A DNA stretch of 64,000 nucleotides from Acinetobacter sp. ANC 4178 (GTDB taxonomy: Bacteria > Pseudomonadota > Gammaproteobacteria > Pseudomonadales > Moraxellaceae), in NCBI RefSeq assembly GCF_004331175.1, contig NZ_SJOD01000008.1:1-64000 (forward strand). The letters run 5' to 3'. The position numbers were made by a program, and so were the translations under genes. Of the stretch, positions 1 through 64,000 are shown piece after piece. Every line of letters starts with the position of its first letter. Position 1 is the stretch's first letter. Below the pieces are notes generated by a model. It was given only the letters and a program-made list of their open reading frames with translations. It was not told the DNA's origin and did no database searches.

Positions 1-120
1 GAAAACTGGAAAACTGGAAAACTGGAAAACTGGAAAACTGGAAAACTGGAAAACTGGAAAACTGGAAAACTGGAAAACTGGAAAACTGGAAAACTGGAAA
101 ACTGGAAAACTGGAAAACTG
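1..120. repeat. Octanucleotide tandem array, 15 copies
   Basis: The first 120 bases are fifteen perfect head-to-tail copies of GAAAACTG. The array runs off the left edge, so the true copy number is unknown. Because 8 is not a multiple of 3, all three frames on this strand are open and encode rotations of the same octapeptide ENWKTGKL. In frame 1 the reading stays open to a TAG at 163-165, so the array could be the 3' end of a gene entering from the left or a non-coding slippage tract. The following 100 bases to position 219 are AT-rich with no gene visible. Confidence 0.97.
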
Positions 121-219
121 TTTATCTCTTTTAACGCTTTTATATATAAATTACCTTATTTTTAGCATTCGTCAAGATCAATAACTTAGGTCAAATTTTT
201 AAAACTTTCTTATTCATTA

Positions 220-890
220 GGGCGTGTCCTCATTTGAAGAATTGTTTTTAAATACTTAAAATCCACCTTTAAGCTCTTTTCATTTCTATATTTTTTCAAT
301 GGCACGTACTCTTCTCACCGATGATATTTGGCAGAAAATTCAAGATACTATGCGATTACACAGTTGTTACAGTTCAAAAAACAGTAGAAATATCATGGAA
401 GCTATCTTATGGAAACTACGTACGGGTGCGACATGGCGTGATATTCCTCAAGAACTTTGCCCCTGGCAAACTGCTTACAATCGCTTTAATCGCTGGGCAA
501 GTAAGGGATTATGGGATAAATTTTTTTTAGATTACGAGGCATTCTGGATCAGGAATAGGATTCATCGATGGAAGCTACATACGCGTGCATCAACATGCAA
601 GTGGAGCTCGGCATGATTTCGAAAGAGCAATTCGACAATCACGCGGTGGACGAACAACAAAAATACATCTTGCAACCGACGCGAATGGATTACCGATTGA
701 TTTTAAAATCACTGGGGGTGACGTCCACGACAGTCAAGTTGCAAAACAACTGATTGATATTGTAGGCTAGGCAACTTATCTCATTGCTGACAAGGGGTAT
801 GATGGCTGAGCATATTAGAATATGTGATATGTGCCAAGAACAAGAATATGATACCCATTATTCCATTGAAATCTTTAAATCAATTGCTTA
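220..890 (+). mobile_element. IS5-family insertion sequence remnant
   Basis: The left end begins with GGGCGTGTCCTCATTTGAAG, which resembles IS5-family terminal inverted repeats, about 80 bases upstream of a transposase reading frame. I found no matching right end (AGGACACGCCC) before pyrE. The transposase is interrupted by a frameshift and by stop codons. This is a decayed, right-truncated copy that cannot move by itself. Confidence 0.75.
299..885 (+). pseudogene. IS5-family transposase, frameshifted and interrupted
   Basis: The N-terminal part (299 to about 545) encodes a helix-turn-helix region with the typical LRTGATWRDIP motif of IS5/IS427-type transposases. The frame then shifts. The frame starting near 561 reads FIDGSYIRVHQHASGARH and continues through the conserved TTKIHLATDANG and ITGGDVHDSQ region, which contains part of the DDE catalytic core. 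A TAG at 768-770 and a TGA at 807-809 interrupt it, and the matching IADKGYDG and KNKNMIPIIP segments lie in separate frames. The C-terminal catalytic part is missing. The product is non-functional; this is a relic of an insertion next to pyrE. Confidence 0.88.
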
Positions 891-901
891 TTTCACCAAC
901 T

Positions 902-931
902 AAAGCCCAGTCACACCCGACTGGACTTTTT
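902..931 (+). terminator. Rho-independent terminator
   Basis: CCAGTC (907-912) pairs with GACTGG (919-924); the stem extends through AAAG/CTTT across one mismatch and is followed by a T run. It sits just past the transposase remnant and may have belonged to the gene or element that was lost there. Confidence 0.65.
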
Positions 932-1020
932 CATGATTCTTCACGTTCCACGACTATGATTCAACCCATGTTTTACAAATTTAATAGATCTACTCAACAA
1001 TTTAATCCGCTGATAAATGA

Positions 1021-1047
1021 AAAAAGGAAGCCATCGCTTCCTTTTTT
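1021..1047. terminator. Bidirectional terminator 3' of pyrE
   Basis: AAAAAGGAAG (1021-1030), loop CCATCG, then CTTCCTTTTTT. T runs on both strands allow it to end pyrE on the minus strand as well as any transcript arriving from the left. Confidence 0.85.
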
Positions 1048-1062
1048 CAGTTCAATATAAAT

Positions 1063-1713
1063 TTAGATGCCGTATTTCACACGGTAAGCTTCCATTTTCG
1101 CCAAGGCTTCGCTTTCACCTTTGGCATCTAGATAATTCATTAAATCTTTCATGGTAATTAAGGCATGTACAGGAATTTCCAATTCTTTTTGCACTTCCTG
1201 AATCGCGGATAATTCACCCTGACCTTTTTCCTGACGGTCTAAAGCTACCAATACACCTGCAATTTGTGCACCTGCATTTTTTAGAATCGTGACCACTTCA
1301 CGGATCGCTGTTCCTGCGGTAATCACATCATCAATGATCCAGACCTTTTTGCCTGCAACCGACGCACCAACCAATACACCACCTTCACCGTGGTCTTTGG
1401 CTTCTTTACGGTTAAAGCCCCATGGCACACTCACACCATGATTTTGCGACAATGCTACAGCCGTTGCTGCCACAAAAGGAATGCCTTTATATGCAGGGCC
1501 AAACACCACTTCAACATGATCACACTGGGTTAATTTATCTGCATAACCAGAAGCCAACAGTGATAAAGCCTCACCATCATTCAATAAACCTGCATTAAAA
1601 AAATAAGGACTCACTCGACCTGATTTTAAAGTAAACTCACCAAATTTAAGCACACCACGTGATAAAGCGAGTTCGATAAATGCTTGTGGGTTAAATTGAG
1701 CTGGCGTTGACAT
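1063..1713 (-). CDS. pyrE: Orotate phosphoribosyltransferase
   Basis: The 216-residue product converts orotate and PRPP to orotidine 5'-phosphate, the fifth step of de novo UMP synthesis in the cytosol. The PRPP-binding loop is visible as [16 protein letters not shown] near residues 124-139, and the N-terminal FKSGR-like element appears as [12 protein letters not shown]. Length is normal for the bacterial enzyme. It is divergent from crc with only 40 bases between the start codons, an arrangement also seen in Pseudomonas, so the two share a promoter region. No frameshift or missing catalytic element is visible. Confidence 0.97.
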
Positions 1714-1753
1714 GAGGTGCTCCGAAATTCATACATTGAGGTTATGACTGCGC

Positions 1754-2572
1754 ATGATACCAAAGAGTAGCTACCCAAGTGATCAAAAAATTTTACGAGT
1801 GGTTTCAATTAACGTAAATGGCTTACGTTCATCCGTAACCAAAGGCTTATTGGAATGGTTAGAACAGTCCGATGCCGATGTGGTGTGTATGCAAGAAAGC
1901 CGCATCACCCATGCCCAATGGACGGATAAATTTAAACCAGAAGGCTGGTATACGCATTTATTCCCTGCGGAACGTGCAGGTTATGCAGGCACAGCGATTT
2001 ATAGCCGTTTACCCTTTGTGTCTGTAACAGATGGTTTAGGCTTTGAACTGGCCGACTCTCAAGGGCGCTTTATCAGTGCGGAATTTGATTTAGGCTTAGA
2101 TCACCCCGTACATATTTGCTCTTTGTATCTACCTTCAGGTTCATCAGGTGATGAAGCTCAGGCACGCAAAGATCATTTTTTAGAAAATTATCAAACAATT
2201 CTCAAGCAATGGCGTGCTGAAAATAAATCGATCATTGTGTGTGGTGACTACAATATTGTGCATAAGCGCATTGATATTAAAAACTGGTCAGGCAATCAAA
2301 AATCTTCGGGCTGCTTACCGCATGAACGTGCTTGGCTCGATCATATTTATGATGAACTCGGTTATGTCGATACCTTCCGCGAAGTTCGTAAAGAAGCTGA
2401 ACTTTATTCTTGGTGGTCGAATCGTGGACAAGCCCGTGCCAAGAACGTGGGTTGGCGTATTGATTACCAAGCCTGTTCACCCGACTGGAAGTCACGCACA
2501 GTCAATGCTTGGGTGTATAAAGATGAATGGTTTAGCGACCATGCACCCGTCATTATTGACTATCAAATTTAA
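1754..2572 (+). CDS. crc: Crc / exonuclease III family protein
   Basis: The 272-residue product belongs to the endonuclease/exonuclease/phosphatase fold. Synteny with pyrE and matches such as DIKNW, ERAWLD, GYVDTFREV and SWWSNRGQ identify it as the Acinetobacter Crc orthologue, which in pseudomonads works with Hfq in catabolite repression. Unlike Pseudomonas Crc, it keeps the exonuclease III catalytic set: SINVNG (Asn20), MQES (Glu48), SLYLPSG (Tyr), CGDYNIVH (Asp and Asn), WRIDYQ (Asp) and the terminal SDHAP (Asp-His). It may therefore still act as a DNA-repair nuclease. The start used is the only ATG upstream of the fold; a weak GAGG lies about 12 bases ahead. Confidence 0.88.
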   Translation: MIPKSSYPSDQKILRVVSINVNGLRSSVTKGLLEWLEQSDADVVCMQESRITHAQWTDKFKPEGWYTHLFPAERAGYAGTAIYSRLPFVSVTDGLGFELADSQGRFISAEFDLGLDHPVHICSLYLPSGSSGDEAQARKDHFLENYQTILKQWRAENKSIIVCGDYNIVHKRIDIKNWSGNQKSSGCLPHERAWLDHIYDELGYVDTFREVRKEAELYSWWSNRGQARAKNVGWRIDYQACSPDWKSRTVNAWVYKDEWFSDHAPVIIDYQI

Positions 2573-2585
2573 TGAATTGGCTGAT

Positions 2586-2609
2586 TTGAGTGAACAAATG
2601 TTCACTCAA
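2586..2609. promoter_or_regulatory. Perfect 11-bp inverted repeat after crc
   Basis: TTGAGTGAACA (2586-2596) and TGTTCACTCAA (2599-2609) flank a two-base AA spacer. It begins 13 bases after the crc stop. The AT-rich stem followed by TATTATCTTTTT could be a weak crc terminator. The short spacer and near-complete symmetry also fit a TetR-type operator controlling the small RNA that follows. The sequence alone does not decide between these. Confidence 0.55.
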
Positions 2610-2664
2610 TATTATCTTTTTGCTCACAGCACATGACGTATTTGTGGTCTTTTTATCCTCGGTC

Positions 2665-2840
2665 AGAAACGGCATCATAGCGGCACGGCACAGGGACATG
2701 TCAGGATGACAGCAAAGGGATAGGAAGCCGTAGGATGGAATAAAACACAACTCGTTTTGAGTTTGTTTTCAAGGATGTGACAATGGACGTTGTAATGAGA
2801 CCCGCATAATCAGGATGATTAAATGCGGGTTTTCTCTTTT
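2665..2840 (+). ncRNA. Candidate CsrA-sequestering small RNA (Rsm/CsrB type), locus 1
   Basis: This intergenic stretch between crc and the next gene has no convincing ORF but carries nine GGA motifs in about 130 bases. TGTC-AGGAT-GACA (2699-2711) is a perfect hairpin with AGGAT in the loop. TCAAGGATGTG near 2769-2779 closely matches the CsrA consensus ACARGGAUGU. CAAT-GGAC-GTTG (2781-2792) is a second loop-exposed GGA, and the terminator loop is again AGGAT. Density, spacing and loop placement match RNAs that sequester CsrA/RsmA. The 5' end is a guess: no clear -10/-35 pair and no GacA box was found. Confidence is moderate for function and high for an RNA with an intrinsic terminator. Confidence 0.68.
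2800..2836 (+). terminator. Terminator of small RNA locus 1, with AGGAT loop
   Basis: ACCCGCAT (2800-2807) pairs with ATGCGGGT (2823-2830). An inner stem AATC/GATT closes the pentaloop AGGAT (2812-2816), with an AA bulge on the right arm. It is followed by TTTCTCTTTTTT. The apical loop of the terminator is itself a CsrA-type GGA site, as in the second locus at 59704. Confidence 0.85.
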
Positions 2841-3047
2841 TTATTGCTTATTTTTATTTAAGCGCTGATGTTCTGATTGTTTTAAGATTCTTGTTCTTCA
2901 TGAACATAGCATGCCAAGTTTAGATTGCAATTCGATGACAATCCCCATGACATCAGCATCTTTCGCCTAATTTTCCTGCAATGCTAGAGAAAGCTAATTT
3001 TTTTGTTTACCCTATGCTCAATTATTATCTTCGGGAATTTATTCTGC

Positions 3048-3398
3048 ATGCTTAAAATTTATGGCATTAAAAACTGTAGCTCTATGAAAAAAGCCTTTGA
3101 TTTATTGACCGAACTGGGCTTGGCCTATGAATTTCATGATTATAAAAAACAAGGGATTGATGCCGAAACGCTTAAAGTCTGGTTGAAACACGTCGGACAA
3201 GAGCTTATCTTAAATAAGAAAGGCACCACTTGGCGTAAACTCAGCGAAGCAGAACAACAACATGCTCTGGCTTCCCAAGACCAATTAATCGAAACTCTGA
3301 TGGCACAGCCGAGTTTAATCAAACGTCCGGTTTTACAAACCGCACAAGGCTATATCGTCGGTTTTGATGAAGCTGCTTATCGAGCAATTTCGGCTTAA
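3048..3398 (+). CDS. ArsC/Spx-family protein (YffB-like)
   Basis: The 116-residue product has the thioredoxin-like ArsC/Spx fold. It opens with LKIYGIKNCSSMKKAFDLL, where one Cys replaces the CXXC of true thioredoxins, and has LNKKGTTWRKL and SLIKRPVL, the family's signature around the conserved RP. This is the YffB branch, whose function is unproven and which binds glutathione in Pseudomonas. An in-frame upstream start at 3003 would add residues unlike the family, so the ATG at 3048 is preferred. It is monocistronic, bounded by a strong terminator. Confidence 0.85.
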   Translation: MLKIYGIKNCSSMKKAFDLLTELGLAYEFHDYKKQGIDAETLKVWLKHVGQELILNKKGTTWRKLSEAEQQHALASQDQLIETLMAQPSLIKRPVLQTAQGYIVGFDEAAYRAISA

Positions 3399-3420
3399 AG
3401 CCCCAATTTTGACCATAAAA

Positions 3421-3445
3421 AAGCCTGATCATCTATCAGGCTTTT
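3421..3445. terminator. Bidirectional terminator
   Basis: AAGCCTGAT (3421-3429), short loop, ATCAGGCTTTTT. It separates the convergent YffB-like and DUF2147 genes. Confidence 0.88.
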
Positions 3446-3464
3446 TCCACATTGCTTTACTGCT

Positions 3465-3902
3465 TTAGTTAACGCGAACCCAAGTTTGGTTACGCCCTAA
3501 TACAGCTACACCCAAATAACCACGAAGCTCAAGCTTTTTGCCACCTGAAGTCAATTCACCTTTCAAGCTATAGGTTTTGCCATTTTTTGGGTCTAAAATC
3601 GTACCCTCATCATATTTTGTGCCACCAGCATTTTTCAGACCACGAACAATGGTGAGACCTTTCAGTGATTTGTTGTGATATGGACCTTCGCACTTACTAC
3701 AAGCATTTTCTTCACCTGGCGTCAAAATACTTTGAATACTGGCAGTCAAAACACCATTTTTTTGCTCAGTAAATTTCACAACCGCACGCGGTTGTTTGGT
3801 TTTATCATCAATCGTTTTCCAAACTGTACCATTTAACGGATCAGCCGCATTGGCAAGTACGGTAAATCCGAGCAATCCTAATGCAAGTGCAATCTTTTTC
3901 AT
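3465..3902 (-). CDS. Secreted DUF2147 protein
   Basis: The 145-residue product starts with a clear Sec signal peptide (KKIALALGLLGFTVLANA, cleavage after about residue 19). The mature part has the DUF2147 hallmarks: GTVWKTIDDKTKQPRAVV, then CSKCEGPYHNKSLKGLTIVRG, GTILDPKNGKTYSLKG and a terminal RNQTWVRV. This is a lipocalin-like beta-barrel family of unknown function in the periplasm. GGGAAATC precedes the ATG as a ribosome-binding site. It stands alone on the minus strand. Confidence 0.9.
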   Translation of the reverse strand: MKKIALALGLLGFTVLANAADPLNGTVWKTIDDKTKQPRAVVKFTEQKNGVLTASIQSILTPGEENACSKCEGPYHNKSLKGLTIVRGLKNAGGTKYDEGTILDPKNGKTYSLKGELTSGGKKLELRGYLGVAVLGRNQTWVRVN

Positions 3903-4060
3903 TTTTGTTGATTTCCCTAGTCTGTTCTGTAGACGTCTTCAGTATTGTAAAGCCACAACAAATTTGCAATTCTTGAATGTGACTGTTTAGTGTACCCTTG
4001 TAATTATTGTGGGTAAATAGACCACTATTTAGGCATAATTTATAACAAAATGGAACAACC

Positions 4061-4972
4061 ATGAAGATTTCAGCACCGTGGAAACAATTCATTACAGAAA
4101 GCCTTTTAAAAACGACCATCCGCACGCCGAGCCAATATAATCTTCCCCCGAATCTACTGCGACATGGTTTAGAACAACTCTGTAAAATTTTTCCAACTCA
4201 GGCAGATGTTCAAATTCGCCCTTTACGTTTAGGGCAATTGAATGCTGAGGAGCTCAAACCGCAACAGGAATCGACCCAGCTCATCTTGCATATTCATGGG
4301 GGCGTTTTTTTTCTCGGCTCCCTTAAAACGCATCGTGCATTTTTAAGCCAGATCGCGGCCCGTACCCAAATGCAGGTGTTGCATGTCGATTATCCGCTCT
4401 CACCAGAGCATCCCTTCCCTGAAGCAATTGATGCTTTATTTGACATGTATTTAAATTTGCTCGATCAGGGTATTCTCCCCAAAGATATTATTTTATCGGG
4501 GGATTCTTGCGGCGCAAACCTCGCAGTTGCTTTGGCCATTAAAATCCGCCAAGCACAACTCGAACAGGTCAGTGGCTTAATTTTGCTTTCCCCCTTTTTA
4601 GATCTAACACTAACCAGTGAATCTCTGCGTTTTAACCAAAAACATGATGCGTTGCTCTCGATAGAGGCCTTAGAAGCGGGCATTGATTACTATGTACCTG
4701 CGGGCATTGATCGTGGTGATCCGCGCGTCTCACCGTTATTTGATGATTTAACGGGCTTGCCACCTACACTGGTTCAGGTCGGTTCTAAAGAAATTTTAAT
4801 GGATGATGGACAACGCTTTCAACAGCAAGCCGAAGCAGCAGGTGTTGATGTAGAATTTAAAATTTATACGGGGATGTGGCACAATTTCCAAATGTTCAGC
4901 GCTTGGTTTGCAGAAGCACAGCAGGCTTTAGCCGATTTAGCCGCATTCGCGCACCGCTTAGATAAAAACTAA
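4061..4972 (+). CDS. Alpha/beta hydrolase, hormone-sensitive-lipase-like esterase
   Basis: The 303-residue cytosolic enzyme belongs to the HSL (alpha/beta hydrolase-3) esterases that cleave short-chain esters. The oxyanion motif is HIHGGVFFLGS near residues 78-88. The nucleophile elbow is SGDSCGANLA, so the usual GDSAG has Cys in place of Ala after the catalytic Ser. The acid is in the MDDG segment and the catalytic His in MWHNFQMF. It has no signal peptide. The natural substrate cannot be predicted. It converges with azoR at a shared terminator. Confidence 0.9.
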   Translation: MKISAPWKQFITESLLKTTIRTPSQYNLPPNLLRHGLEQLCKIFPTQADVQIRPLRLGQLNAEELKPQQESTQLILHIHGGVFFLGSLKTHRAFLSQIAARTQMQVLHVDYPLSPEHPFPEAIDALFDMYLNLLDQGILPKDIILSGDSCGANLAVALAIKIRQAQLEQVSGLILLSPFLDLTLTSESLRFNQKHDALLSIEALEAGIDYYVPAGIDRGDPRVSPLFDDLTGLPPTLVQVGSKEILMDDGQRFQQQAEAAGVDVEFKIYTGMWHNFQMFSAWFAEAQQALADLAAFAHRLDKN

Positions 4973-4984
4973 AATGCCATAAAA

Positions 4985-5011
4985 AAGGTCAGCAGATGCT
5001 GACCTTTTTAT
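4985..5011. terminator. Bidirectional terminator
   Basis: AAGGTCAGCA, loop GA, TGCTGACCTT, with an A run before and a T run after. It ends both the esterase and azoR transcripts. Confidence 0.88.
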
Positions 5012-5027
5012 TTCTAATTCTTCAAAC

Positions 5028-5594
5028 TTAGATAAGTTTGACCTGCGCCAAAGCGGCTTCAATGGCTTTATTTTTCAGCTCTTCACCCATATTTACGCCT
5101 TCGGCACGGACCACATCAACCTGTTCAACACCCGTAAAGTTGAATACGGTTTTCAAGAAACCTTCTTGGAAATCCGCAGGACTGTTGTCACCATAAACAC
5201 CACCACGGCTGCTGGCAATATACACTTGTTTATTACCTGCCAAACCTACAGGACCATTTTCAGTGTATTTAAAGGTTTTGCCTGCAACACTAATGCGATC
5301 AATCCATGCTTTCAAAGTTGAAGCCAAGCCAAAATTGTACATGGCTGCACCCACCACAACTACGTCTGCTGCTAAATACTGCTGGATGATCTGTTCGCCT
5401 AAGACTGCTTGCTCAGCATTTTGACCCATTAAGATTTCCGCAGTTAAATGTGGAATCGGCTGTGCTGCCAAGTCCAAATACTCAACTTGCACATTGCCAT
5501 GTTTCGCTTGTAATTGCTCAACAATCGCTTGGCTCAACTGGCGAGAAACCGACGTTGTACCTAAAATACTTGAGTCGATATGTAAAACTTTCAT
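5028..5594 (-). CDS. azoR: FMN-dependent NADH-azoreductase
   Basis: The 188-residue flavodoxin-like protein uses FMN and NADH to reduce azo bonds and quinones by two electrons, a detoxifying role in the cytosol. The phosphate-binding segment appears as HIDSSILGTTSVSRQLS at the N-terminus. MYNFGLASTLKAWIDR is the family's isoalloxazine loop, and SSRGGVYG its second FMN contact. Length is slightly below the typical 200 residues. Its promoter region carries two related palindromes (5643-5700) that suggest control by a quinone- or electrophile-responsive repressor encoded elsewhere. Confidence 0.94.
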   Translation of the reverse strand: MKVLHIDSSILGTTSVSRQLSQAIVEQLQAKHGNVQVEYLDLAAQPIPHLTAEILMGQNAEQAVLGEQIIQQYLAADVVVVGAAMYNFGLASTLKAWIDRISVAGKTFKYTENGPVGLAGNKQVYIASSRGGVYGDNSPADFQEGFLKTVFNFTGVEQVDVVRAEGVNMGEELKNKAIEAALAQVKLI

Positions 5595-5642
5595 GATGCC
5601 ACCTTAATCTTTAATCTTTTGGAATAGGCTAAGTTTAGGTCA

Positions 5643-5700
5643 TCTATAAAAATAGAATAATTATCTCAGTTAATACACTATGTTCTATTTTTAGAACATA
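5643..5700. promoter_or_regulatory. Two related palindromes upstream of azoR
   Basis: TATGTTCTA (5679-5687), TTTT, TAGAACATA (5692-5700) is a perfect 9-4-9 inverted repeat. About 30 bases closer to azoR, TCTATAAAAATAGA (5643-5656) is a shorter, related palindrome. Paired operators of this type fit dimeric winged-helix repressors. The site could also serve the divergent diguanylate cyclase gene. Confidence 0.6.
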
Positions 5701-5829
5701 TTTAAATCACAGCAAAAAGGGAAATGTAAAGCAATCGATAGATTGTTTAAAATTTATGCTATTGTTAGCAAAAACAATTCTCGCTTTAGAACAACAAAGG
5801 AACTGTTGATGTCGAGGGAATAAAAAGCA

Positions 5830-7029
5830 ATGACGACAAAATCATCTTCCCCATCTATTGCATCGCTTCCACATAAACTCAAGAAAATTGTGCTTGAATA
5901 TGGGGTGATCATGAACTGGAATACATTGAATAAATGTATTCTGATGTTAATTTTAGGTTGTTTAACCCACCTGATTTGGATGCTCTGGAAAATCTTTATT
6001 TGGCTTAGTCCTAGCCTATGGAGCATGACCAATTTAGTCCTGATTAAACAGCAGATTATATTAAATCTGGTGTTTATTGCAGTGCTCAGTGGCCTGATTT
6101 ATCCTTGCGTTTACTGGCAGCACAAAGCTTGGGTCAAGCGCTTTGTTCCTTATATTGCAGTGTGGTGTTTTATTACCTCTTTATGCCGAGATGCGTATCT
6201 GATTGGTACACTCAGCCCTGCAACCTTAAGCTCCTATGTCAGTTTGCTCACCGTAGGTTTGGTCTTATTACCGCGTTCAATTGTTTATAGTGCATTAATC
6301 CCTTCAACTTTATATTTATTTGTCTGTGGTTATTTGAGTTTGCATGGCATCTTGCCTTATGCCCCCATTTTCAATTTACCCAATGATGCCTACGCCAATT
6401 CATTTTGGGTTGGGAGCATGCTGTATTTCATTACCCCTGTGGTCATGATTTGTCTGATCTTATTTGAAATTTTACTTAGCCAATGGCGCAATCGCGAACA
6501 GCTGATTCAACAACTCAGCAGAATTGATCCGCTAACCAACACCTATAATCGACGCAGTTTGAATCAATATTTAGAGCACATCCAGCGTAAGAGAAATCAA
6601 AATTATGCCTTGGTCTTGCTTGATCTGGATCATTTTAAGTCGATTAATGACTGCCATGGGCACCATAAAGGCGATGAAGCCTTGATTCTGGTCGGGCAAT
6701 TGCTCAAGCAGCATTTACGTGAGAGCGATATCGTGGGACGTTTTGGCGGAGAAGAGTTTTTATTACTGCTGTATCACACTACGCTCGAACAGGCGCACCA
6801 CACGGCGGAACGCTGTCGTGCTGCAATTGAACATTTAGAATTGTGGGATGATGATGGCAGCCGTATTGCACTGACTGCCAGTTTTGGCATTTCAACCGCA
6901 CAATTCCCTTTAACGCCCTTTCAGTTACTGACCCAAGCCGATAAAGCCCTATACTCAGCCAAAGCATCTGGACGTAATCAGGTGCATATTTTCCAAGCAC
7001 AAACGGAAAATGCGGTGCCCGCAAACTAA
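5830..7029 (+). CDS. Membrane-anchored diguanylate cyclase (GGDEF)
   Basis: The 399-residue product has an N-terminal membrane domain with about five to six hydrophobic helices (residues about 30-220), then a complete GGDEF domain that makes cyclic di-GMP from two GTP. LDLDHFKSINDCHGH carries the metal and nucleotide contacts. The active loop is GGEEF near residue 305, an active variant. RESD five residues before it is an intact inhibitory I-site, so product inhibition is expected. GAGGGA lies 10 bases before the chosen ATG; a second in-frame ATG at 5911 is possible. The sensory ligand is unknown. Confidence 0.93.
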   Translation: MTTKSSSPSIASLPHKLKKIVLEYGVIMNWNTLNKCILMLILGCLTHLIWMLWKIFIWLSPSLWSMTNLVLIKQQIILNLVFIAVLSGLIYPCVYWQHKAWVKRFVPYIAVWCFITSLCRDAYLIGTLSPATLSSYVSLLTVGLVLLPRSIVYSALIPSTLYLFVCGYLSLHGILPYAPIFNLPNDAYANSFWVGSMLYFITPVVMICLILFEILLSQWRNREQLIQQLSRIDPLTNTYNRRSLNQYLEHIQRKRNQNYALVLLDLDHFKSINDCHGHHKGDEALILVGQLLKQHLRESDIVGRFGGEEFLLLLYHTTLEQAHHTAERCRAAIEHLELWDDDGSRIALTASFGISTAQFPLTPFQLLTQADKALYSAKASGRNQVHIFQAQTENAVPAN

Positions 7030-7043
7030 TTTCTAGTTTTAAC

Positions 7044-7724
7044 TTACTCAGCTTCGGTTTGATAGGCTTCTAAATAATTGACCCAACGCCCTTCCACCAT
7101 CGCCGCTTCAACCCAAGCCTGCACCGCAGGATGTTGCAACATGTTTTGCATATAACGCTGACTCGATGCGGACACGGGCAAAGCATAAGTTTTAAATCGC
7201 ATCACGATGGGCGCATAAAATGCATCGGCAATACTGAATGCCCCACATAGGAAAGCATCAGGATCGGGACGCTCTGCCCAAATCTGCTCAATGCGTGCTA
7301 CATCCTGTCTTAACTCGCTATCTTCAGCCCAAAGCCGTTGACCCACTTCAGCTAATTGCGCCCGAATATTCATGCCACATAAGGTTCTTAATTGGCTAAA
7401 GCCACTGTGCATTTCCGCACTAATACTTCTGGCTCTGGCACATTGTGCTTGATCCTTGGGCCAAAGCGCATACTCAGGATATTGCTCTGCCAGATATTCA
7501 CAAATCGCCAAAGAATCCCAAATTTTTAAATCTTGATCGACCAAAATCGGGACTTTGGCATTGTCAGAAATCGCTGATAGCTTTTGCTTAAATGTTCCAA
7601 TCGAGCGTTCGCGATCAAAATAAATCACGTGCTCTTGAAAAGGAATTTCAAAGGCTTTGAGCACCAACCAAGGACGCATCGACCAGCTAGAATAATTTTT
7701 ATTGGCAATATAAAGCTCTAACAT
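7044..7724 (-). CDS. Glutathione S-transferase family protein
   Basis: The 226-residue protein has an N-terminal thioredoxin-like domain beginning LYIANKNYSSWSMRPWLVLK, with the SSWS serine region at the expected catalytic position. KVPILVD supplies the cis-proline and WDSLAICEYLAE the glutathione-binding Ser. The C-terminal helical domain includes CGAFSIADAFYAPIV, the N-capping motif. It starts 2 bases after the dsbD stop, so the two are probably translated together, linking glutathione chemistry to periplasmic thiol reduction. The exact substrate is unknown. Confidence 0.92.
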   Translation of the reverse strand: MLELYIANKNYSSWSMRPWLVLKAFEIPFQEHVIYFDRERSIGTFKQKLSAISDNAKVPILVDQDLKIWDSLAICEYLAEQYPEYALWPKDQAQCARARSISAEMHSGFSQLRTLCGMNIRAQLAEVGQRLWAEDSELRQDVARIEQIWAERPDPDAFLCGAFSIADAFYAPIVMRFKTYALPVSASSQRYMQNMLQHPAVQAWVEAAMVEGRWVNYLEAYQTEAE

Positions 7725-7726
7725 GA

Positions 7727-9547
7727 TTAAGGCCCTCGATCTTGTCCGAATTGTTTTAATTGTTGCAATAGCTCAGCTTCGCTAAATGCTCCTGTTAAAC
7801 GGAGTCCGCGAACTTCCTGTTGTTGAGGGGTTAAAAATAAATAGGTCGGTGGACCTAAAATATCCCATTGATTTAATAATTGTTGATGACTGGCATCGTA
7901 ATGACTTAAATCCAACTTAATCAATGTGTATGGACTGAGTGCTTGCTGGACTTGGGCTGATTTTAAAATGCGATGCTCAATCGGCTGACATGCCACGCAC
8001 CAATCCGCATAAACATCAATCACAATAGCGCGATCTTTCGGGGCTTGTGCCAAAATTTGCTGAAACTCTGCGGCGGTTTTCGCCACATGCCACTGCATCT
8101 GTTGCTGCCCCTGTTTTACAAAGAAACGCTGGCTTTGTTGATACTGGCTATAAAGCACATAAGGCACCACCAACAGCAAAATCACGAGATACAATGGGCG
8201 TAAAGGCGATTGTTGCCATAGGGCACGATACAGCGCATAAGCGATAAAGCTAAGACTTAGCAGCAGACTTAAACCCTGCATCCAGCCTTCTGAGAGTAAT
8301 GGGCGAATAAAATAAAGCGCTAAGGCCAACATCAGAAAGGCAAATAACACCTTAATCTGGTTCATCCATAAGCCTGCTTTCGGCAAGGCTTTTGCCCCAA
8401 GAATACTGGCCAACAACAGGGGCAAGCCCATACCAAAACCCAATGTGAACAACAGTAAAGCACCTTGCCACTGATTCTGGGTTTGAGAAATAAATAATAA
8501 AGCGCCTGCCAATGGCGCCGTCATACAAGGGCCAACCAGCAAAGCTGAAATCATGCCCATAACAGCCGCGCCAATCAGGCTACCGCCTTTCTGCATCGAC
8601 TGCCAATGATCTAAACGATGCACCACCGCATGTGGCAAACGTAATTCGAATAGTCCAAATAAATTGAGCGCAAACACCACAAACAACAAACTAAATGCAA
8701 TTAAAGTTGAGGGCTGTTGTAACCAACGCTGAAAGTTCAAGCCTGCCGAAGAGGCGACCAAGCCCAACACGGCATAGACCATCGCCATACTGCACACAAA
8801 GACCAAAGCAATCATCCACGCTTTGACCCCGCGACGATCACGTACAATCAAGGAGCTGAGAATTGGGATCATGGGTAAAGAACATGGGGTAAAGGCCAAC
8901 AAAATACCCAAGCCTAAAAACAGCAATAAGCCGTAAATCGGTGAGCGCTGTGCCAATTGTGTAGACCAATGTTGATCTTGTGCGGTTTGTTGTACAGGCG
9001 TTGAAAGGTTCTGGTCTAAGGTATCTGAATTTTCAGCAGAAAGCGCATTGCTATTTGCGCTTAAATCTAACAGCCGTTTGGGAGCAACCGTTTGATTCTG
9101 TAAGGCCACTAAACCATCTGCATCCGTTTTAAATTCAATGGTTTGTGGTGGATAACAAATACGGTCTTTGGCACAACCTTGCCAAGTTACTTGATAACTC
9201 TGTGATGCTTGCGTTGCCACCTTAAATTGCACTTGTTGATAATAGACTTGGGTTTGACCATAGTTATCATCATGCAAATCTTGTGCAGGTGGCAATGTTA
9301 ATGGCAAGGCTTGCTGACCTTGACGCACCTCAAATTTGTGCTGATACAGATAATAATGTTCGGGGATATTCCAATGTAACTGCACTTCCTGTGCAGAAAC
9401 TGATTCTATTTGGATTGGAAAAGCCTCTTCGGCTGATAACAACGACGACTGTGCATGCAATAGTGTCGTACAGAAGAGTAAAAGACTACTACAGAGTAAG
9501 AGCATACTGCGTACATAAGATTTTGAAAGCAGCAGAGACTTTTCCAT
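7727..9547 (-). CDS. dsbD: Thiol:disulfide interchange protein DsbD
   Basis: About 606 residues, with the three-domain layout of DsbD, which carries electrons from cytosolic thioredoxin to the periplasm. After a signal sequence, the N-terminal domain has CAKDRICYPP (redox cysteines). The membrane domain has about eight helices with the paired cysteines in FTPCSLPMIP and VGPCMTAP. The C-terminal thioredoxin-like domain has ADWCVACQ. Starts are ambiguous: GTG at 9562 lies 4 bases past the upstream stop, and ATG at 9547 gives a more usual signal peptide. It is followed directly by the GST gene. Confidence 0.93.
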   Translation of the reverse strand: MEKSLLLSKSYVRSMLLLCSSLLLFCTTLLHAQSSLLSAEEAFPIQIESVSAQEVQLHWNIPEHYYLYQHKFEVRQGQQALPLTLPPAQDLHDDNYGQTQVYYQQVQFKVATQASQSYQVTWQGCAKDRICYPPQTIEFKTDADGLVALQNQTVAPKRLLDLSANSNALSAENSDTLDQNLSTPVQQTAQDQHWSTQLAQRSPIYGLLLFLGLGILLAFTPCSLPMIPILSSLIVRDRRGVKAWMIALVFVCSMAMVYAVLGLVASSAGLNFQRWLQQPSTLIAFSLLFVVFALNLFGLFELRLPHAVVHRLDHWQSMQKGGSLIGAAVMGMISALLVGPCMTAPLAGALLFISQTQNQWQGALLLFTLGFGMGLPLLLASILGAKALPKAGLWMNQIKVLFAFLMLALALYFIRPLLSEGWMQGLSLLLSLSFIAYALYRALWQQSPLRPLYLVILLLVVPYVLYSQYQQSQRFFVKQGQQQMQWHVAKTAAEFQQILAQAPKDRAIVIDVYADWCVACQPIEHRILKSAQVQQALSPYTLIKLDLSHYDASHQQLLNQWDILGPPTYLFLTPQQQEVRGLRLTGAFSEAELLQQLKQFGQDRGP

Positions 9548-9566
9548 AAACAAGAGTGGCACCGCC

Positions 9567-10337
9567 TTAGAATAAGTATGAAACGCCTAGACCTGATTGA
9601 TAACCTTTATCGTCACCACTGAGTACCACGCCAACACTGGCATCGAACTGAGTACGCTCATTCAATGCATAAATGACCCCTGAACCCAATGAGTACTCAT
9701 AATCTTGGCTTTCCGCTTTGCGATAAACCAATTCAGAAAAACCAGACCATTTATCAGCAAGCTTATAGCCAATGGTCGGGATTGCCGTCACAGCCCAATC
9801 GCCATTTTGAACTTCATAGCGCATGGTAATCGACGTATCGACCAAATCGCTTTGCTTATAAGAAACGGCAGTGGCCAAGGCATAAATATCATCTTCTGCG
9901 GTAAAACCATCGTTACCAGTTGCCAACACCGCTTCCAAAAGCACAGCCATGGTCAAGTTGTCATCGTTCAAATCAATCGCACTTTTTAAACCAATGCTCA
10001 CATCACCTAAACCGTCTTCATCAACAGTTTTACCCGCTTGCTTGACTTGGCTCCATGACGGCCCCTGCCAACCCAGTTGTAATTCTAAGTTATGCGCAAT
10101 CCCCGTACGAAGTAGCATATCAGCATTCAGCGTGGTCGTTTTTTGCTGCACACCATTTATGGTACTTTCTTCATAGTTGGCACTTGGTAAACCTTGCTCC
10201 CAAGCCAGTTGGCCAACAGGAGTAATCCCTGTTCCAAAACCAGAACCTGGACGATCAAAAGAGAAGTCTGCCGCAAAAACTGGCGATGCCGCCGCAAGCA
10301 TTAGTGCCAAGACACCATATTGTTGTAAATTTTTCAT
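9567..10337 (-). CDS. Outer membrane beta-barrel protein (phenol MetA-pathway family)
   Basis: The 256-residue product begins with a signal peptide (cleavage after VFAA near residue 23). It continues with FDRPGSGFGTGITPVGQLAWEQGLP and alternating amphipathic strands, ending in SGLGVSYLF with the terminal aromatic residue typical of outer membrane barrels. This matches the family named putative MetA-pathway of phenol degradation, whose members are uncharacterised barrels. It lies between the ankyrin gene and dsbD with 15-20 base gaps, so these genes probably form one transcript. Confidence 0.82.
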   Translation of the reverse strand: MKNLQQYGVLALMLAAASPVFAADFSFDRPGSGFGTGITPVGQLAWEQGLPSANYEESTINGVQQKTTTLNADMLLRTGIAHNLELQLGWQGPSWSQVKQAGKTVDEDGLGDVSIGLKSAIDLNDDNLTMAVLLEAVLATGNDGFTAEDDIYALATAVSYKQSDLVDTSITMRYEVQNGDWAVTAIPTIGYKLADKWSGFSELVYRKAESQDYEYSLGSGVIYALNERTQFDASVGVVLSGDDKGYQSGLGVSYLF

Positions 10338-10352
10338 AATTTGCCTCGGTGA

Positions 10353-10895
10353 TTAAGCCAATTCTTTCGACATTTTTGCACCCTGACTACGTAACAACTC
10401 TAGGGTTTCACGTTCTTCAGGCAAGGCTTCACTCCAATTAATTTCATCAAAGTCGCAATCAAAAAATAAATCACTAATTGAAGATAAAATCGTCAGTCCT
10501 TGCTCATCACGGCTATTCGGGTCAACCTTAATCGCCAACAAGCGCTGCACGGCAGGTACACATGCTGAACTTGCTGCGTCCCAAAGTGGGCCATACAACT
10601 CTTCGCTATCCCATAAATGAAAATTGGCTTTGGCTTGAATTAAGGCTTCCAAAATGTCCAAATGAACGGCTAATTCTTGCTGTTTTTGTTGGTCGCTGAG
10701 CCCTTTCCCTGCTTCATAGGCTTCGCTGACATGTTCCCACCATTGAAATAAACCATCCGACCACACTGAAACAGCAGGCCCTTTTTCAGCATCAATAAAG
10801 TTTGGATCTAAACCATCAGCCAAAAGACGTTGTACTTGTGGCAGGTCTAATTCTTCTATCGCCTGCACAAAGACTTGTTGTTGTGCTGTTAACAT
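10353..10895 (-). CDS. Ankyrin-repeat-like protein
   Basis: The 180-residue cytosolic protein shows two recognisable ankyrin-type units: FVQAIEELDLPQVQRLLADGLDPN at the start and LWDAASSACVPAVQRLLAIKVDPNSRDEQG in the second half. No enzymatic domain or signal peptide is visible. It is the first gene of a minus-strand group with the outer membrane protein, dsbD and the GST. Ankyrin repeats mediate protein binding; the partner is unknown. Confidence 0.75.
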   Translation of the reverse strand: MLTAQQQVFVQAIEELDLPQVQRLLADGLDPNFIDAEKGPAVSVWSDGLFQWWEHVSEAYEAGKGLSDQQKQQELAVHLDILEALIQAKANFHLWDSEELYGPLWDAASSACVPAVQRLLAIKVDPNSRDEQGLTILSSISDLFFDCDFDEINWSEALPEERETLELLRSQGAKMSKELA

Positions 10896-10987
10896 GGAAC
10901 ATTCTCTTTCATTAGTTTCAGAATATTATGCCGAATTCTCGGTCTTTTGTTTTATGTAAATGTATATCTAAAGTTTTTAATTCATAT

Positions 10988-11012
10988 AAAAAAAGCCCCG
11001 CAGGGCTTTTTT
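10988..11012 (-). terminator. Terminator 3' of the HPF-like gene
   Basis: AAAAGCCC, loop CGCA, GGGCTTTT with A and T runs on either side. It ends the minus-strand gene at 11038. Confidence 0.87.
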
Positions 11013-11037
11013 TCCATTTTTGGCTCAATCAGAGCGC

Positions 11038-11418
11038 TTAATCTTCTTCATCATCAATCACATCTTTGTCTCCATCAGCATCTGCATATTCTAATGGCCC
11101 ACCTCGGGGATTTTCTCTTTTTTCAAACACATGCTCAAGACTGCGTTTCAAACGATCCATAGCGCCATGAAAGGCGGTATCTACGTTATGAGCTTTATGA
11201 TTCACAACCACAGGTTTTAATCCTGCTGGACGTGCTTCAATCATACATTTAATGTCATCATCGCCGCCTTTTACGCCATTTTCATCGCTTAAATGCACTG
11301 AAAAATGGGTAATACGTTCACTATGACGTTGAAATTCTTGATTCAGTTCTGCACGCACATAACTAATTAAACGATCATTATTTTGAATGTTTTTATCTGT
11401 ACGGATTTCAATGTTCAT
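11038..11418 (-). CDS. HPF/RaiA-like ribosome-associated protein
   Basis: The 126-residue protein resembles the sigma-54 modulation / ribosome hibernation family: an N-terminal beta strand IEIRTDKNI, then FSVHLSDENG, CMIEARPAGLKPVVVNHKAHNVDTAFHGAMDRLKRSLE. The basic helix ends in an acidic tail rich in Asp and Glu (DGDKDVIDDEED), which canonical HPF lacks. It is short-form and lacks the C-terminal dimerisation domain of long HPF. It may bind the ribosome in stress, but this divergent branch is not characterised as far as I know. It is monocistronic. Confidence 0.75.
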   Translation of the reverse strand: MNIEIRTDKNIQNNDRLISYVRAELNQEFQRHSERITHFSVHLSDENGVKGGDDDIKCMIEARPAGLKPVVVNHKAHNVDTAFHGAMDRLKRSLEHVFEKRENPRGGPLEYADADGDKDVIDDEED

Positions 11419-11659
11419 AATCTCATCCTCTTTATTTATCTGAATCTTTTTTGTGCAAAACTTTTCTATCTTGGCACGCTTGTAGCTTGCTGTTTACGCA
11501 GCATTCGAACATCTTTAATCAATTTTGGAACCAACCTCCTCATTGAAATGATGAACACTTTTGAGTCTGCAGAATCGTGTCCTTGTCCTTTGAATATCGG
11601 GCTTAACTCAAAAATATGCAAGTGCTATTTTAAAAAAATTATCAAAAGGATAACCAATT

Positions 11660-12628
11660 GTGACAACTCCTTACTTGCGTGGTCAAGAACTCATCAACTC
11701 GATACGTAGCACCCCTTATTCCCGTGATTTAATTGGCTATCATGGTCAAATTCCTCATGCCGCATGGCCAAATCAGGCTCGTATTGCAGTGCAGTTCGTA
11801 CTGAATTATGAAGAAGGTGGAGAAAACCACATTGAGCATGGAGATGCGGGTTCAGAACAGTTTTTATCAGAAATTTTTGGCGCTGCCAGCTTCCCTGATA
11901 AACATATGTCGATGGATTCGATGTATGAATATGGTTCTCGGGCAGGGTTCTGGCGTATTCATGAAGAATTTCAGCGTCGTCAGCTTCCCATGAGCATTTT
12001 TGGTGTGGGCATGGCGCTCATTCGCAATCCTTATGTCGTCGAGGCGATTCAATCAGCGCAGTATGATGTGGTCTCGCATGGGCAACGCTGGTTACATTAT
12101 CAATATATGGATGCCGCCACTGAACGTCAGCATATGGATCAAGCCATTAGTGTTTTGGAAACCTTATTTGGCTACGCACCTCTCGGTTGGTATACCGGAC
12201 GAGATAGCCCTCGAACACGACAATTACTGGCTGAGTTTCCGCAAATCCAGTACGACTGTGATTACTATGGTGACGATTTACCTTTTTGGACCACACTGAC
12301 CAATACCGAAGGTGAAGGTCGTCCACATTTGATTATTCCTTATACGCTGGATAGCAATGATATGAAATTCAGCGCTGCCAATGGTTTTAGCACCAGTGAC
12401 CAATTTTTCCAGTATTTAAAAGATGCTTTTGATGTTTTATATGCTGAGGGGGAGCAGCGTCCTAAAATGCTCTCGATTGGCATGCATTGTCGATTGCTTG
12501 GTCGTCCAGGGCGCTTTAAAGCCTTACAAAAATTTCTAGATTATATTCAATCACATGAGCAGGTCTGGATTTGCCGTCGCGGTGATATTGCGCAACATTG
12601 GTATCAACAACATCCACCGACGACATAA
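11660..12628 (+). CDS. puuE: Allantoinase PuuE, polysaccharide-deacetylase fold
   Basis: The 322-residue protein matches the PuuE allantoinases, which open allantoin to allantoate in urate catabolism using a NodB-like fold. Typical segments are RDLIGYHGQIPHAAWPN, VQFVLNYEEGGENHIEHGD, EYGSRAGFWRI, SHGQRWLHY, YTGRDSPRTRQLL and MHCRLLGRPGR. It starts at GTG with AAAGGA 9 bases upstream. No other urate genes are adjacent, but a Tsx-type channel follows and a urea transporter lies 4 kb on, compatible with purine-nitrogen use. Confidence 0.9.
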   Translation: MTTPYLRGQELINSIRSTPYSRDLIGYHGQIPHAAWPNQARIAVQFVLNYEEGGENHIEHGDAGSEQFLSEIFGAASFPDKHMSMDSMYEYGSRAGFWRIHEEFQRRQLPMSIFGVGMALIRNPYVVEAIQSAQYDVVSHGQRWLHYQYMDAATERQHMDQAISVLETLFGYAPLGWYTGRDSPRTRQLLAEFPQIQYDCDYYGDDLPFWTTLTNTEGEGRPHLIIPYTLDSNDMKFSAANGFSTSDQFFQYLKDAFDVLYAEGEQRPKMLSIGMHCRLLGRPGRFKALQKFLDYIQSHEQVWICRRGDIAQHWYQQHPPTT

Positions 12629-13147
12629 AGACAGCACAACCACTGGTAATTTTTCAACTGCCCGACACCAACATATATGAACTGAGCGTAAATTCATTTG
12701 GGTATAGGGCATTTGCTTAAACTAGGCGGTATTCATAAGTTGTATTGCGTAATCGATCCATAACGGTTTTTTCATCCGTGAGCAATTGAATACCGCTCAA
12801 CGTCTAAAAATGACACGATGCTTATCTATTTTCACACGCGACCCAAAGCTCCCCATAATTGACCATATGGTTAATTATTTATCACAGAATTAGTGCAAAT
12901 ATTTGTTGCATATCATTTTTATATTGATGAATTAATAATCGATAAATTTAAATCATATTTTTACGGCATAAAAAAACCAATAAGACATACACCTCTTGGT
13001 AAAATTATCAATGTTTTCAATAACATTGACTATCTTTTTCCAAGCTATTTTTCAATGGCATATTTTTTAAATTATTGGTCAAATTTGGCTTTATTTTTGC
13101 TAAAGAATCTGTATCCTTTATACGCTTTCTCGGGGGAGATATTTTTA
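12629..13147. other. 519-base intergenic region, puuE to Tsx-like gene
   Basis: No convincing gene. It holds a 10-bp inverted repeat with arms GCGGTATTCA (12726-12735) and TGAATACCGC (12787-12796), an operator-like palindrome at 12857-12876, and a long AT-rich leader before the channel gene. Open reading upstream of 13148 in the same frame lacks a signal peptide and is probably untranslated leader. Confidence 0.7.
12857..12876. promoter_or_regulatory. Operator-like palindrome upstream of Tsx-like gene
   Basis: AATTGACCATATGGTTAATT is a 20-bp near-perfect palindrome with one mismatched pair. It lies about 270 bases ahead of the channel start codon. It may bind a dimeric regulator; no regulator gene is adjacent. 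Confidence 0.5.
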
Positions 13148-13870
13148 ATGAAACTGACTCAAATTGCGGCAACGTGTGCATTGGCTACTGCAGCGACTTT
13201 TTCTCAAGCAGCGCCAATCTGGCAAGATTTTAGTATCACAGGTTTATATGGTGAAGATTACCAACTGATTGCTCGTGAAGACAAGCAAAGCACGGTAACT
13301 TTTGAATACACAGCAAAATTACAATACGGTGATTTTTTCGCCTTTGCTGACCGCACCAATAACGATGTGAGTGGCAACGAAACTTATTTCGAAGTTTCAC
13401 CGCGTTTGAGCCTCGGTGCAATCTCTGGTCAAAAACTTGAGCTTGGACCAATTAAAGATGTATTGGTTGCAACCACTTGGGAAGGTGGCGAAGGCTTCAA
13501 TAACTACCTATATGGTATTGGTGTAGATCTAGCGATTCCATATTTCCAATATGCGCAAGTCAACCTTTACAAAGCCGACAATGATTTGCAAAAAGATGAC
13601 TACCAAATGACTTTGGTGTATGGCGTGCCGTTTAAAGTCGGTTCAGAAGACTTCCTGGTGGATGGTTTCTTGGACTGGTCAACTGCTGAAAAAGGTGACC
13701 ACGCGAGTGAAATGAACTGGACCACGCAGTGGAAATGGAATGTCGGTAAACACATTTCTCCAAACACACGTTTATACCTCGGTACTGAATGGTCAGTATG
13801 GAACAACAAATACGGTATTTCAGGTAAAGATGAAAATAACGTCAGTGCCTTAATTAAATACCATTTCTAA
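13148..13870 (+). CDS. Tsx-like nucleoside channel-forming outer membrane protein
   Basis: The 240-residue product has a signal peptide (KLTQIAATCALATAATFSQA) and the channel-Tsx/OmpK pattern: WQDFSITGLYGEDY, QYGDFFAFADRTN, YFEVSPRLSLG, YGIGVDLAIPYFQYAQVNLY, WNVGKHISPNTRLYLGTEWSVW and a terminal Phe (ALIKYHF). Such 12-strand barrels admit nucleosides. GGGGGAG lies 9 bases before the ATG at 13148, which decides this start over a longer frame from 12893. It is followed by a strong terminator, so it is monocistronic. Confidence 0.88.
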   Translation: MKLTQIAATCALATAATFSQAAPIWQDFSITGLYGEDYQLIAREDKQSTVTFEYTAKLQYGDFFAFADRTNNDVSGNETYFEVSPRLSLGAISGQKLELGPIKDVLVATTWEGGEGFNNYLYGIGVDLAIPYFQYAQVNLYKADNDLQKDDYQMTLVYGVPFKVGSEDFLVDGFLDWSTAEKGDHASEMNWTTQWKWNVGKHISPNTRLYLGTEWSVWNNKYGISGKDENNVSALIKYHF

Positions 13871-13886
13871 GGGTTTAATGGGCGTT

Positions 13887-13917
13887 AAAAAAGCAAGACA
13901 TCGGTCTTGCTTTTTTT
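13887..13917. terminator. Bidirectional terminator
   Basis: AAGCAAGAC, loop ATCG, GTCTTGCTTTTTTT. It separates the convergent Tsx-like and DUF1877-like genes. Confidence 0.87.
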
Positions 13918-13942
13918 ATGGCTAAATGAAGAGTCCCACCAT

Positions 13943-14443
13943 TTAAATTAAGCGTTTTGGACGTAAATTATCTGCAATGAGACTGATCACCGCATGATTC
14001 TGTTGCATGGCATTCCGATAAAAGCTTTTTAATTGGGTCAGCAATAAGGTCAATTCCGCTTGATCCAATTGAGCCGTATTATCCCCCAATAACTGGGCAA
14101 CATCGGAAGTATGGCGGTGTTGCAGACAATATTTTTGCAAATCTTCTGTACTGATTTGTTCGAGTGCCCGCGTTAATTCCATCACATGAACCGCAGGGTT
14201 ATAACGTGCAACAGGTTTTAATTTTGGATGTTCTGACATGGGATATTCAGCATAAATTAAATCATGCAAACTCAAACTTGCCGAACTATGCTGACTCAAG
14301 ACCTGATCCAACACTGGCCACAGTTTCCCCAAATCAATTTGTTGCTGTAAGTTGGGTGCATGTTCTATATCTTGCATGCTGTAGGCATCGAGCATCAAAT
14401 TTTCTAAATCATTCGGGGCAATGCTAAAAAGAAACGCGTCCAT
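13943..14443 (-). CDS. DUF1877-like protein
   Basis: The 166-residue cytosolic protein has a pattern like DUF1877 (YfbM): an N-terminal FSIAPNDLENLM, then IDLGKLWPVLDQVLSQ in the place of the family's DKAWHGLHYLL, and a later HVMELTRALEQISTEDLQKY. The assignment is from pattern only. Function is unknown and no partner gene is adjacent. GGAGAGCTC lies upstream of its ATG as a ribosome-binding site. Confidence 0.7.
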   Translation of the reverse strand: MDAFLFSIAPNDLENLMLDAYSMQDIEHAPNLQQQIDLGKLWPVLDQVLSQHSSASLSLHDLIYAEYPMSEHPKLKPVARYNPAVHVMELTRALEQISTEDLQKYCLQHRHTSDVAQLLGDNTAQLDQAELTLLLTQLKSFYRNAMQQNHAVISLIADNLRPKRLI

Positions 14444-14684
14444 GATGAGCTCTCCTTCTTATACTTATTAAAATTAGCTTAGCTCGATTTACGTGGTAAA
14501 ACACTCGGTAAAATGTGTCAATTCAACAGTAGTTTGTAACTTTAAAATCAACAGCTTTAATCTCGATTTATCGTATTCAAACCCCTCTGTAGATTATGAC
14601 CATTTCTCTAACAGCATTTGGATATGCCAACTCATGCTGTTTGCCGTAGAATAATCCTGACTCTATTCTTCTATTTGAATAACA

Positions 14685-15434
14685 ATGAATATTCTTAAAA
14701 TTTTAACACTTGGCTGCACAATGGGTGTCCTTCTATCCTTTTCCAGCACTCAGGCTGCGGAATGGAGCTATGAACAAGAATTACAGCAAGGCTGCGGCAA
14801 GCTAAAACAATACGCCCGATTGGGTAAACAATATTATGACCAAAAACAATATGCCCAAGCCCTAACCCAATTTGAAGATCAGGCAGCTTGGTCACATTTT
14901 TGTCAAATCAATGCCGAAGAAAGTGGTGTGAATGTCACAGATCGTGAGATCGAAATCGCCAACAATAATGTTGGGCTGACCTATGCCAAATTGGGTAAAC
15001 CCCTTTGGGCACGGGCATGGTTTCTACGTAACCCCGATTCTAAAATGAGCCAGTTTAATTTGTCCCAATTGCCCAAAGTGCAACAATCAACAGCATTGGC
15101 AGGAACTTATGTAGCCAAAAATGGCTTTGGGCAATGGGACACCATCACCGTAAAGAAACTTAAAAATGCTTATCAAATTGAATTTGAAGGCTATTACTTC
15201 GGTTTACGCGGTCTGATTTATGGTCCCAACCTCGGCAGCTTTGATGTAGAAATGCCATTAAATCAGAAACATGCCGTATACCATTATGAAGATTGTCAGA
15301 TTGATTTAACGTTTGCCACACACCCACAGCAGGGACAGCAAATTGTGGTAGAAGAACAGCAAAATACCTCAGGTTGTGGCTTTGGGCATAATGTTTCGGC
15401 CAGTGGTACCTATTTGAAAGTGGAAGCGAAGTAG
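14685..15434 (+). CDS. Secreted protein of unknown function
   Basis: The 249-residue product has a signal peptide (cleavage near STQAA, residue 24). The N-terminal half has a TPR-like helical stretch (YARLGKQYYDQKQYAQALTQ, then NNNVGLTYAKLGKPLWARAW). The C-terminal half is beta-rich with GTYVAKNGFGQWDTITV and GYYFGLRGLIYG. Four cysteines in the mature part (CGKL, FCQI, EDCQ, SGCG) may form disulfides. I do not recognise the family. It is periplasmic or exported by inference. Confidence 0.8.
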   Translation: MNILKILTLGCTMGVLLSFSSTQAAEWSYEQELQQGCGKLKQYARLGKQYYDQKQYAQALTQFEDQAAWSHFCQINAEESGVNVTDREIEIANNNVGLTYAKLGKPLWARAWFLRNPDSKMSQFNLSQLPKVQQSTALAGTYVAKNGFGQWDTITVKKLKNAYQIEFEGYYFGLRGLIYGPNLGSFDVEMPLNQKHAVYHYEDCQIDLTFATHPQQGQQIVVEEQQNTSGCGFGHNVSASGTYLKVEAK

Positions 15435-15474
15435 CTCATATTTTTTTTAATTTACATTATTTGAAGGTAATAAA

Positions 15475-16176
15475 ATGGCAAAATTCTTAAATACCAGTGC
15501 AACTAATTTTTTCTTAGAAGAACTTATTAAAAATGCAAAGGAACGTTTAATTCTAATTAGTCCTTATTTAAGACTGAATGATCGGATTAAAGAATTACTC
15601 GAAGATAAGAACCGCTTAAAAATTGATATTCGTATTATTTATGGCAAAAGTGATTTGCATCCTGATGAGATTAAATGGATGCAACAACTGGATTATGTTC
15701 GAATTAGTTTTTGCAAAAACTTACATGCTAAATGCTATCTCAATGAAGAGACCTGTATTGTTTCAAGTTTAAACCTATATGAATTTAGCCAAGTGAATAA
15801 TAATGAGATGGGCATTTTAATTTCGAAAAATGATGATATCCAAGTTTTTAAAGATGCTTATGAAGAAGCACAAAGAATTATTCGAATTAGCGATGAAGTG
15901 CGAATTTCTCTCGATGAAGTCAAATCCGAACAAGCCAAAGCTGAGACGAATCAAGAAGATTCAGATCACTCGACTAAACTTACCTCTTCTAAATTAGCCG
16001 CAAAACATAAAATCAAGACAGGTGAGCTTTTGGAAATTTTTATCGAGAAAGGGCTACTACAATTAAATGAAAACGGTAAACATTATTTAACTGAACAAGG
16101 TAAAGCTGTAGGTGGAGAATTCAAACCAAGCCAATATGGCGGTTATTTTTTATGGTCGGAAAATACTCATATTTAA
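15475..16176 (+). CDS. Phospholipase-D-like (HKD) nuclease with C-terminal helical domain
   Basis: The 233-residue protein has a single PLD-type HKD domain: ILISPYLRLNDR, then NLHAKCYLN with His84 and Lys86, then SSLNLYEFS and NNEMGI supplying Asn and Glu. A single HKD motif implies an active dimer, as in Nuc/BfiL-like nucleases. After an acidic linker (about 145-165), the tail KLAAKHKIKTGELLEIFIEKG looks like a winged-helix or helix-turn-helix. There is no signal peptide, so it is cytosolic. GAAGG precedes the ATG. Neighbours give no pathway. Host-defence or DNA-repair roles are possible but unproven. Confidence 0.8.
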   Translation: MAKFLNTSATNFFLEELIKNAKERLILISPYLRLNDRIKELLEDKNRLKIDIRIIYGKSDLHPDEIKWMQQLDYVRISFCKNLHAKCYLNEETCIVSSLNLYEFSQVNNNEMGILISKNDDIQVFKDAYEEAQRIIRISDEVRISLDEVKSEQAKAETNQEDSDHSTKLTSSKLAAKHKIKTGELLEIFIEKGLLQLNENGKHYLTEQGKAVGGEFKPSQYGGYFLWSENTHI

Positions 16177-16185
16177 TTAAGTAAT

Positions 16186-16228
16186 AACCTCTTAAACCAC
16201 TAAAACAAGTGTTTAAGAGGTTCACTTT
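16186..16228. terminator. Terminator between PLD-like gene and urtE
   Basis: AACCTCTTAAAC (16186-16197) pairs perfectly with GTTTAAGAGGTT (16211-16222) around a 13-base loop. CACTTTT follows. It lies between convergent genes. Confidence 0.7.
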
Positions 16229-16229
16229 T

Positions 16230-16928
16230 CTAAATCGCCACTAAATCTTTAATGCCTTTTTCAGGCATTTCTGCGCCTGCACCCTGTGCAATCACTTGAC
16301 CACGTGCCATCACGGTATAGCCATCTGCCAGTTCTTCGGCAAAGTCATAAAACTGCTCCACCAAGATAATCGCCATATCGCCTCCATCTGCCAGTTTACG
16401 AATCACGCGACCAATATCTTTAATAATCGACGGCTGAATACCCTCTGTCGGTTCATCTAAAATGAGGACTTTAGGTTCAGAAGCCAGTGCTCGGGCAATG
16501 GCTAACTGCTGCTGCTGCCCACCCGATAAATCTCCTCCACGGCGATGCTTCATTTCATCCAATACAGGAAAAATTTCATACAGATGTTCAGGTACTTTTT
16601 TGGTTTTGGTACCAGAGAATTTCGCCATGCCAATTAAAATATTTTCTTCTACGGTTAAGGTCGAGAAAATGTCCCGTCCTTGCGGGACATACGCTAAACC
16701 TGCTCGTACTCGCTGCTCAGGACTCAATTTAGAAATGTCTTTGCCATCTAATAAAATTTGTCCCGACTTAATCGGTAGAATCCCCATCAGGCATTTCAAT
16801 AACGTGGTTTTACCGACCCCATTGCGTCCTAACACCACCGAACATTCTCCTATCGGTGCTTGGAACGACACATCACGTAAAATGTGGCTGCCGCCATAAT
16901 ATTGGTTTACTGCATTCACTTCTAACAT
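16230..16928 (-). CDS. urtE: Urea ABC transporter ATP-binding subunit UrtE
   Basis: The 232-residue ATPase is one of two nucleotide-binding subunits of the urea importer. Walker A is GRNGVGKTTL, the signature is LSGGQQQQLAIARAL, Walker B is VLILDEPTEGIQPS, and VEQFYDFAEELAD carries the UrtE-type post-Walker region in which the switch His of many ABC proteins is Gln. It belongs to the branched-chain-amino-acid (LivF-like) type. It is the last gene of urtABCDE, 10 bases after urtD. Confidence 0.95.
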   Translation of the reverse strand: MLEVNAVNQYYGGSHILRDVSFQAPIGECSVVLGRNGVGKTTLLKCLMGILPIKSGQILLDGKDISKLSPEQRVRAGLAYVPQGRDIFSTLTVEENILIGMAKFSGTKTKKVPEHLYEIFPVLDEMKHRRGGDLSGGQQQQLAIARALASEPKVLILDEPTEGIQPSIIKDIGRVIRKLADGGDMAIILVEQFYDFAEELADGYTVMARGQVIAQGAGAEMPEKGIKDLVAI

Positions 16929-16938
16929 GTGCTGCTCC

Positions 16939-17757
16939 TTAACGCCCTAAGTATTTTTCAATCACATCTTCATTGGCTTGGACTTCTGCCAGTGTGCCTT
17001 CTGCCAAAATTGCCCCCTGTGCCAGCACCGTGACTTTTTCACTGATGGTGTCAATAAAGCTCATGTCATGTTCAACCACCACCAAGGTATGCTCTTTTTT
17101 CAACTCAAGACACAGCTCAGCGGTACGCTCGGTTTCCGCATCGGTCATACCTGCTACGGGTTCATCCAGCAAAATCAGTTTTGGTCGCTGCATCAGCAAC
17201 ATGCCAATTTCTAACCATTGCTTTTGACCATGCGACAATAAACCCGCAGGTTTCTTGACTAATTCTTTTAAACGAATTTGTTCAAGGGTTTGATCCAGTG
17301 CGATCTGAGTCTCAGGATCTAATTTACTAAATAAGCTTTTTTTCACTCGCTTATCTTTGGGTGCAGCCAATAACAAATTTTCCAGTACGGTAAAATTTTC
17401 AAATACCGTCGGTTTCTGGAATTTACGCCCAATACCCGCCTCTGCAATTTGTTCGGTCCCCATTTTCGCCAAATCATAGGTTTGTCCAAAAAAAGCTGAA
17501 CCTTCCGTGGGACGGGTTTTCCCTGTAATCACATCCATTAGTGTGGTTTTGCCTGCCCCATTGGGACCAATAATGCAGCGCAATTCGCCTTCTGCGATAT
17601 ACAGCGATAAATCATTCAAAGCACGGAAAGAGTCAAACCAAACACTGACTTTTTCCAAATACAGGGCAATGCCATGGCTAAAATCGGCACCTTGTTCTTT
17701 AGGTCGTCCATAGCCTTCTGAAGCATGTCCACCGTGGGGCTGAATAATTTCGCTCAT
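16939..17757 (-). CDS. urtD: Urea ABC transporter ATP-binding subunit UrtD
   Basis: The 272-residue LivG-like ATPase has a Walker A GPNGAGKTTLMD, the signature LLSHGQKQWLEIGMLL (LSHG in place of LSGG, typical of UrtD), Walker B LILLDEPVAGMTD and a switch His in VVEHDM. Residues 1-30 form an extension rich in Gly and His that precedes the fold. It overlaps the urtC stop codon by 4 bases, which indicates translational coupling in the urea importer operon. Confidence 0.95.
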   Translation of the reverse strand: MSEIIQPHGGHASEGYGRPKEQGADFSHGIALYLEKVSVWFDSFRALNDLSLYIAEGELRCIIGPNGAGKTTLMDVITGKTRPTEGSAFFGQTYDLAKMGTEQIAEAGIGRKFQKPTVFENFTVLENLLLAAPKDKRVKKSLFSKLDPETQIALDQTLEQIRLKELVKKPAGLLSHGQKQWLEIGMLLMQRPKLILLDEPVAGMTDAETERTAELCLELKKEHTLVVVEHDMSFIDTISEKVTVLAQGAILAEGTLAEVQANEDVIEKYLGR

Positions 17758-18827
17758 GCGTCATGCTCCTTTTTAAAACGGTCAAATAAACCAATCACCC
17801 CTTTGGGTAGGAATAAGGTCACCACAACAAATAAACCACCCAAAATCAGCAGCCATACTTCTGGATAAGCCACGGTAAAGTAAGTCTTCACCGCATTAAT
17901 TAAACCTGCACCTAGAATGGGACCAATTAAAGTGCCACGCCCACCTGCCGCGACCCAAACTGCCATTTCAATCGAGTTCACAGGGTTCATTTCACTTGGA
18001 TTAATAATGCCTGCTTGCGGGACATAAAGTGCTCCTGCAATACCTGCAATCACGGCAGACAAAACCCATGCCGATAGCTTGTACCAGAGAGTACGGTAGC
18101 CCAAATATTGCAGGCGGTTCTCGCTGTCACGAATCGCACCGAGCACCCGACCATAAGGCTGATTCATTAAATGACGTAAGCTCAAATAACACAGCAGCAA
18201 TACCAATGCCGTTAAAAAGCACAGCGTTGCCCGCATAGAAGCCGAGGTAATGTCCATGCCCAAAATGGTTTTAAAACCCGTGAAACCATTGTTGCCGCCG
18301 AAGCCTGTTTCATTGCGGAAAAACAGTAGTGCCGCGGCAAAAGTCATGGCTTGGGTGATAATGGAGAAATACACGCCTTTAATTTTGGAACGGAAGGCAA
18401 AGAAGCCAAAAATGAATGCAATCAGACCTGGAACCACCACCACCAACACCAAAGCCCACAGGAAATGTTCCGTGCCGACCCAATACCACGGTAATTCAGT
18501 CCAGCTAAGAAAGCGCATAAAGTCAGGCAATTGGTTACCTGCTGATTCGCGCATCAAATACATGCCAAACGCATAACCACCAAGGGCAAAATACAGTCCA
18601 TGCCCTAAGCTCAGTATGCCTGCATAGCCCCAGACCAAATCTAAAGCCAATGCCACGAGTGCAAGACACATGATTTTGCCAATCAAAGTGACCCAGTAAG
18701 CCGAGAGATGCAAAGCTGATTCAGCAGGTAACAAATGCAACCACGGTAATATCAGCATCACCGCAAAACATGCCGCTATGGCAAAGGCGCTATAAGATTT
18801 GTCGGCAAATAAAGTTGTTATTTTCAT
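17754..18827 (-). CDS. urtC: Urea ABC transporter permease UrtC
   Basis: The 357-residue integral membrane protein is LivM-like, with about ten hydrophobic helices. DLVWGYAGILSLGHGLYFALGGYAFGMYLM is the conserved early region, followed by the EAA-like cytoplasmic loop GAIRDSENRLQYLGY. It pairs with UrtB to form the urea channel in the inner membrane. It begins 5 bases after urtB and its end overlaps urtD. Confidence 0.95.
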   Translation of the reverse strand: MKITTLFADKSYSAFAIAACFAVMLILPWLHLLPAESALHLSAYWVTLIGKIMCLALVALALDLVWGYAGILSLGHGLYFALGGYAFGMYLMRESAGNQLPDFMRFLSWTELPWYWVGTEHFLWALVLVVVVPGLIAFIFGFFAFRSKIKGVYFSIITQAMTFAAALLFFRNETGFGGNNGFTGFKTILGMDITSASMRATLCFLTALVLLLCYLSLRHLMNQPYGRVLGAIRDSENRLQYLGYRTLWYKLSAWVLSAVIAGIAGALYVPQAGIINPSEMNPVNSIEMAVWVAAGGRGTLIGPILGAGLINAVKTYFTVAYPEVWLLILGGLFVVVTLFLPKGVIGLFDRFKKEHDA

Positions 18828-18832
18828 CTGGT

Positions 18833-20458
18833 TTACTCCACGAAGCGCCCTTTAATGGCAAACAAACCTTGTGGACGTTTCTGAATAAACAGAATCACAA
18901 GCACCAACAGAATAATTTTGGCCAGTACTGCACCTAAGCCAATTTCCAACACCGTCCCACTGATACCCAGACCCAAGGCTGCCAATACGGCACCCCAGAC
19001 TTGTCCAACACCGCCAACCACAACCACCAAGAAGGCATCAATAATGTAGTTTTGCCCCAAGTCTGGACCGACATTCCCGACTTGTGCCAAGGCACAGCCT
19101 GCCAAACCTGCTAATCCCGAACCTAAGCCAAATGCCAACATATCAATACGGGATGAACGAATGCCGACCGCACGTGCCATCTGACGGTTTTGCGTCACAG
19201 CACGGACAAATAGACCAAAGCGGGTTTTATTCAGGAGATAAACCAACAGCAAGAGCACTGCGACAGTAAAGACAATGATGGCAATGCGGTTATATGGCAG
19301 CATTAAACTTGGTGTTAAGGAAATACCTCCTGAGAGCCATGAAATATTGGAGACTTCAACATTTTGTGCGCCAAAAATCATCCGCACCAGTTGCATTAAA
19401 ATCAGACTGACCCCAAAGGTTGCCAACAAAGTTTCCAGTTGTCTGCCGTATAAAGGACGAATCACGGTGCGTTCAATCAGCATGCCAATGAAAGCACTCA
19501 CCAAAAAAGCGGCTGGAATGGCAATCAATAAATACCAATCTAGGTATGGTGCTAAATGGGTTTTAAATAGGCTTTGCACCACATACGTGGTGTAGGCACC
19601 AATCATGATCAATTCGCCATGTGCCATATTGATCACGCCCAACAGACCATAAGTAATGGCTAAGCCCAAAGCTGCCAACAGCAAAATACTGGCGGTACTG
19701 AAACCTGAAAAGACGTGCCCTGCCCATTCACTGGCTTGTAATCGGGTTTTAATACTGCTCTTTGCAGCCTGCAAAGTCGCTTCGAGTTCAGGGTTCAAAT
19801 TCGCTTGAGTGAGTTCTTGTTCAATCACGGCCAATACATCGGGACGATCCGATGTAGACAAGGTCTTCACGGCCTGTACCTTCACCAAAGTATCAGGACT
19901 GTTTAAATCCATTCGTGCTTTTAACTGAGCCAAACGCGCTTTGACTTTGTTATTTTGTTCTTGCAGATAGAGTTGGCGAATCCAGACTGGATCAAGTTCA
20001 TCTAGATTATTCTCTAAAATATCAATTGCTTCTAAACGCTGTATGGCTTCATCCGATTTCAGTTTCACTTTGGCTTGCCCAAAACTTAAAGCTTTACGCA
20101 AAGTATTCACCAAAGTGACTTGAGACAAATCGGCAGGCCATGTACTCAGTTCTTGCATGGCAGGATATTGATATAACTTCTCATCATTTTTTAACAGATA
20201 GGTTTGACCCGCACCATCTCGATACAGTTCATTTTGATCAATATACGCCACCAATTGATCTAAACTTTCGATACTGGCAGGCCATTGATTCAACAGGGTA
20301 CGGCGTTCAGCAAAATCAGCTTTGACAAAACGCTGAATCGGATCCGCCTGTTGAACTTGAAGCTGTGCATTGGGCAAAGCTGTTTCTGCCCAGACAGGAT
20401 TGAAGAATAATTGCAGGCAGCTACACAGCAGTGCCACACAATAGCTTTTAATTGACAT
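18833..20458 (-). CDS. urtB: Urea ABC transporter permease UrtB
   Basis: 541 residues from the ATG at 20458, which is preceded by GAGGGGGA; a longer frame to 20572 is not supported. A signal peptide is followed by about 250 periplasmic, helical, repeat-rich residues (LAQLKARMDLNSPDTLVKVQAVKTLS region). A LivH-like permease domain follows with LGVINMAHGELIMIGAYTTYV and AFGLGSGLAGLAGCAL. The long N-terminal extension is usual for UrtB but absent from LivH. An attenuator hairpin lies in the 89-base gap after urtA. Confidence 0.95.
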   Translation of the reverse strand: MSIKSYCVALLCSCLQLFFNPVWAETALPNAQLQVQQADPIQRFVKADFAERRTLLNQWPASIESLDQLVAYIDQNELYRDGAGQTYLLKNDEKLYQYPAMQELSTWPADLSQVTLVNTLRKALSFGQAKVKLKSDEAIQRLEAIDILENNLDELDPVWIRQLYLQEQNNKVKARLAQLKARMDLNSPDTLVKVQAVKTLSTSDRPDVLAVIEQELTQANLNPELEATLQAAKSSIKTRLQASEWAGHVFSGFSTASILLLAALGLAITYGLLGVINMAHGELIMIGAYTTYVVQSLFKTHLAPYLDWYLLIAIPAAFLVSAFIGMLIERTVIRPLYGRQLETLLATFGVSLILMQLVRMIFGAQNVEVSNISWLSGGISLTPSLMLPYNRIAIIVFTVAVLLLLVYLLNKTRFGLFVRAVTQNRQMARAVGIRSSRIDMLAFGLGSGLAGLAGCALAQVGNVGPDLGQNYIIDAFLVVVVGGVGQVWGAVLAALGLGISGTVLEIGLGAVLAKIILLVLVILFIQKRPQGLFAIKGRFVE

Positions 20459-20504
20459 GAAAGATTCCCCCTCACAAGGCAAATGGTCTGTTATCGGAAT
20501 AAAG

Positions 20505-20536
20505 AAAACAAAAAGACCTACTGCCGCAGCAGTAGG
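20505..20536 (-). terminator. Attenuator hairpin between urtA and urtB
   Basis: Read on the minus strand, CCTACTGC, loop TGCG, GCAGTAGG is followed by TCTTTTTGTTTTC. It lies inside the operon 12 bases past the urtA stop. A partial terminator here would give more binding protein than membrane subunits, as is common in binding-protein transporters. Confidence 0.82.
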
Positions 20537-20547
20537 TTGAGAGGGAA

Positions 20548-21831
20548 TTATTTTGGAATGTACGGGCTCCAAGGCTCCGCTTTAATGGTATTGGCGGTTT
20601 TATACACCACATCAAACTGCCCATCGCCACGAATTTCACCAATCATGACGGGCTTATGTAAGTGGTGATTGCTTTCATCCATTTTTAGGGTATAGCCCGA
20701 TGGTGCAGCAAAAGTCTGTCCTGCCATGGCATCCCGAACTTTATCAACGTCGGTTGTAGCTGCTTTTTCTACCGCCTGCTTCCACATGTTAATCCCGACA
20801 TAAGTCGCTTCCATGGGATCATTGGTCACCAATTTATCAGCATTTGGTAGCTTGTATTCCACCGCATACTGCTTCATCTTGTTCACAAATTCAGTATTTT
20901 TCGGATTTTTCACCGACATGAAATAGTTCCATGCTGCCAAATGTCCGACCAATGGTTTGGTATCAATGCCCCGCAATTCTTCTTCACCCACCGAGAAGGC
21001 CATGACAGGAATATCCGAGGCTTTAATGCCCTGATTGCCCAGTTCACGGTAAAACGGTACATTTGAGTCGCCATTAATGGTGGAAATGACCGCGGTTTTC
21101 TTGCCCGCAGCAAATTTCTTGATATTGCCTACAATAGTTTGATAGTTGCTATGACCAAATGGCGTGTACTCTTCCATGATGTCGGCGTCGGCAATGCCTT
21201 TCGACTTTAAGAAAGCCCGTAAAATTTTGTTAGTGGTACGTGGGTAAACATAATCGGTGCCTAACAATACAAAGCGCTCCGCTTTGCCCCCCTCCTCACT
21301 CATTAGATATTCCACGGCTGGAATCGCTTGTTGATTAGGGGCTGCACCCGTATAGAAAATATTTTTCGACTGCTCTTGCCCCTCATACTGTACGGGATAG
21401 AACAACAGACCATTGAGCTCTTCCACCACAGGCAAGACTGATTTACGCGATACCGATGTCCAACAACCAAAAATCACGGCTACTTTATCTTGGGTCATTA
21501 ACTGACGGGCTTTCTCTGCAAATAACGGCCAGTCTGAAGCAGGGTCAACCACCACAGGTTCTAATTTTTTACCCAATACCCCGCCATTGGCATTAATTTC
21601 ATTAATCGCCATCAGTGCTGTGTCTTTCAGTGAGGTTTCAGAAATGGCCATAGTGCCTGACAGAGAATGTAAAATCCCCACTTTAATGGTGTCGCCACTG
21701 GCTGCGGGCGCTTTGGCTTCAGATGCGGCTGTTTCTGTTTTTTCTGCGGGTTTTGAACAACCTGTTAGTGCCATGCTCCCTGCCATTGCTGCCGCCAGAA
21801 GGGTTTTGGTCAATAATTTTTGTTGGAACAT
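20548..21831 (-). CDS. urtA: Urea ABC transporter substrate-binding lipoprotein UrtA
   Basis: The 427-residue periplasmic urea-binding protein. The lipobox is MALTGC near residue 25, so it is a lipoprotein. The mature sequence has VGILHSLSGTMAISETSL, INANGGVLGKKLEPVVVDPASDWP, VIFGCWTSVSRKSVLPV and NGLLFYPVQYEGQEQS, which are UrtA signatures. The start at 21831 is chosen because GGAG lies 8 bases upstream; an in-frame ATG 6 codons earlier lacks this. It is first in the operon, with an inverted repeat upstream. Confidence 0.95.
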   Translation of the reverse strand: MFQQKLLTKTLLAAAMAGSMALTGCSKPAEKTETAASEAKAPAASGDTIKVGILHSLSGTMAISETSLKDTALMAINEINANGGVLGKKLEPVVVDPASDWPLFAEKARQLMTQDKVAVIFGCWTSVSRKSVLPVVEELNGLLFYPVQYEGQEQSKNIFYTGAAPNQQAIPAVEYLMSEEGGKAERFVLLGTDYVYPRTTNKILRAFLKSKGIADADIMEEYTPFGHSNYQTIVGNIKKFAAGKKTAVISTINGDSNVPFYRELGNQGIKASDIPVMAFSVGEEELRGIDTKPLVGHLAAWNYFMSVKNPKNTEFVNKMKQYAVEYKLPNADKLVTNDPMEATYVGINMWKQAVEKAATTDVDKVRDAMAGQTFAAPSGYTLKMDESNHHLHKPVMIGEIRGDGQFDVVYKTANTIKAEPWSPYIPK

Positions 21832-21957
21832 CTTCAGTTCTCCAAGCATTTTATGTTTTTTGGTTATGTCTGCCCAGAGTATTCAATTTCCATGCCAACT
21901 GAATAAGATGTTGTTTTTATTATATTAAATATTAAAATTCGATTTATTTCATTGATC

Positions 21958-21979
21958 TTGTATACATCATTGCATACAA
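21958..21979. promoter_or_regulatory. Inverted repeat upstream of urtA
   Basis: TTGTATAC, ATCATT, GCATACAA is an 8-6-8 inverted repeat with one mismatch, about 130 bases upstream of the urtA start. TTGTATAC/GTATACAA half-sites resemble operators of GntR-family regulators such as HutC. A nitrogen-responsive regulator could bind here; none is encoded nearby. Confidence 0.45.
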
Positions 21980-22073
21980 AAAATGCTTACCGACCTAAAA
22001 TGATGCAAATTTGTTCATCTTTCCATCATAGGATTTGTTGATAAAGAAATGATTATGATTTTTAAAAATAGCT

Positions 22074-22631
22074 TTACTCTTCTTGCCAATATTGTTCTAA
22101 AGCGTCCAAGATATCTGGATAGTGATAAACCTCATCTGGTTCATCCAGTAAGAACAAAAGATAAGATCTGACAGCAGAGCGTTGTTCAGTATTGAATAAA
22201 CTGAATTTTCTGTCCGTATGAGGATCTAGTCGTGTTAGCTTAAAAAGTAAGTCAAATCGATACTCATCATTTAAACTTGCCAATAAAAAGGCAGGCAAAT
22301 GAAATAACATGCCCTGAGCATCAAAAAAAGATAGGCTGCTGTTACAGCGATTCAAATCATCAACCGAGATCTTTTGCCAATTTAATTTTTCGTCTTTGGT
22401 ACGATAAGCCAAGCGTTCTGCTTGGCTGGCATAATCATCTATCGCTTGCGCCTCATACAAGCCAATACCCTCTTGTAAGGTGACTTCAGCAAAAGCACTA
22501 CTAACCTTTTGTTTCACTTGGTCTAACTCTTGCCAGCGTGGCAAGAGTTCTTCAGCTTCTACAATCGTGACCAGATCATAGCCCTTGTTACGCATTGCCT
22601 GAATATCATCGGGTGAAGGATACTTTTTCAT
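22074..22631 (-). CDS. Hypothetical protein, DUF6714-like
   Basis: The 185-residue cytosolic protein has no signal peptide or membrane segment. SLSFFDAQGMLFHLPAFLLASL and the C-terminal FNTEQRSAVRSYLLFLL resemble the DUF6714 pattern of an aromatic-rich helix followed by a helical end. The match is by eye. Its ATG overlaps the parE stop codon (TGATG), so it is translationally coupled to topoisomerase IV subunit B. Function unknown. Confidence 0.75.
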   Translation of the reverse strand: MKKYPSPDDIQAMRNKGYDLVTIVEAEELLPRWQELDQVKQKVSSAFAEVTLQEGIGLYEAQAIDDYASQAERLAYRTKDEKLNWQKISVDDLNRCNSSLSFFDAQGMLFHLPAFLLASLNDEYRFDLLFKLTRLDPHTDRKFSLFNTEQRSAVRSYLLFLLDEPDEVYHYPDILDALEQYWQEE

Positions 22632-24511
22632 CAGACTGCAATATCTGCCAGATTGCCTTTTTGCTCTAACCAGTGCTTACGGTCACCCGAACGCTTCTTG
22701 GCCAATAACTTGTCCAATAAGCTTGTAGTGAGGTGGCTATCATCCAAGTCCAGTTGCACCAGACGACGGGTATTCGGATCCATCGTGGTTTCACGTAATT
22801 GGCTCGCATTCATCTCACCCAAGCCTTTAAAGCGGGTAATTTGTGGATTCTTGGTTTTGGCTTTTTTTAGAATCGACTCAAGCTCATCTTCATCTAGTGC
22901 ATAATGCACGTCTTTGCCATCGTCGATACGGAACAGGGGTGGCATCGCCACATACAAATGCCCTTCTTCTACCAAGGTTGGGAAGTGCTTTACAAACAGC
23001 GCACATAATAGCGTGGCAATATGTAAACCATCCGAATCGGCATCTGCCAAAATACAAATCTTACCATAGCGCAGTTCAGATAAATCATCACTGCCCGGAT
23101 CAACCCCAATTGCGATCGCAATATCATGCACTTCTTGAGAAGCCAGCACTTCATCGGAAGAGACTTCCCAAGTATTTAAAATTTTGCCACGAATTGGCAT
23201 GATGGCTTGGAAATTTTTATCACGAGCCTGTTTGGCTGAACCGCCCGCAGAATCGCCTTCTACAATAAACAGTTCCGAATCCTCACGGGTTTGCCCGACA
23301 CAATCCGCCAATTTACCCGGCAAAGCTGGTCCAGACACAATTCTCTTCCGTTCTACTTTTTTTGCAGCTTTTAAACGACGACCCGCTTTGGAAATCGCCA
23401 TTTCTGCCAGTTGCATGGCAATTTCAGAATGCTGGTTCAACCACAGTGCAAAAGCATCTTTGGCAATATTCTGTACAATGCCTGCGGCTTCGCGGCTAGA
23501 AAGGCGCTCTTTGGTTTGTCCTGAAAATTGTGGTTCTTGGAATTTCAGCGACAAGATATAGTTCACGCCATCCCAAACATCTTCCGCAGACAGTTTCAAG
23601 TTACGCGGTAATAAGTTACGTAGCTCACAAAACTCCCGTAAAGCATCCGTGACCCCTGAACGCAAGCCGTTGACATGCGTTCCACCTTGCGCAGTCGGAA
23701 TCAGGTTGACGTAACTTTCCTGAATTTGCTCGCCACCTTCTGCATTCCAGCAGATGGCAAATTCTGCACTGGCACGTTCAGCATCTCCAGTAGCAACAAA
23801 TGCAGGGGCAGGCACAATCTCACGGTCTTCCAGTTCGTCCATTAAGTAATCGACCAGACCATTTTCAAATTGCCATTCGATTTTCTCGTTATTGATTTCA
23901 TCAATGTAGATAATCTGTAGCCCTGCCGCTAAAACCGCTTTGGCTTTTAAATTATGTTTAAGCGCTTTTAGGGCAAATTTAGGCGAATCAAAGTATTTCG
24001 TTTCTGGCCAAAAACGGACTAGCGTTCCAGTCGCTCGTTTGGCAACTTTACCTTCCAATACCGTCAAAGGTGCCACAGGTTCGCCCTGCTCAAATGCCAT
24101 TTGGTAGAGGTTGCCCTGACGCTGCACTTCTACTTCTACACGGGTCGATAAAGCGTTTACTACTGAGATACCCACACCATGCAAACCACCCGAAAACTGA
24201 TAGTTATCGGTACTGAATTTTCCGCCCGCATGCAGTTTGGTTAAAATAATTTCAATCCCGCTTTGCCCATATTCAGGATGAATGTCCACGGGCATACCAC
24301 GGCCATTATCCGCCACAGCCAAAGAGCCATCTTTATACACCGTCACCGTAATTTTATTGGCATGACCTGCCAGCGCTTCGTCCACCGCATTATCAATGAC
24401 TTCCTGAGCCAAATGGTTCGGACGAGACGTATCGGTATACATCCCTGGACGACGACGAACAGGGTCCAAACCAGATAAAACTTCAAGCGATTGAGCCGTA
24501 TATTGAGACAC
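22631..24511 (-). CDS. parE: DNA topoisomerase IV subunit B
   Basis: The 626-residue ATPase subunit decatenates daughter chromosomes together with ParC. The GHKL ATPase domain has DNAVDEALAG and NGRGMPVD, then FSGGLHGVGISVVNAL. The TOPRIM domain has VEGDSAGGSAKQARD and the LADADSDGLHIATLL metal site. The C-terminus contains FKGLGEMNASQLRETTMDP. It is 14 bases after the yqiA-like gene and overlaps the next gene by 1 base. The yqiA-parE pairing matches the E. coli neighbourhood. Confidence 0.97.
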   Translation of the reverse strand: MSQYTAQSLEVLSGLDPVRRRPGMYTDTSRPNHLAQEVIDNAVDEALAGHANKITVTVYKDGSLAVADNGRGMPVDIHPEYGQSGIEIILTKLHAGGKFSTDNYQFSGGLHGVGISVVNALSTRVEVEVQRQGNLYQMAFEQGEPVAPLTVLEGKVAKRATGTLVRFWPETKYFDSPKFALKALKHNLKAKAVLAAGLQIIYIDEINNEKIEWQFENGLVDYLMDELEDREIVPAPAFVATGDAERASAEFAICWNAEGGEQIQESYVNLIPTAQGGTHVNGLRSGVTDALREFCELRNLLPRNLKLSAEDVWDGVNYILSLKFQEPQFSGQTKERLSSREAAGIVQNIAKDAFALWLNQHSEIAMQLAEMAISKAGRRLKAAKKVERKRIVSGPALPGKLADCVGQTREDSELFIVEGDSAGGSAKQARDKNFQAIMPIRGKILNTWEVSSDEVLASQEVHDIAIAIGVDPGSDDLSELRYGKICILADADSDGLHIATLLCALFVKHFPTLVEEGHLYVAMPPLFRIDDGKDVHYALDEDELESILKKAKTKNPQITRFKGLGEMNASQLRETTMDPNTRRLVQLDLDDSHLTTSLLDKLLAKKRSGDRKHWLEQKGNLADIAV

Positions 24512-24525
24512 GTTGTACGATTTCC

Positions 24526-25110
24526 TTATAAGCTGGAAGACGAAAAAAATTGTAAAATCATGGGGATTTTAGCAGCAAAATCATCCATGGCATGGTTGCC
24601 ATGTGCTTCGGTCATGACCAAAGCACGCGGTTGCTGCGACGCATAATAACGTTCTGCTTCACGATAATCTAAAACGTCATCGCCTTGTTGTAATAACACC
24701 AACACTTTGTCTGCTTGCTGAACATTTGGCACGGCAATCTGTTGTAAATAGTCCAATTGTGCCTCATCCAAGGTCCATGTTGGATTGACCTGATAGGGAA
24801 GTTGTTGCTGCCCAAATAAATCACGAAACAATTGCCATGGTCGCATAGCCGGATTAATCAAAACAGCAGGCAGAGCATACCTTGCGACCAATTGTGTCGC
24901 ATAAAAGCCGCCCAGACTACTGCCGACCAACGCAACATCCTGATGGGCAAGCACCAAATCTTGTAACACTTGTAAAGCTTGCTCAGGTGGCATATTTAAG
25001 TCGGGTACATGAACAGTCCATGCATTATCTTGCGCACAATACTGTTGTAGCTGCTGTGCTTTGATGGATTTTGGACTGCTTTGAAAGCCATGGATATAAA
25101 TAATATTCAT
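24526..25110 (-). CDS. yqiA: YqiA-type esterase (UPF0227)
   Basis: The 194-residue alpha/beta hydrolase starts IIYIHGFQSSPKSIKAQQL, has the nucleophile motif VGSSLGGFYA, the acid in LLQQGDDVLDY, and the His in EAHGNHAMDDF. E. coli YqiA is a broad acyl-CoA thioesterase/esterase encoded next to parE; the same order is present here. No signal peptide, so it is cytosolic. The 14-base gap to parE suggests co-transcription. Confidence 0.9.
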   Translation of the reverse strand: MNIIYIHGFQSSPKSIKAQQLQQYCAQDNAWTVHVPDLNMPPEQALQVLQDLVLAHQDVALVGSSLGGFYATQLVARYALPAVLINPAMRPWQLFRDLFGQQQLPYQVNPTWTLDEAQLDYLQQIAVPNVQQADKVLVLLQQGDDVLDYREAERYYASQQPRALVMTEAHGNHAMDDFAAKIPMILQFFSSSSL

Positions 25111-25353
25111 ATTTTGGGGTTACGTGGGTTATCCCTTCAGCTATTTTTCATCATTCTGACGCAGGATTATTCTAAATTCGTCGAAAGGCTCGAATTGTTA
25201 GACAAAATAAGCCCTATTTCAGGATATTCATCGGTATTTTAAAATTATTCGAGCTGTACTCGATATGATGAAAACTGAAAAAAGTTATACCTCTATCTTA
25301 ATCAAAATGAAAGCGTTGAGATGAGACAAACAAAGCATAAAGGATAACAACAA

Positions 25354-26685
25354 ATGCCGAGTTTAACACCGCTGCATGAAACTTATTGTAAATGGGATCG
25401 GACGCCACCCAGCCAAGCAGATTTGCTGGAAGGTCTGGCTCAGTTACTGAGTACGCCCTTAAACAATGTGGTGCAAGATTTTATGCATACCATTCAGCGG
25501 GAAATTTTCTCAAGTATTTTTGGTCTCGATGAGCAAGAATTCAGAAATTTGCAAAACCGACCGCAGATTGCCCAATTTAACCGCTTCAGCATGAGTTTAT
25601 TAGAAAATTATGGACATTATTTTTTAGCCCCAGGCTTACGCCAAATTATTGAAAAATATCCAAAACTCCATGAAAAACCACTTACACCGAGTCTGCATTT
25701 CTTAGTGGGTGCGGTGAATGGGGTATTGGGTGACTATTTACTGAAATATCATAATCCAATGGCGTTACCGATGGTGCTCTATGATCACTATGGTGAAATC
25801 CAACGTGGGGATTTATCGGGACGTGTGGTGATTTTTGTGCATGGTCTGTGTATGAATCATCTCGACTGGACCAATCGTAATAATGGCGGTTTTGGCGAAA
25901 AACTTCTGGCACAACGTGACCATAACACCATGTTGTATTTGAATTACAACACGGGACGTCGTATTTCAGCCAATGGACGCAGCTTGGCCAACACCTTAGA
26001 AGACCTGATTCAGCGTAACCCCCGCATTAGCAGTCTGGATATTATTGGGCATAGTATGGGCGGACTGGTTGCACGTAGTGCCTTGTTTTATGGCAAGCAA
26101 AATATGCATCAATGGCTGCACATGGTCGAAAATTTGGTTTGTCTAGGCTCACCACATCATGGCGCGGTACTGGAACGGTTTGGTTTTGCCGTTCAAGAAA
26201 AACTGGGGCGCTTTCCGATTGTGAAATTGGTCGGGCATCTGGTGAATATTCGCAGTAATGGCATTTTAGATTTACGTTATGGCAGTGTGCGTGATGATGA
26301 TTGGGAGCATAATGAAGCGCGGATTGGCTTCTTTGACGATAACCGTAAACCGGCTCCGCTACCTTCGCATATCAATACCTATTTGGTCGCGGGTACACTC
26401 GAATTTGAGCACCGTAAAAATAAAACCTTAAAAGTAATAGGTGATTATTTAGTCAGTGTGAAAAGTGCTTTGGGCGAACATCCCAATCCGCGTTTTCAGT
26501 TGAAATTGCCCGAGTCACATAAAGCCATTTTTTATGGTCTAAACCATTTAGAAATTCAATACCATTCCAGTGTAGCAGAACAAATTGTGCATTGGTTCTA
26601 TCCTGAAAAAGCACAGCATCATCAATTGCATGCCCATGAACATATGATTGGTTTAGATGATTTTGAAGGCATTGCCCTGACCTGA
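25354..26685 (+). CDS. PGAP1/lipase-type alpha/beta hydrolase
   Basis: The 443-residue protein has an N-terminal helical region (residues 1-130) without a signal peptide. A hydrolase domain follows with VIFVHGLCMNHLDW, the elbow IIGHSMGGLVARSALFY with catalytic Ser, and LGSPHHGAVLERFG. A late HLEIQYHSSV supplies a candidate His. This fits the PGAP1-like / triacylglycerol-lipase clan. Substrate and location are uncertain. AAGGATAA precedes the ATG. It ends at a terminator shared with dsbB. Confidence 0.88.
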   Translation: MPSLTPLHETYCKWDRTPPSQADLLEGLAQLLSTPLNNVVQDFMHTIQREIFSSIFGLDEQEFRNLQNRPQIAQFNRFSMSLLENYGHYFLAPGLRQIIEKYPKLHEKPLTPSLHFLVGAVNGVLGDYLLKYHNPMALPMVLYDHYGEIQRGDLSGRVVIFVHGLCMNHLDWTNRNNGGFGEKLLAQRDHNTMLYLNYNTGRRISANGRSLANTLEDLIQRNPRISSLDIIGHSMGGLVARSALFYGKQNMHQWLHMVENLVCLGSPHHGAVLERFGFAVQEKLGRFPIVKLVGHLVNIRSNGILDLRYGSVRDDDWEHNEARIGFFDDNRKPAPLPSHINTYLVAGTLEFEHRKNKTLKVIGDYLVSVKSALGEHPNPRFQLKLPESHKAIFYGLNHLEIQYHSSVAEQIVHWFYPEKAQHHQLHAHEHMIGLDDFEGIALT

Positions 26686-26694
26686 TGCCGCATG

Positions 26695-26722
26695 AAAAAA
26701 GCCAACAACTGTTGGCTTTTTT
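26695..26722. terminator. Bidirectional terminator
   Basis: GCCAACA, AC, TGTTGGC flanked by A6 and T6. It separates the convergent lipase and dsbB genes. Confidence 0.88.
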
Positions 26723-26745
26723 ATCTCTATTGAACAAAGTCGCTC

Positions 26746-27267
26746 TTATTTTTTAGCTTTCGCTGCGGTTGGATAACGGCGCACCAATTGCCACAGACTC
26801 ACCACGGCCAAGACCACGAAAAATAACAATGACCATACTGGTAAAGACTGACCCAAGAATGTCCAATCAATCACCGCACATTCACCTGAACCTGTCAGCA
26901 CTTGTGCTAACACATTCTTCAATGGCAAGGCATCAATCAGATAATTTAATCCGGGACCACAGCTCGGCACCTGGTCGGGCGGTAAGTTCTGTAGCCAAAC
27001 ATGACGTGCCGCAACACCCGCCGACCATAAAATAGACAGGCTACCCAGTAAGGCATAAATGCGTTTTCCTGCCGTAGAATGTGGATTATGAATCAGCGCA
27101 ATCAGGGAAATAAAGCCCAACCCCATTAAACCCACACGCTGAAAGACACACAATGGGCATGGAGACAAACCTTGGACATGTTCGAGATACAGCGCAAACG
27201 CCATACCCACAATACTGGCAATCACTAAAAACCCGCTCACGAAGCGAAAACTCCATTGCATGGTCAA
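26746..27267 (-). CDS. dsbB: Disulfide bond formation protein DsbB
   Basis: The 173-residue inner membrane protein re-oxidises DsbA and passes electrons to quinones. Four hydrophobic helices are visible. The first periplasmic loop has CPLCVFQR (CXXC) and the second has VPSCGPGLNY and GSGECAVIDW, giving the second redox pair. An Arg follows the CXXC motif as in the quinone-contacting residue of E. coli DsbB. It begins 12 bases after the gshA stop, so the two are likely co-transcribed. Confidence 0.95.
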   Translation of the reverse strand: MTMQWSFRFVSGFLVIASIVGMAFALYLEHVQGLSPCPLCVFQRVGLMGLGFISLIALIHNPHSTAGKRIYALLGSLSILWSAGVAARHVWLQNLPPDQVPSCGPGLNYLIDALPLKNVLAQVLTGSGECAVIDWTFLGQSLPVWSLLFFVVLAVVSLWQLVRRYPTAAKAKK

Positions 27268-27279
27268 ACCTCTTAATTT

Positions 27280-28857
27280 TTATCGATAATGTGCAAGATA
27301 TTCGTCAAAACTGATGTCGGTATCTTGTTCAAGTTGTTGTTGCTGTTGTAGCGATGTCTGTGCCAATTCATCAAAATAGGCCTGTGTTTCAGGGTCTAAT
27401 TGATGCTGTTCATACACTGCCGCATGTTGTTGAGCCATCATGCTACCAAAATTCCATGTCCCACCATGAGTGAGAGTATCTGCAATCACTTGTGCCGAAA
27501 GCGTCTGGTCCACCTCATCAATACGTTGCTGCATCACGTGTAAAGCTTGGGCATACAACTGCGTGGTATTGGCTTGATCCAGCAATTCGGCGAAGGGCTG
27601 CATCGCATCAAGATGTTTTTGACACCAATCTTCAATCTGGTAATCCTGCCCATCTTCCACAATATGCGCATTGGGTGCACGACCCCGATTGACCACTTCA
27701 GCTTGATTCTGTTCAATCTGCTCTTGCTCTGCATTCAGTAAAGCGGGGCTGTCTTGTAATAAACAATACAATGCCAAGACTTCCAGAAAACCAGCGCTGC
27801 TTTCATCAATCCCAATCGGGCTATATGGGTTCACATCTACCGCACGCAGCTCAACATAACCCACGCCACGATTTGCTAAAGCGTCTGAAGGCGTTTCACC
27901 AGCTTGAGGCACTTGTTTTGGTCGTACCAGACTGTAGTACTCATTTTCAATTTGCAGAACATGGTCATTAATCTGGGTTGGCTCACCTTGCGCATCATTT
28001 AACCCTAAACGGCTAAAGTCTGCATACGGAGTTTTGACCGCTTTTTGTAAACCGTCTAAATAGCCCTGAATGTCATTATAGTGAATGCCCAGTTGCTTCT
28101 GCGCTGAATTCTGATAACCAAAACGCCCCATGCGCAAAGCAGTGGCATAAGGCAAATATAAGGTTCCTTTTAACAACGGCAGCAAATGATGCTCACGCCC
28201 CGTCATAAAACACTTACATACTGACGGGCTCGCACCCAACAAAAACATCACCAACGGTGTTAAGCGAATAAAATTGCGAATTAAGCCAAAATAGCGATGG
28301 CTACGATAATCTTGTGCAGACAGTTGACGTAAATCGGCATCGGTTTCTTGTTGTTGTAATGCGCTAAATAAGCGGTCTGGGAAAGATAAATTATAATGTA
28401 TCCCTGAAATCGTCTGCATACGGCGACCATAACGGATGCCTAAACCATGACGGTACAGCGTCTTAAAACGACCGATATTGGAGCTGCCATATTGCGCCAA
28501 ACGAATATTGTCTTCTTCATTGTCCAACATACAAGGCATGGACAAAGGCCAAAGTTTTTCCTCATGCTCTAAGTGACGATGCACCACTGCATGAATATCA
28601 GTCAAATAAGACAAGGTTTTGGCAATACTGTCTTGCGGAGGGGTAATAAACTCCATCAAGGCTTCTGAATAATCGGTGGTGATATGTGGATGGGTCAATG
28701 CCGATCCTAAAGCTTTAGGATGATCAGCCTGCGATAAAAAACCATTACTTTGCATACGCAAACTTTCACGTTCTATACCGCGTAACATCCCGTGTAACAG
28801 CGAAGAATCCACCCAAGTCGGAAATACAGCTTGAGAGGTCGATTCGGGTTGACTCAT
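27280..28857 (-). CDS. gshA: Glutamate-cysteine ligase
   Basis: The 525-residue proteobacterial type enzyme joins glutamate and cysteine with ATP, the committed step to glutathione. Recognisable segments are GIERESLRMQSNGFLSQADHP, TTDYSEALMEFITPP, GIHYNLSFPD and YVELRAVDVNPYSPIGID. Two ATGs lie 6 bases apart; the second (28857) is preferred because AGCGAG is 7 bases ahead of it. Next to dsbB, it puts glutathione and disulfide functions in one transcript. Confidence 0.95.
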   Translation of the reverse strand: MSQPESTSQAVFPTWVDSSLLHGMLRGIERESLRMQSNGFLSQADHPKALGSALTHPHITTDYSEALMEFITPPQDSIAKTLSYLTDIHAVVHRHLEHEEKLWPLSMPCMLDNEEDNIRLAQYGSSNIGRFKTLYRHGLGIRYGRRMQTISGIHYNLSFPDRLFSALQQQETDADLRQLSAQDYRSHRYFGLIRNFIRLTPLVMFLLGASPSVCKCFMTGREHHLLPLLKGTLYLPYATALRMGRFGYQNSAQKQLGIHYNDIQGYLDGLQKAVKTPYADFSRLGLNDAQGEPTQINDHVLQIENEYYSLVRPKQVPQAGETPSDALANRGVGYVELRAVDVNPYSPIGIDESSAGFLEVLALYCLLQDSPALLNAEQEQIEQNQAEVVNRGRAPNAHIVEDGQDYQIEDWCQKHLDAMQPFAELLDQANTTQLYAQALHVMQQRIDEVDQTLSAQVIADTLTHGGTWNFGSMMAQQHAAVYEQHQLDPETQAYFDELAQTSLQQQQQLEQDTDISFDEYLAHYR

Positions 28858-29174
28858 TATCATCTCGCTTTTTGGAAGAACTACTAAAATAAAATCATCA
28901 GTTTATATCAGTATACTGTGATTTGATGTCGCCACATGACACGCTGTCTATTTTTCCAACAGATTCACAACATTTGTTGCTGCTGCCGAAAATATCTAAT
29001 AAATCAGATCAGTAGCCTTAATATGGGTGACATCGACCATGTTCAACGGGTCAATATAAAAATTTCTTAAAAAGTACACGCTATTGCGGCAATTTTTTAT
29101 CACAAAGTTACTCTATAAGACACCCAAAAAATATGATTTTATGGAAGAATAAGTGCTAAGGATCTGTAATAAAA
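28858..29174. other. 317-base divergent intergenic region
   Basis: This AT-rich stretch lies between divergent gshA and the DUF924 gene. It must hold both promoters. I see no ORF, RNA-like hairpin or strong palindrome. Confidence 0.6.
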
Positions 29175-29714
29175 ATGAATTATCAGGATATTTTAAGCTT
29201 TTGGTTTGCCCCTGAAACTCAACCCAACTGGTTTGCCAAAAGTAGCGAATTTGATCAAATGTTAGCAGAAAAGTTTGCTCAGATACATCAGCAAGCTGCT
29301 TTAGCTGAACTCTGGGAATGGCGCCAACAGCCTGAAGGGCGTCTTGCTGAAGTGATTATTCTGGATCAATTTTCTCGTAATTTATTTCGTGATCAAGCGC
29401 AGGCTTTTGCACAAGATGGACTCGCACTTGGCTTGGCGCAAGAAGCCATTTTAGGTCAACACGACTTAGAACTTAGCCCAGAATATCGTTATTTCTTATA
29501 TATGCCCTTTATGCACAGTGAGTCGCAACGTGTCCATGAATTTGGGTTAAAATTATTTGAACAATTGGGACATCCGATTGCCTTAGAATTTGAACAACAA
29601 CATAAAGCCATTATTGACCAATTTGGACGCTATCCACACCGAAATCAGATTCTAGGACGATCATCTAGCGCTGAAGAATTAGAATTTTTGACACAACCGA
29701 ATAGCCATTTTTAA
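29175..29714 (+). CDS. DUF924 family protein
   Basis: The 179-residue all-helical, TPR-like protein shows the family's hallmarks: ILSFWFAPETQPNWFAKSSEFD at the start, LAEVIILDQFSRNLFRDQAQAFAQD, then YRYFLYMPFMHSESQRVHEFG and RYPHRNQILGR near the end. It is cytosolic; the molecular role is unknown. It is upstream of, and on the same strand as, a lipoprotein and a DUF445 gene, but the 58-base gap leaves co-transcription open. Confidence 0.93.
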   Translation: MNYQDILSFWFAPETQPNWFAKSSEFDQMLAEKFAQIHQQAALAELWEWRQQPEGRLAEVIILDQFSRNLFRDQAQAFAQDGLALGLAQEAILGQHDLELSPEYRYFLYMPFMHSESQRVHEFGLKLFEQLGHPIALEFEQQHKAIIDQFGRYPHRNQILGRSSSAEELEFLTQPNSHF

Positions 29715-29772
29715 CCCTGAGTGGCGTGTCGTCTTTCTCCCCTATTTCATCAGCAGTCTGCGGAGTATAAAC

Positions 29773-30345
29773 ATGAAAACTAAGCTTATTGCCCTGACAC
29801 TTCTCACCCTTGTGCTTGTAGGCTGTGCCTCTACGCCTTCCAAACCTCGAACCTTTGATCAGTTGGGACGGTTTAATACCTACCCCATGAACACCCAGAC
29901 CTATCGGATCAGTTTTGAAGCCGACCCCAATATGAACTATGGCGTCGCGGAAGAAATCACCTTGGTCAAAGCGGCGCAAACCACGCTTAAAAACGGCTTT
30001 CGCTATTTTAAAGTCCTAGATGACCCCAGCAATCTGACCAATAAACCGCCGCGTCAGGCCGTGGTGTATCGCTCACCGTCGTTTTACCCTTATGGTTACT
30101 ATCCACGTGGTTATTACCGCCGTTATCCAGGCTATTGGCCAGACCCATTTTACGACACGCCACAAGTGGTGAATATTGACCCTGTACAAGTCTCGTATAC
30201 CATTGAGTGTTTTAAAGACAAAGTCCCGAGCGATGCTTTTGATGCCACACTCATCTTACAGTCTTTGGGAAAAAAATATGGACTAACGCCTACAGGTGAA
30301 GTGATTCAACCCCAACCCGAAGTCTCTGCGCCAACCCAAAAATAA
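29773..30345 (+). CDS. Lipoprotein, CC0125/CC1285-like
   Basis: The 190-residue product has a lipobox LVLVGC near residue 17. The mature part has YRISFEADPNMNYGVAEEITLVKAAQTTL, then a Tyr/Pro/Gly/Arg-rich central stretch (SFYPYGYYPRGYYRRYPGYW) and YTIECFKDKV. This resembles the CC0125/CC1285 lipoprotein family of unknown function. It is periplasm-facing, probably in the outer membrane because the residue after Cys is Ala. It is 15 bases ahead of the DUF445 gene, so they are one unit. Confidence 0.83.
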   Translation: MKTKLIALTLLTLVLVGCASTPSKPRTFDQLGRFNTYPMNTQTYRISFEADPNMNYGVAEEITLVKAAQTTLKNGFRYFKVLDDPSNLTNKPPRQAVVYRSPSFYPYGYYPRGYYRRYPGYWPDPFYDTPQVVNIDPVQVSYTIECFKDKVPSDAFDATLILQSLGKKYGLTPTGEVIQPQPEVSAPTQK

Positions 30346-30360
30346 GATTAGGACAAGTCT

Positions 30361-31665
30361 ATGCCTGTAGCGACCACCAGTTCTGAAAGCTTGCAACGAA
30401 GTAAACGCTTCGCAAATATCGCTTTATTACTGGCGGTCATGACATGGATTGTGCTCATGGTGCTCGCCAAATTCATGCCCGAGTATGCATGGCTGATTCA
30501 TATTCTCATGTTGTCCGCAGAAGCAGGTGTGGTCGGTGGATTGGCAGACTGGTATGCCATCACGGTATTGTTCCGCAATCCTTTTGGCAAAATGCCGATT
30601 CCCAAGTTTTTACTTGACCATACCGAAATTATCCCCCGCAACAAAGCTCGCATTGCCGAGTCCATGGGGCGATTTGTCCAAGAAAATTTCCTCTCCCCGC
30701 AAGTGGTCGAACGCAGTCTCAAAAATATCGACTTGAGTCTGGCGGTGGGTCAGTGGTTGGCCAATCCTCACAACAACACGCAAGTCACGCAGGTGATTCA
30801 GCACACCGTCCCGAAAATCTTTGACTTTGTGGGACAGGAACAAATCGGGCGCTTTATTCAAAGCAACAGCGTGCAATGGGTGCGCAACACCAATATCAAC
30901 ATGTTGGCCAGTGAAATGCTGCGTGCGGTGATAGAAAATGACTTCCACCAAGATGTATTACAACGGGGTCTAGATGTGGTGCATGACTGGATGATCAACC
31001 ATCCAGAGCAAACCCGTGAACTCACACAAAAGCTGTTTAAAGAACTGGGCGTCTCTAAATTGGCCAAAGGCGCCAGTTGGATTGGGATTGATGTGCAACA
31101 ACGCACCATTGACTCACTGATTGAACGAGTAGAATCCATGCTCGCCAATCCAGAGCATCCTTGGCGACAACAAATTGAAGAAAGCGCCCAAGAACTGATG
31201 CTGCAATTAACCGATCGGAACAGTGTTGCAAGCCAACGCTTAAATCAAGGTAAAGATGCCTTACTAGATAGCCCGCAAGTGCTGAATTTTATTCGCGGTG
31301 CGGTGGTAATTTTATGTGATGCCATCAAAGCCGATTTGATGCAACCTGATTCAGGTATTGCAGCCAATCTACGCGTGGCGATTCAACAGGTTGGAGAGAA
31401 CATCATTGCCAATCAAGCGGTACGTCAGTTATTAAATGATCGCATGAGTGGTTTGGCAGTCAATTTGAGTGACCAATACAGTGAAAAAGTGATTCGTTTT
31501 ATTAGCGAACGCATTCACGAATGGGACTCCCGCGAGATGATTGGTAAAATTGAAAATGAAGTGGGTGGCGACCTGCATATGATTCGCGTGAATGGCGTGG
31601 TGGTGGGTGCCTTTATTGGTCTCGCACTGGGGATTATTCGGGCTGTGGTCGATTATTTGCTCTAA
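30361..31665 (+). CDS. DUF445 membrane protein (YjiN-like)
   Basis: The 434-residue protein has two N-terminal hydrophobic helices (IALLLAVMTWIVLMVLAKF and the segment with GGLADWYAITVLFRNPFGKMPIP), the diagnostic DUF445 region. A long helical middle follows, then one C-terminal helix ending GAFIGLALGIIRAVVDYLL. The family has no established function. The membrane orientation and the helical body suggest an envelope role. It follows the lipoprotein gene closely. Confidence 0.92.
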   Translation: MPVATTSSESLQRSKRFANIALLLAVMTWIVLMVLAKFMPEYAWLIHILMLSAEAGVVGGLADWYAITVLFRNPFGKMPIPKFLLDHTEIIPRNKARIAESMGRFVQENFLSPQVVERSLKNIDLSLAVGQWLANPHNNTQVTQVIQHTVPKIFDFVGQEQIGRFIQSNSVQWVRNTNINMLASEMLRAVIENDFHQDVLQRGLDVVHDWMINHPEQTRELTQKLFKELGVSKLAKGASWIGIDVQQRTIDSLIERVESMLANPEHPWRQQIEESAQELMLQLTDRNSVASQRLNQGKDALLDSPQVLNFIRGAVVILCDAIKADLMQPDSGIAANLRVAIQQVGENIIANQAVRQLLNDRMSGLAVNLSDQYSEKVIRFISERIHEWDSREMIGKIENEVGGDLHMIRVNGVVVGAFIGLALGIIRAVVDYLL

Positions 31666-31767
31666 TTTACGATACGACTCAGACAGAGAAATAAATAGAT
31701 TTAAACTTGTACAAACCTTGCAACATGCTAAATTAAATCGGTTTATTCATCCGATAGGTCTGCGGTC

Positions 31768-32922
31768 ATGCTTGAAATTCATTCCAAACTTCCTGCCCAA
31801 GGGGTCACGATTTTTAGCCAGATGACTGCCATGGCGCAACGGCTGAATGCACTCAATTTATCACAAGGCTTTCCTGACTTTGCTCCCCCGCAAGCCTTGC
31901 TCGAAGCCTTAAGCCATGCGACCTTACACGGTTCCAATCAATATGTAGCAGGTGATGGTTTACTCAGCCTACGCCAACAAGTCGCACAACAATTTCTACA
32001 GCGCGATCAACTACAGATCGATCCCATTCATGAAATCACCATCACACCTGGGGCGACCATCGCCTTATTTAGTGCCATTCAAGCCATTGTGAATGCAGGT
32101 GATGAAGTCATTGTGTTTGATCCGAGTTATGACAGCTATGTGCCAAGCATTGCTTTGGTCGGTGCAAAAGCAGTTCATATTCCTTTAGTTGCACCGCATT
32201 TTCATGTGGACTGGAACCGAGTTGCCAACGCAATTAATGCCAAAACCCGTATGATCATTGTCAATACACCACATAATCCAACCGGGGCGATTTGGTCCAA
32301 GCAAGATTGGCAACAGTTGATTCAACTCATCCAAAATCGCAATATTGTAGTGCTCTCAGACGAGGTCTATGAACACTTGGTATACGATGGGCAACAGCAC
32401 TATTCGGCCTTGTCTTTTCCAGAGCTACGTGAACGGTGTTTTGTGGTCGGTTCGTTCGGAAAAACCTTCCATGTGACGGGTTGGAAAACAGGGTATTGTG
32501 TGGCTGCGCCTGAGCTGATGCGGGTCTTTCGTCAAGTTTATCAATTTGCCAATTTTTGTGGGGTCACGCCAGTCCAAGCCGCTTTAGCACAGTACATGCA
32601 AGAACATCCTGAACATATTCAGCAGCTTGCTCATTTTTATCAGCAAAAACGTGATTTATTCAATGTGAGTTTAGCAGCTTCCCGATTTACATTGACGCCG
32701 TCTCAAGGCACCTATTTCCAAAATTTGGATTATCGTGCAATTCGCCCCGATTTGAATGATGTTGACATGTGCAACTTCCTTGCAGAACAGCATGGCATTG
32801 TGGCGATTCCCATTTCCGTATTTTACCAGCAACCACCTGAAGATTTAAAACTGATTCGCTTCTGCTTTGCCAAAACCGAACAGACCTTGACCCAAGCCAC
32901 CCAAATTCTTAGTGCGGTATAA
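31768..32922 (+). CDS. PLP-dependent aminotransferase (YbdL/methionine aminotransferase type)
   Basis: The 384-residue fold type I enzyme has LSQGFPDFAPPQ at the substrate end, ITPGATIALFSAI, VNTPHNPTGAIW, VLSDEVYEHLVYDG and the PLP lysine in GSFGKTFHVTGWKTGYC. It ends with an Arg in KLIRFCFAK that binds the carboxylate. This resembles E. coli YbdL, which prefers methionine with 2-oxo acids. Exact specificity is not certain. It is monocistronic or loosely linked to the MATE gene downstream. Confidence 0.9.
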   Translation: MLEIHSKLPAQGVTIFSQMTAMAQRLNALNLSQGFPDFAPPQALLEALSHATLHGSNQYVAGDGLLSLRQQVAQQFLQRDQLQIDPIHEITITPGATIALFSAIQAIVNAGDEVIVFDPSYDSYVPSIALVGAKAVHIPLVAPHFHVDWNRVANAINAKTRMIIVNTPHNPTGAIWSKQDWQQLIQLIQNRNIVVLSDEVYEHLVYDGQQHYSALSFPELRERCFVVGSFGKTFHVTGWKTGYCVAAPELMRVFRQVYQFANFCGVTPVQAALAQYMQEHPEHIQQLAHFYQQKRDLFNVSLAASRFTLTPSQGTYFQNLDYRAIRPDLNDVDMCNFLAEQHGIVAIPISVFYQQPPEDLKLIRFCFAKTEQTLTQATQILSAV

Positions 32923-33051
32923 AGCCAATCCAAGCGTGAAAAAACAACTGATGAAATATGGCTTTGCTTACTGAAATACATCCATTTTTTCTATGCTAAC
33001 TGTGCTAGGGTAAGCTGAAACAATACGATAAAAAAGAGCACAGGATCATCT

Positions 33052-34419
33052 ATGTCGGCACACAACCCTTTGGTGCAACATCAAAAGCTATGGAAAGCAT
33101 TTTTTATTTTCCTGATGCCGTTGATTGCCACCAATATTCTGCAAAATCTATCAGGGACAATTAATACGGTCTTTGTCGGGCAGATGATGGGGGTACAAGC
33201 CATTGCCGCAGTGGCGGTCTTTTTTCCGATTTTGTTCTTTTTAATGGCCTTTGTGATTGGTTTGTCCGCAGGTTCTACCGTACTGATCGGTCAAGCATGG
33301 GGTGCACAGAATGTAGAAAAAGTGCGGGCTGTGGTTGGCTCGACCCTCTTTATGACCCTGATTGGTGGAAGCATCATTGCCTTATTGGGCGTATTGTTTG
33401 CCCGCCATATTTTATTGGCTTTGGGCACGGATGACGCCGTCATGCATCTGTCCTTGCCTTATGTACAATGGATGCTCGCAGGTAGCCCCTTATTATTTAT
33501 CTATATTATTTATACCTCCATTTTGCGCGGTGTAGGCGATAGCACTACCCCTTTAATCGCCTCGGGTATGACCATTTTAGTGGGGCTTTGTGTGACTCCA
33601 GTTTTGATTGCTGGCTATTGGGGCTTTCCGCGGTTGGGAATTGTTGCACCTGCGATTGCATCGACCCTAGGTTTTGTTTCCGTTCTGATTTTTTTATATT
33701 TTTATCTGGCTTATAAACGACACCCTCTCAGACTCGATGCGCAAATGCTGCGTCATATTCGTTTTGACCCACAACTGAGTCAAATTATTTTACGCCTCGG
33801 TATTCCAACTGGGGTGCAAATGGTCACAACTTCGGTTGCTGGTTTGGTGATTGTGGGGTTGGTCAATCGTCATGGTGCAGATGCCACTGCTGCCTATGGA
33901 GCCGTGAATCAGGTTCTGAATTATATTCAGTTCCCTGCTCTTTCAATTGCGATTGCTGCATCGATTTTTGCCGCGCAAGCGATCGGCGCTGGAAAGTCAG
34001 AATTACTCGCCAAAGTCACACGTACCGCACTGGGAATGAATATTGTGATTACGGGCTTATTGGTGGTCTTGGGCTATCTATTTTCAAAATATCTGATGGC
34101 GCTGTTCATCACAGATCATGCGGTGGTCGAATTGGGTCAACAGCTTTTATTTATTGTGTTATGGTCAATTTTATTCTTTGGTGCCAGCGCTATTTTCGCT
34201 TCGATTATGCGTGCCAGTGGTACAGTCACCGTTCCGATGATCATCAATATTGTTGCCATTATTGCCATTGAAGTTCCCTGCGCGTATCTCTTTAGTGACT
34301 GGTGGGGACTGCAAGGTATATGGTATGCCTATGCACTTGCCTTTGTGTGCCTATGTGTGATGCAAGGTCTGTATTATCAATTTGTCTGGAAAAAGAAAAC
34401 CGTAGAAAGCCTAATTTGA
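33052..34419 (+). CDS. MATE family efflux transporter
   Basis: The 455-residue inner membrane protein has about 12 hydrophobic helices in two similar halves, the MATE layout. The first half has LMPLIATNILQNLSGTINTVFVGQMMG, and the second half begins RLGIPTGVQMVTTSVAGLVIVGLVNRHG. MATE proteins export drugs or metabolites against H+ or Na+. It is not AbeM, whose N-terminus differs; the substrate is unknown. It ends at a terminator shared with the SDR gene. Confidence 0.92.
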   Translation: MSAHNPLVQHQKLWKAFFIFLMPLIATNILQNLSGTINTVFVGQMMGVQAIAAVAVFFPILFFLMAFVIGLSAGSTVLIGQAWGAQNVEKVRAVVGSTLFMTLIGGSIIALLGVLFARHILLALGTDDAVMHLSLPYVQWMLAGSPLLFIYIIYTSILRGVGDSTTPLIASGMTILVGLCVTPVLIAGYWGFPRLGIVAPAIASTLGFVSVLIFLYFYLAYKRHPLRLDAQMLRHIRFDPQLSQIILRLGIPTGVQMVTTSVAGLVIVGLVNRHGADATAAYGAVNQVLNYIQFPALSIAIAASIFAAQAIGAGKSELLAKVTRTALGMNIVITGLLVVLGYLFSKYLMALFITDHAVVELGQQLLFIVLWSILFFGASAIFASIMRASGTVTVPMIINIVAIIAIEVPCAYLFSDWWGLQGIWYAYALAFVCLCVMQGLYYQFVWKKKTVESLI

Positions 34420-34433
34420 TAGCCCGTCAATAA

Positions 34434-34473
34434 AAAAAGCAGGGGCTGATCTTCAGATCAACACCTGCTTTTT
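34434..34473. terminator. Bidirectional terminator
   Basis: AAGCAGG and CCTGCTT flank an inner TGATC TTCA GATCA hairpin, with A and T runs outside. It ends the convergent MATE and SDR genes. Confidence 0.82.
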
Positions 34474-34488
34474 AAATTACTCAGATTG

Positions 34489-35328
34489 TTATTTAAATCG
34501 CTTGCTCAATGTCGTCGCCATAGCCGTCACTTTTTGATAGCCTGTTGGCAAAATACGCTGAATCAGATCTAAAGATTTCGCATCATTGCCAATCAATACG
34601 CGGCGCTTATCCTTTTGCACCGCCGCTAAAATTTGACGTGCAGCTTCTTCAGGTGGAATACGTAATAACTTGTTAAATGCGCGTGCCGATTTTTCTGGAT
34701 TCATCCCCAAGCTGCGCAAGCTGTCATTCATACGCGCATCATTGGCAATATTGGTACGAATACCACCCGGATGTACACACAACGCGCTAACGCCACAGTT
34801 TTCAATATCCAGTTCCTGACGTAAGGATTCGGTAAAACCACGAACCGCAAACTTGGTGGCATTATAAGCCGATTGGGTCGGTTGAGCCGTTAAACCGAAT
34901 AAGCTAGAAATATTGATGATATGACCATCGCCTGTTTGCTTAATCAAAGGCAAAAACTCTTTAGTGCCGTACACCACACCCCAAAAATTAATCCCCACAA
35001 TCCATTCTAGTTCATCATAACTCGCACCTTCTACTGTCGAGCCCAACGCCACCCCAGCATTGTTAAAAATCATATTGACTGAACCATGATTTTGTACCGT
35101 TTCTTCTGCCCAAGTACGTATGGCTTCACGGTCAGACACATCCAATTTTTTGGTGGTCACTCGCACATTGCTGTCTTTGATTAATTCCACGGTTTTCGCC
35201 AAACCTTGCTCATTAATATCACTTAAAGAAAGGTGGCAACCTTGCTGGGCTAAAAGCAATGCCAACTGTTGACCAATCCCTGAACCCGCACCTGTTACGG
35301 CGGCGACTTTATTGTTAAATGTTTTCAT
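34489..35328 (-). CDS. Short-chain dehydrogenase/reductase
   Basis: The 279-residue classical SDR has the cofactor motif TGAGSGIGQQLALLLA, the NNAGVALG motif, and the catalytic triad in ISSLFG and YNATKFAVRGF (Ser, Tyr, Lys). A longer C-terminal segment (DPLRSLGMNPEKSARAFNKLLRIPPEEAA-like) suggests the short/medium-chain acetoin/oxidoreductase group. Substrate unknown. It is divergent from a TetR-type gene with a strong promoter overlapping a palindrome, so it is probably repressed by that regulator. Confidence 0.92.
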   Translation of the reverse strand: MKTFNNKVAAVTGAGSGIGQQLALLLAQQGCHLSLSDINEQGLAKTVELIKDSNVRVTTKKLDVSDREAIRTWAEETVQNHGSVNMIFNNAGVALGSTVEGASYDELEWIVGINFWGVVYGTKEFLPLIKQTGDGHIINISSLFGLTAQPTQSAYNATKFAVRGFTESLRQELDIENCGVSALCVHPGGIRTNIANDARMNDSLRSLGMNPEKSARAFNKLLRIPPEEAARQILAAVQKDKRRVLIGNDAKSLDLIQRILPTGYQKVTAMATTLSKRFK

Positions 35329-35406
35329 TTTCTATCCTTATTGGTTCCTAAGGCGGTATGACAAAGCTACCCCCATTATTTTATGCATGATGCGAATGAC
35401 ACTCTC

Positions 35407-35435
35407 AATATAAATTTGACAATACTCATTGTCAA
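35407..35435 (-). promoter_or_regulatory. SDR promoter overlapping a TetR-type operator
   Basis: On the minus strand TTGACA (35435-35430), a 17-base spacer and TATATT (35412-35407) form a near-consensus sigma-70 promoter for the SDR gene. TTGACAAT-ACTC-ATTGTCAA (35416-35435) is a perfect 8-4-8 palindrome covering the -35 box and spacer. A dimeric repressor here would block transcription. Confidence 0.75.
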
Positions 35436-35538
35436 TAATTGTCTGACGAATCTCCTTGCAACCAAATCTTGCGTTTAATTTAGGCATTTGCAGCAATTGT
35501 TGTTAAACTACAGGCGGACTTTGCTACGTTTTATCTTT

Positions 35539-36225
35539 ATGACTAATTCCAATACCAACGATGCAGGAAAACATAACCAACCGTTAAAAAATAAAGAACG
35601 TCAGTTTAAAGGATTGTCTTTGACTGAACGTCAACAGGCACGTCGTGAAAAACTCATCGAGGCAGGTATTGAAGTTTATGGCACGCATGGTTTCTTTGCA
35701 GTCACGGTCAAAGACATTTGCAATGAAGCCAAACTGACCGAACGCTATTTTTATGAATCCTTTAAAAAAAGTGATCAACTTTTCCAAACTATCTTTTTAA
35801 AACTGATTGATGAACTGCAACAAAATGTCATGCAAGCGATTATGCAAGCCTCAAACAGTCATGAAAAAATGGTGGATGCTGGCTTAACCGCCCTTCTCAC
35901 CACGCTCAAAGACAATCCACGAATGGCGCGTATTATTTATATCGATGCCATGCTGGTACAAGAACTGCATAACCAAGCCACCATTCATGAAACCATGTTG
36001 CGTTTTGACCGTATGATTCATGCTTTTGTCATGTTAATGATGCCGAATATTCCCCATTCAGAACGTGAAATTTCATGGGTTTCTACAGGCTTAAATGGTT
36101 ATGTTACCCAAATTGCCATTCGTTGGGTCATCAGTGGCTTTAAACAGTCTTTGGAAGATGTATTGGCGTCTTGTCGGGTGGTTTTTGTGGCTTTACTTGA
36201 ATCATTTTCTGAGAAAAAAAATTAA
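35539..36225 (+). CDS. TetR-family transcriptional regulator
   Basis: The 228-residue regulator has a helix-turn-helix in its N-terminal part (KLIEAGIEVYGTHGFFAVTVKDICNEAKLTERYFYESF). A long ligand domain follows with no recognised family. The start at 35539 (MTNSNTNDAG) is chosen because the frame to 35488 adds residues unlike the family and no ribosome-binding site precedes it. It is divergent from the SDR gene across the palindrome at 35416-35435, which it probably binds. Confidence 0.9.
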   Translation: MTNSNTNDAGKHNQPLKNKERQFKGLSLTERQQARREKLIEAGIEVYGTHGFFAVTVKDICNEAKLTERYFYESFKKSDQLFQTIFLKLIDELQQNVMQAIMQASNSHEKMVDAGLTALLTTLKDNPRMARIIYIDAMLVQELHNQATIHETMLRFDRMIHAFVMLMMPNIPHSEREISWVSTGLNGYVTQIAIRWVISGFKQSLEDVLASCRVVFVALLESFSEKKN

Positions 36226-36316
36226 ATTACAGCAATTTAATTTTTACAAAAAATTGAACCTAATTTTACGACAGTCTCACAGGCTGTCTAAAATTGTTCA
36301 TGAATTCGACTAAAAA

Positions 36317-36345
36317 TTGTCACAAAACTTTGCGAAAATTGGCAT
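36317..36345 (+). promoter_or_regulatory. Pho box, three 11-bp units
   Basis: TTGTCAC (36317), CTTTGCG (36328) and TTGGCAT (36339) recur every 11 bases with AAAA spacers, the architecture of PhoB sites (7-bp repeat CTGTCAT plus AT-rich 4). Two more CTGTCAT copies lie at 36368 and 36395. It is about 100-130 bases upstream of phoB, consistent with autoregulation under phosphate limitation. Confidence 0.68.
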
Positions 36346-36445
36346 TCTGCCCTATTCTGCAATGATACTGTCATAATTAATCTTTGTAATAAGCCTGTCA
36401 TAAATAAAAAACGGCCTACCGTTATCATCAATAGGATATTGCGTT

Positions 36446-37156
36446 GTGAAAGATGACTACATACTAATCGTCGATGACGAACTTCCAATTCGAGAGATGA
36501 TTCATACCTCTTTGGATATGGCAGGCTTTCAATGCTTACAGGCAGAAGATGCTAAACAGGCGCATCAAATGATTGTCGATCAACGCCCAGCGTTAATTCT
36601 GCTCGACTGGATGATGCCTGGTGGTGTCAGCGGTGTCGATCTCTGTCGTCGCCTTAAACGCGATGAAAATTTATCTGAAATTCCAGTCATTATGCTCACC
36701 GCACGCGGAGAAGAAGACCATAAAGTCCAAGGTCTCGATGCAGGTGCAGATGACTATATGACCAAACCTTTTTCGACGCGTGAATTGGTGTCACGCATTA
36801 AAGCAGTTCTGCGTCGTGCCAATGCCCTGAGTGGAGAAAAAACCATTGATGCCAATGGTTTATTGCTTGACCCAGTCAGCCAACGCGTGAGTTTTGGCAA
36901 TAACATTCTAGAAATGGGTCCCACTGAATATCGTTTATTGGCCTTCTTCATGACACATCCTGAGCGTGCTTATACCCGTGCGCAATTGCTTGATCAAGTT
37001 TGGGGTGGCAATGTCTATATTGAAGACCGTACTATTGACGTCCATATCCGTCGTTTACGCAAAGTCTTAGAACCCTATGGTGCAGACCGTTTTGTTCAAA
37101 CCGTGCGTGGAACGGGTTACCGCTTCTCCACTCGTGCTGATGTAGCTTTAGGTTAA
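36446..37156 (+). CDS. phoB: Phosphate regulon response regulator PhoB
   Basis: The 236-residue OmpR-family regulator. The receiver has [13 protein letters not shown] (acidic pocket), [14 protein letters not shown] with the phospho-acceptor Asp near 54, and the TARGE and DDYMTKPFS switch residues. The winged-helix effector runs from about 135 to the end with [10 protein letters not shown] and [14 protein letters not shown] plus VRGTGYRF. It starts at GTG with AGGA 9 bases upstream. It is 10 bases ahead of phoR and follows a Pho box. Confidence 0.95.
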
Positions 37157-37166
37157 TTTTAGTTTT

Positions 37167-38525
37167 ATGTATGAACCCTACCCTGTCCCCGAACTGGCGC
37201 GTGAGCATCAAAAATTCCGTTACAGCAGTTTATGGATATTTGCCAAACAAGATTTACGTTTACTGGCTTTTCTATTGCTCATTGCAAGCTTGATCGGGTT
37301 TGGTATCGGGTATTTTTGGGTCTGCATTTTTGCTGCTTTTACCATTTTTTTCGGTTTTCAACTACGTTCTTTGTATTTGGTCAATGAATGGATTTCTAAC
37401 CGTCCTTATGATGTTCCTCCCAATTTAAATGGAATTTGGGGGGCATTATTATTTAATGTCTATCGTGCACAACGCCAAGAACGTATCGTGCAAGCCGAAA
37501 TGGTTGGCTTGATTGACCGTGCACAATCTTCATTGGTGGCACTGGCAGAAGCCGTGGTGCTCATTGATGAGTCACATCAAATTGAATGGTGGAATCCCGC
37601 GGCGGAAAAATTATTGGGTATTCAATCGCTTGACCGTGGTCGTAACATTATGACCATTTTGCGCCAACCAAGCTTTATTGAATATTTCAAACACAGTGAC
37701 CAAATTCCTGATGGCATTAAAATGAAATCTTCCGTGTTTGAAGACCATTATGTGCAAATCAAAATGACCCGCTTTGGCGGTGAAAGCCGTCTATTGGTGG
37801 CGTATGACGTAACACGGATGCACAATCTAGAGCAAATGCGCAAAGACTTTGTCGATAATATTTCACATGAATTGCGCACGCCTTTAACGGTGCTCAGCGG
37901 TTATATTGAAACCTTTACCGATCAGGAAGATTTAAATCCACGCTGGAAACGTGCGTTTGAGCAAATGCAGGCGCAGACCAAACGCATGAATGCCTTGGTC
38001 AACGATTTGTTGCTGCTATCCCGTTTAGAAAATAACAAGCAAATTGCCAAAAACCAGATTATTGAAATGCCTAGCCTGATGAATCAGTTGTTCGATGATG
38101 CGCAGGCCTATAACGTAGATTATGGCCATACCCTGAATTTAGACATCGACAGTCATTGCGACCTCATTGGTTCAGATACCGAATTGGCCAGTGCGTTTAG
38201 TAACCTCATTACCAACGCAATTAAATACACCCCGAAAGGCGGTACTATTACCATGGGTTGGCATGATGATGGCGAACAGGGTTATTTTACTGTTGAAGAT
38301 ACGGGTATTGGTATTGATCCGAAACATTTGCCACGCTTAACCGAACGCTTTTATCGTGTGGACAGCGCGCGTAGTCGTCAAACAGGTGGAACGGGTTTAG
38401 GACTGGCGATTGTGAAACATGTACTAATGCAGCACAACGCGCATTTAGAAATCGAATCCAAAGAAAATCAAGGCTCAACCTTTAAAGTGGTATTTCCGAA
38501 AGAACGCCTGTATCACATGAGCTAA
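37167..38525 (+). CDS. phoR: Phosphate regulon sensor histidine kinase PhoR
   Basis: The 452-residue kinase has two N-terminal hydrophobic helices (LLAFLLLIASLIGFGIGYFW and the next segment) with almost no periplasmic loop, as in PhoR. A PAS domain follows (about 115-210, ALAEAVVLIDESHQIEWWNPAAEKLLG). HisKA has VDNISHELRTPLTVLSGY with the phospho-His. HATPase has NAIKYTPKGG, VEDTGIGID and GTGLGLAIVKH. It signals low phosphate to PhoB together with the Pst system, which is not in the window. Confidence 0.95.
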   Translation: MYEPYPVPELAREHQKFRYSSLWIFAKQDLRLLAFLLLIASLIGFGIGYFWVCIFAAFTIFFGFQLRSLYLVNEWISNRPYDVPPNLNGIWGALLFNVYRAQRQERIVQAEMVGLIDRAQSSLVALAEAVVLIDESHQIEWWNPAAEKLLGIQSLDRGRNIMTILRQPSFIEYFKHSDQIPDGIKMKSSVFEDHYVQIKMTRFGGESRLLVAYDVTRMHNLEQMRKDFVDNISHELRTPLTVLSGYIETFTDQEDLNPRWKRAFEQMQAQTKRMNALVNDLLLLSRLENNKQIAKNQIIEMPSLMNQLFDDAQAYNVDYGHTLNLDIDSHCDLIGSDTELASAFSNLITNAIKYTPKGGTITMGWHDDGEQGYFTVEDTGIGIDPKHLPRLTERFYRVDSARSRQTGGTGLGLAIVKHVLMQHNAHLEIESKENQGSTFKVVFPKERLYHMS

Positions 38526-38559
38526 AAAAGATTTTTATAATATTTTAAAAAAATAAGAA

Positions 38560-38590
38560 TTGAGATGGTTGCATACGACAACCATCTCAA
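38560..38590 (-). terminator. Terminator 3' of psd
   Basis: A perfect 12-bp stem, TTGAGATGGTTG with CAACCATCTCAA, encloses CATACGA. On the minus strand it is followed by TTCTTATTTTTTT, so it ends psd. Confidence 0.85.
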
Positions 38591-38598
38591 AGGCATCA

Positions 38599-39450
38599 TT
38601 ACAGGGTATGCCCCAATGCCTCGCCCATCACCACCGTCGAATTGGCTTTGAACTGCGCATCCCACTGCATTTTATTGTGTTCAAACAAGACTATTGCTGT
38701 CGAACCTAAATAAAAACGTCCTAACTCCGCGCCTTTTTCAAGGAACAGATTGTGCTGGTTCAGCTCTAAGCGCCCAGTCGGTTTCACTTTACCTGTGGCA
38801 ACCGTTTCAATGCCTGCCACAATCATCGCACCCACTAATACCACGGCCATACGACCCAATTCGGTATCAAACAGGCACACCATACGCTCATTACGTGCGA
38901 ACAAGCCTGGGATATTTTCAGCCGTTGTCTGGTTCACAGAGAACAATTCACCAGGTACGTATAAAGTTTCTGTGAGCGTACCTGCAAACGGCATATGGAC
39001 ACGGTGATAATCACGCGGAGACAAATAAACGGTTGCAAATTCACCTTGTTTAAATGGCTCTGCTAATTGAGGATCCGCAATCAATTTTTCTATAGAGAAG
39101 CTTTGCCCTTTGGCCTGAAACACTTCACCCGCTTCAATATGCCCCAATTGTGAAATTGCACCATCCGCAGGTGACACAATGCTTGTGGCATCAACATCAA
39201 TTTCACGGACTCCGTCTTGCAAAGCGCGGGTAAAGAACTCATTGAATGACTTGTATTTCAAGGCATTTTTTTGCTCCGCAATCGACATATCAATGCCATA
39301 TTGCGCTTTAAATGCAGAGATTGCCGTGTTTTTAATCAACGGATGTTCACTGGCAGCAATCTTACCCACCACACGAGAGAGTTGATGTTGCGGCACAACA
39401 CGTTGCGCCTGAATAAAAAATTGTTTTGTTAAACGTGAGGTGAGGCTCAA
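38599..39450 (-). CDS. psd: Phosphatidylserine decarboxylase
   Basis: The 283-residue precursor of an inner membrane enzyme that makes phosphatidylethanolamine. The self-cleavage site LGST, which creates the pyruvoyl group at Ser, is visible in [15 protein letters not shown] near residue 250. Also present are [25 protein letters not shown] and [16 protein letters not shown]. Its ATG overlaps the stop of the rhodanese gene (ATGA), so the two are coupled. Confidence 0.96.
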
Positions 39451-40298
39451 GACGGTAACTCTCCAGTAACGATTGGACTATCGAGGCGATTGCCCCATTC
39501 ACTCCACGCACCATCATAAGCTCGAATATTCCAACCCAATACACGACCCAAAATATAAGCCAAACCTGAACGATGATGTGACTGACAGTACACCACGACA
39601 GGTTCTTGTAAATTGAAACCTTGTTGTTCTAAGCGTTGCTGTGTGCGTTCTAAAGGATGCAATTTTAAATGATTTTCACGATTAAGTGCAGTACTCCATT
39701 CAAAATGGCGTGCATTTGGAATATGACCACCGCGTCGCGCGGCCAATCTTAAACCGGTATATTCATCTTCTGTTCGACAATCCCAAAGTTGAATCGCCTG
39801 CTGCTGTACCAAAGACAGTAACTCGGGATATTCAATTCGAACTTGGTCTTGTGCAGCCAAATTGACTTGGACTAAGGCTTCTACAGGGGCAAATTTCACC
39901 TGTTCAGAGGTCGTGGGTAAACCTTGTCCTAACCATGCATGAATACCACCATTGAGCAGCGAGGTATTGTAAAAACCTAAGCAATGTAAATTCCAGATGA
40001 GGCGTCCTGCCCAGGCGCCACCTTCATCATCATAAACCACCACATGATGTTCAGGACTAATATTTAAATACTGAATCAGCGCAGTCAAACCGTCAACATC
40101 AGGTAACAAGCCTGTAGCATTTTCTTCTTGGCGTAGCAATTGTGCGGGTTTAAGCGGAATGGCCTGCGGAATATGCAGCTGCTCATAAACCGAGCTGCGA
40201 CTTAAATCCACAATACGTAATTTTTCATTGCCTAAATGTGGAAGTAACTCTTCCACCTCAATTAATAAACCCAAATTTAGCGTAGATTCCATCATCAT
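39447..40298 (-). CDS. Sulfurtransferase (two-domain rhodanese)
   Basis: The 283-residue protein has two rhodanese-like modules. The first has [23 protein letters not shown] and no catalytic Cys. The second has [13 protein letters not shown] and a putative active site [13 protein letters not shown], where the usual CGSG loop of SseA-type enzymes is replaced by CQSHHRSG. It is therefore a sulfurtransferase of uncertain donor and acceptor. The three consecutive ATGs at the N-terminus leave the exact start open. It forms an operon with psd. Confidence 0.87.
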
Positions 40299-40404
40299 TT
40301 TTACACGTTTTGTCCTAGCAACAGCCTGATCTTAGCATAAGCCCATGTCTACAAAATGCCGATTTTTCTATAGATCTTTGCAGAAAATCAGCAATATAAA
40401 TCAA

Positions 40405-41613
40405 TTAATGCGCAGGCTCTGTAATTTGAAAAACCTGACGTAAATAAGCCAAGAAGGTATCGTTATCGGTCATGGTCTTGCCTGGACTATCTGAAATTTT
40501 CGCCACTGATTGTCCATTACATTCTACCAACTTCAATACAATATTCAGTGGGGTTTGCCCCATATCATTGGTCAGATTGGTGCCAATGCCGAAGCTCACT
40601 TTGAAACGATCTTTAAAATATTGATGTAATGCCCAAGCTTTTTGTAAATTCAAACCATCACTAAAGGTTAGCATTTTGGTTCTGCTGTCAATTTTTAGGG
40701 TTTTGTAATGTTCATAGGCTTTATCACCCCAAACAAAGGGGTCACCACTGTCATGTCTTAAACCATCAAATAATTTGGCAAAATACAAATCGAAATCACG
40801 CAAGAAAGCATCCATTCCAACGACATCAGTCAGGGCGATGCCTAGATCACCACGGTACTCTTGCACCCAAGTCTCTAATGCAGCTTTTTGGAAGTCTCGC
40901 AAACGCACATCTAAAGCCTGAAAGGCTTGTAAAAACTCATGTGCCATGGTGCCAATCGGTGAAATTCCCAATTCTTTCGCCAACAGCACATTGCTGGTAC
41001 CGCGGAAAACATTCGGGACAGCATGATGAAATGCCTGAATCACCTGCCTTTGCCAAGTCAAACTGTAGCGACGGCGAGTACCAAAATCAGAGACCAAGAA
41101 AGGGGGATCTTCTGGGCGCTGCTGCTGTTCGCACTGTTGAATAAATTCAATTTTGGCTTTGAGGCGGCGCTCACCTTCTTCAAGTACTTCTGGCGTACGG
41201 AGGCGCTTAAAGTACAGTTCATTCACAATCGCCAAGACAAAAATCTCGAACATCATGGCTTGTACCATGGGGCCTTCCACCCAAATGTCCAAACGACCTT
41301 CGTGATCGACACTGGCGTGAATAAAGCGGCGTTTTAACTGGAATAATTCTAGATAATCGACAAAGTCACTTTTAATAAAACGTAAACCACGCAAATATTG
41401 CAATTCATCTTCTTTAAACCGAAGCTGACACAAATAATCCAACTGCTCATTCAAATCTTGCAGAATATCCACCAAGGGATACACCGTCTCGTCCAAATTA
41501 CGGCAACGGAAATGGTAGACACTATGCGTTTGTGGAAACTGGTGTAATACCACTTGTAGCATCGTAAATTTATATAAATCAGTATCCAGCAAGGATTGAA
41601 TTATTGGTTGCAT
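40405..41613 (-). CDS. pncB: Nicotinate phosphoribosyltransferase
   Basis: The 402-residue NAD-salvage enzyme makes nicotinate mononucleotide from nicotinate and PRPP. It starts [16 protein letters not shown], has [33 protein letters not shown] with the phospho-His, [15 protein letters not shown] and [11 protein letters not shown]. Full length. pncA at 50.8 kb in the same window supplies nicotinate from nicotinamide. Confidence 0.96.
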
Positions 41614-41940
41614 AGCCTATCCGTTCGGAATGTTCTTCATTCACGATAAATCACTAAATCCATTGTTACATAACATCCAACGTCATTTATTCTTTTTTCT
41701 TATCCTTTTAACAAAAAAAATAATGATTCCAGTTATGCAAGGCCAATAGATCGCCATGTAAACATGTGCATATTATTATCACAATATTATAATAAAATGC
41801 ATTTTTAATAAATTTTAATTAACATTTATTGAAATTTTATTTGCTTTAAATTACTATCAAATTTCAAATAAAAAGTAATATTATTCACTATTAAAATTAA
41901 TAATATTACCCAATAAATCATGCTGGTATGGAGAATAAAA
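41614..41940. other. 327-base very AT-rich intergenic region
   Basis: It lies between divergent pncB and the Roadblock gene. Much of it is homopolymeric A and T with repeated ATTATTA-like words. No ORF or hairpin RNA is visible. It should contain the promoter of the Roadblock gene. Confidence 0.6.
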
Positions 41941-42297
41941 ATGGCTAAATTAGATTTAAAACCGTTAGTTGAAATCGACGGTTTTGTTGCTGCTGCACTG
42001 GTTGATAGTTCAAGTGGCTTATCTTTATCTGCGGTAGGTTCTGGAATCGATTTAGAACTTGCAGCTGCTGGAAATACAGAGGTTATTCGTGCAAAACGAA
42101 AGGTCGCGAATGCTTTAAATTTAAAAGATAATATTGAAGATATATTGATTAGTTTAGGTAAGCAATATCACGTTTTACGCCCATTAGACCGCAATGATGA
42201 ACTGTTTCTCTATCTCGTCTTAGACCGTCAAAAATCAAATCTTGCAATGGCTCGCCATGAATTAAAATCGTTTGAAAAAGAATTAGATTTCTCATAA
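41941..42297 (+). CDS. Roadblock/LC7-like domain protein
   Basis: The 118-residue single-domain protein follows the Roadblock pattern: [21 protein letters not shown], an Ala-rich helix with [15 protein letters not shown], then the beta hairpin [15 protein letters not shown] and a last helix with [17 protein letters not shown]. Roadblock proteins are dimeric regulators of small Ras-like GTPases (as MglB for MglA). No GTPase is adjacent. GGAG 9 bases ahead supports the ATG at 41941 over an earlier one at 41920. Confidence 0.78.
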
Positions 42298-42321
42298 TTT
42301 TTGCGATGAGCAAAAAAAAAA

Positions 42322-42347
42322 GCCATCTTTCATAGATGGCTTTTTTT
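42322..42347. terminator. Bidirectional terminator
   Basis: GCCATCT, loop TTCAT, AGATGGC with A9 before and T7 after, between the convergent Roadblock and RHH genes. Confidence 0.9.
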
Positions 42348-42349
42348 CA

Positions 42350-42550
42350 TCATTTTTCCGATAAATTTTGCACATTATTTTTCAATTTTGTTGCGTAATC
42401 TACACCATGCGTATTTAAATATTCACGAATAAGCTGTCGAACCACTTGTGAGGGTTTTAAATCTTGCTGACTACATAACACTTCAAAAGCTTCTTTTTTT
42501 ATAGGGTCAATCAAAATTGTCAATCTTGCAGTTTTATTTTCCATAGCCAT
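42350..42550 (-). CDS. Ribbon-helix-helix regulator (CopG/Arc-like)
   Basis: The 66-residue protein has a beta strand (RLTILIDPIKKEAFEVLC) then two helices containing DLKPSQVVRQLIREYL, the RHH fold. Such proteins bind DNA as dimers or tetramers and often repress their own gene. A perfect palindrome (42573-42595) lies 23 bases upstream of the start. No toxin gene is adjacent, so it is not obviously an antitoxin. Start could also be the ATG two codons later. Confidence 0.8.
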   Translation of the reverse strand: MAMENKTARLTILIDPIKKEAFEVLCSQQDLKPSQVVRQLIREYLNTHGVDYATKLKNNVQNLSEK

Positions 42551-42572
42551 TTTCTATCATATTATTAACATC

Positions 42573-42595
42573 AAATGATAATATTATTATCATTT
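42573..42595. promoter_or_regulatory. Perfect 23-bp palindrome upstream of RHH gene
   Basis: AAATGATAATA, T, TATTATCATTT is an 11-1-11 inverted repeat. It may be the autoregulatory operator of the RHH gene. It also resembles a Fur site, but the TGATAAT and ATTATCA halves are 3 apart rather than 1. Confidence 0.6.
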
Positions 42596-42799
42596 TATTA
42601 TTGTAAGGCAAGATTTAAATTCATCCATGCCTTTCTTTAAATTGAATCCTGATTTAGCATAACTTAATCTGCCAAATAAAACCATATTATTTTTAAGGTT
42701 TTAGTGATCACCTATTTTAATCTTTCTCTGCATAATATATGAAATCAGTTATCTGCTTTTGATAAACTGATTTTGATTGTTTTGATATCAGTTTTTTAT

Positions 42800-43240
42800 A
42801 TGCGTGCATTATTACAACGAGTCCTTGAAGCCAAAGTGATCGTCGATGGTCAAGTCACGGGTGAAATTCAACATGGGTTACTGGTCTTTTTGGGACTCGG
42901 GAAAGAAGATCAGCTTGAAAAAGGCAAAAAGCTGATTGATAAAATCCTCAAGTACCGCATTTTTGATGATGAACACGGCAAAATGGGCTGGAATGTGGCA
43001 CAAGCTCAAGGTGGTTTACTCTTGGTGTCGCAATTTACCCTGATGGCACAAACGCAAAAAGGCTTACGCCCCGATTTTGGCCCTGCAATGCCACCCGATG
43101 CCGCCAAAGTCCTGTATGAACAATTAGTAGGCTATGCCAAATCGCAATTTGAACACGTACAAACCGGTATTTTTGCGGCTGATATGAAAGTGCATTTAAT
43201 TAATGATGGTCCTGTGACCTTTCAACTCGAAGTTGAATAA
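42800..43240 (+). CDS. dtd: D-aminoacyl-tRNA deacylase
   Basis: The 146-residue enzyme removes D-amino acids from mischarged tRNAs. It has MRALLQRVLEAKVIVDGQ, the DTD signature LLVSQFTLMAQTQKGLRPDFGPAMPP (SQFT and the GPAMP cis-Gly-Pro region) and ends with HLINDGPVTFQLE. The ATG at 42800 fits the family N-terminus; the longer frame from 42773 does not. It converges with the SCP2 gene at a terminator. Confidence 0.95.
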   Translation: MRALLQRVLEAKVIVDGQVTGEIQHGLLVFLGLGKEDQLEKGKKLIDKILKYRIFDDEHGKMGWNVAQAQGGLLLVSQFTLMAQTQKGLRPDFGPAMPPDAAKVLYEQLVGYAKSQFEHVQTGIFAADMKVHLINDGPVTFQLEVE

Positions 43241-43260
43241 AAAATTCAGCAATAAAAAAA

Positions 43261-43286
43261 GCCTACAGTCAATTGTAGGCTTTTTT
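43261..43286. terminator. Bidirectional terminator
   Basis: GCCTACA, loop GTCAAT, TGTAGGC with A7 before and T6 after. It separates the convergent dtd and SCP2 genes. Confidence 0.9.
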
Positions 43287-43306
43287 GTTGCTTCGCAATG
43301 AAAGAC

Positions 43307-43786
43307 TTATCGACCTGTTTTTTCTTTTAAGAATTGACGTGCCAATTGAATTTTTTCTTTCACCGGTTTTGGTAATTTTGGTGGAATCAATTTTGCGACC
43401 TTGTTAAACCAAACCAATAAGCTGAAGTCACCTTCCATTTTAATGCTGCCATTCTGCATCCCAGTCATGAATGCAGAAGGGTCACCTTTCAGTAAGGTTT
43501 TCACCCCTTGCTCACTGTCTACAAACTGCAAGATAAAATCGGCTTTTTCTGCATCACCCGAAACTGTATCAATTTGACCATTGTTGATAATAATTTGGCG
43601 GGCTACACCTTGATCCGTCCCAATCTGGATGCGAAATTGACGCTCATGAATCAACTCAATAAATTTTGGGCTGGTACGAGCCAGTTGTTTCATGCGCAAC
43701 ACTAAACTCGCCACCAAAAGATCAAGTGGATCCGTGCTCACATCGACCAATGGTAGTTTGACAACTGGAATTGAAGACAGTTTCAT
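43307..43786 (-). CDS. SCP2 sterol-binding domain protein
   Basis: The 159-residue protein contains one SCP2-like lipid-binding domain: RQFRIQIGTDQGVARQIIINNGQIDTV, ADFILQFVDSEQGVKTLLKGDPSAFMTGMQNGSIKMEGDF. Helices at each end flank it (MKQLARTSPKFIELI and a Lys-rich C-terminus). Bacterial SCP2 proteins bind fatty or quinone-related lipids; the role here is unknown. No signal peptide. Confidence 0.88.
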   Translation of the reverse strand: MKLSSIPVVKLPLVDVSTDPLDLLVASLVLRMKQLARTSPKFIELIHERQFRIQIGTDQGVARQIIINNGQIDTVSGDAEKADFILQFVDSEQGVKTLLKGDPSAFMTGMQNGSIKMEGDFSLLVWFNKVAKLIPPKLPKPVKEKIQLARQFLKEKTGR

Positions 43787-44157
43787 GACGTTTGAAGCCT
43801 ATTGTAATTGTAGAAAAATTGACTGCTCCATCCTACCATAACTTAATTCTGATGGAAGCTAGGCTTTGTATAACAATCCCAATCTGACCGCTAAAGTCAT
43901 AAACAAAATTTTATGTCCATCACAAAATCACCGTCTTTTTTATCACGTGCATACAGCAGTACCTAACTGGATAAAAAGTAGAGTAATAAAAGCACCACGA
44001 GATGGCTCAAAATGAAAGCTCACCTGTTTCTACACACCTGAACTGCATGACCAACATTTACCCGAGTGTGGCAATATTTATTGTTATTTTTTCATTGTCC
44101 AAGCTTCGCTCGAACTTGGCTCCCTCTCATCTTGGGGTGAAAAGGAGCAATCAATGC
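43787..44157. other. 371-base intergenic region with inverted repeats
   Basis: CCAAG (44099-44103) and CTTGG (44115-44119) with TTCG/CGAA inside form a hairpin. GCTCC (44119-44123) and GGAGC (44144-44148) make a second stem just after. No convincing gene: an ORF from 44002 runs through both stems and overlaps the next gene antisense. This could be a REP-like element or the end of the minus-strand membrane gene. Confidence 0.5.
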
Positions 44158-44490
44158 TTAACGACTACTGTACTGCTGATCATCTTCATATACTGGGGTA
44201 TGTTCGATATAACGGCGCTTGGATAAAGCACGTTCAGCACGACGATCTTCTCGAAACAATAATAAAGTCACCATCGTCATGGATAAGCTCACCGCAGCCA
44301 GATAACTAAATGCCATGGGCAAATCAAACACGACCTGAATGCTGAGTCGAATCATTTCTAGCAAGCCCCAGAACATCATACCTGCGAACATAAAGCTCAG
44401 CCAACGACGATACGGCGAGAAGAAAACAGCAATCAGTGCAACAGCCACACAACTCAAGCCAATTATGGTTGCTAAATTCGCTGTGACCAT
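44158..44490 (-). CDS. Small membrane protein
   Basis: The 110-residue product has three hydrophobic helices (IIGLSCVAVALIAVFF, FMFAGMMFWGLLEMIRL and YLAAVSLSMTMVTLLLF) and a basic C-terminus with REDRRAERALSKRR. GGAGG 5 bases before the ATG at 44490 sets the start; a longer frame to 44550 has no such site. I do not recognise the family. It is downstream of serB on the same strand but behind that gene's terminator. Confidence 0.8.
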   Translation of the reverse strand: MVTANLATIIGLSCVAVALIAVFFSPYRRWLSFMFAGMMFWGLLEMIRLSIQVVFDLPMAFSYLAAVSLSMTMVTLLLFREDRRAERALSKRRYIEHTPVYEDDQQYSSR

Positions 44491-44902
44491 AAAAACCTCC
44501 GTCTTCAATGGAAATCGTGTCTGGGAAAATACCCGACCCGTCATTCTCACGACCTATATTAGTTTTGTGAAATTTGTTTATCTGTATCTCTATGCAAGCA
44601 TTATGAGCAGTTTTAAACAGAAAAAAAGGGATGCTTTTTTATTGAACGACATACCTTGTCGCAATATTATTTTGTCATTACATTTTTTGTCATTTCGAGT
44701 TGAATGGAAGCAAGATATGCCATGAGTTGGCGTGTCATTACAAAAAAACAACGGGGTTTTTCACGGAAAAAATTATTTTTTGAGCACTGGATTTGAAGCA
44801 GATGGTGGCAAATCGTTGGATGATTTTTTAATACAAAAGTCACGCAGAAGAAAACAAAAAACGCAATCCGAAGATTGCGTTCTATTCATGAAACTGTAAT
44901 GG
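44491..44902. other. 412-base gap between serB and the membrane gene
   Basis: It contains the serB terminator at 44859-44880. The remainder is AT-rich and should hold the promoter of the small membrane protein. No ORF is credible. Confidence 0.6.
44859..44880 (-). terminator. Terminator 3' of serB
   Basis: On the minus strand AACGCAATC, loop TTCG, GATTGCGTT is followed by TTTTGTTTTC. Confidence 0.87.
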
Positions 44903-46123
44903 TTACGCGCAGTTAAGATCTTTATCATGTACGCCCAACAGGTATAACACCCCATCAAGTCCCACGCTTGAAATCGCTTGATTGGCATTCTGACGAACTA
45001 AAGGTTTCGCTCGGAATGCAACGCCTAAGCCTGCAATTGAAAGCATTGGTAAGTCATTGGCACCATCACCGACCGCAATGGTTTGCTCAGGTGAAATCCC
45101 CATGCTGTCTGCCAGTTCACGCAATAAAAATGCCTTACGTGCACCATCAACAATATGACCTTTGACTTCACCTGTAACGTGACCATCTTGCACATCCAAA
45201 ATATTGGCATGCACTTCATCAATCCCGAGTTTGGCTTGTAAATACTCGGCAAAGTACTGGAAGCCACCCGATAAAATCGCAGTTCTATAACCCAATGATT
45301 TTAAGGTTGTAATTAAGCGTTCTGCCCCTTCCGTAATGGTCAAGCGTTCTGCAATTTTAGGCAATACCGAAGCATCCAAACCTTTTAATAATGCAACACG
45401 TGCACGGAAGCTTTGTTGGAAATCAAGCTCACCTTGCATGGCACGCTCGGTAATTTCTGCAACTTGCTCACCCACACCCGCCTCAATCGCCAATTCATCA
45501 ATCACCTCTTGTTCAATGAGGGTCGAATCCATGTCAAAACACACTAAACGGCTGTTGCGACGGTAAGCATTGTCTTCTTGCACCGCAATATCAATACTGA
45601 GTTCTGAGGACAAACGTAAGCACGCTGCACGCATTGCGGTTGCATCTAACATTTGTCCGCTCAGACCAAACTGTACACAAGAACGTTTTGGTCCTTCTGA
45701 CTGGTTTTGTAACTGTGGACGACCTGATAAACGGATCACTGTTTCAATATTAAAGCCTTGGTTCGACACAATATTGGTAACAGCTTGTAAATGCGCAGCA
45801 GTCAGTTCTGGCGCCAAAGCCGTGACAATATAGCGTGTACGTCCACCTTCACCGACCCATTGATCATATTCTGTTGCAGAGATCGGTTTAAAGCGCACTG
45901 TTAAGCCGATATCATGTGCTAGAATCAGAATTTCCTTCATGGCTAATGCTGTTGCAGTCTGGTCATCTGACGAAACAACAATACCTAGAGTCAGTTGATT
46001 ATGGATGACGGCTTGTCCAACATCTAGAATTTGTAAGGAATGAGTGGACAAAACCTGCATTAATCGAGTGAATTGATTAGGTTGGTCGGGTCCTAAAAAT
46101 GATATAAGAATGATTTCTCGCAT
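44903..46123 (-). CDS. serB: Phosphoserine phosphatase
   Basis: The 406-residue enzyme makes serine from phosphoserine. About 190 N-terminal residues form two ACT-like modules (REIILISFLGPDQPNQFTRLM and IVTALAPELTAAHLQAV). The HAD phosphatase domain has VCFDMDSTLIEQEVIDELA with the catalytic DxDST, AILSGGFQYFAEYLQ and TIAVGDGANDLPML. This long ACT-containing form is typical of pseudomonads and relatives. It is divergent from an AhpA/YtjB-type gene, a neighbourhood also seen in E. coli and Pseudomonas. Confidence 0.96.
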   Translation of the reverse strand: MREIILISFLGPDQPNQFTRLMQVLSTHSLQILDVGQAVIHNQLTLGIVVSSDDQTATALAMKEILILAHDIGLTVRFKPISATEYDQWVGEGGRTRYIVTALAPELTAAHLQAVTNIVSNQGFNIETVIRLSGRPQLQNQSEGPKRSCVQFGLSGQMLDATAMRAACLRLSSELSIDIAVQEDNAYRRNSRLVCFDMDSTLIEQEVIDELAIEAGVGEQVAEITERAMQGELDFQQSFRARVALLKGLDASVLPKIAERLTITEGAERLITTLKSLGYRTAILSGGFQYFAEYLQAKLGIDEVHANILDVQDGHVTGEVKGHIVDGARKAFLLRELADSMGISPEQTIAVGDGANDLPMLSIAGLGVAFRAKPLVRQNANQAISSVGLDGVLYLLGVHDKDLNCA

Positions 46124-46182
46124 GAATTGACTCGAGTCTGAGCTACAACTATTGTGAGAATCATAATCGAATTTGAATAGAA

Positions 46183-47454
46183 TTGCCTTGGAAGTTTACG
46201 TTGAATGCGCCTAGACAAGGGCTATTTGCTAGCCTACTGATAATAAGTTTTGCACTTCATACCTTTTTATTGGTGATTGCAACCACTCACCAACTAAATG
46301 AAAACCGTGCGAATCAGGGACAGTTGATGACCAGTCAGTTGGTCACAGACAGTTTATCGGAACTTGAACCTGCCAATACAGTATCACTGGCCTTATTGGT
46401 GAATCGTTACGCCACGAATCCAAGTGTCGCCTCTATTCGAATTTTAGACGGCACTAATCAGGTTTTGGCAACAGGCGGTTTATCCAAAACCCGTGATGGT
46501 GAGGTCTTTGTTCGTGATGCCTTACAAAATGAGAAAAAAGTCGGCACCATTGAAATTACCCTGATCAAACCCAGCATTGGTGAAATTTTACGGACTCAAT
46601 GGCTGGCTATTTTGTTCTCGTTCTTTATTCATGGTCTATTATGGTTGGGTTACCGCGCGATTGCCCGCCCAAGCCGTACCGAATATTTAGCACGCATTAA
46701 TAATGAATCCCGCTTGAAACACGAAATTCAGGCCTTAACTCAAGCGCTAGAGCAAGAAAAACATAATGCTGCATTAACCATTGCTCAAGCCCAACAACAG
46801 TTCCAAAATAAAAATAAAAGCAAAGAAATTAAACCTGTTGTTTTGGATGATTGCTCTGTTGCATTAAACATTCAATATTATGATCCAAAGCAACTCCTCG
46901 ACTCGGTCAATCAGACCGTATCTGTACCTTATTTCAATTTGTGCCAGATTTTCTTGAACAAAAGTATTGAGCTTGCGGTTCAGCACTATAAATTAAATCG
47001 TTCGGACATTACCACGGTACAACAATTCAGTGCGCAAGGGGCAACCATCACCTTATCGGCTGACATGCCTGATGCCGTGCCTTGTTTGGTCATGATTAGT
47101 TCGGTGTTCCAATTATTGTCGGAAGTTTTATACAAACGCTATCGTGAAGAAAAACGTTTCGTGTTACAAACACGTAGTGCTATTTCTTCATCGGTAGAAG
47201 CCATGCAGTTGTCTGCGGTTCAAGCGGCTGAACGTCTGGTCCATCAACTTTCTGCCAAAGAAAGTGCAGTCCATTTGAACAATGAGTTGTTAAAGCACAT
47301 CAGTGAGCATTATGACTTAGTGTCCTTGCCAAATCCGACCAATGTATTGACCCGTCATGCCTTTATGGTCAACGGCATGGACAGTAGCATGGCGGAACTG
47401 GCACAAAATTTAAGAACAGAAATTCTCAAAGGCAAACAATCTAAAGCCTCATGA
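46183..47454 (+). CDS. AhpA/YtjB-family membrane protein
   Basis: The product (423 residues) has an N-terminal membrane helix (GLFASLLIISFALHTFLLVIA), a periplasmic segment containing NRYATNPSVASIRILDGTNQVLAT, and a second helix (WLAILFSFFIHGLLWLGYRA). A cytosolic part with a short coiled-coil and an unrecognised C-terminal domain follows. Position opposite serB and the N-terminal pattern fit AhpA/YtjB (Smp). No ATG or GTG is possible: a stop lies at 46174, so it must start at TTG, either 46183 or 46201. Both lack a clear Shine-Dalgarno. Confidence 0.8.
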   Translation: MPWKFTLNAPRQGLFASLLIISFALHTFLLVIATTHQLNENRANQGQLMTSQLVTDSLSELEPANTVSLALLVNRYATNPSVASIRILDGTNQVLATGGLSKTRDGEVFVRDALQNEKKVGTIEITLIKPSIGEILRTQWLAILFSFFIHGLLWLGYRAIARPSRTEYLARINNESRLKHEIQALTQALEQEKHNAALTIAQAQQQFQNKNKSKEIKPVVLDDCSVALNIQYYDPKQLLDSVNQTVSVPYFNLCQIFLNKSIELAVQHYKLNRSDITTVQQFSAQGATITLSADMPDAVPCLVMISSVFQLLSEVLYKRYREEKRFVLQTRSAISSSVEAMQLSAVQAAERLVHQLSAKESAVHLNNELLKHISEHYDLVSLPNPTNVLTRHAFMVNGMDSSMAELAQNLRTEILKGKQSKAS

Positions 47455-47470
47455 GCTTACTTCAATAAAA

Positions 47471-47498
47471 AAGCCTGACTGATGTCAGGCTTTTTTGT
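47471..47498. terminator. Bidirectional terminator
   Basis: AAGCCTGAC, loop TGAT, GTCAGGCTTTTTT. It separates the convergent AhpA-like gene and ppk1. Confidence 0.88.
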
Positions 47499-47513
47499 GC
47501 AGTCTTAAAAAGA

Positions 47514-49577
47514 TTAAATTTTTTGTAGGCTTTTGCTGATTAAGAACTCTTGCGCGGAATGAGGCACTTCATCTGGAGCAATGCAGGCTTGAATCCACTC
47601 TCCAGTAGACTGCAATTGCCATGTACCCTTTTGATCCGACAAATAATTGAGTAAACCATCTTGCAGAATACGCTTTTTGATTTTCGGGTCTAAAATGGGG
47701 AAGCAAGTTTCCACGCGTGAAAATAAATTACGTCCCATCCAGTCTGCGCTGGCACAGTACAGTTTCTTTTCTCCGCCCTGTTCAAAATAATATACACGGG
47801 TATGTTCCAAGAAACGTCCTACAATGGATCGCACTCGAATATTTTCGGACAAGTCCTCCAGTTGTGGAACCAAGCAGCAAATCGAACGAATAATCAGTTC
47901 AATTTTCACCCCAGCCTGTGAGGCGCGATATAAAGCAGCAATCAGTTGTGGCTCGGTCAGTGCATTAACTTTAATGATAATACGCGCATTTTTCCCCGCT
48001 TGTGCACATGCAATTTCCTGATCAATCAACTTCAGCAATTCGGCATGCAAGGTAAAAGGCGCATGCAGCAAAGTCTTTAATTTTGCCATCTTGCCCATCC
48101 CCGTCAGCTCTTGGAACATCCGATGTACATCTTCACAAATATCGGGCTGCGTGGTCATTAAGCCATAATCGGTATACATTTTGGCATTCCCTGCATGATA
48201 ATTGCCTGTGCCTAAATGTGCATAACGCACCAATTGCTGATCTTCACGACGCACGATTAAAATCATTTTGGCATGGGTTTTATACCCCACAATGCCATAC
48301 ACCACTACCGCCCCCGCTTCTTGCAAGACATTGGCCACGGTAATATTCGATTCTTCATCAAAACGAGCCCGCAACTCAATCACCGCAGTGACTTCTTTGC
48401 CATTCCGCGCAGCTTCTGCTAAGGCTTGCACAATTTCCGAATCTGCTCCACTACGATACAAGGTTTGTTTAATCGCCAGTACATTTGGATCTTTTGCCGC
48501 TTCACGCAATAAACTAATCACAGGTTGAAATGAGTCAAAAGGATGATGCAGTAACACATCTTCTTTTTTCAAAATTTCAAAGATGGACTGTTGCTTACGA
48601 AATGGCTTCGGAATAACAGGGTTAAACACGGGATATTTCAAATCAGGGCGATTAAAACTGGTGGTTAAGCGCGATAAATTGATGGGTCCCGAAATCGAAT
48701 ACAAATTCTCTTGATCTAAATCAAATTGATTCAGCAAATAATCGGTAATGTCACGGGGACAATCATCTTCAATTTCTAAACGCACTGCACGACCAAAACG
48801 TCGAGAAGACAACTCATCTTTCAATGCCACCGCCAGATCATCGACATCTTCCGACAAAATTAAATCGGCATTGCGTGTCACACGAAATGCATAGCAACCT
48901 GTCGCTTTCATACCCGGAAATAAATCACTGATATGTTGCTGAATAATGGCGGTCAGGAAAATCTGTTCTTGATGATTCCCCACCACACTCTCGGGCAAAT
49001 GAATCAAACGCGGTAAAGATCGAGGCGCAGGCACAATCGCCATTTCAATTTCACGCCCAAAAGCATCTTTACCTTCCAAACTCACAATGAAGTTCAGACT
49101 TTTATTGACCAAGCGCGGAAAGGGATGTGATGGGTCCAGACTGATTGGCGTCAATACAGGCTGGACTTGTTTGGCAAAATAGCTGGCAATCCACGCCTTA
49201 TGCTTTTCCAAAATGTCTTGATATTGAATGAAATGAATCCCAAAGCCTTGTAGCTGCGGCAAAATGGAATGATTGAAAATCTCATACTGCTCTTGTACCG
49301 CCTGATGCACTATAGTCGAAAGTTCAGACAAAACCACATCGGTTGGAATACCGTCAGGCATTCGGGTAATGGCGTTTAAATCCTGTTGCTTCATTAACCC
49401 CGCAACTCGAATTTCAAAAAACTCATCCAGATTGCGGGAGAAAATAATCAGGAAGTTAAGGCGCTCTAAAATGGGTAAATCGGGATTTCTCGCTTGAGCC
49501 AGAACACGCCGATTAAATTCAATGAGTGCCAATTCGCGGTTGAAATACGTTGCTGATGAATGCTGAAAATTTTTCAT
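47514..49577 (-). CDS. ppk: Polyphosphate kinase 1
   Basis: The 687-residue enzyme polymerises ATP gamma-phosphate into polyphosphate. It begins [18 protein letters not shown], contains [16 protein letters not shown], and has the two phospholipase-D-like modules with the phospho-histidine in [13 protein letters not shown] and [20 protein letters not shown]. The C-terminus has [11 protein letters not shown] and [12 protein letters not shown]. Full length. With phoBR in the same window it links to phosphate storage, though no Pho box was seen upstream. Confidence 0.96.
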
Positions 49578-49746
49578 TTTGACTCAATGTTGTTGATTTT
49601 TTAATCAACTCTTTACCCTCTGTGCCTGCATGTTATGCAGTGTTTATGACGTTTTTATTACAAGCCTGAACTCAACTTAAATATATGAACTTGCTGTTTG
49701 TTTTATCAACACTTGATCAAATTTTTATTAGAAAAATCCACTGATT

Positions 49747-50721
49747 TCATTCAAATTTTCGAGCATCTAACTCTGACTCAGCAACCGATTTATGCTGTCG
49801 ACTTGCCCAATAGGTCGCCAAAATCGGCCCAGAAATATTATGCCATAAACTAAAAATTGCACTGGGTAAGGCAGTTAATGGCGCTGTTGCAAAATGAACT
49901 GCGGATAATGCCACACCTAGACCTGAGTTTTGCATCCCGACCTCAATCGCCACAGCCTTACTGTCTGCATAATTTAAATGGAATAAACGGCTGCACCCAA
50001 ATCCCAACAAATATCCTAGGCCGTTGTGTAATGCCACCACCAGAAAAATCAGTAAACCTGAATGGAGTAGCTGTGCTTTGCTGCCACCAATAATTGCTGC
50101 CACAATCAACACGATAGCCAACACCGAAATCAGCGGCATCACAGTGATGTACTGCTGAATCTGTTGTTTCAATAAACGTCTTAAAATTAAGCCCACCACA
50201 ATTGGCAATAGCACCACTTGTAAAATAGAACTCAACATGGACCACGCATTAATTTCAATCCATTGACTCGCAAGCAGATAGAAAATAAATGGGGTGAGTA
50301 GAGGGGCCAATAAGGTCGAAACCGCAGTGCAAGCAACGGACAGTGCGGTATTGCCCTTTGCCATATAAGTAATGACATTCGAAGCGGTTCCCCCGGGACA
50401 ACAGCCCACTAAAATCACCCCGACGGCCAGCTCCGCAGGCAATTGAAAGATCAAACACAGAGCATAAGCCAACAATGGCATCACCACAAATTGTGCGATT
50501 ACCCCAATACAGACCGCTTTCGGCGTTTGTGCTATGGCTTTAAAGTCCGCCAGCTGCATAGTCATTCCCATGCCCAGCATAATAATCCCCAGCATCCATG
50601 GGATATAGGCTTTTAACCAGACAAAGGCTTCGGGCAGAATCAATGCGATTCCAGCAAACAGTACCACCCAGAAAGCAAAAGTTTTCTGAATCAAATGGCT
50701 CAATTGCAATAATGCAGACAT
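49747..50721 (-). CDS. Bile acid:sodium symporter family (BASS) transporter
   Basis: The 324-residue inner membrane protein has about ten hydrophobic helices. It shows the BASS signatures GMGMTMQLADFKAI, VILVGCCPGGTASNVITYMAKGNTALSVACTAVSTLLAPLLTP and VAIEVGMQNSGLGVALS, the last two being the conserved crossover regions. Relatives such as PanS and YocS carry organic anions or keto-pantoate with sodium. Substrate unknown. It is monocistronic, 53 bases downstream of pncA on the same strand. Confidence 0.92.
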   Translation of the reverse strand: MSALLQLSHLIQKTFAFWVVLFAGIALILPEAFVWLKAYIPWMLGIIMLGMGMTMQLADFKAIAQTPKAVCIGVIAQFVVMPLLAYALCLIFQLPAELAVGVILVGCCPGGTASNVITYMAKGNTALSVACTAVSTLLAPLLTPFIFYLLASQWIEINAWSMLSSILQVVLLPIVVGLILRRLLKQQIQQYITVMPLISVLAIVLIVAAIIGGSKAQLLHSGLLIFLVVALHNGLGYLLGFGCSRLFHLNYADSKAVAIEVGMQNSGLGVALSAVHFATAPLTALPSAIFSLWHNISGPILATYWASRQHKSVAESELDARKFE

Positions 50722-50774
50722 GATCAGTCCTCAATGGGGAGTCAAACTAGAGAAGGTAAAGCAAAATAAAAGAA

Positions 50775-51419
50775 TTATGCGGTCGTGGTCGCAACAATAT
50801 CTTTGATGTAGATTCGTTGTACCCCAGCAGCCAACATATCTTGCCAAGCATGTTGCAAAGAACCATTTAAATCAATTGCTTTGGTTGCATCGGCAATCAC
50901 ATAGGTTTTAAAGCCTAAATGACAGGCATCTATCGCGGTCCATGCCACGCAGAAATCCGTCGCAATGCCCACAATATAGACCGTATCTATACCACGTGCA
51001 TTTAAATAACCTGCCAAACCAGTCGTGGTTTTTCGGTCTGCTTCCATAAATGCGGAATAACTGTCGATATTCACATGCGTACCTTTACGGATAATCAATT
51101 GAGCTTGGGGTAAGGCTAAATCAGGATGAAAGTCGGCATCATGGCTGCCTTGTACACAATGCGCGGGCCAGAGCACCTGTGTGCCATAAGGCAGTTCAAT
51201 CTGCTCAAAGGCGTGTTTCCCAACATGATTCTCTGCAAAAGAAATATGCTGTGCAGGATGCCAGTCTTGGGTCAAAATAATTTGCTCAAAATAATCGCCC
51301 AATTGATTTATTTTAGGAATAATTTGCTCGGCATGGGCAACTGCAAGATTTCCGCCTGGGGTAAAACCATTTTGGACATCCACGACAATCAACGCTTTCT
51401 TGTTTTGCATCTGTTGCAT
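50775..51419 (-). CDS. pncA: Nicotinamidase
   Basis: The 214-residue hydrolase converts nicotinamide to nicotinate for NAD salvage. The catalytic triad is visible: Asp in LIVVDVQNGFTPGG, Lys in IIRKGTHVNIDSYS, and Cys in VGIATDFCVAWTA. Metal ligands lie in LTQDWHPAQHISFA and LWPAHCVQG. The start is taken at MQQMQNKKAL; the frame extends to 51467 but the extra residues do not fit. pncB at 40.4 kb is the next enzyme. Confidence 0.95.
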   Translation of the reverse strand: MQQMQNKKALIVVDVQNGFTPGGNLAVAHAEQIIPKINQLGDYFEQIILTQDWHPAQHISFAENHVGKHAFEQIELPYGTQVLWPAHCVQGSHDADFHPDLALPQAQLIIRKGTHVNIDSYSAFMEADRKTTTGLAGYLNARGIDTVYIVGIATDFCVAWTAIDACHLGFKTYVIADATKAIDLNGSLQHAWQDMLAAGVQRIYIKDIVATTTA

Positions 51420-51594
51420 GTCAATTTTGCTCGCTGTTCTTATTGATTGTTCGCTAGCATATAACAAAAGTTCGAGGATGTAGTGAGCGCGTCAGTCTCA
51501 CTGACTTGATCTACAACAATTCCTGCTGTTCCCGATTGTTTATTGCCCATAAAAATAGCGCGTAAATACGGGCTATTTATAGACTACACGATGT

Positions 51595-52809
51595 TTAAAC
51601 GCTGACTTTCTGTAAACGTTGTACCAGAATTAACATCAATACAGCAGAAATCACAATACAAGGAATCGCTGCGGAAACAACACCTGTCGCGCCAAAACCT
51701 GCTGCCAAAAGCTGTCCTGCAATGGTTGGACCCAACATCGCCCCAATACGCCCAACAGCCGAAGCCATTCCCACACCCGTGCCGCGTAGTTCAGTAGGAT
51801 AGACAATACTCCCAAACGCATAGAGCACACCCTGACAACCAATCACAAAAGCCCCGACCAGTGCAGAAGCCAAATACATTTGCGTGAGTGAAGCCGCAGC
51901 ATTTAAGGCAAATAAGCCTGCTAGAATTCCACCATACATCAACACAATTACATAGGTTTTTTTCCAGCGGTCTGTGAGCATACCCAAAATCACCGTTCCT
52001 ACAGTTGCACTGAGCATGAAGTAGAATTGCGCGGTACTGCCCTCTTTACGCGAGAAACCCAGCTCCATAAATAACGAGGGCAACCAGCTCAGCATGATAT
52101 AAACCACCATCAAGGTGAAAAAATAACTGAACCAAATTAAGCCTGTACGCATTAAATTATGGCGATTAAACAGATCCTGAAAAGAGACGTGCTGTGTGGT
52201 TTCGTTCGTCTCTACTCGTGTTTGTGCTTTTAAGAATTCCCGCGATTCAGGCAAGAACTTGATCATAATCGGGAGCACAATAATAGGTAACAAGCCGCCC
52301 AGATAAAAAATATTTTTCCAGTTCGAACCAAAATCTAAGCTGGCAATATAAGACAGAATGGCAGCTCCGACAGGCATACCACAATACATGAGCCCCACAG
52401 CTTGCCCACGCTTTGCAGGAGTAACCGCCTCCGATGCTAGCGTAATTAGCAACGGCATCGCAGCACCTAAGCCCGCGCCAGCCAAAAAGCGCACCAACAA
52501 TAGACTGTAAAAACTATTCACCCAGACCGTACATAAAGTGAATACAGCAAATACGGCAACAGACCAAACCAAGACTGCTTTACGACCGATACGGTCTGCA
52601 AAACGTCCCCCCACCAATGCTCCAGGTAATAAGCCTAAAATTCCTGCGCTGAAAAACACACCCAGTTGAGAACTGTTCAGTTCAAAATGTTCTCGAATAC
52701 CTGCGGCTGCAATACCCGCAGCCTGAATATCTAAACCTTCAATTACCGCAATCAAAAAACAAATGGCGACCGTAATCACGGAGTGCCTACGCGCTGACAA
52801 TGTATTCAT
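51595..52809 (-). CDS. MFS transporter, aromatic acid:H+ symporter (AAHS) type
   Basis: The 404-residue protein has 12 hydrophobic helices. VIEGLDIQAAGIAAAGI at helix 1 carries the AAHS Asp motif, GGRFADRIGRKAVLV is the loop 2-3 MFS motif, and SRKEGSTAQFYFMLSATVG begins the second half. Relatives import benzoate, 4-hydroxybenzoate or hydroxyphenylpropionate. No catabolic genes are adjacent, so the substrate is unresolved. Confidence 0.9.
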   Translation of the reverse strand: MNTLSARRHSVITVAICFLIAVIEGLDIQAAGIAAAGIREHFELNSSQLGVFFSAGILGLLPGALVGGRFADRIGRKAVLVWSVAVFAVFTLCTVWVNSFYSLLLVRFLAGAGLGAAMPLLITLASEAVTPAKRGQAVGLMYCGMPVGAAILSYIASLDFGSNWKNIFYLGGLLPIIVLPIMIKFLPESREFLKAQTRVETNETTQHVSFQDLFNRHNLMRTGLIWFSYFFTLMVVYIMLSWLPSLFMELGFSRKEGSTAQFYFMLSATVGTVILGMLTDRWKKTYVIVLMYGGILAGLFALNAAASLTQMYLASALVGAFVIGCQGVLYAFGSIVYPTELRGTGVGMASAVGRIGAMLGPTIAGQLLAAGFGATGVVSAAIPCIVISAVLMLILVQRLQKVSV

Positions 52810-53447
52810 CTCAAATCCTTGTTTAAACCTCGTCCAAAATGAAGCTCATCATCCGTGAAGCAGAAATTTAAATTAACTCACCTTAAGTGGAAGATTTTGG
52901 GTGATTTTTTATAAATTATGAGATAAGTCACATTTTCGTTGCCGAGCATAAATAGTCCTAAAAACAATTAATCAAAAATAAATTTGACTAAAACAGTCAA
53001 CAATTTGACTGAACTTTAAGTACTTAGCTGCTAGCCGAGTTAAACTTCCATAAATTCAATTATTGCTAAAATGAATCATTAACATGGTTTTCTGTAGTCA
53101 GACTTCATATTTTCTTAGATTTAACATAGAGCTATAAGCTCTTTATTGAGTCCTATAAGCTCTTAATCTTATTTATGTTTCTGACTCGAGTATGTAGATC
53201 TACGTCTTTTTCTGACCTTCTGAAGCGCGAGACACACCCTCTCGCTATGCATTATTTTTCACTTTTTTAAAGTTTTGAATTGCTTTGACTAAAGCATATT
53301 GTTCTTCATCGCTTGTTCAGTCATAATTTGCATAAGCATTATTCAATTCGACACACTCTAATTGAAACTGCTATAAATCAAAATGCGCACCCATCCAATC
53401 TCATGTTTTTCACTTCACTGGATGGACAAATAGGATATTTTTTTAAA
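52810..53447. other. 638-base intergenic region upstream of dapA
   Basis: It is AT-rich and without a credible ORF. Two copies of CTATAAGCTCTT lie 22 bases apart near 53131-53166, the first inside a small GAGCT-ATA-AGCTC hairpin. The dapA promoter is at 53299-53327, giving a leader of about 115 bases. I see no riboswitch. Confidence 0.65.
53299..53327 (+). promoter_or_regulatory. dapA: Sigma-70 promoter of dapA
   Basis: TTGTTC (53299-53304), a 17-base spacer and CATAAT (53322-53327) fit a sigma-70 promoter. Transcription would begin near 53334. Confidence 0.6.
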
Positions 53448-54347
53448 ATGACTCAGCAAGCACAGATCATTCAAGGCTCAATTGTCGCAATCGTCACCCC
53501 AATGTTTGAAGATGGCAGCGTAGATTGGAAGGGTCTTGAGAAGCTCGTTGAGTGGCACATACAACAGGGAACGAACAGTATTGTTGCAGTTGGAACAACT
53601 GGTGAAGCGTCTACATTAAGCATGGCTGAACATACACAAGTGATTAAAGAAGTTGTTCGTGTAGCCAACAAACGTATTCCAATTATTGCTGGTACTGGTG
53701 CAAACTCAACGCGCGAAGCAATTGAACTTACAAAAGAAGCAAAAAAACTCGGTGCTGATGCAGCCCTATTGGTCACACCATATTACAATAAACCGACACA
53801 AGAAGGCTTATATCAACATTATAAAGCGATTGCCGAAGCTGTTGATTTACCTCAAATTCTGTATAACGTACCAGGTCGTACAGGCGTAGATATGGCCAAT
53901 GAAACGGTCATTCGTCTGGCTGATATTCCACAGATTATTGGCATTAAAGATGCAACTGGTGATGTTCCGCGTGGTCAAGCTTTACTTGAAGGCTTACGTG
54001 GTAAAGACATGGTGGTTTATTCAGGTGATGATGCAACCGCTTACCAGTTAATTGAACATGGTGCGAAAGGTAATATTTCGGTCACTGCGAACGTTGCGCC
54101 TAAGCAAATGAGTGAAGTATGTGCTGTTGCCATTGCAGGCGATGCTGCACGTGCAGAAGAATTAAATGCTCAAGTTGCAAATTTACACAATATTCTATTT
54201 TGTGAATCGAACCCAATTCCTGTGAAATGGGCGCTACACGAAATGGGCTTAATTGGTACTGGCGTTCGCTTACCATTAACACCTCTTGCAGAACAATACC
54301 GCGCACCGCTTCGTGAAGCGTTAGTTGCGGCAGGTATAATCAAATAA
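53448..54347 (+). CDS. dapA: 4-hydroxy-tetrahydrodipicolinate synthase
   Basis: The 299-residue enzyme condenses pyruvate and aspartate semialdehyde, the first committed step to lysine and diaminopimelate. It has VAIVTPMFEDGSVDW, the active-site loop VGTTGEASTLS, VTPYYNKPTQEGLYQHY, LYNVPGRTGVDM with the catalytic Tyr, and the Schiff-base Lys in IIGIKDATGDVPRG. The start at 53448 matches the family; the longer frame from 53313 does not. It leads dapA-bamC-purC. Confidence 0.96.
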   Translation: MTQQAQIIQGSIVAIVTPMFEDGSVDWKGLEKLVEWHIQQGTNSIVAVGTTGEASTLSMAEHTQVIKEVVRVANKRIPIIAGTGANSTREAIELTKEAKKLGADAALLVTPYYNKPTQEGLYQHYKAIAEAVDLPQILYNVPGRTGVDMANETVIRLADIPQIIGIKDATGDVPRGQALLEGLRGKDMVVYSGDDATAYQLIEHGAKGNISVTANVAPKQMSEVCAVAIAGDAARAEELNAQVANLHNILFCESNPIPVKWALHEMGLIGTGVRLPLTPLAEQYRAPLREALVAAGIIK

Positions 54348-54360
54348 AGAGCACTATATT

Positions 54361-54969
54361 ATGCAGTTACGTTTAGGTTTAACCCTTGCACTTTCAGTAT
54401 TGAGTTTAGCAGGTTGCAGTTCACTGGCGGTGAGCAACAAATCTTTGAACTATAAAGAGACAGCAACCCTCGAACCACTACAATATCCTGAAGGGTCAAT
54501 GGTTCGCCCTGCGACGCCACTGTATCCAGCACCAACGGTTGAACCTTTAGCGATTCAACATGCACCAAAGCTTGAAAATCGCAAAGGCAACCGTTTTGCT
54601 TTACCTCGCCCAGATGTTGCTGCACCCAACAGCGCAGCACCTGCTTCTTCTGAACAAAGCACTGTGGTAGGTCGCCCTCAATTACTAACTGATGGAAATC
54701 AAAATCCATTGCTCAAAATTGATGGAAATTCTGATACAATTTGGCAGTATACACTTGCCACGCTCAGCAGCCTGAACCAGAACATCGTGGGTCAAAGTAA
54801 AAACCGTTACGAAGTAACGCTTAAAATTGATCAACAGATCTACCTACTCCGACTCACTTCTGTAGGTTCAAGTCATAATTTGGCAGTGTTTAATGTCGAT
54901 AACAGCTTTGCAGATCAACAAAAAGCTGCAGAACTGTTAACCCAGATTTACCAAAACTGGCCGGCCTAG
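54361..54969 (+). CDS. bamC: Outer membrane assembly lipoprotein BamC (short form)
   Basis: The 202-residue product has a lipobox LSLAGC near residue 20. A proline-rich N-terminal part (YPEGSMVRPATPLYPAPTVEP) resembles BamC. The C-terminal domain has LKIDGNSDTIWQYTLATL and RYEVTLKIDQQIYLLRLTSV. E. coli BamC is about 340 residues with two helix-grip domains; this one keeps only one, as in other Acinetobacter. Position between dapA and purC matches E. coli. It starts 13 bases after dapA. Confidence 0.85.
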   Translation: MQLRLGLTLALSVLSLAGCSSLAVSNKSLNYKETATLEPLQYPEGSMVRPATPLYPAPTVEPLAIQHAPKLENRKGNRFALPRPDVAAPNSAAPASSEQSTVVGRPQLLTDGNQNPLLKIDGNSDTIWQYTLATLSSLNQNIVGQSKNRYEVTLKIDQQIYLLRLTSVGSSHNLAVFNVDNSFADQQKAAELLTQIYQNWPA

Positions 54970-55006
54970 ATCACACTAGGCATTTTTTTTTGCAAAAGGT
55001 TCCCCC

Positions 55007-55726
55007 ATGTTAAAACAAACCTTGCTCTATACTGGTAAAGCGAAATCTGTGTATGAAACAGATAGTCAAGACCATCTGATTTTAGTCTTTCGTGATGATG
55101 CCTCTGCGTTCAATGGCGAAAAAATCGAACAACTAGATCGTAAAGGCAAGGTGAACAACCGTTTTAACGCCTTTATCATGGAGCAACTGGCTGCTGCTGG
55201 CATTGAAACTCACTTTGAAAAATTACTTTCTCCAACAGAAGTGTTGGTAAAGAAATTAGACATGATTCCTGTGGAATGTGTTATTCGTAACTACGCAGCG
55301 GGTTCACTCTGCCGTCGCTTAGGTGTTGAAGAAGGTAAAGAACTTACTCCTCCAACGTTCGAATTATTCTTCAAAGATGATGCGCTTGGCGATCCAATGG
55401 TGAATGAATCTCAAGCCATTGCTTTAGGTTGGGCAACTGCTGCACAACTTGAAAAAATGAAAGAACTCACTTACCAAGTGAATGATGTGCTTAAAGCATT
55501 ATTCGACAAAGGCAACATGATTTTGGTTGACTTCAAACTTGAGTTTGGTGTGTTCCATGACCGTATCGTATTGGGTGACGAATTCTCTCCAGACGGTTGC
55601 CGTCTATGGGATAAAGACACCAAGAAAAAACTCGACAAAGACCGTTTCCGCCAAGGTTTAGGTGGTGTGGTTGAAGCTTACGAAGAAGTTGCTGCCCGTA
55701 TTGGCATCAACCTTTCAGACATCTAA
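55007..55726 (+). CDS. purC: Phosphoribosylaminoimidazole-succinocarboxamide synthase
   Basis: The 239-residue SAICAR synthetase joins CAIR and aspartate in purine synthesis. Segments include [53 protein letters not shown] and [29 protein letters not shown]. Full length. It is third in the dapA-bamC-purC cluster; the 37-base gap after bamC has a T run but no clear terminator stem. Confidence 0.96.
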
Positions 55727-55751
55727 TTCGGTCTGAAACTTCGAACTAAAA

Positions 55752-55778
55752 AACCGAGCCCCTAGGCTCGGTTTTTTT
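55752..55778 (+). terminator. Terminator 3' of purC
   Basis: AACCGAGCC, loop CCTA, GGCTCGGTT followed by T6. Confidence 0.88.
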
Positions 55779-55921
55779 ATATCGATATGAATTGCATGAT
55801 GCTACGTTAAAAATTTCTTACAGAGCAAAAAATCTAAAACTCTGATCTTGCTTGCCTGTTATAAAAATTCATTCAAGTCATCAATTTATGGCTTTATCCC
55901 TACACACGTAAATCTTTGCTA

Positions 55922-56134
55922 ATGTCTATCAGCAGTGAACTGGTAATCGAGGAAATAGAAGAATGCTATTTAAGACATCAGTCTGAAATTTTACTTCAAT
56001 TCTTAAGACAAGCTAAATTTGCCTTTATTTTTAATCTCAGTATGGCAATTGCATTATTCATCACAGTTTTACCTGTATATTTTTTAATTCATCACCTTAC
56101 CGCACGAATGCATCCCCTCCACTTTTATCAATAA
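55922..56134 (+). CDS. Possible small membrane protein
   Basis: The 70-residue ORF (ATG at 55922) has an acidic N-terminus (SSELVIEEIEECYLRHQSE) and one hydrophobic helix (FIFNLSMAIALFITVLPVYFLI). No clear Shine-Dalgarno precedes the ATG; a TTG two codons earlier is possible. There is no family match I can recall. It may be a real small gene or chance. Confidence 0.4.
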   Translation: MSISSELVIEEIEECYLRHQSEILLQFLRQAKFAFIFNLSMAIALFITVLPVYFLIHHLTARMHPLHFYQ

Positions 56135-56455
56135 AGAATTTCTTTAGAAAAACTGTAAAAAAAAGCAGCAATCGTGTAAGCCATAGCGCACAAAGCTTCC
56201 CGATTTTTTCCACTATGTGCTGTGCGCTGTTTTAAATATGATGAAAGATTGCGAATAGGATGTTGCAATACAAAATTATTCTGGCCCGTAAAAAGTACCA
56301 AATTTCCACCATTACAAAGGTGTAAAGCTGAATAAATCACCAATAAATGGAAATTTTGGTATATATGTTGCTTTTATTTCAAAGCAAAAGGTGGAGTAAA
56401 TTTGTCTTCCTCTTATTTTTTGAAATTTGATTTTTTACGGATGCTAATATTTACG

Positions 56456-57241
56456 ATGAAAAGCTGGCAAAAGAAAGTATTACTTTCAACGACGTTAATG
56501 CTGACAGCGCTTGGCAGCACGGTGCAGGCCAAAGAATGGAAAGTCATTCGTTTCGGTACAGAATCTGCCTATGCCCCTTTTGAATATAAAACTCCTGACA
56601 ACAAGTTGGTGGGTTTTGACATCGACCTAGGTAATGCCATTTGCGCCAAATTAAAAGCCAAATGTGTCTGGGTGGAAAACTCTTTTGACGGGATGATTCC
56701 TGCACTCAAAGCGAAAAAGTTCGATGGTATTTTGTCTTCAATGACCGTTACGGCGGATCGCTCAAAACAAATTGCTTTCAGTAATAAAATTTACAACACC
56801 CCAACCCGCATGGTCGCGAAGAAGGGTTCTCCATTAGTGCCAAGCCCTGCATCTTTAAAAGGGAAGCGTGTGGGCGTGCAACAAGGCACCATTCAAGAAA
56901 GTTATGCAAAAGCCTATTGGGCACCTAAAGGTGTCAATGTAGTGCCTTATCCAAACCAAGACGTGCTTTACCAAGACATGGTGTCTGGGCGTCTAGATGC
57001 AACATTACAAGATGCCATTATGGTGGATGGTGGCTTCCTTAAATCACCAAAAGGCAAAGGATTTGGCTTTGCGGGTGGCAACGTGGTCGATGCCAAAACC
57101 CTTGGCGTAGGTGCAGCCATTGGCTTGCGTAAAGAAGATGCTGATCTGAAAAAAGCCATTGATGGTGCTTTAGCAGCCATTATTGCCGATGGAACATACA
57201 AAAAACTCGAGAAAAAATACTTCTCCTTCAGTATTTATTGA
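56456..57241 (+). CDS. Basic amino acid ABC transporter substrate-binding protein
   Basis: The 261-residue periplasmic protein has a signal peptide (KKVLLSTTLMLTALGSTVQA). The mature part has RFGTESAYAPFEYKTPDNKLVGFDIDLGNAICAKLKAKCVWVE, SFDGMIPALKAKKFDGILSSMTVT and GKRVGVQQGTIQESYA, matching lysine/arginine/ornithine/histidine-binding proteins (HisJ/ArgT/AotJ). The start is uncertain between 56441 and 56456; 56456 gives the usual length. An attenuator separates it from the permease genes. Confidence 0.91.
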   Translation: MKSWQKKVLLSTTLMLTALGSTVQAKEWKVIRFGTESAYAPFEYKTPDNKLVGFDIDLGNAICAKLKAKCVWVENSFDGMIPALKAKKFDGILSSMTVTADRSKQIAFSNKIYNTPTRMVAKKGSPLVPSPASLKGKRVGVQQGTIQESYAKAYWAPKGVNVVPYPNQDVLYQDMVSGRLDATLQDAIMVDGGFLKSPKGKGFGFAGGNVVDAKTLGVGAAIGLRKEDADLKKAIDGALAAIIADGTYKKLEKKYFSFSIY

Positions 57242-57250
57242 TGACAAAAA

Positions 57251-57276
57251 TGTCGGTTTTAAACCGACATTTTTTA
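57251..57276 (+). terminator. Attenuator between binding-protein and permease genes
   Basis: TGTCGGTTT and AAACCGACA form a tight stem followed by T6. It lies 10 bases after the binding-protein stop and 52 bases before the permease start. Partial termination would raise binding protein over membrane subunits. Confidence 0.78.
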
Positions 57277-57327
57277 TATATGACTGAATTTCATCAATAT
57301 TCTATTTATAGTTTTTGCTCGGAGTAG

Positions 57328-58023
57328 ATGAGTATGTTTTTGTCTGGTTATGGTCCCGTGTTGCTTGAAGGCGCTTGGATGACCATACAGCTTGCATTGT
57401 TATCGCTATTACTATCCATCATGATTGGATTAGTGGGTGCAAGTTCTAAACTCTCTAGTCTTAAAATTGTCCGCTATGTTGCGACAGCCTACACCACGCT
57501 CATTCGAAGTGTTCCCGATCTGGTCATCATGCTGCTGCTATTTTATAGCCTGCAACTGGGACTAAACTCGATTACTGAATCACTGCAAATGGAACAAATT
57601 GATATTAATCCATTTGTTGCAGGCGTGATTACCTTGGCATTTATTTATGGCGCGTATTTCACCGAAACGTTTCGGGGTGCATTTCAAGCGGTACCCAAAG
57701 GACAAATTGAAGCTGCTTATGCCTATGGCATGACTTCATTTCAAGTCTTTCGTCGCGTTTTGTTTCCGCAAATGATGCGTTTTGCCTTACCCGGTATTGG
57801 CAATAACTGGCAAGTCCTGATTAAAGCCACCGCACTGGTCTCACTGATTGGCTTAACCGATATTGTGAAAATTACCCAAGATGCGGGTCGTAGCACCATG
57901 CAGGTGTTTTATTTCAGCGTGATTGCCGCGATGATTTATCTTGCGATCACCACCATTTCGAATTTAATTTTGATGTGGTTAGAACGTCGTTACTCGGTTG
58001 GCGTGAAAAAGGGGCAACTATGA
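57328..58023 (+). CDS. hisQ: Amino acid ABC transporter permease, HisQ type
   Basis: The 231-residue inner membrane subunit has about five helices. LLEGAWMTIQLALLSLLLSIMIGL opens it, and the EAA loop is AAYAYGMTSFQVFRRVLFPQMMR. It is the first permease of a HisQMP-type importer. Its TGA overlaps the ATG of hisM by 4 bases. Confidence 0.92.
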   Translation: MSMFLSGYGPVLLEGAWMTIQLALLSLLLSIMIGLVGASSKLSSLKIVRYVATAYTTLIRSVPDLVIMLLLFYSLQLGLNSITESLQMEQIDINPFVAGVITLAFIYGAYFTETFRGAFQAVPKGQIEAAYAYGMTSFQVFRRVLFPQMMRFALPGIGNNWQVLIKATALVSLIGLTDIVKITQDAGRSTMQVFYFSVIAAMIYLAITTISNLILMWLERRYSVGVKKGQL

Positions 58024-58733
58024 TTGAAATTCTTCAACAATATTGGCAGTCATACCTTTGGACCGATGGTTTTCAAATGACAGGCGTGGCCATGACCGCA
58101 TGGTTATTGGTGCTTTCAATTGCGATTGGCTTTGTCTTGGCTGTTCCTCTGTCGATTGCCCGTGTATCAGAAAATCCTTTTTTACGCCTGCCTGTTTGGT
58201 TATACACCTATGTATTTCGAGGCACGCCACTCTATGTACAACTACTGATTATTTACACCGGGATTTATAGCTTCGATTATATTCATGCCCACGAGCATCT
58301 GGATGAATTCTTTCGCGAGGGACTCAACTGTACCATTCTGGCTTTTGCACTAAATACCGCAGCGTATACCACGGAAATTTTTGCAGGTGCGATTCGCTCT
58401 ATTCCGTACGGCGAAATTGAAGCAGCCAAAGCCTTTGGCATGTCTCCGTGGAAACGTTATACCCGTATTATTATTCCATCCATGTTACGCCGTGCATTGC
58501 CATTTTATGGTAATGAAGTCATTTTAATGCTGCATGCCACCACCATTGCCTTTACTGCGACCGTGCCTGATATTTTGAAAATTGCACGAGATGTGAATGC
58601 GGCAACCTATGCCACGTTTGATGCTTTTGGCATCGCAGCCATCTTATATGCATGTTTGGCATTTATCTTGATTTGGATCTTTCGTAAATTGGAACAACGT
58701 TGGTTGGCATTCTTAAAACCGTCGAATCATTAG
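58020..58733 (+). CDS. hisM: Amino acid ABC transporter permease, HisM type
   Basis: The 237-residue inner membrane subunit has about five helices, FQMTGVAMTAWLLVLSIAIGFVLAV near the start, YTYVFRGTPLYVQLLIIYTG, and the EAA loop EAAKAFGMSPWKRYTRIIIPSMLRRAL. It pairs with HisQ. It is translationally coupled to hisQ by ATGA overlap and is followed by hisP after 11 bases. The longer frame from 57975 lies inside hisQ and is not used. Confidence 0.92.
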   Translation: MIEILQQYWQSYLWTDGFQMTGVAMTAWLLVLSIAIGFVLAVPLSIARVSENPFLRLPVWLYTYVFRGTPLYVQLLIIYTGIYSFDYIHAHEHLDEFFREGLNCTILAFALNTAAYTTEIFAGAIRSIPYGEIEAAKAFGMSPWKRYTRIIIPSMLRRALPFYGNEVILMLHATTIAFTATVPDILKIARDVNAATYATFDAFGIAAILYACLAFILIWIFRKLEQRWLAFLKPSNH

Positions 58734-58744
58734 GAGAAACATAG

Positions 58745-59521
58745 ATGGAAAACTCAGCAAAACTGGTGATTCGTGATTTACATAAAACCTTCGGGGACAA
58801 TGAAGTCCTAAAAGGTGTATCCCTGAATGCTAACGCAGGCGATGTCATTAGTATTATTGGTTCTTCAGGTTCAGGAAAAAGTACCTTCCTCCGCTGCATC
58901 AACTTCTTAGAACAACCGAGTCAAGGTTCCATTCAACTGAATGGCGAGCAACTCAATACTGTGCTAGACAAATCAGGTAACTTAAAAGCGACCAGCCCAA
59001 AACAGTTACAGAAAATGCGCACCCAACTGATGATGGTGTTTCAACATTTTAATTTATGGTCACATATGACCGTACTGGAAAACATCATTGAAGGTCCCAT
59101 TCATGTTTTGGGTTTAAAACGTGCCGAAGCTGAAGAGCGTGCGCGTAAATACTTAAGAAAAGTGGGGCTGGCTGAAAGTGTAGAAACTAAATATCCATCC
59201 TTCTTATCAGGTGGGCAACAACAACGGGTAGCGATTGCACGTGCATTGGCGATGGAACCCGAAGTGATGTTGTTTGATGAGCCGACCAGCGCTTTAGACC
59301 CTGAACTGGTGGGTGAAGTGTTAAAAGTGATGCAAAGTCTGGCAGAAGAAGGTCGAACCATGATTGTAGTGACCCATGAAATGGGCTTTGCTCGGCATGT
59401 CTCCAACCATGTGATTTTCTTGCATCAAGGCAAAATTGAAGAACAAGGTGACCCGAAAGAAGTCTTGATCAATCCCAAAAGTGAACGACTCAAACAGTTC
59501 CTTGAAGGCAATTTTAAATAA
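58745..59521 (+). CDS. hisP: Amino acid ABC transporter ATP-binding protein, HisP type
   Basis: The 258-residue ATPase closely follows E. coli HisP in pattern: Walker [22 protein letters not shown]-loop [18 protein letters not shown], signature [20 protein letters not shown], Walker [19 protein letters not shown], switch His in [13 protein letters not shown]. It powers uptake of histidine or basic amino acids. AGGAGAAA precedes the ATG. A GacA box for the following small RNA begins 7 bases after its stop. Confidence 0.95.
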
Positions 59522-59527
59522 ATGCTT

Positions 59528-59545
59528 TGTAGGTTACAGCTTACA
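59528..59545 (+). promoter_or_regulatory. GacA box upstream of small RNA locus 2
   Basis: TGTAGG-TTACAG-CTTACA matches the GacA/UvrY-type consensus TGTAAG-N6-CTTACA at 11 of 12 fixed positions. The arms extend to CTTTGTAGG and CTTACAAAG (59525-59548). It is centred about 65 bases before the predicted RNA start. Confidence 0.72.
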
Positions 59546-59601
59546 AAGATTCAGGAAGATGTCTTCTAGATCAGGTTGAATATTTTTCATATGATGGGGA
59601 C

Positions 59602-59730
59602 ATAGAGAACAGGATGTTCCAAAACATAAAACAATAATGATAAGTGACACCATCAGGATGTGAGGTACGACAGGAGTTATACCTAAGCAGCGCATACGAA
59701 AAAGCCCGACAGGATGTCGGGCTTTTTTAT
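59602..59730 (+). ncRNA. Candidate CsrA-sequestering small RNA (RsmX/Y/Z type), locus 2
   Basis: About 129 nt from a start estimated by TATGAT (59590-59595) to the terminator. No ORF. Four hairpins expose GGA: GAAC-AGGAT-GTTC (59607-59619), CATCAGGATGTG (59651-59662), GAC-AGGA-GTT (59669-59678) and GCCCGAC-AGGAT-GTCGGGC (59704-59722). CAGGATGT recurs, close to the CsrA consensus ACARGGAUGU. Length and organisation match Pseudomonas RsmX, RsmY and RsmZ, which are activated by GacA and titrate CsrA/RsmA. A GacA box lies upstream. The -35 region is weak, as expected for an activated promoter. Confidence 0.8.
59704..59729. terminator. Terminator of small RNA locus 2, with AGGAT loop
   Basis: GCCCGAC (59704-59710), loop AGGAT, GTCGGGC (59716-59722), then T6. 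A run of A before the stem lets it also end rarA on the minus strand. The loop is a CsrA-type site, as at locus 1. Confidence 0.92.
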
Positions 59731-59745
59731 TTTGACTAAACAGTA

Positions 59746-61020
59746 TTATTGCTGCTGCTGTTCTTGCATCCAACGGCGCTGCTGTAAACGCTCACCTTCA
59801 ACTTCACGTTTATTACGCGCAGATTCGTACAGCTTGGTACCTTTCAATTCTGGAGGCAAATATTCTTGCATTACAAAATGCTCAGGGTAATTATGCGGAT
59901 ATAAATAGTCCATCCCATAGCCTTGCTGTTTCATGAGTTTGGTTGGTGCATTACGTAAATGTAACGGCACAGGCAAATTTGCTGTTTTTTCCGCCAAATC
60001 CAGCGCTTTATTTATTGCCAGATAAGTACTGTTACTTTTGGCACTGGTCGCCAAATACACGGCACATTGTCCTAAAATAATTCGTGCTTCAGGCATGCCC
60101 ACGGCTTGAACCGAACGGAAACACTCTCCAGCCAACAGCAAGGCATTCGGATTAGAATTGCCTATATCTTCCGAAGAGGCAATCAGCATGCGACGCGCAA
60201 TAAATACGGGGTCTTCTCCGCCCTTCAGCATCCGTGCCATCCAATATAAAGCCGCATCGGGATCACTGCCACGAATCGACTTAATAAAGGCCGACACCAA
60301 GTCATAATGCTGTTCACCCGATTTGTCATATCGCGCAATATTTTGCTGTGCAACACGCACGACAATGGCATTGGTGATGATATTTTCAACATCTGCTTCA
60401 AAGGTACTGGCTATTAGATCGAGTAAATTCAGTGCCTTACGTGCATCTCCTGCGGCAAACTGCAACAAGGCATCAAATTCTTCAATTTGAATAAAGCGTT
60501 GTTTTAAAAAAGTATCTTGTTGTATCGCACGTCGAATCAGCTCCTGAATGGCCTCATTGCTGAGCGCATTTAAGGTATAGACCTGACAACGTGACAATAA
60601 GGCGCTATTGACTTCAAAGGAAGGATTTTCTGTGGTCGCACCAATCAACGTAATCTTGCCCTTTTCCACCGCATTCAATAAAGCGTCTTGCTGTGATTTA
60701 TTGAAACGGTGAATTTCATCAATAAACACCACAGGGGTCAGCAAATCACCACTTTCTGCAATGATTTCTCGTAGTTCTTTTACACCCGTATTTAACGCCG
60801 ACAGACTGACAAAGGGACGATCCACTGCTTGTGCCAACAGCAAGGCAATCGTGGTTTTTCCTACACCTGGTGGTCCCCAGAAAATAATCGACGGTAAATG
60901 CCCTTGATCAATCATCTGACGTAATGGTGCTTGCGCTCCCAATAAGTGATCTTGCCCAATAATTTCAGACAAATCACGAGGACGAAGACGTTCTGGAAGC
61001 GGAATCTGAGTGTCTGACAT
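59746..61020 (-). CDS. rarA: Replication-associated recombination protein A
   Basis: The 424-residue AAA+ ATPase of the RarA/MgsA/WRNIP1 family acts at stalled replication forks. It opens [21 protein letters not shown], has Walker [17 protein letters not shown], Walker [20 protein letters not shown], sensor [21 protein letters not shown] and a C-terminal tetramerisation region with [21 protein letters not shown]. Full length, with a Gln-rich end. It converges with the small RNA locus. Confidence 0.95.
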
Positions 61021-61102
61021 ACGGTTATTTCAGCCAATGAAGGTGGTTCTAGTCTACACTGGAATGCCAAGCAGACAGAATAGCTGAATGCTGAAGATCC
61101 CA

Positions 61103-62001
61103 TTAGAATAGACGGTAATTTAAAATATCCAACAATGATGCTGCAAACATTTGTCCATGACTGAAATTTGGATAAAGCAACAGTTTGCTTTGTACCCCTT
61201 GCTGTGCAAAATGGGCAATCACATCACGATTCTCTTGCACAGTTTTCGGATTAAAATTTGGGCTTGTTGTCGCAGGATGATGTTGTGCTAAATCCCCTTC
61301 CATAATCCATAAAGACTGAGTTTGACCACTCGGGGCTGCCTTAATTTGCATATTTTTCAGAATACGACCATCTGCCCACGACAAAGAGGGACTCGCGGCA
61401 AAATAATGGCTGAAGTATCGAGGGTGCATCAGACTATCCAATACAAATACCCCCCATAAGAATGTCCCCATAAAGCTTGGCGTTGAGGATCTAATTTGGC
61501 TTGTCCAGCCACCCAAGGCTGAATTTGGTTGAATAACACTTCACGAAAATGTGCACTGCCGCCACTTAAACGCTCAGGTTGGCGGGGATCTGCTGTAATT
61601 TTTCCAGTTTCATCCGCTGGCGTATAGTCCAAAGCACGTGCTGCTGTATAAAAAGGCAAGTTGGTGTCATAGCCAATAGCAACCAAAACGGGTGCTTCAT
61701 GCGTTGCCAATTGCCGTAATAGATCTTCAGACAAATAAGACATCGCCGAATTACCATCGAGCATGAATAATGCAGGAGAGACTGCCGCTGCTTGGCGCGG
61801 AAGACCTAACCAGACTTTATAACGACGTTGCTGATCGGCCGATTGGAAATACTTCACCTGAAACTGATAGTAGGCGGAGCCTTGTTCAGCAATATTGGCT
61901 TTTAAGGGGGTCAAATTCGGTTTTGCCTGTACTTGTGCATGCATCATCAAGCTAAAGCCACATACCAGCAACAATGCAGACTTGCATGAGAAATGAAACA
62001 T
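61103..62001 (-). pseudogene. Secreted alpha/beta esterase split by a frameshift in a G tract
   Basis: The N-terminal frame (61429-62001) has a signal peptide (SALLLVCGFSLMMHAQVQA), the oxyanion-region ALFMLDGNSAMSYL and the elbow LWGHSYGGYLY, then stops. The C-terminal part lies in another frame (from about 61450): VFVLDSLMHPRYFSHYFAASPSLSW, LWIMEGDL and NFSHGQMFAASL with the catalytic His. One extra G in the six-G run at 61450-61455 would restore SYGGVFVLDSLM. Together it resembles periplasmic Fes/IroE/BesA-type siderophore esterases, supported by a Fur box upstream. It is broken, slipped, or affected by a sequencing indel. Confidence 0.82.
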
Positions 62002-62047
62002 GACCAGACCTCAAAGACCCACAAAAGAGATCAAAGATTACATGTAT

Positions 62048-62062
62048 TAAGAATCATTATCA
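62048..62062 (-). promoter_or_regulatory. Fur box upstream of the esterase
   Basis: On the minus strand, TTGATAATGATTCTTA matches the first nine positions of the Fur consensus GATAATGATAATCATTATC exactly and more weakly beyond. It lies about 47 bases upstream of the esterase start and suggests iron-repressed expression. Confidence 0.6.
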
Positions 62063-62089
62063 ATTAAAGCTTGTTATTTTATCTGTGGG

Positions 62090-62551
62090 TTAACGTACCC
62101 AACGCACAATATATTCATCAATCTGTTCTTCATCGACTTCTGTTTCAGAGATACAACGACCTGCTGCCGACTTTCTGGCTTTAATGACACTCTGCCGTGA
62201 ACCTGTATTTAAATAATGCCATGAAGGTAAACTTTTCCCTTCATTTAAACGTCGATATGCACAACTCGCAGGCAACCAATGAATCTGTCTTAATTTCTCT
62301 GGCGTTAGTTGAATACAATCTGGGACATATTGCAAACGCTCAGGATAGTTACTACAACGCGCGGTTGTACAATCCAATAGCTTACAGGCCACTTTGGTAT
62401 ACGCGACTTCTTGCGTATCTTCATCCTCTAATTTCACCAAACAGCACAAACCACAACCATCGCATAAAGCCTCCCACTCTTGAGCATTTAGGGCTTCAAG
62501 CGGATATTTTTTCCAGAACTGTGATCTTAATTCACTAGACATATTTGGCAA
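62090..62551 (-). CDS. YcgN-family cysteine-cluster protein
   Basis: The 153-residue protein has the UPF0260/YcgN pattern: FWKKYPLEALNAQEWEALCDGCGLCCLVKLEDEDT with a CxxCxxxC-like cluster near 32-38, then CKLLDCTTARCSNYPERLQYVPDCIQL and LPASCAYRRLNEGKSLPSWHYL. The clustered cysteines suggest metal or Fe-S binding. Function is unknown. It is a single gene. Confidence 0.93.
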   Translation of the reverse strand: MPNMSSELRSQFWKKYPLEALNAQEWEALCDGCGLCCLVKLEDEDTQEVAYTKVACKLLDCTTARCSNYPERLQYVPDCIQLTPEKLRQIHWLPASCAYRRLNEGKSLPSWHYLNTGSRQSVIKARKSAAGRCISETEVDEEQIDEYIVRWVR

Positions 62552-62730
62552 AAAGTTAAAATAACCCGACCATTATATCAATAATTTTCGGTAACAATGC
62601 AGTAATCTCTTTTACGTTAAATCATAGACTTACTTTAATAGATGAACACTTTTTAGACAAAAGCGCAACATTTCCACGCACATTGCAGTTCTATACTGAA
62701 CACAAGACAACAACAACATGGAGAATACTT

Positions 62731-62889
62731 ATGTTCCGTTGGGCTATTATTTTTGCAGTGATTGCATTAATTGCGAGCTTACTCGGCTTTGGTGGTGTTG
62801 CAGGACTATCCAAAGACTTTGCAGTGATTTTATTGGTCGTTGCCGTCATTTTAGCCATTATCGGCTTTATTTCTCGAGGGAAAGCTTAG
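62731..62889 (+). CDS. DUF1328 small membrane protein
   Basis: The 52-residue product is almost wholly two hydrophobic helices ([21 protein letters not shown] and [18 protein letters not shown]) with the DUF1328 signature around [21 protein letters not shown] 7 bases before the ATG at 62731 sets the start. Its relatives (YtjA) are inner membrane peptides of unknown, often stress-linked role. A terminator follows. Confidence 0.92.
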
Positions 62890-62916
62890 AATACGGTCAT
62901 CAAATGTATCTCAAAA

Positions 62917-62940
62917 AAAGAAGGAATATTCCTTCTTTTT
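62917..62940. terminator. Terminator 3' of the DUF1328 gene
   Basis: AAAGAAGGAAT and ATTCCTTCTTT form a palindromic stem with outer A and T runs. Confidence 0.82.
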
Positions 62941-63182
62941 TTATGCCGTAATGTGCAATCTAAACCATCAAAATCCAGACTACTGTTCAGGTTTTTTATT
63001 TTCAACCCATCAAGACTCCTTATAAATAATATTTTAATTTCATTTACTTATTGTTTTAAACCTACATCTAAAGATGTTTTTTTACACTTCTTAACCGCCA
63101 TGACGTCATTTTTTTAAAATCATGGATTATTTTATGCTTTAATCATTCAATTCTCGTACTCAATAATACTAAGGACAAAAGG

Positions 63183-63923
63183 ATGACCACCAACATTCAA
63201 ACCCGTGAAATCGAATATACTGCCGCAGATGGTACGCGCTTAATTGGATATTTTGCAGCACCAAACACTGCTGAACCTGTTGCAGGGATTTTGGTCGCAC
63301 CTGAATGGTGGGGGCGCAATGAATATACAGAACAACGCGCACGTGAACTGGCAGAACATGGCTATGCGGCCTTCGCCATTGATATGTATGGCAATAAAAA
63401 TGTGACCACGTCTGCGGCGCAAGCCAATGAATGGATGATGCAAACCTTTCAAGCGCCAGACACCATTGTGACTCGTGCGTCAGCAGGTTTAGCCACTTTG
63501 GCGGCACAAACTGAGGTAAATGCAGATAAACTAGCTGCAATTGGCTTCTGTTATGGGGGTAAAGTTATGCTCGATTTAGCACGTTCTGGTGCTGAACTGA
63601 AAGCTGTCGTGACCTTCCACGCCAACCTGTCTGCACAAACCCCAGCGCAAGCAGGTCAGGTCAAAGCTGAAGTTTTGGTCTTACATGGCGAACTCGACAG
63701 CATGGTTAGCTTAGATGATGTCGCGCATTTCCGTGAAGAAATGTATGCGGCTCAAGTTCCGCATGAAGTGATCGTGTTTGAAGATGCAAAACACGGGTTC
63801 AGTAACCCGCAAGCAGATGAAAGAGCCAAAGCCAATGGTGTAGACTTAGGCTATAATGCTGAAGCGGAACGACAAGGGCTTGAAGCCATGTATGAACTAC
63901 TCCAACGTCGTTTGGCTGAATAA
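63183..63923 (+). CDS. Dienelactone hydrolase family protein
   Basis: The 246-residue alpha/beta hydrolase has the DLH pattern: an early PEWWGRNEYT region, the nucleophile Cys in IGFCYGGKVMLDLA (about residue 123), the Asp in LHGELDSMVSLDD and the His in DAKHGFSNP. This Cys-Asp-His triad is that of dienelactone hydrolases, but most such chromosomal paralogues have unknown substrates. AAGGACAAAAGG precedes the ATG. A terminator follows. Confidence 0.92.
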   Translation: MTTNIQTREIEYTAADGTRLIGYFAAPNTAEPVAGILVAPEWWGRNEYTEQRARELAEHGYAAFAIDMYGNKNVTTSAAQANEWMMQTFQAPDTIVTRASAGLATLAAQTEVNADKLAAIGFCYGGKVMLDLARSGAELKAVVTFHANLSAQTPAQAGQVKAEVLVLHGELDSMVSLDDVAHFREEMYAAQVPHEVIVFEDAKHGFSNPQADERAKANGVDLGYNAEAERQGLEAMYELLQRRLAE

Positions 63924-63937
63924 AAAATAGAACCGTG

Positions 63938-63966
63938 GATGTTGGCTTGATCCAATATCATTTTTT
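63938..63966 (+). terminator. Terminator 3' of the dienelactone-hydrolase-like gene
   Basis: GATGTTGG (63938-63945), loop CTTGAT, CCAATATC (63952-63959), with one G-U pair, then ATTTTTT. Confidence 0.75.
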
Positions 63967-64000
63967 GAATTTGAATGCTTTTTTTAAGAGGATGAGATAA

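Follow-up and report, generated by a model that had tools for sequence, protein, structure and literature searches.

A putative GacA-activated, CsrA-titrating RNA at the hisP locus belongs to a multicopy RNA family of Acinetobacter chromosomes and plasmids

GacSA acts as a global regulator of virulence (PMC5295007), and A. baumannii cannot do without CsrA on rich media (PMC12802169), but an RNA linking the two in Acinetobacter is, in the literature that we searched, a prediction in A. baylyi only. The hisP locus of Acinetobacter sp. ANC 4178 raised the question of whether its non-coding stretch (59525-59730) encodes such a link. In the window (the whole 64-kb stretch of DNA that was analysed), this locus follows an ORF (58745-59521) encoding a HisP-like ATPase, whose best NCBIfam match was HisP (444.8 bits, just missing the cut-off of 466), and precedes a convergent, RarA-like ORF (59746-61020); a 79-aa antisense ORF (59534-59773) appeared on the mechanical ORF list only. 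We consider it highly probable that the locus yields a GacA-activated, non-coding RNA that titrates CsrA, and we infer its GacA control, CsrA binding and sponge function from the evidence described below. The larger finding, supported by sequence comparison, is that this RNA would belong to a genus-wide, multicopy and plasmid-borne family of Gac/CsrA type, hereafter R1, which offers an RNA link between GacSA and CsrA.

The locus begins with a GacA/UvrY-type box on the plus strand at 59528-59545 (TGTAGG TTACAG CTTACA), which was read directly and matches 11 of the 12 half-site positions of the UvrY consensus TGTAAG-N6-CTTACA (PMC4682653); it is the sole site with at most one mismatch to the consensus within the window. 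A -10-like hexamer, TATGAT, follows at 59590-59595 (+), and a search of the plus strand gave no sigma-70 -35/-10 pair, which fits the expectation for an activated promoter. With its start taken from the -10 and its end from the terminator, the predicted small RNA would occupy 59602-59728 (+), about 127-130 nt, which places the box centre near -66. Its parts, all on the plus strand, are hairpin 1 (59606-59620, loop AGGA at 59611-59614), whose outermost pair is missing in the hisP-locus copy, an A-rich linker (59621-59650, mean identity 84%), a 3-bp hairpin 2 (59651-59662, loop AGGA at 59655-59658), hairpin 3 (59663-59684, loop AGGA at 59672-59675), and an intrinsic terminator of 14 pairs (59698-59728) with AGGA at 59711-59714 in its loop region. 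The predicted RNA holds these four AGGA motifs (starts 59611, 59655, 59672 and 59711), and a fifth at 59553 lies 5' of the predicted start.

Shuffling the dinucleotides of the locus showed which of these repeats exceed chance. The sequence CAGGATGT occurs three times, versus a mean of 0.002 in the shuffles, and AGGA four times, versus 1.2 (1.3% of shuffles reach four). The plain GGA count (4 versus 2.9) showed no excess over chance at the locus and was dropped as evidence. The predicted fold of 59602-59731 (-32.9 kcal/mol, z -4.0) was more stable than 200 of 200 shuffles, and the 3-bp hairpin 2 was not present as such in this single-sequence fold. The initial annotation had described the GacA box, an activated-type promoter, a recurring sequence close to the CsrA consensus and a terminator carrying AGGA in its own loop region, all of which we recovered; its count of four GGA hairpins plus a terminator was revised to three GGA hairpins plus the GGA-loop terminator, four in total.

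The annotation had also pointed to the Rfam models for RsmX, RsmY, RsmZ and CsrB as a check, and this check failed, as no model exceeded its gathering threshold. Rfam covariance models run against the 64-kb window returned no match to these four families at threshold, nor to any other family. In a lax search of 59300-59900, the match to CsrB (59549-59732, E 0.017 within this search) scored 16.7 bits against a threshold of 71, RsmX, RsmY and RsmZ were unlisted even at E up to 10, and many of the sub-threshold matches were to the terminator. As no Rfam Rsm/CsrB family reaches threshold, homology to these families was dropped: the RNA would work like RsmX/Y/Z, and descent from them is without support. 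The C4 antisense RNA, the most abundant sRNA group of A. baumannii, was likewise dropped as a candidate, with no C4 match at threshold in the window.

BLAST searches with 59522-59745 hit eight further places in the ANC 4178 genome, all with E of at most 7e-10, and 141 of the 149 Acinetobacter genomes had a match. We collected 49 copies from the ANC 4178 genome and from the loci that scored best in a single search of the genus, which makes them no random sample, and aligned 39 of them to build the covariance model R1, leaving out L006 (degenerate), L037 (cut terminator) and eight regarded as redundant (L011, L016, and one copy each of L021, L022, L024, L026, L033 and L036). The model found ten copies in the ANC 4178 genome (E 1.2e-11 or better), including the one at the hisP locus. 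At E 1e-8, at least one copy was present in 142 of 148 Acinetobacter genomes and none in the other six, with a median of 6 copies per matching genome (range 1-13). Among the eight genomes missed by BLAST, the model recovered G129 (6.7e-17) and G097 (1.7e-9) under laxer filters. In 115 genomes across the order, the ANC 4178 genome gave the sole match at E 1e-6, and other genera of the family gave weak matches only (best 2.1e-6); a wider taxonomic range, which these two sets left without a firm match, was therefore dropped. At this sensitivity R1 is confined to the chromosomes and plasmids of Acinetobacter. A family pattern also matched a contig of A. baylyi DSM 14961.

The structure is conserved along with the sequence. 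RNAalifold on the 39 copies, unprompted, produced four hairpins with GGA in every loop, and 97.1% of cells pair in the structure named above. Ten pairs were changed on both sides, versus a shuffled mean of 1.6 (0 of 500 shuffles reach ten), and were spread over the four helices as 2, 1, 3 and 4 pairs; these counts come from 39 related sequences, in which one inherited change is counted several times, and hairpin 2 has only three pairs. Sliding the pairing partners destroyed the covariation signal. In a column profile of the 47 of 49 copies longer than 300 bases, loop columns were 96-100% conserved, and three to six AGGA, some outside loops, were present in 47 of 48 chromosomal/genus copies (L037 left out). 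The R1 family has several GGA motifs in hairpin loops on a conserved structure, except in 4 of the 18 plasmid or phage-record copies discussed below. The hisP end is common to the hisP-locus copy and its relatives L009-L014, and neighbouring DNA otherwise varies between copies. The copy on contig C7 of the ANC 4178 genome is without box and without hairpin 1. One contig of genome G121 carries three tandem copies (L034). We also observed tandem arrays of two or three copies in about 3 kb in several species (L031; L034; G061:C1:3762893-3764965; G084:C1:1466146-1468128; G123:C10:75976-78965).

The box keeps its position too. Counting from the core start (59600 at the hisP locus), the best box-like word lay 71-74 nt upstream and matched 10-12 of 12 positions in 47 of 48 evaluable chromosomal/genus copies; L006 was the single evaluable copy that failed, and the second L026 copy was set aside because its locus ends 71 nt upstream of it. 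Over 47 copies the twelve half-site columns had a mean identity of 92%, compared with 62% in the six-base spacer and with 50% and 60%, respectively, in the 20 bases preceding and following the box, and the box had the lowest entropy among 81 upstream windows of the same shape. The -10-like hexamer was TATNAT in 23 of 49 copies and TAATAT in 22, and neither was found in four (L003, L006, L008 and one of L034). In the ANC 4178 genome, nine of the ten copies have a box of 9-11/12 in place (9/12 in the C8 copy), and five of the ten sites with at most one mismatch precede R1 copies while two precede other GGA-bearing RNAs. A genome-wide excess of box sites was dropped as evidence, as these ten sites compare with 11 in the reversed control; the evidence is their position, not their number. 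As is expected of a Gac/Rsm-type sRNA, the predicted RNA has a GacA/UvrY box upstream. The conservation of box and GGA loops across Acinetobacter, which had been proposed as a check, was found, with the boxes in place and loops nearly invariant, and the RsmX/Y/Z-type organisation was borne out by box, spacing, GGA loops and terminator being kept together genus-wide on covarying hairpins.

Two of the five other box sites in the ANC 4178 genome precede non-coding stretches unrelated to R1, both on the minus strand of G000:C3: X1 (box 449025-449042, RNA region 448750-449049; L147, L154) and X2 (box 349759-349776, RNA region 349500-349779; L146, L169). In a sample of 119 genomes of the bacterial family, 26 of them listed as Acinetobacter, X1 was found in 25 of the 26 (20 over most of the query, five in the 3' part only) and X2 in 19, with one short match each outside Acinetobacter. 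The X1 box matched 11-12 of 12 positions at one fixed place in all 15 sequences compared, and these mostly have three GGA in 155 nt (range 3-6). The X2 box matched 10-12 of 12 positions in 14 of 15 sequences and 9 in one, with 5-8 GGA over the 15 sequences and seven in 155 nt in the ANC 4178 copy. Rfam searches of X1 and X2 gave one chance-level match only (E 0.78). X2 looks like a classical RsmY/Z-like RNA, X1 less so.

The regulator that acts at the R1 box need not be GacA, and a CsrA sponge driven by another regulator of the NarL/LuxR type would explain why many R1 copies read TGTACG instead of TGTAAG. We consider this unlikely, as the 18-bp consensus is the same as that of UvrY (PMC4682653) and a perfect 12/12 box precedes X1 in nine of 15 sequences. 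The distribution of GacA bears on the same question. The GacA/UvrY model NF007018 gave a best match of 261-274 bits, under its 280-bit cut-off, in 148 of 149 genomes (267 bits in ANC 4178), and the second-best matches among those listed reached at most 128. Genome G115, the sole such case of the 149, had only weak GacA matches (best E 8e-23) yet keeps four R1 copies, which would suit another regulator, and the six genomes without an R1 copy at E 1e-8 do have GacA. csrA is single-copy in ANC 4178; its product opens with MLILTRRVGETLMIGDQVSV, as the canonical protein does, and keeps an arginine that we take to be R44 of the RNA-binding surface. A GacA orthologue and CsrA are present in the same genome.

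These data are consistent with a GacA-activated sponge, in which phosphorylated GacA would bind the box, some 66 nt before the start, and switch on an RNA of about 128 nt, whose four hairpins, each with an AGGA loop, would capture CsrA dimers and so free CsrA-controlled mRNAs. Alternatively, the RNA could act by base pairing, its conserved loops and A-rich linker binding mRNAs with Hfq; CsrA would then be irrelevant or secondary. The linker is fairly conserved, and A. baumannii has a network of Hfq-bound RNAs (PMC12802169). However, conservation is highest in the AGGA loops that recur on covarying stems, which is the pattern of CsrA sites, and a GacA-type box precedes nearly every copy. A weaker argument against this role is that the names of the A. 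baumannii transcripts ABUWs005, ABUWs061, ABUWs081 and ABUWs083 are absent from the main text of two A. baumannii interactome papers, where these RNAs may carry other names. A base-pairing role in place of CsrA capture thus appears quite unlikely.

These four transcripts make up Group 3 of A. baumannii AB5075; they are homologous, measure 128-147 nt and were seen by RNA-seq, and PMC5320573, where the Northern blots shown are of other RNAs, could assign them no function. They are placed at 236876 (+, ABUWs005), 3057837 (-, ABUWs061), 3766134 (+, ABUWs081) and 3863958 (+, ABUWs083) (PMC5320573). Genome G061 has R1 copies at 230979 (+), 2940177 (-) and 3672006 (+), three in tandem from 3762893 (+) and one more on a 7.6-kb contig. 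The distance to tmRNA is 15,965 nt for the 2940177 copy and 15,927 nt for ABUWs061, that to the RNase P RNA gene rnpB 50,499 and 51,481 nt, and the strands are the same. We take ABUWs061 to be a member of the R1 family by synteny, as tested on the G061 copy rather than on the hisP-locus copy. ABUWs005, ABUWs081 and ABUWs083 are likely members as well, judged by order, strand and size only. R1 gives these Group 3 transcripts a testable function.

The R1 core also matched 488 plasmid records (485 from Acinetobacter, three from Klebsiella), 418 of them over at least 80% of the query. Under the core, no feature was annotated in the best 40 plasmid matches (one record being without annotation), which says little because the gene table of the collection contains no RNA genes. 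Five phage-collection records matched as well; the one fetched, a partial record of 5.1 kb that includes a sulfate permease gene, may derive from a plasmid. We examined 17 of the 488 plasmids and this phage record (L092-L109), hand-picked from lists of best and of spread matches and thus a non-random sample. All 18 copies scored 66-153 bits with R1 and have a box of 9-11/12 at -70 to -73, and 17 have TATNAT. In eight of the 17 plasmid loci, a toxin gene and an HTH/regulator gene lie 65-77 nt downstream, with the toxin annotated as RelE/ParE-type in seven (L098, L099, L102, L104, L106, L107 and L108) and named differently, with gene length and order unchanged, in L103. VapBC lies 91-141 nt downstream in three (L097, L100 and L109), a NadS-RelE pair faces the R1 copy in two (L092 and L101), and four have no adjacent toxin-antitoxin genes (L093, L094, L096 and L105). 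The plasmid at L098 carries OXA-72.

Most of these copies lie within XerC/D (pdif) modules. We scanned for pdif-like sites, defined as having at most 5 mismatches of 24 to a pdif XerC/D consensus, and found one between 350 and 315 nt upstream of the core start in 16 of the 18 loci; the exceptions were L104, whose record stretch has only 75 nt upstream, and L106, which has no such site. There were 37 pdif-like sites in the 18 loci versus none in mononucleotide shuffles, and sites given in PMC10132070 fit the consensus used. A terminator-like hairpin is common to many plasmid modules in the stretch between pdif and box. An inverted repeat, TTATCC...GGATAA, was also seen between pdif and box in many copies, including those at G000:C3:241270 and G000:C6:36218 of ANC 4178, and resembles DnaA boxes. 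Two contigs of ANC 4178, C6 and C4 (345 and 467 kb), carry copies with pdif-like sites, at -319 (C6:36218, 5 mismatches) and -329 (C4:371127, 3 mismatches), which makes R1 transfer between plasmid and chromosome plausible.

This distribution, multicopy, plasmid-borne and pdif-associated, with some copies decayed, is also what would be expected of a mobile terminator-like repeat spread with XerC/D modules and without any regulatory role. We regard such a repeat as very improbable, given that copies, those at the hisP locus included, retain box, loops and covarying stems, and that no pdif-like site was found near the hisP-locus copy itself. The plasmid copies do include a reduced subfamily: four of the 18 (L095, L103, L104, which is pMAC of ATCC 19606, and L108) retain one AGGA only, and by eye the motif is gone from three hairpins while box, -10 and stems are retained. 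A pure CsrA sponge would hardly tolerate this loss, so this subfamily may be decaying or may have another role. The one-AGGA copies count against the sponge reading, as do G115 without a GacA orthologue, the R1-free genomes with GacA, the decay of the C7 copy, the lack of an Rfam match, and box-site number and plain GGA count at chance level.

Even so, we hold to a GacA-activated RNA that titrates CsrA as the best explanation of the locus, and its extension to plasmids suggests that these, of which at least one among those examined carries a carbapenemase gene, add to the CsrA-titrating capacity of the cell. We put forward as a tentative possibility that plasmids carry GacA-switched CsrA sponges as pdif cargo, often next to toxin-antitoxin genes, and that host CsrA would thereby be tuned through plasmid content and copy number; the reduced subfamily might act differently, for example by competing for activated GacA. 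In the literature searched, no report was found that links the multicopy family to CsrA, describes its plasmid copies or places an RNA inside dif modules; on the last point, PMC13141974 and PMC12907356 make no mention of small or non-coding RNA in their main texts.

What was already known is that CsrA-regulating RNAs were predicted for A. baylyi ADP1, and what is apparently new, with no report found, is the multicopy family and its plasmid spread. PMC5568370 gives two RsmA-regulating sRNAs predicted in Acinetobacter ADP1, among others credited there to its reference 12, and a CsrB-like RNA of A. baylyi is attributed to Kulkarni 2006 in PMC12442408, which also records ADP1 lineages with truncated csrA. 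Set beside R1 by description only, the ADP1 sRNAs share its genus and proposed function, but PMC5568370 lists two loci for them and, where it does so, mentions no plasmid copies. The Group 3 sRNAs of AB5075 resemble R1 in their similar size and multicopy nature, and ABUWs061 holds the position of an R1 copy. The enterobacterial CsrB and CsrC likewise have a UvrY box and repeated CsrA-type sites, whereas the Acinetobacter RNA is much shorter, with four sites, and its box lies at about -66, as predicted from the inferred start, compared with about -183 for csrB (PMC4682653). In Pseudomonas, a duplicated rsmX is known (PMC7911923), and RsmQ is a plasmid-borne translational regulator (PMC9928087). 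It is RsmX, RsmY and RsmZ of Pseudomonas that R1 resembles in its GacA-type upstream box, its length (about 110-130 nt) and its several GGA loops, and from which it differs in its median of six copies per genome, its presence on plasmids and the AGGA in its terminator loop.
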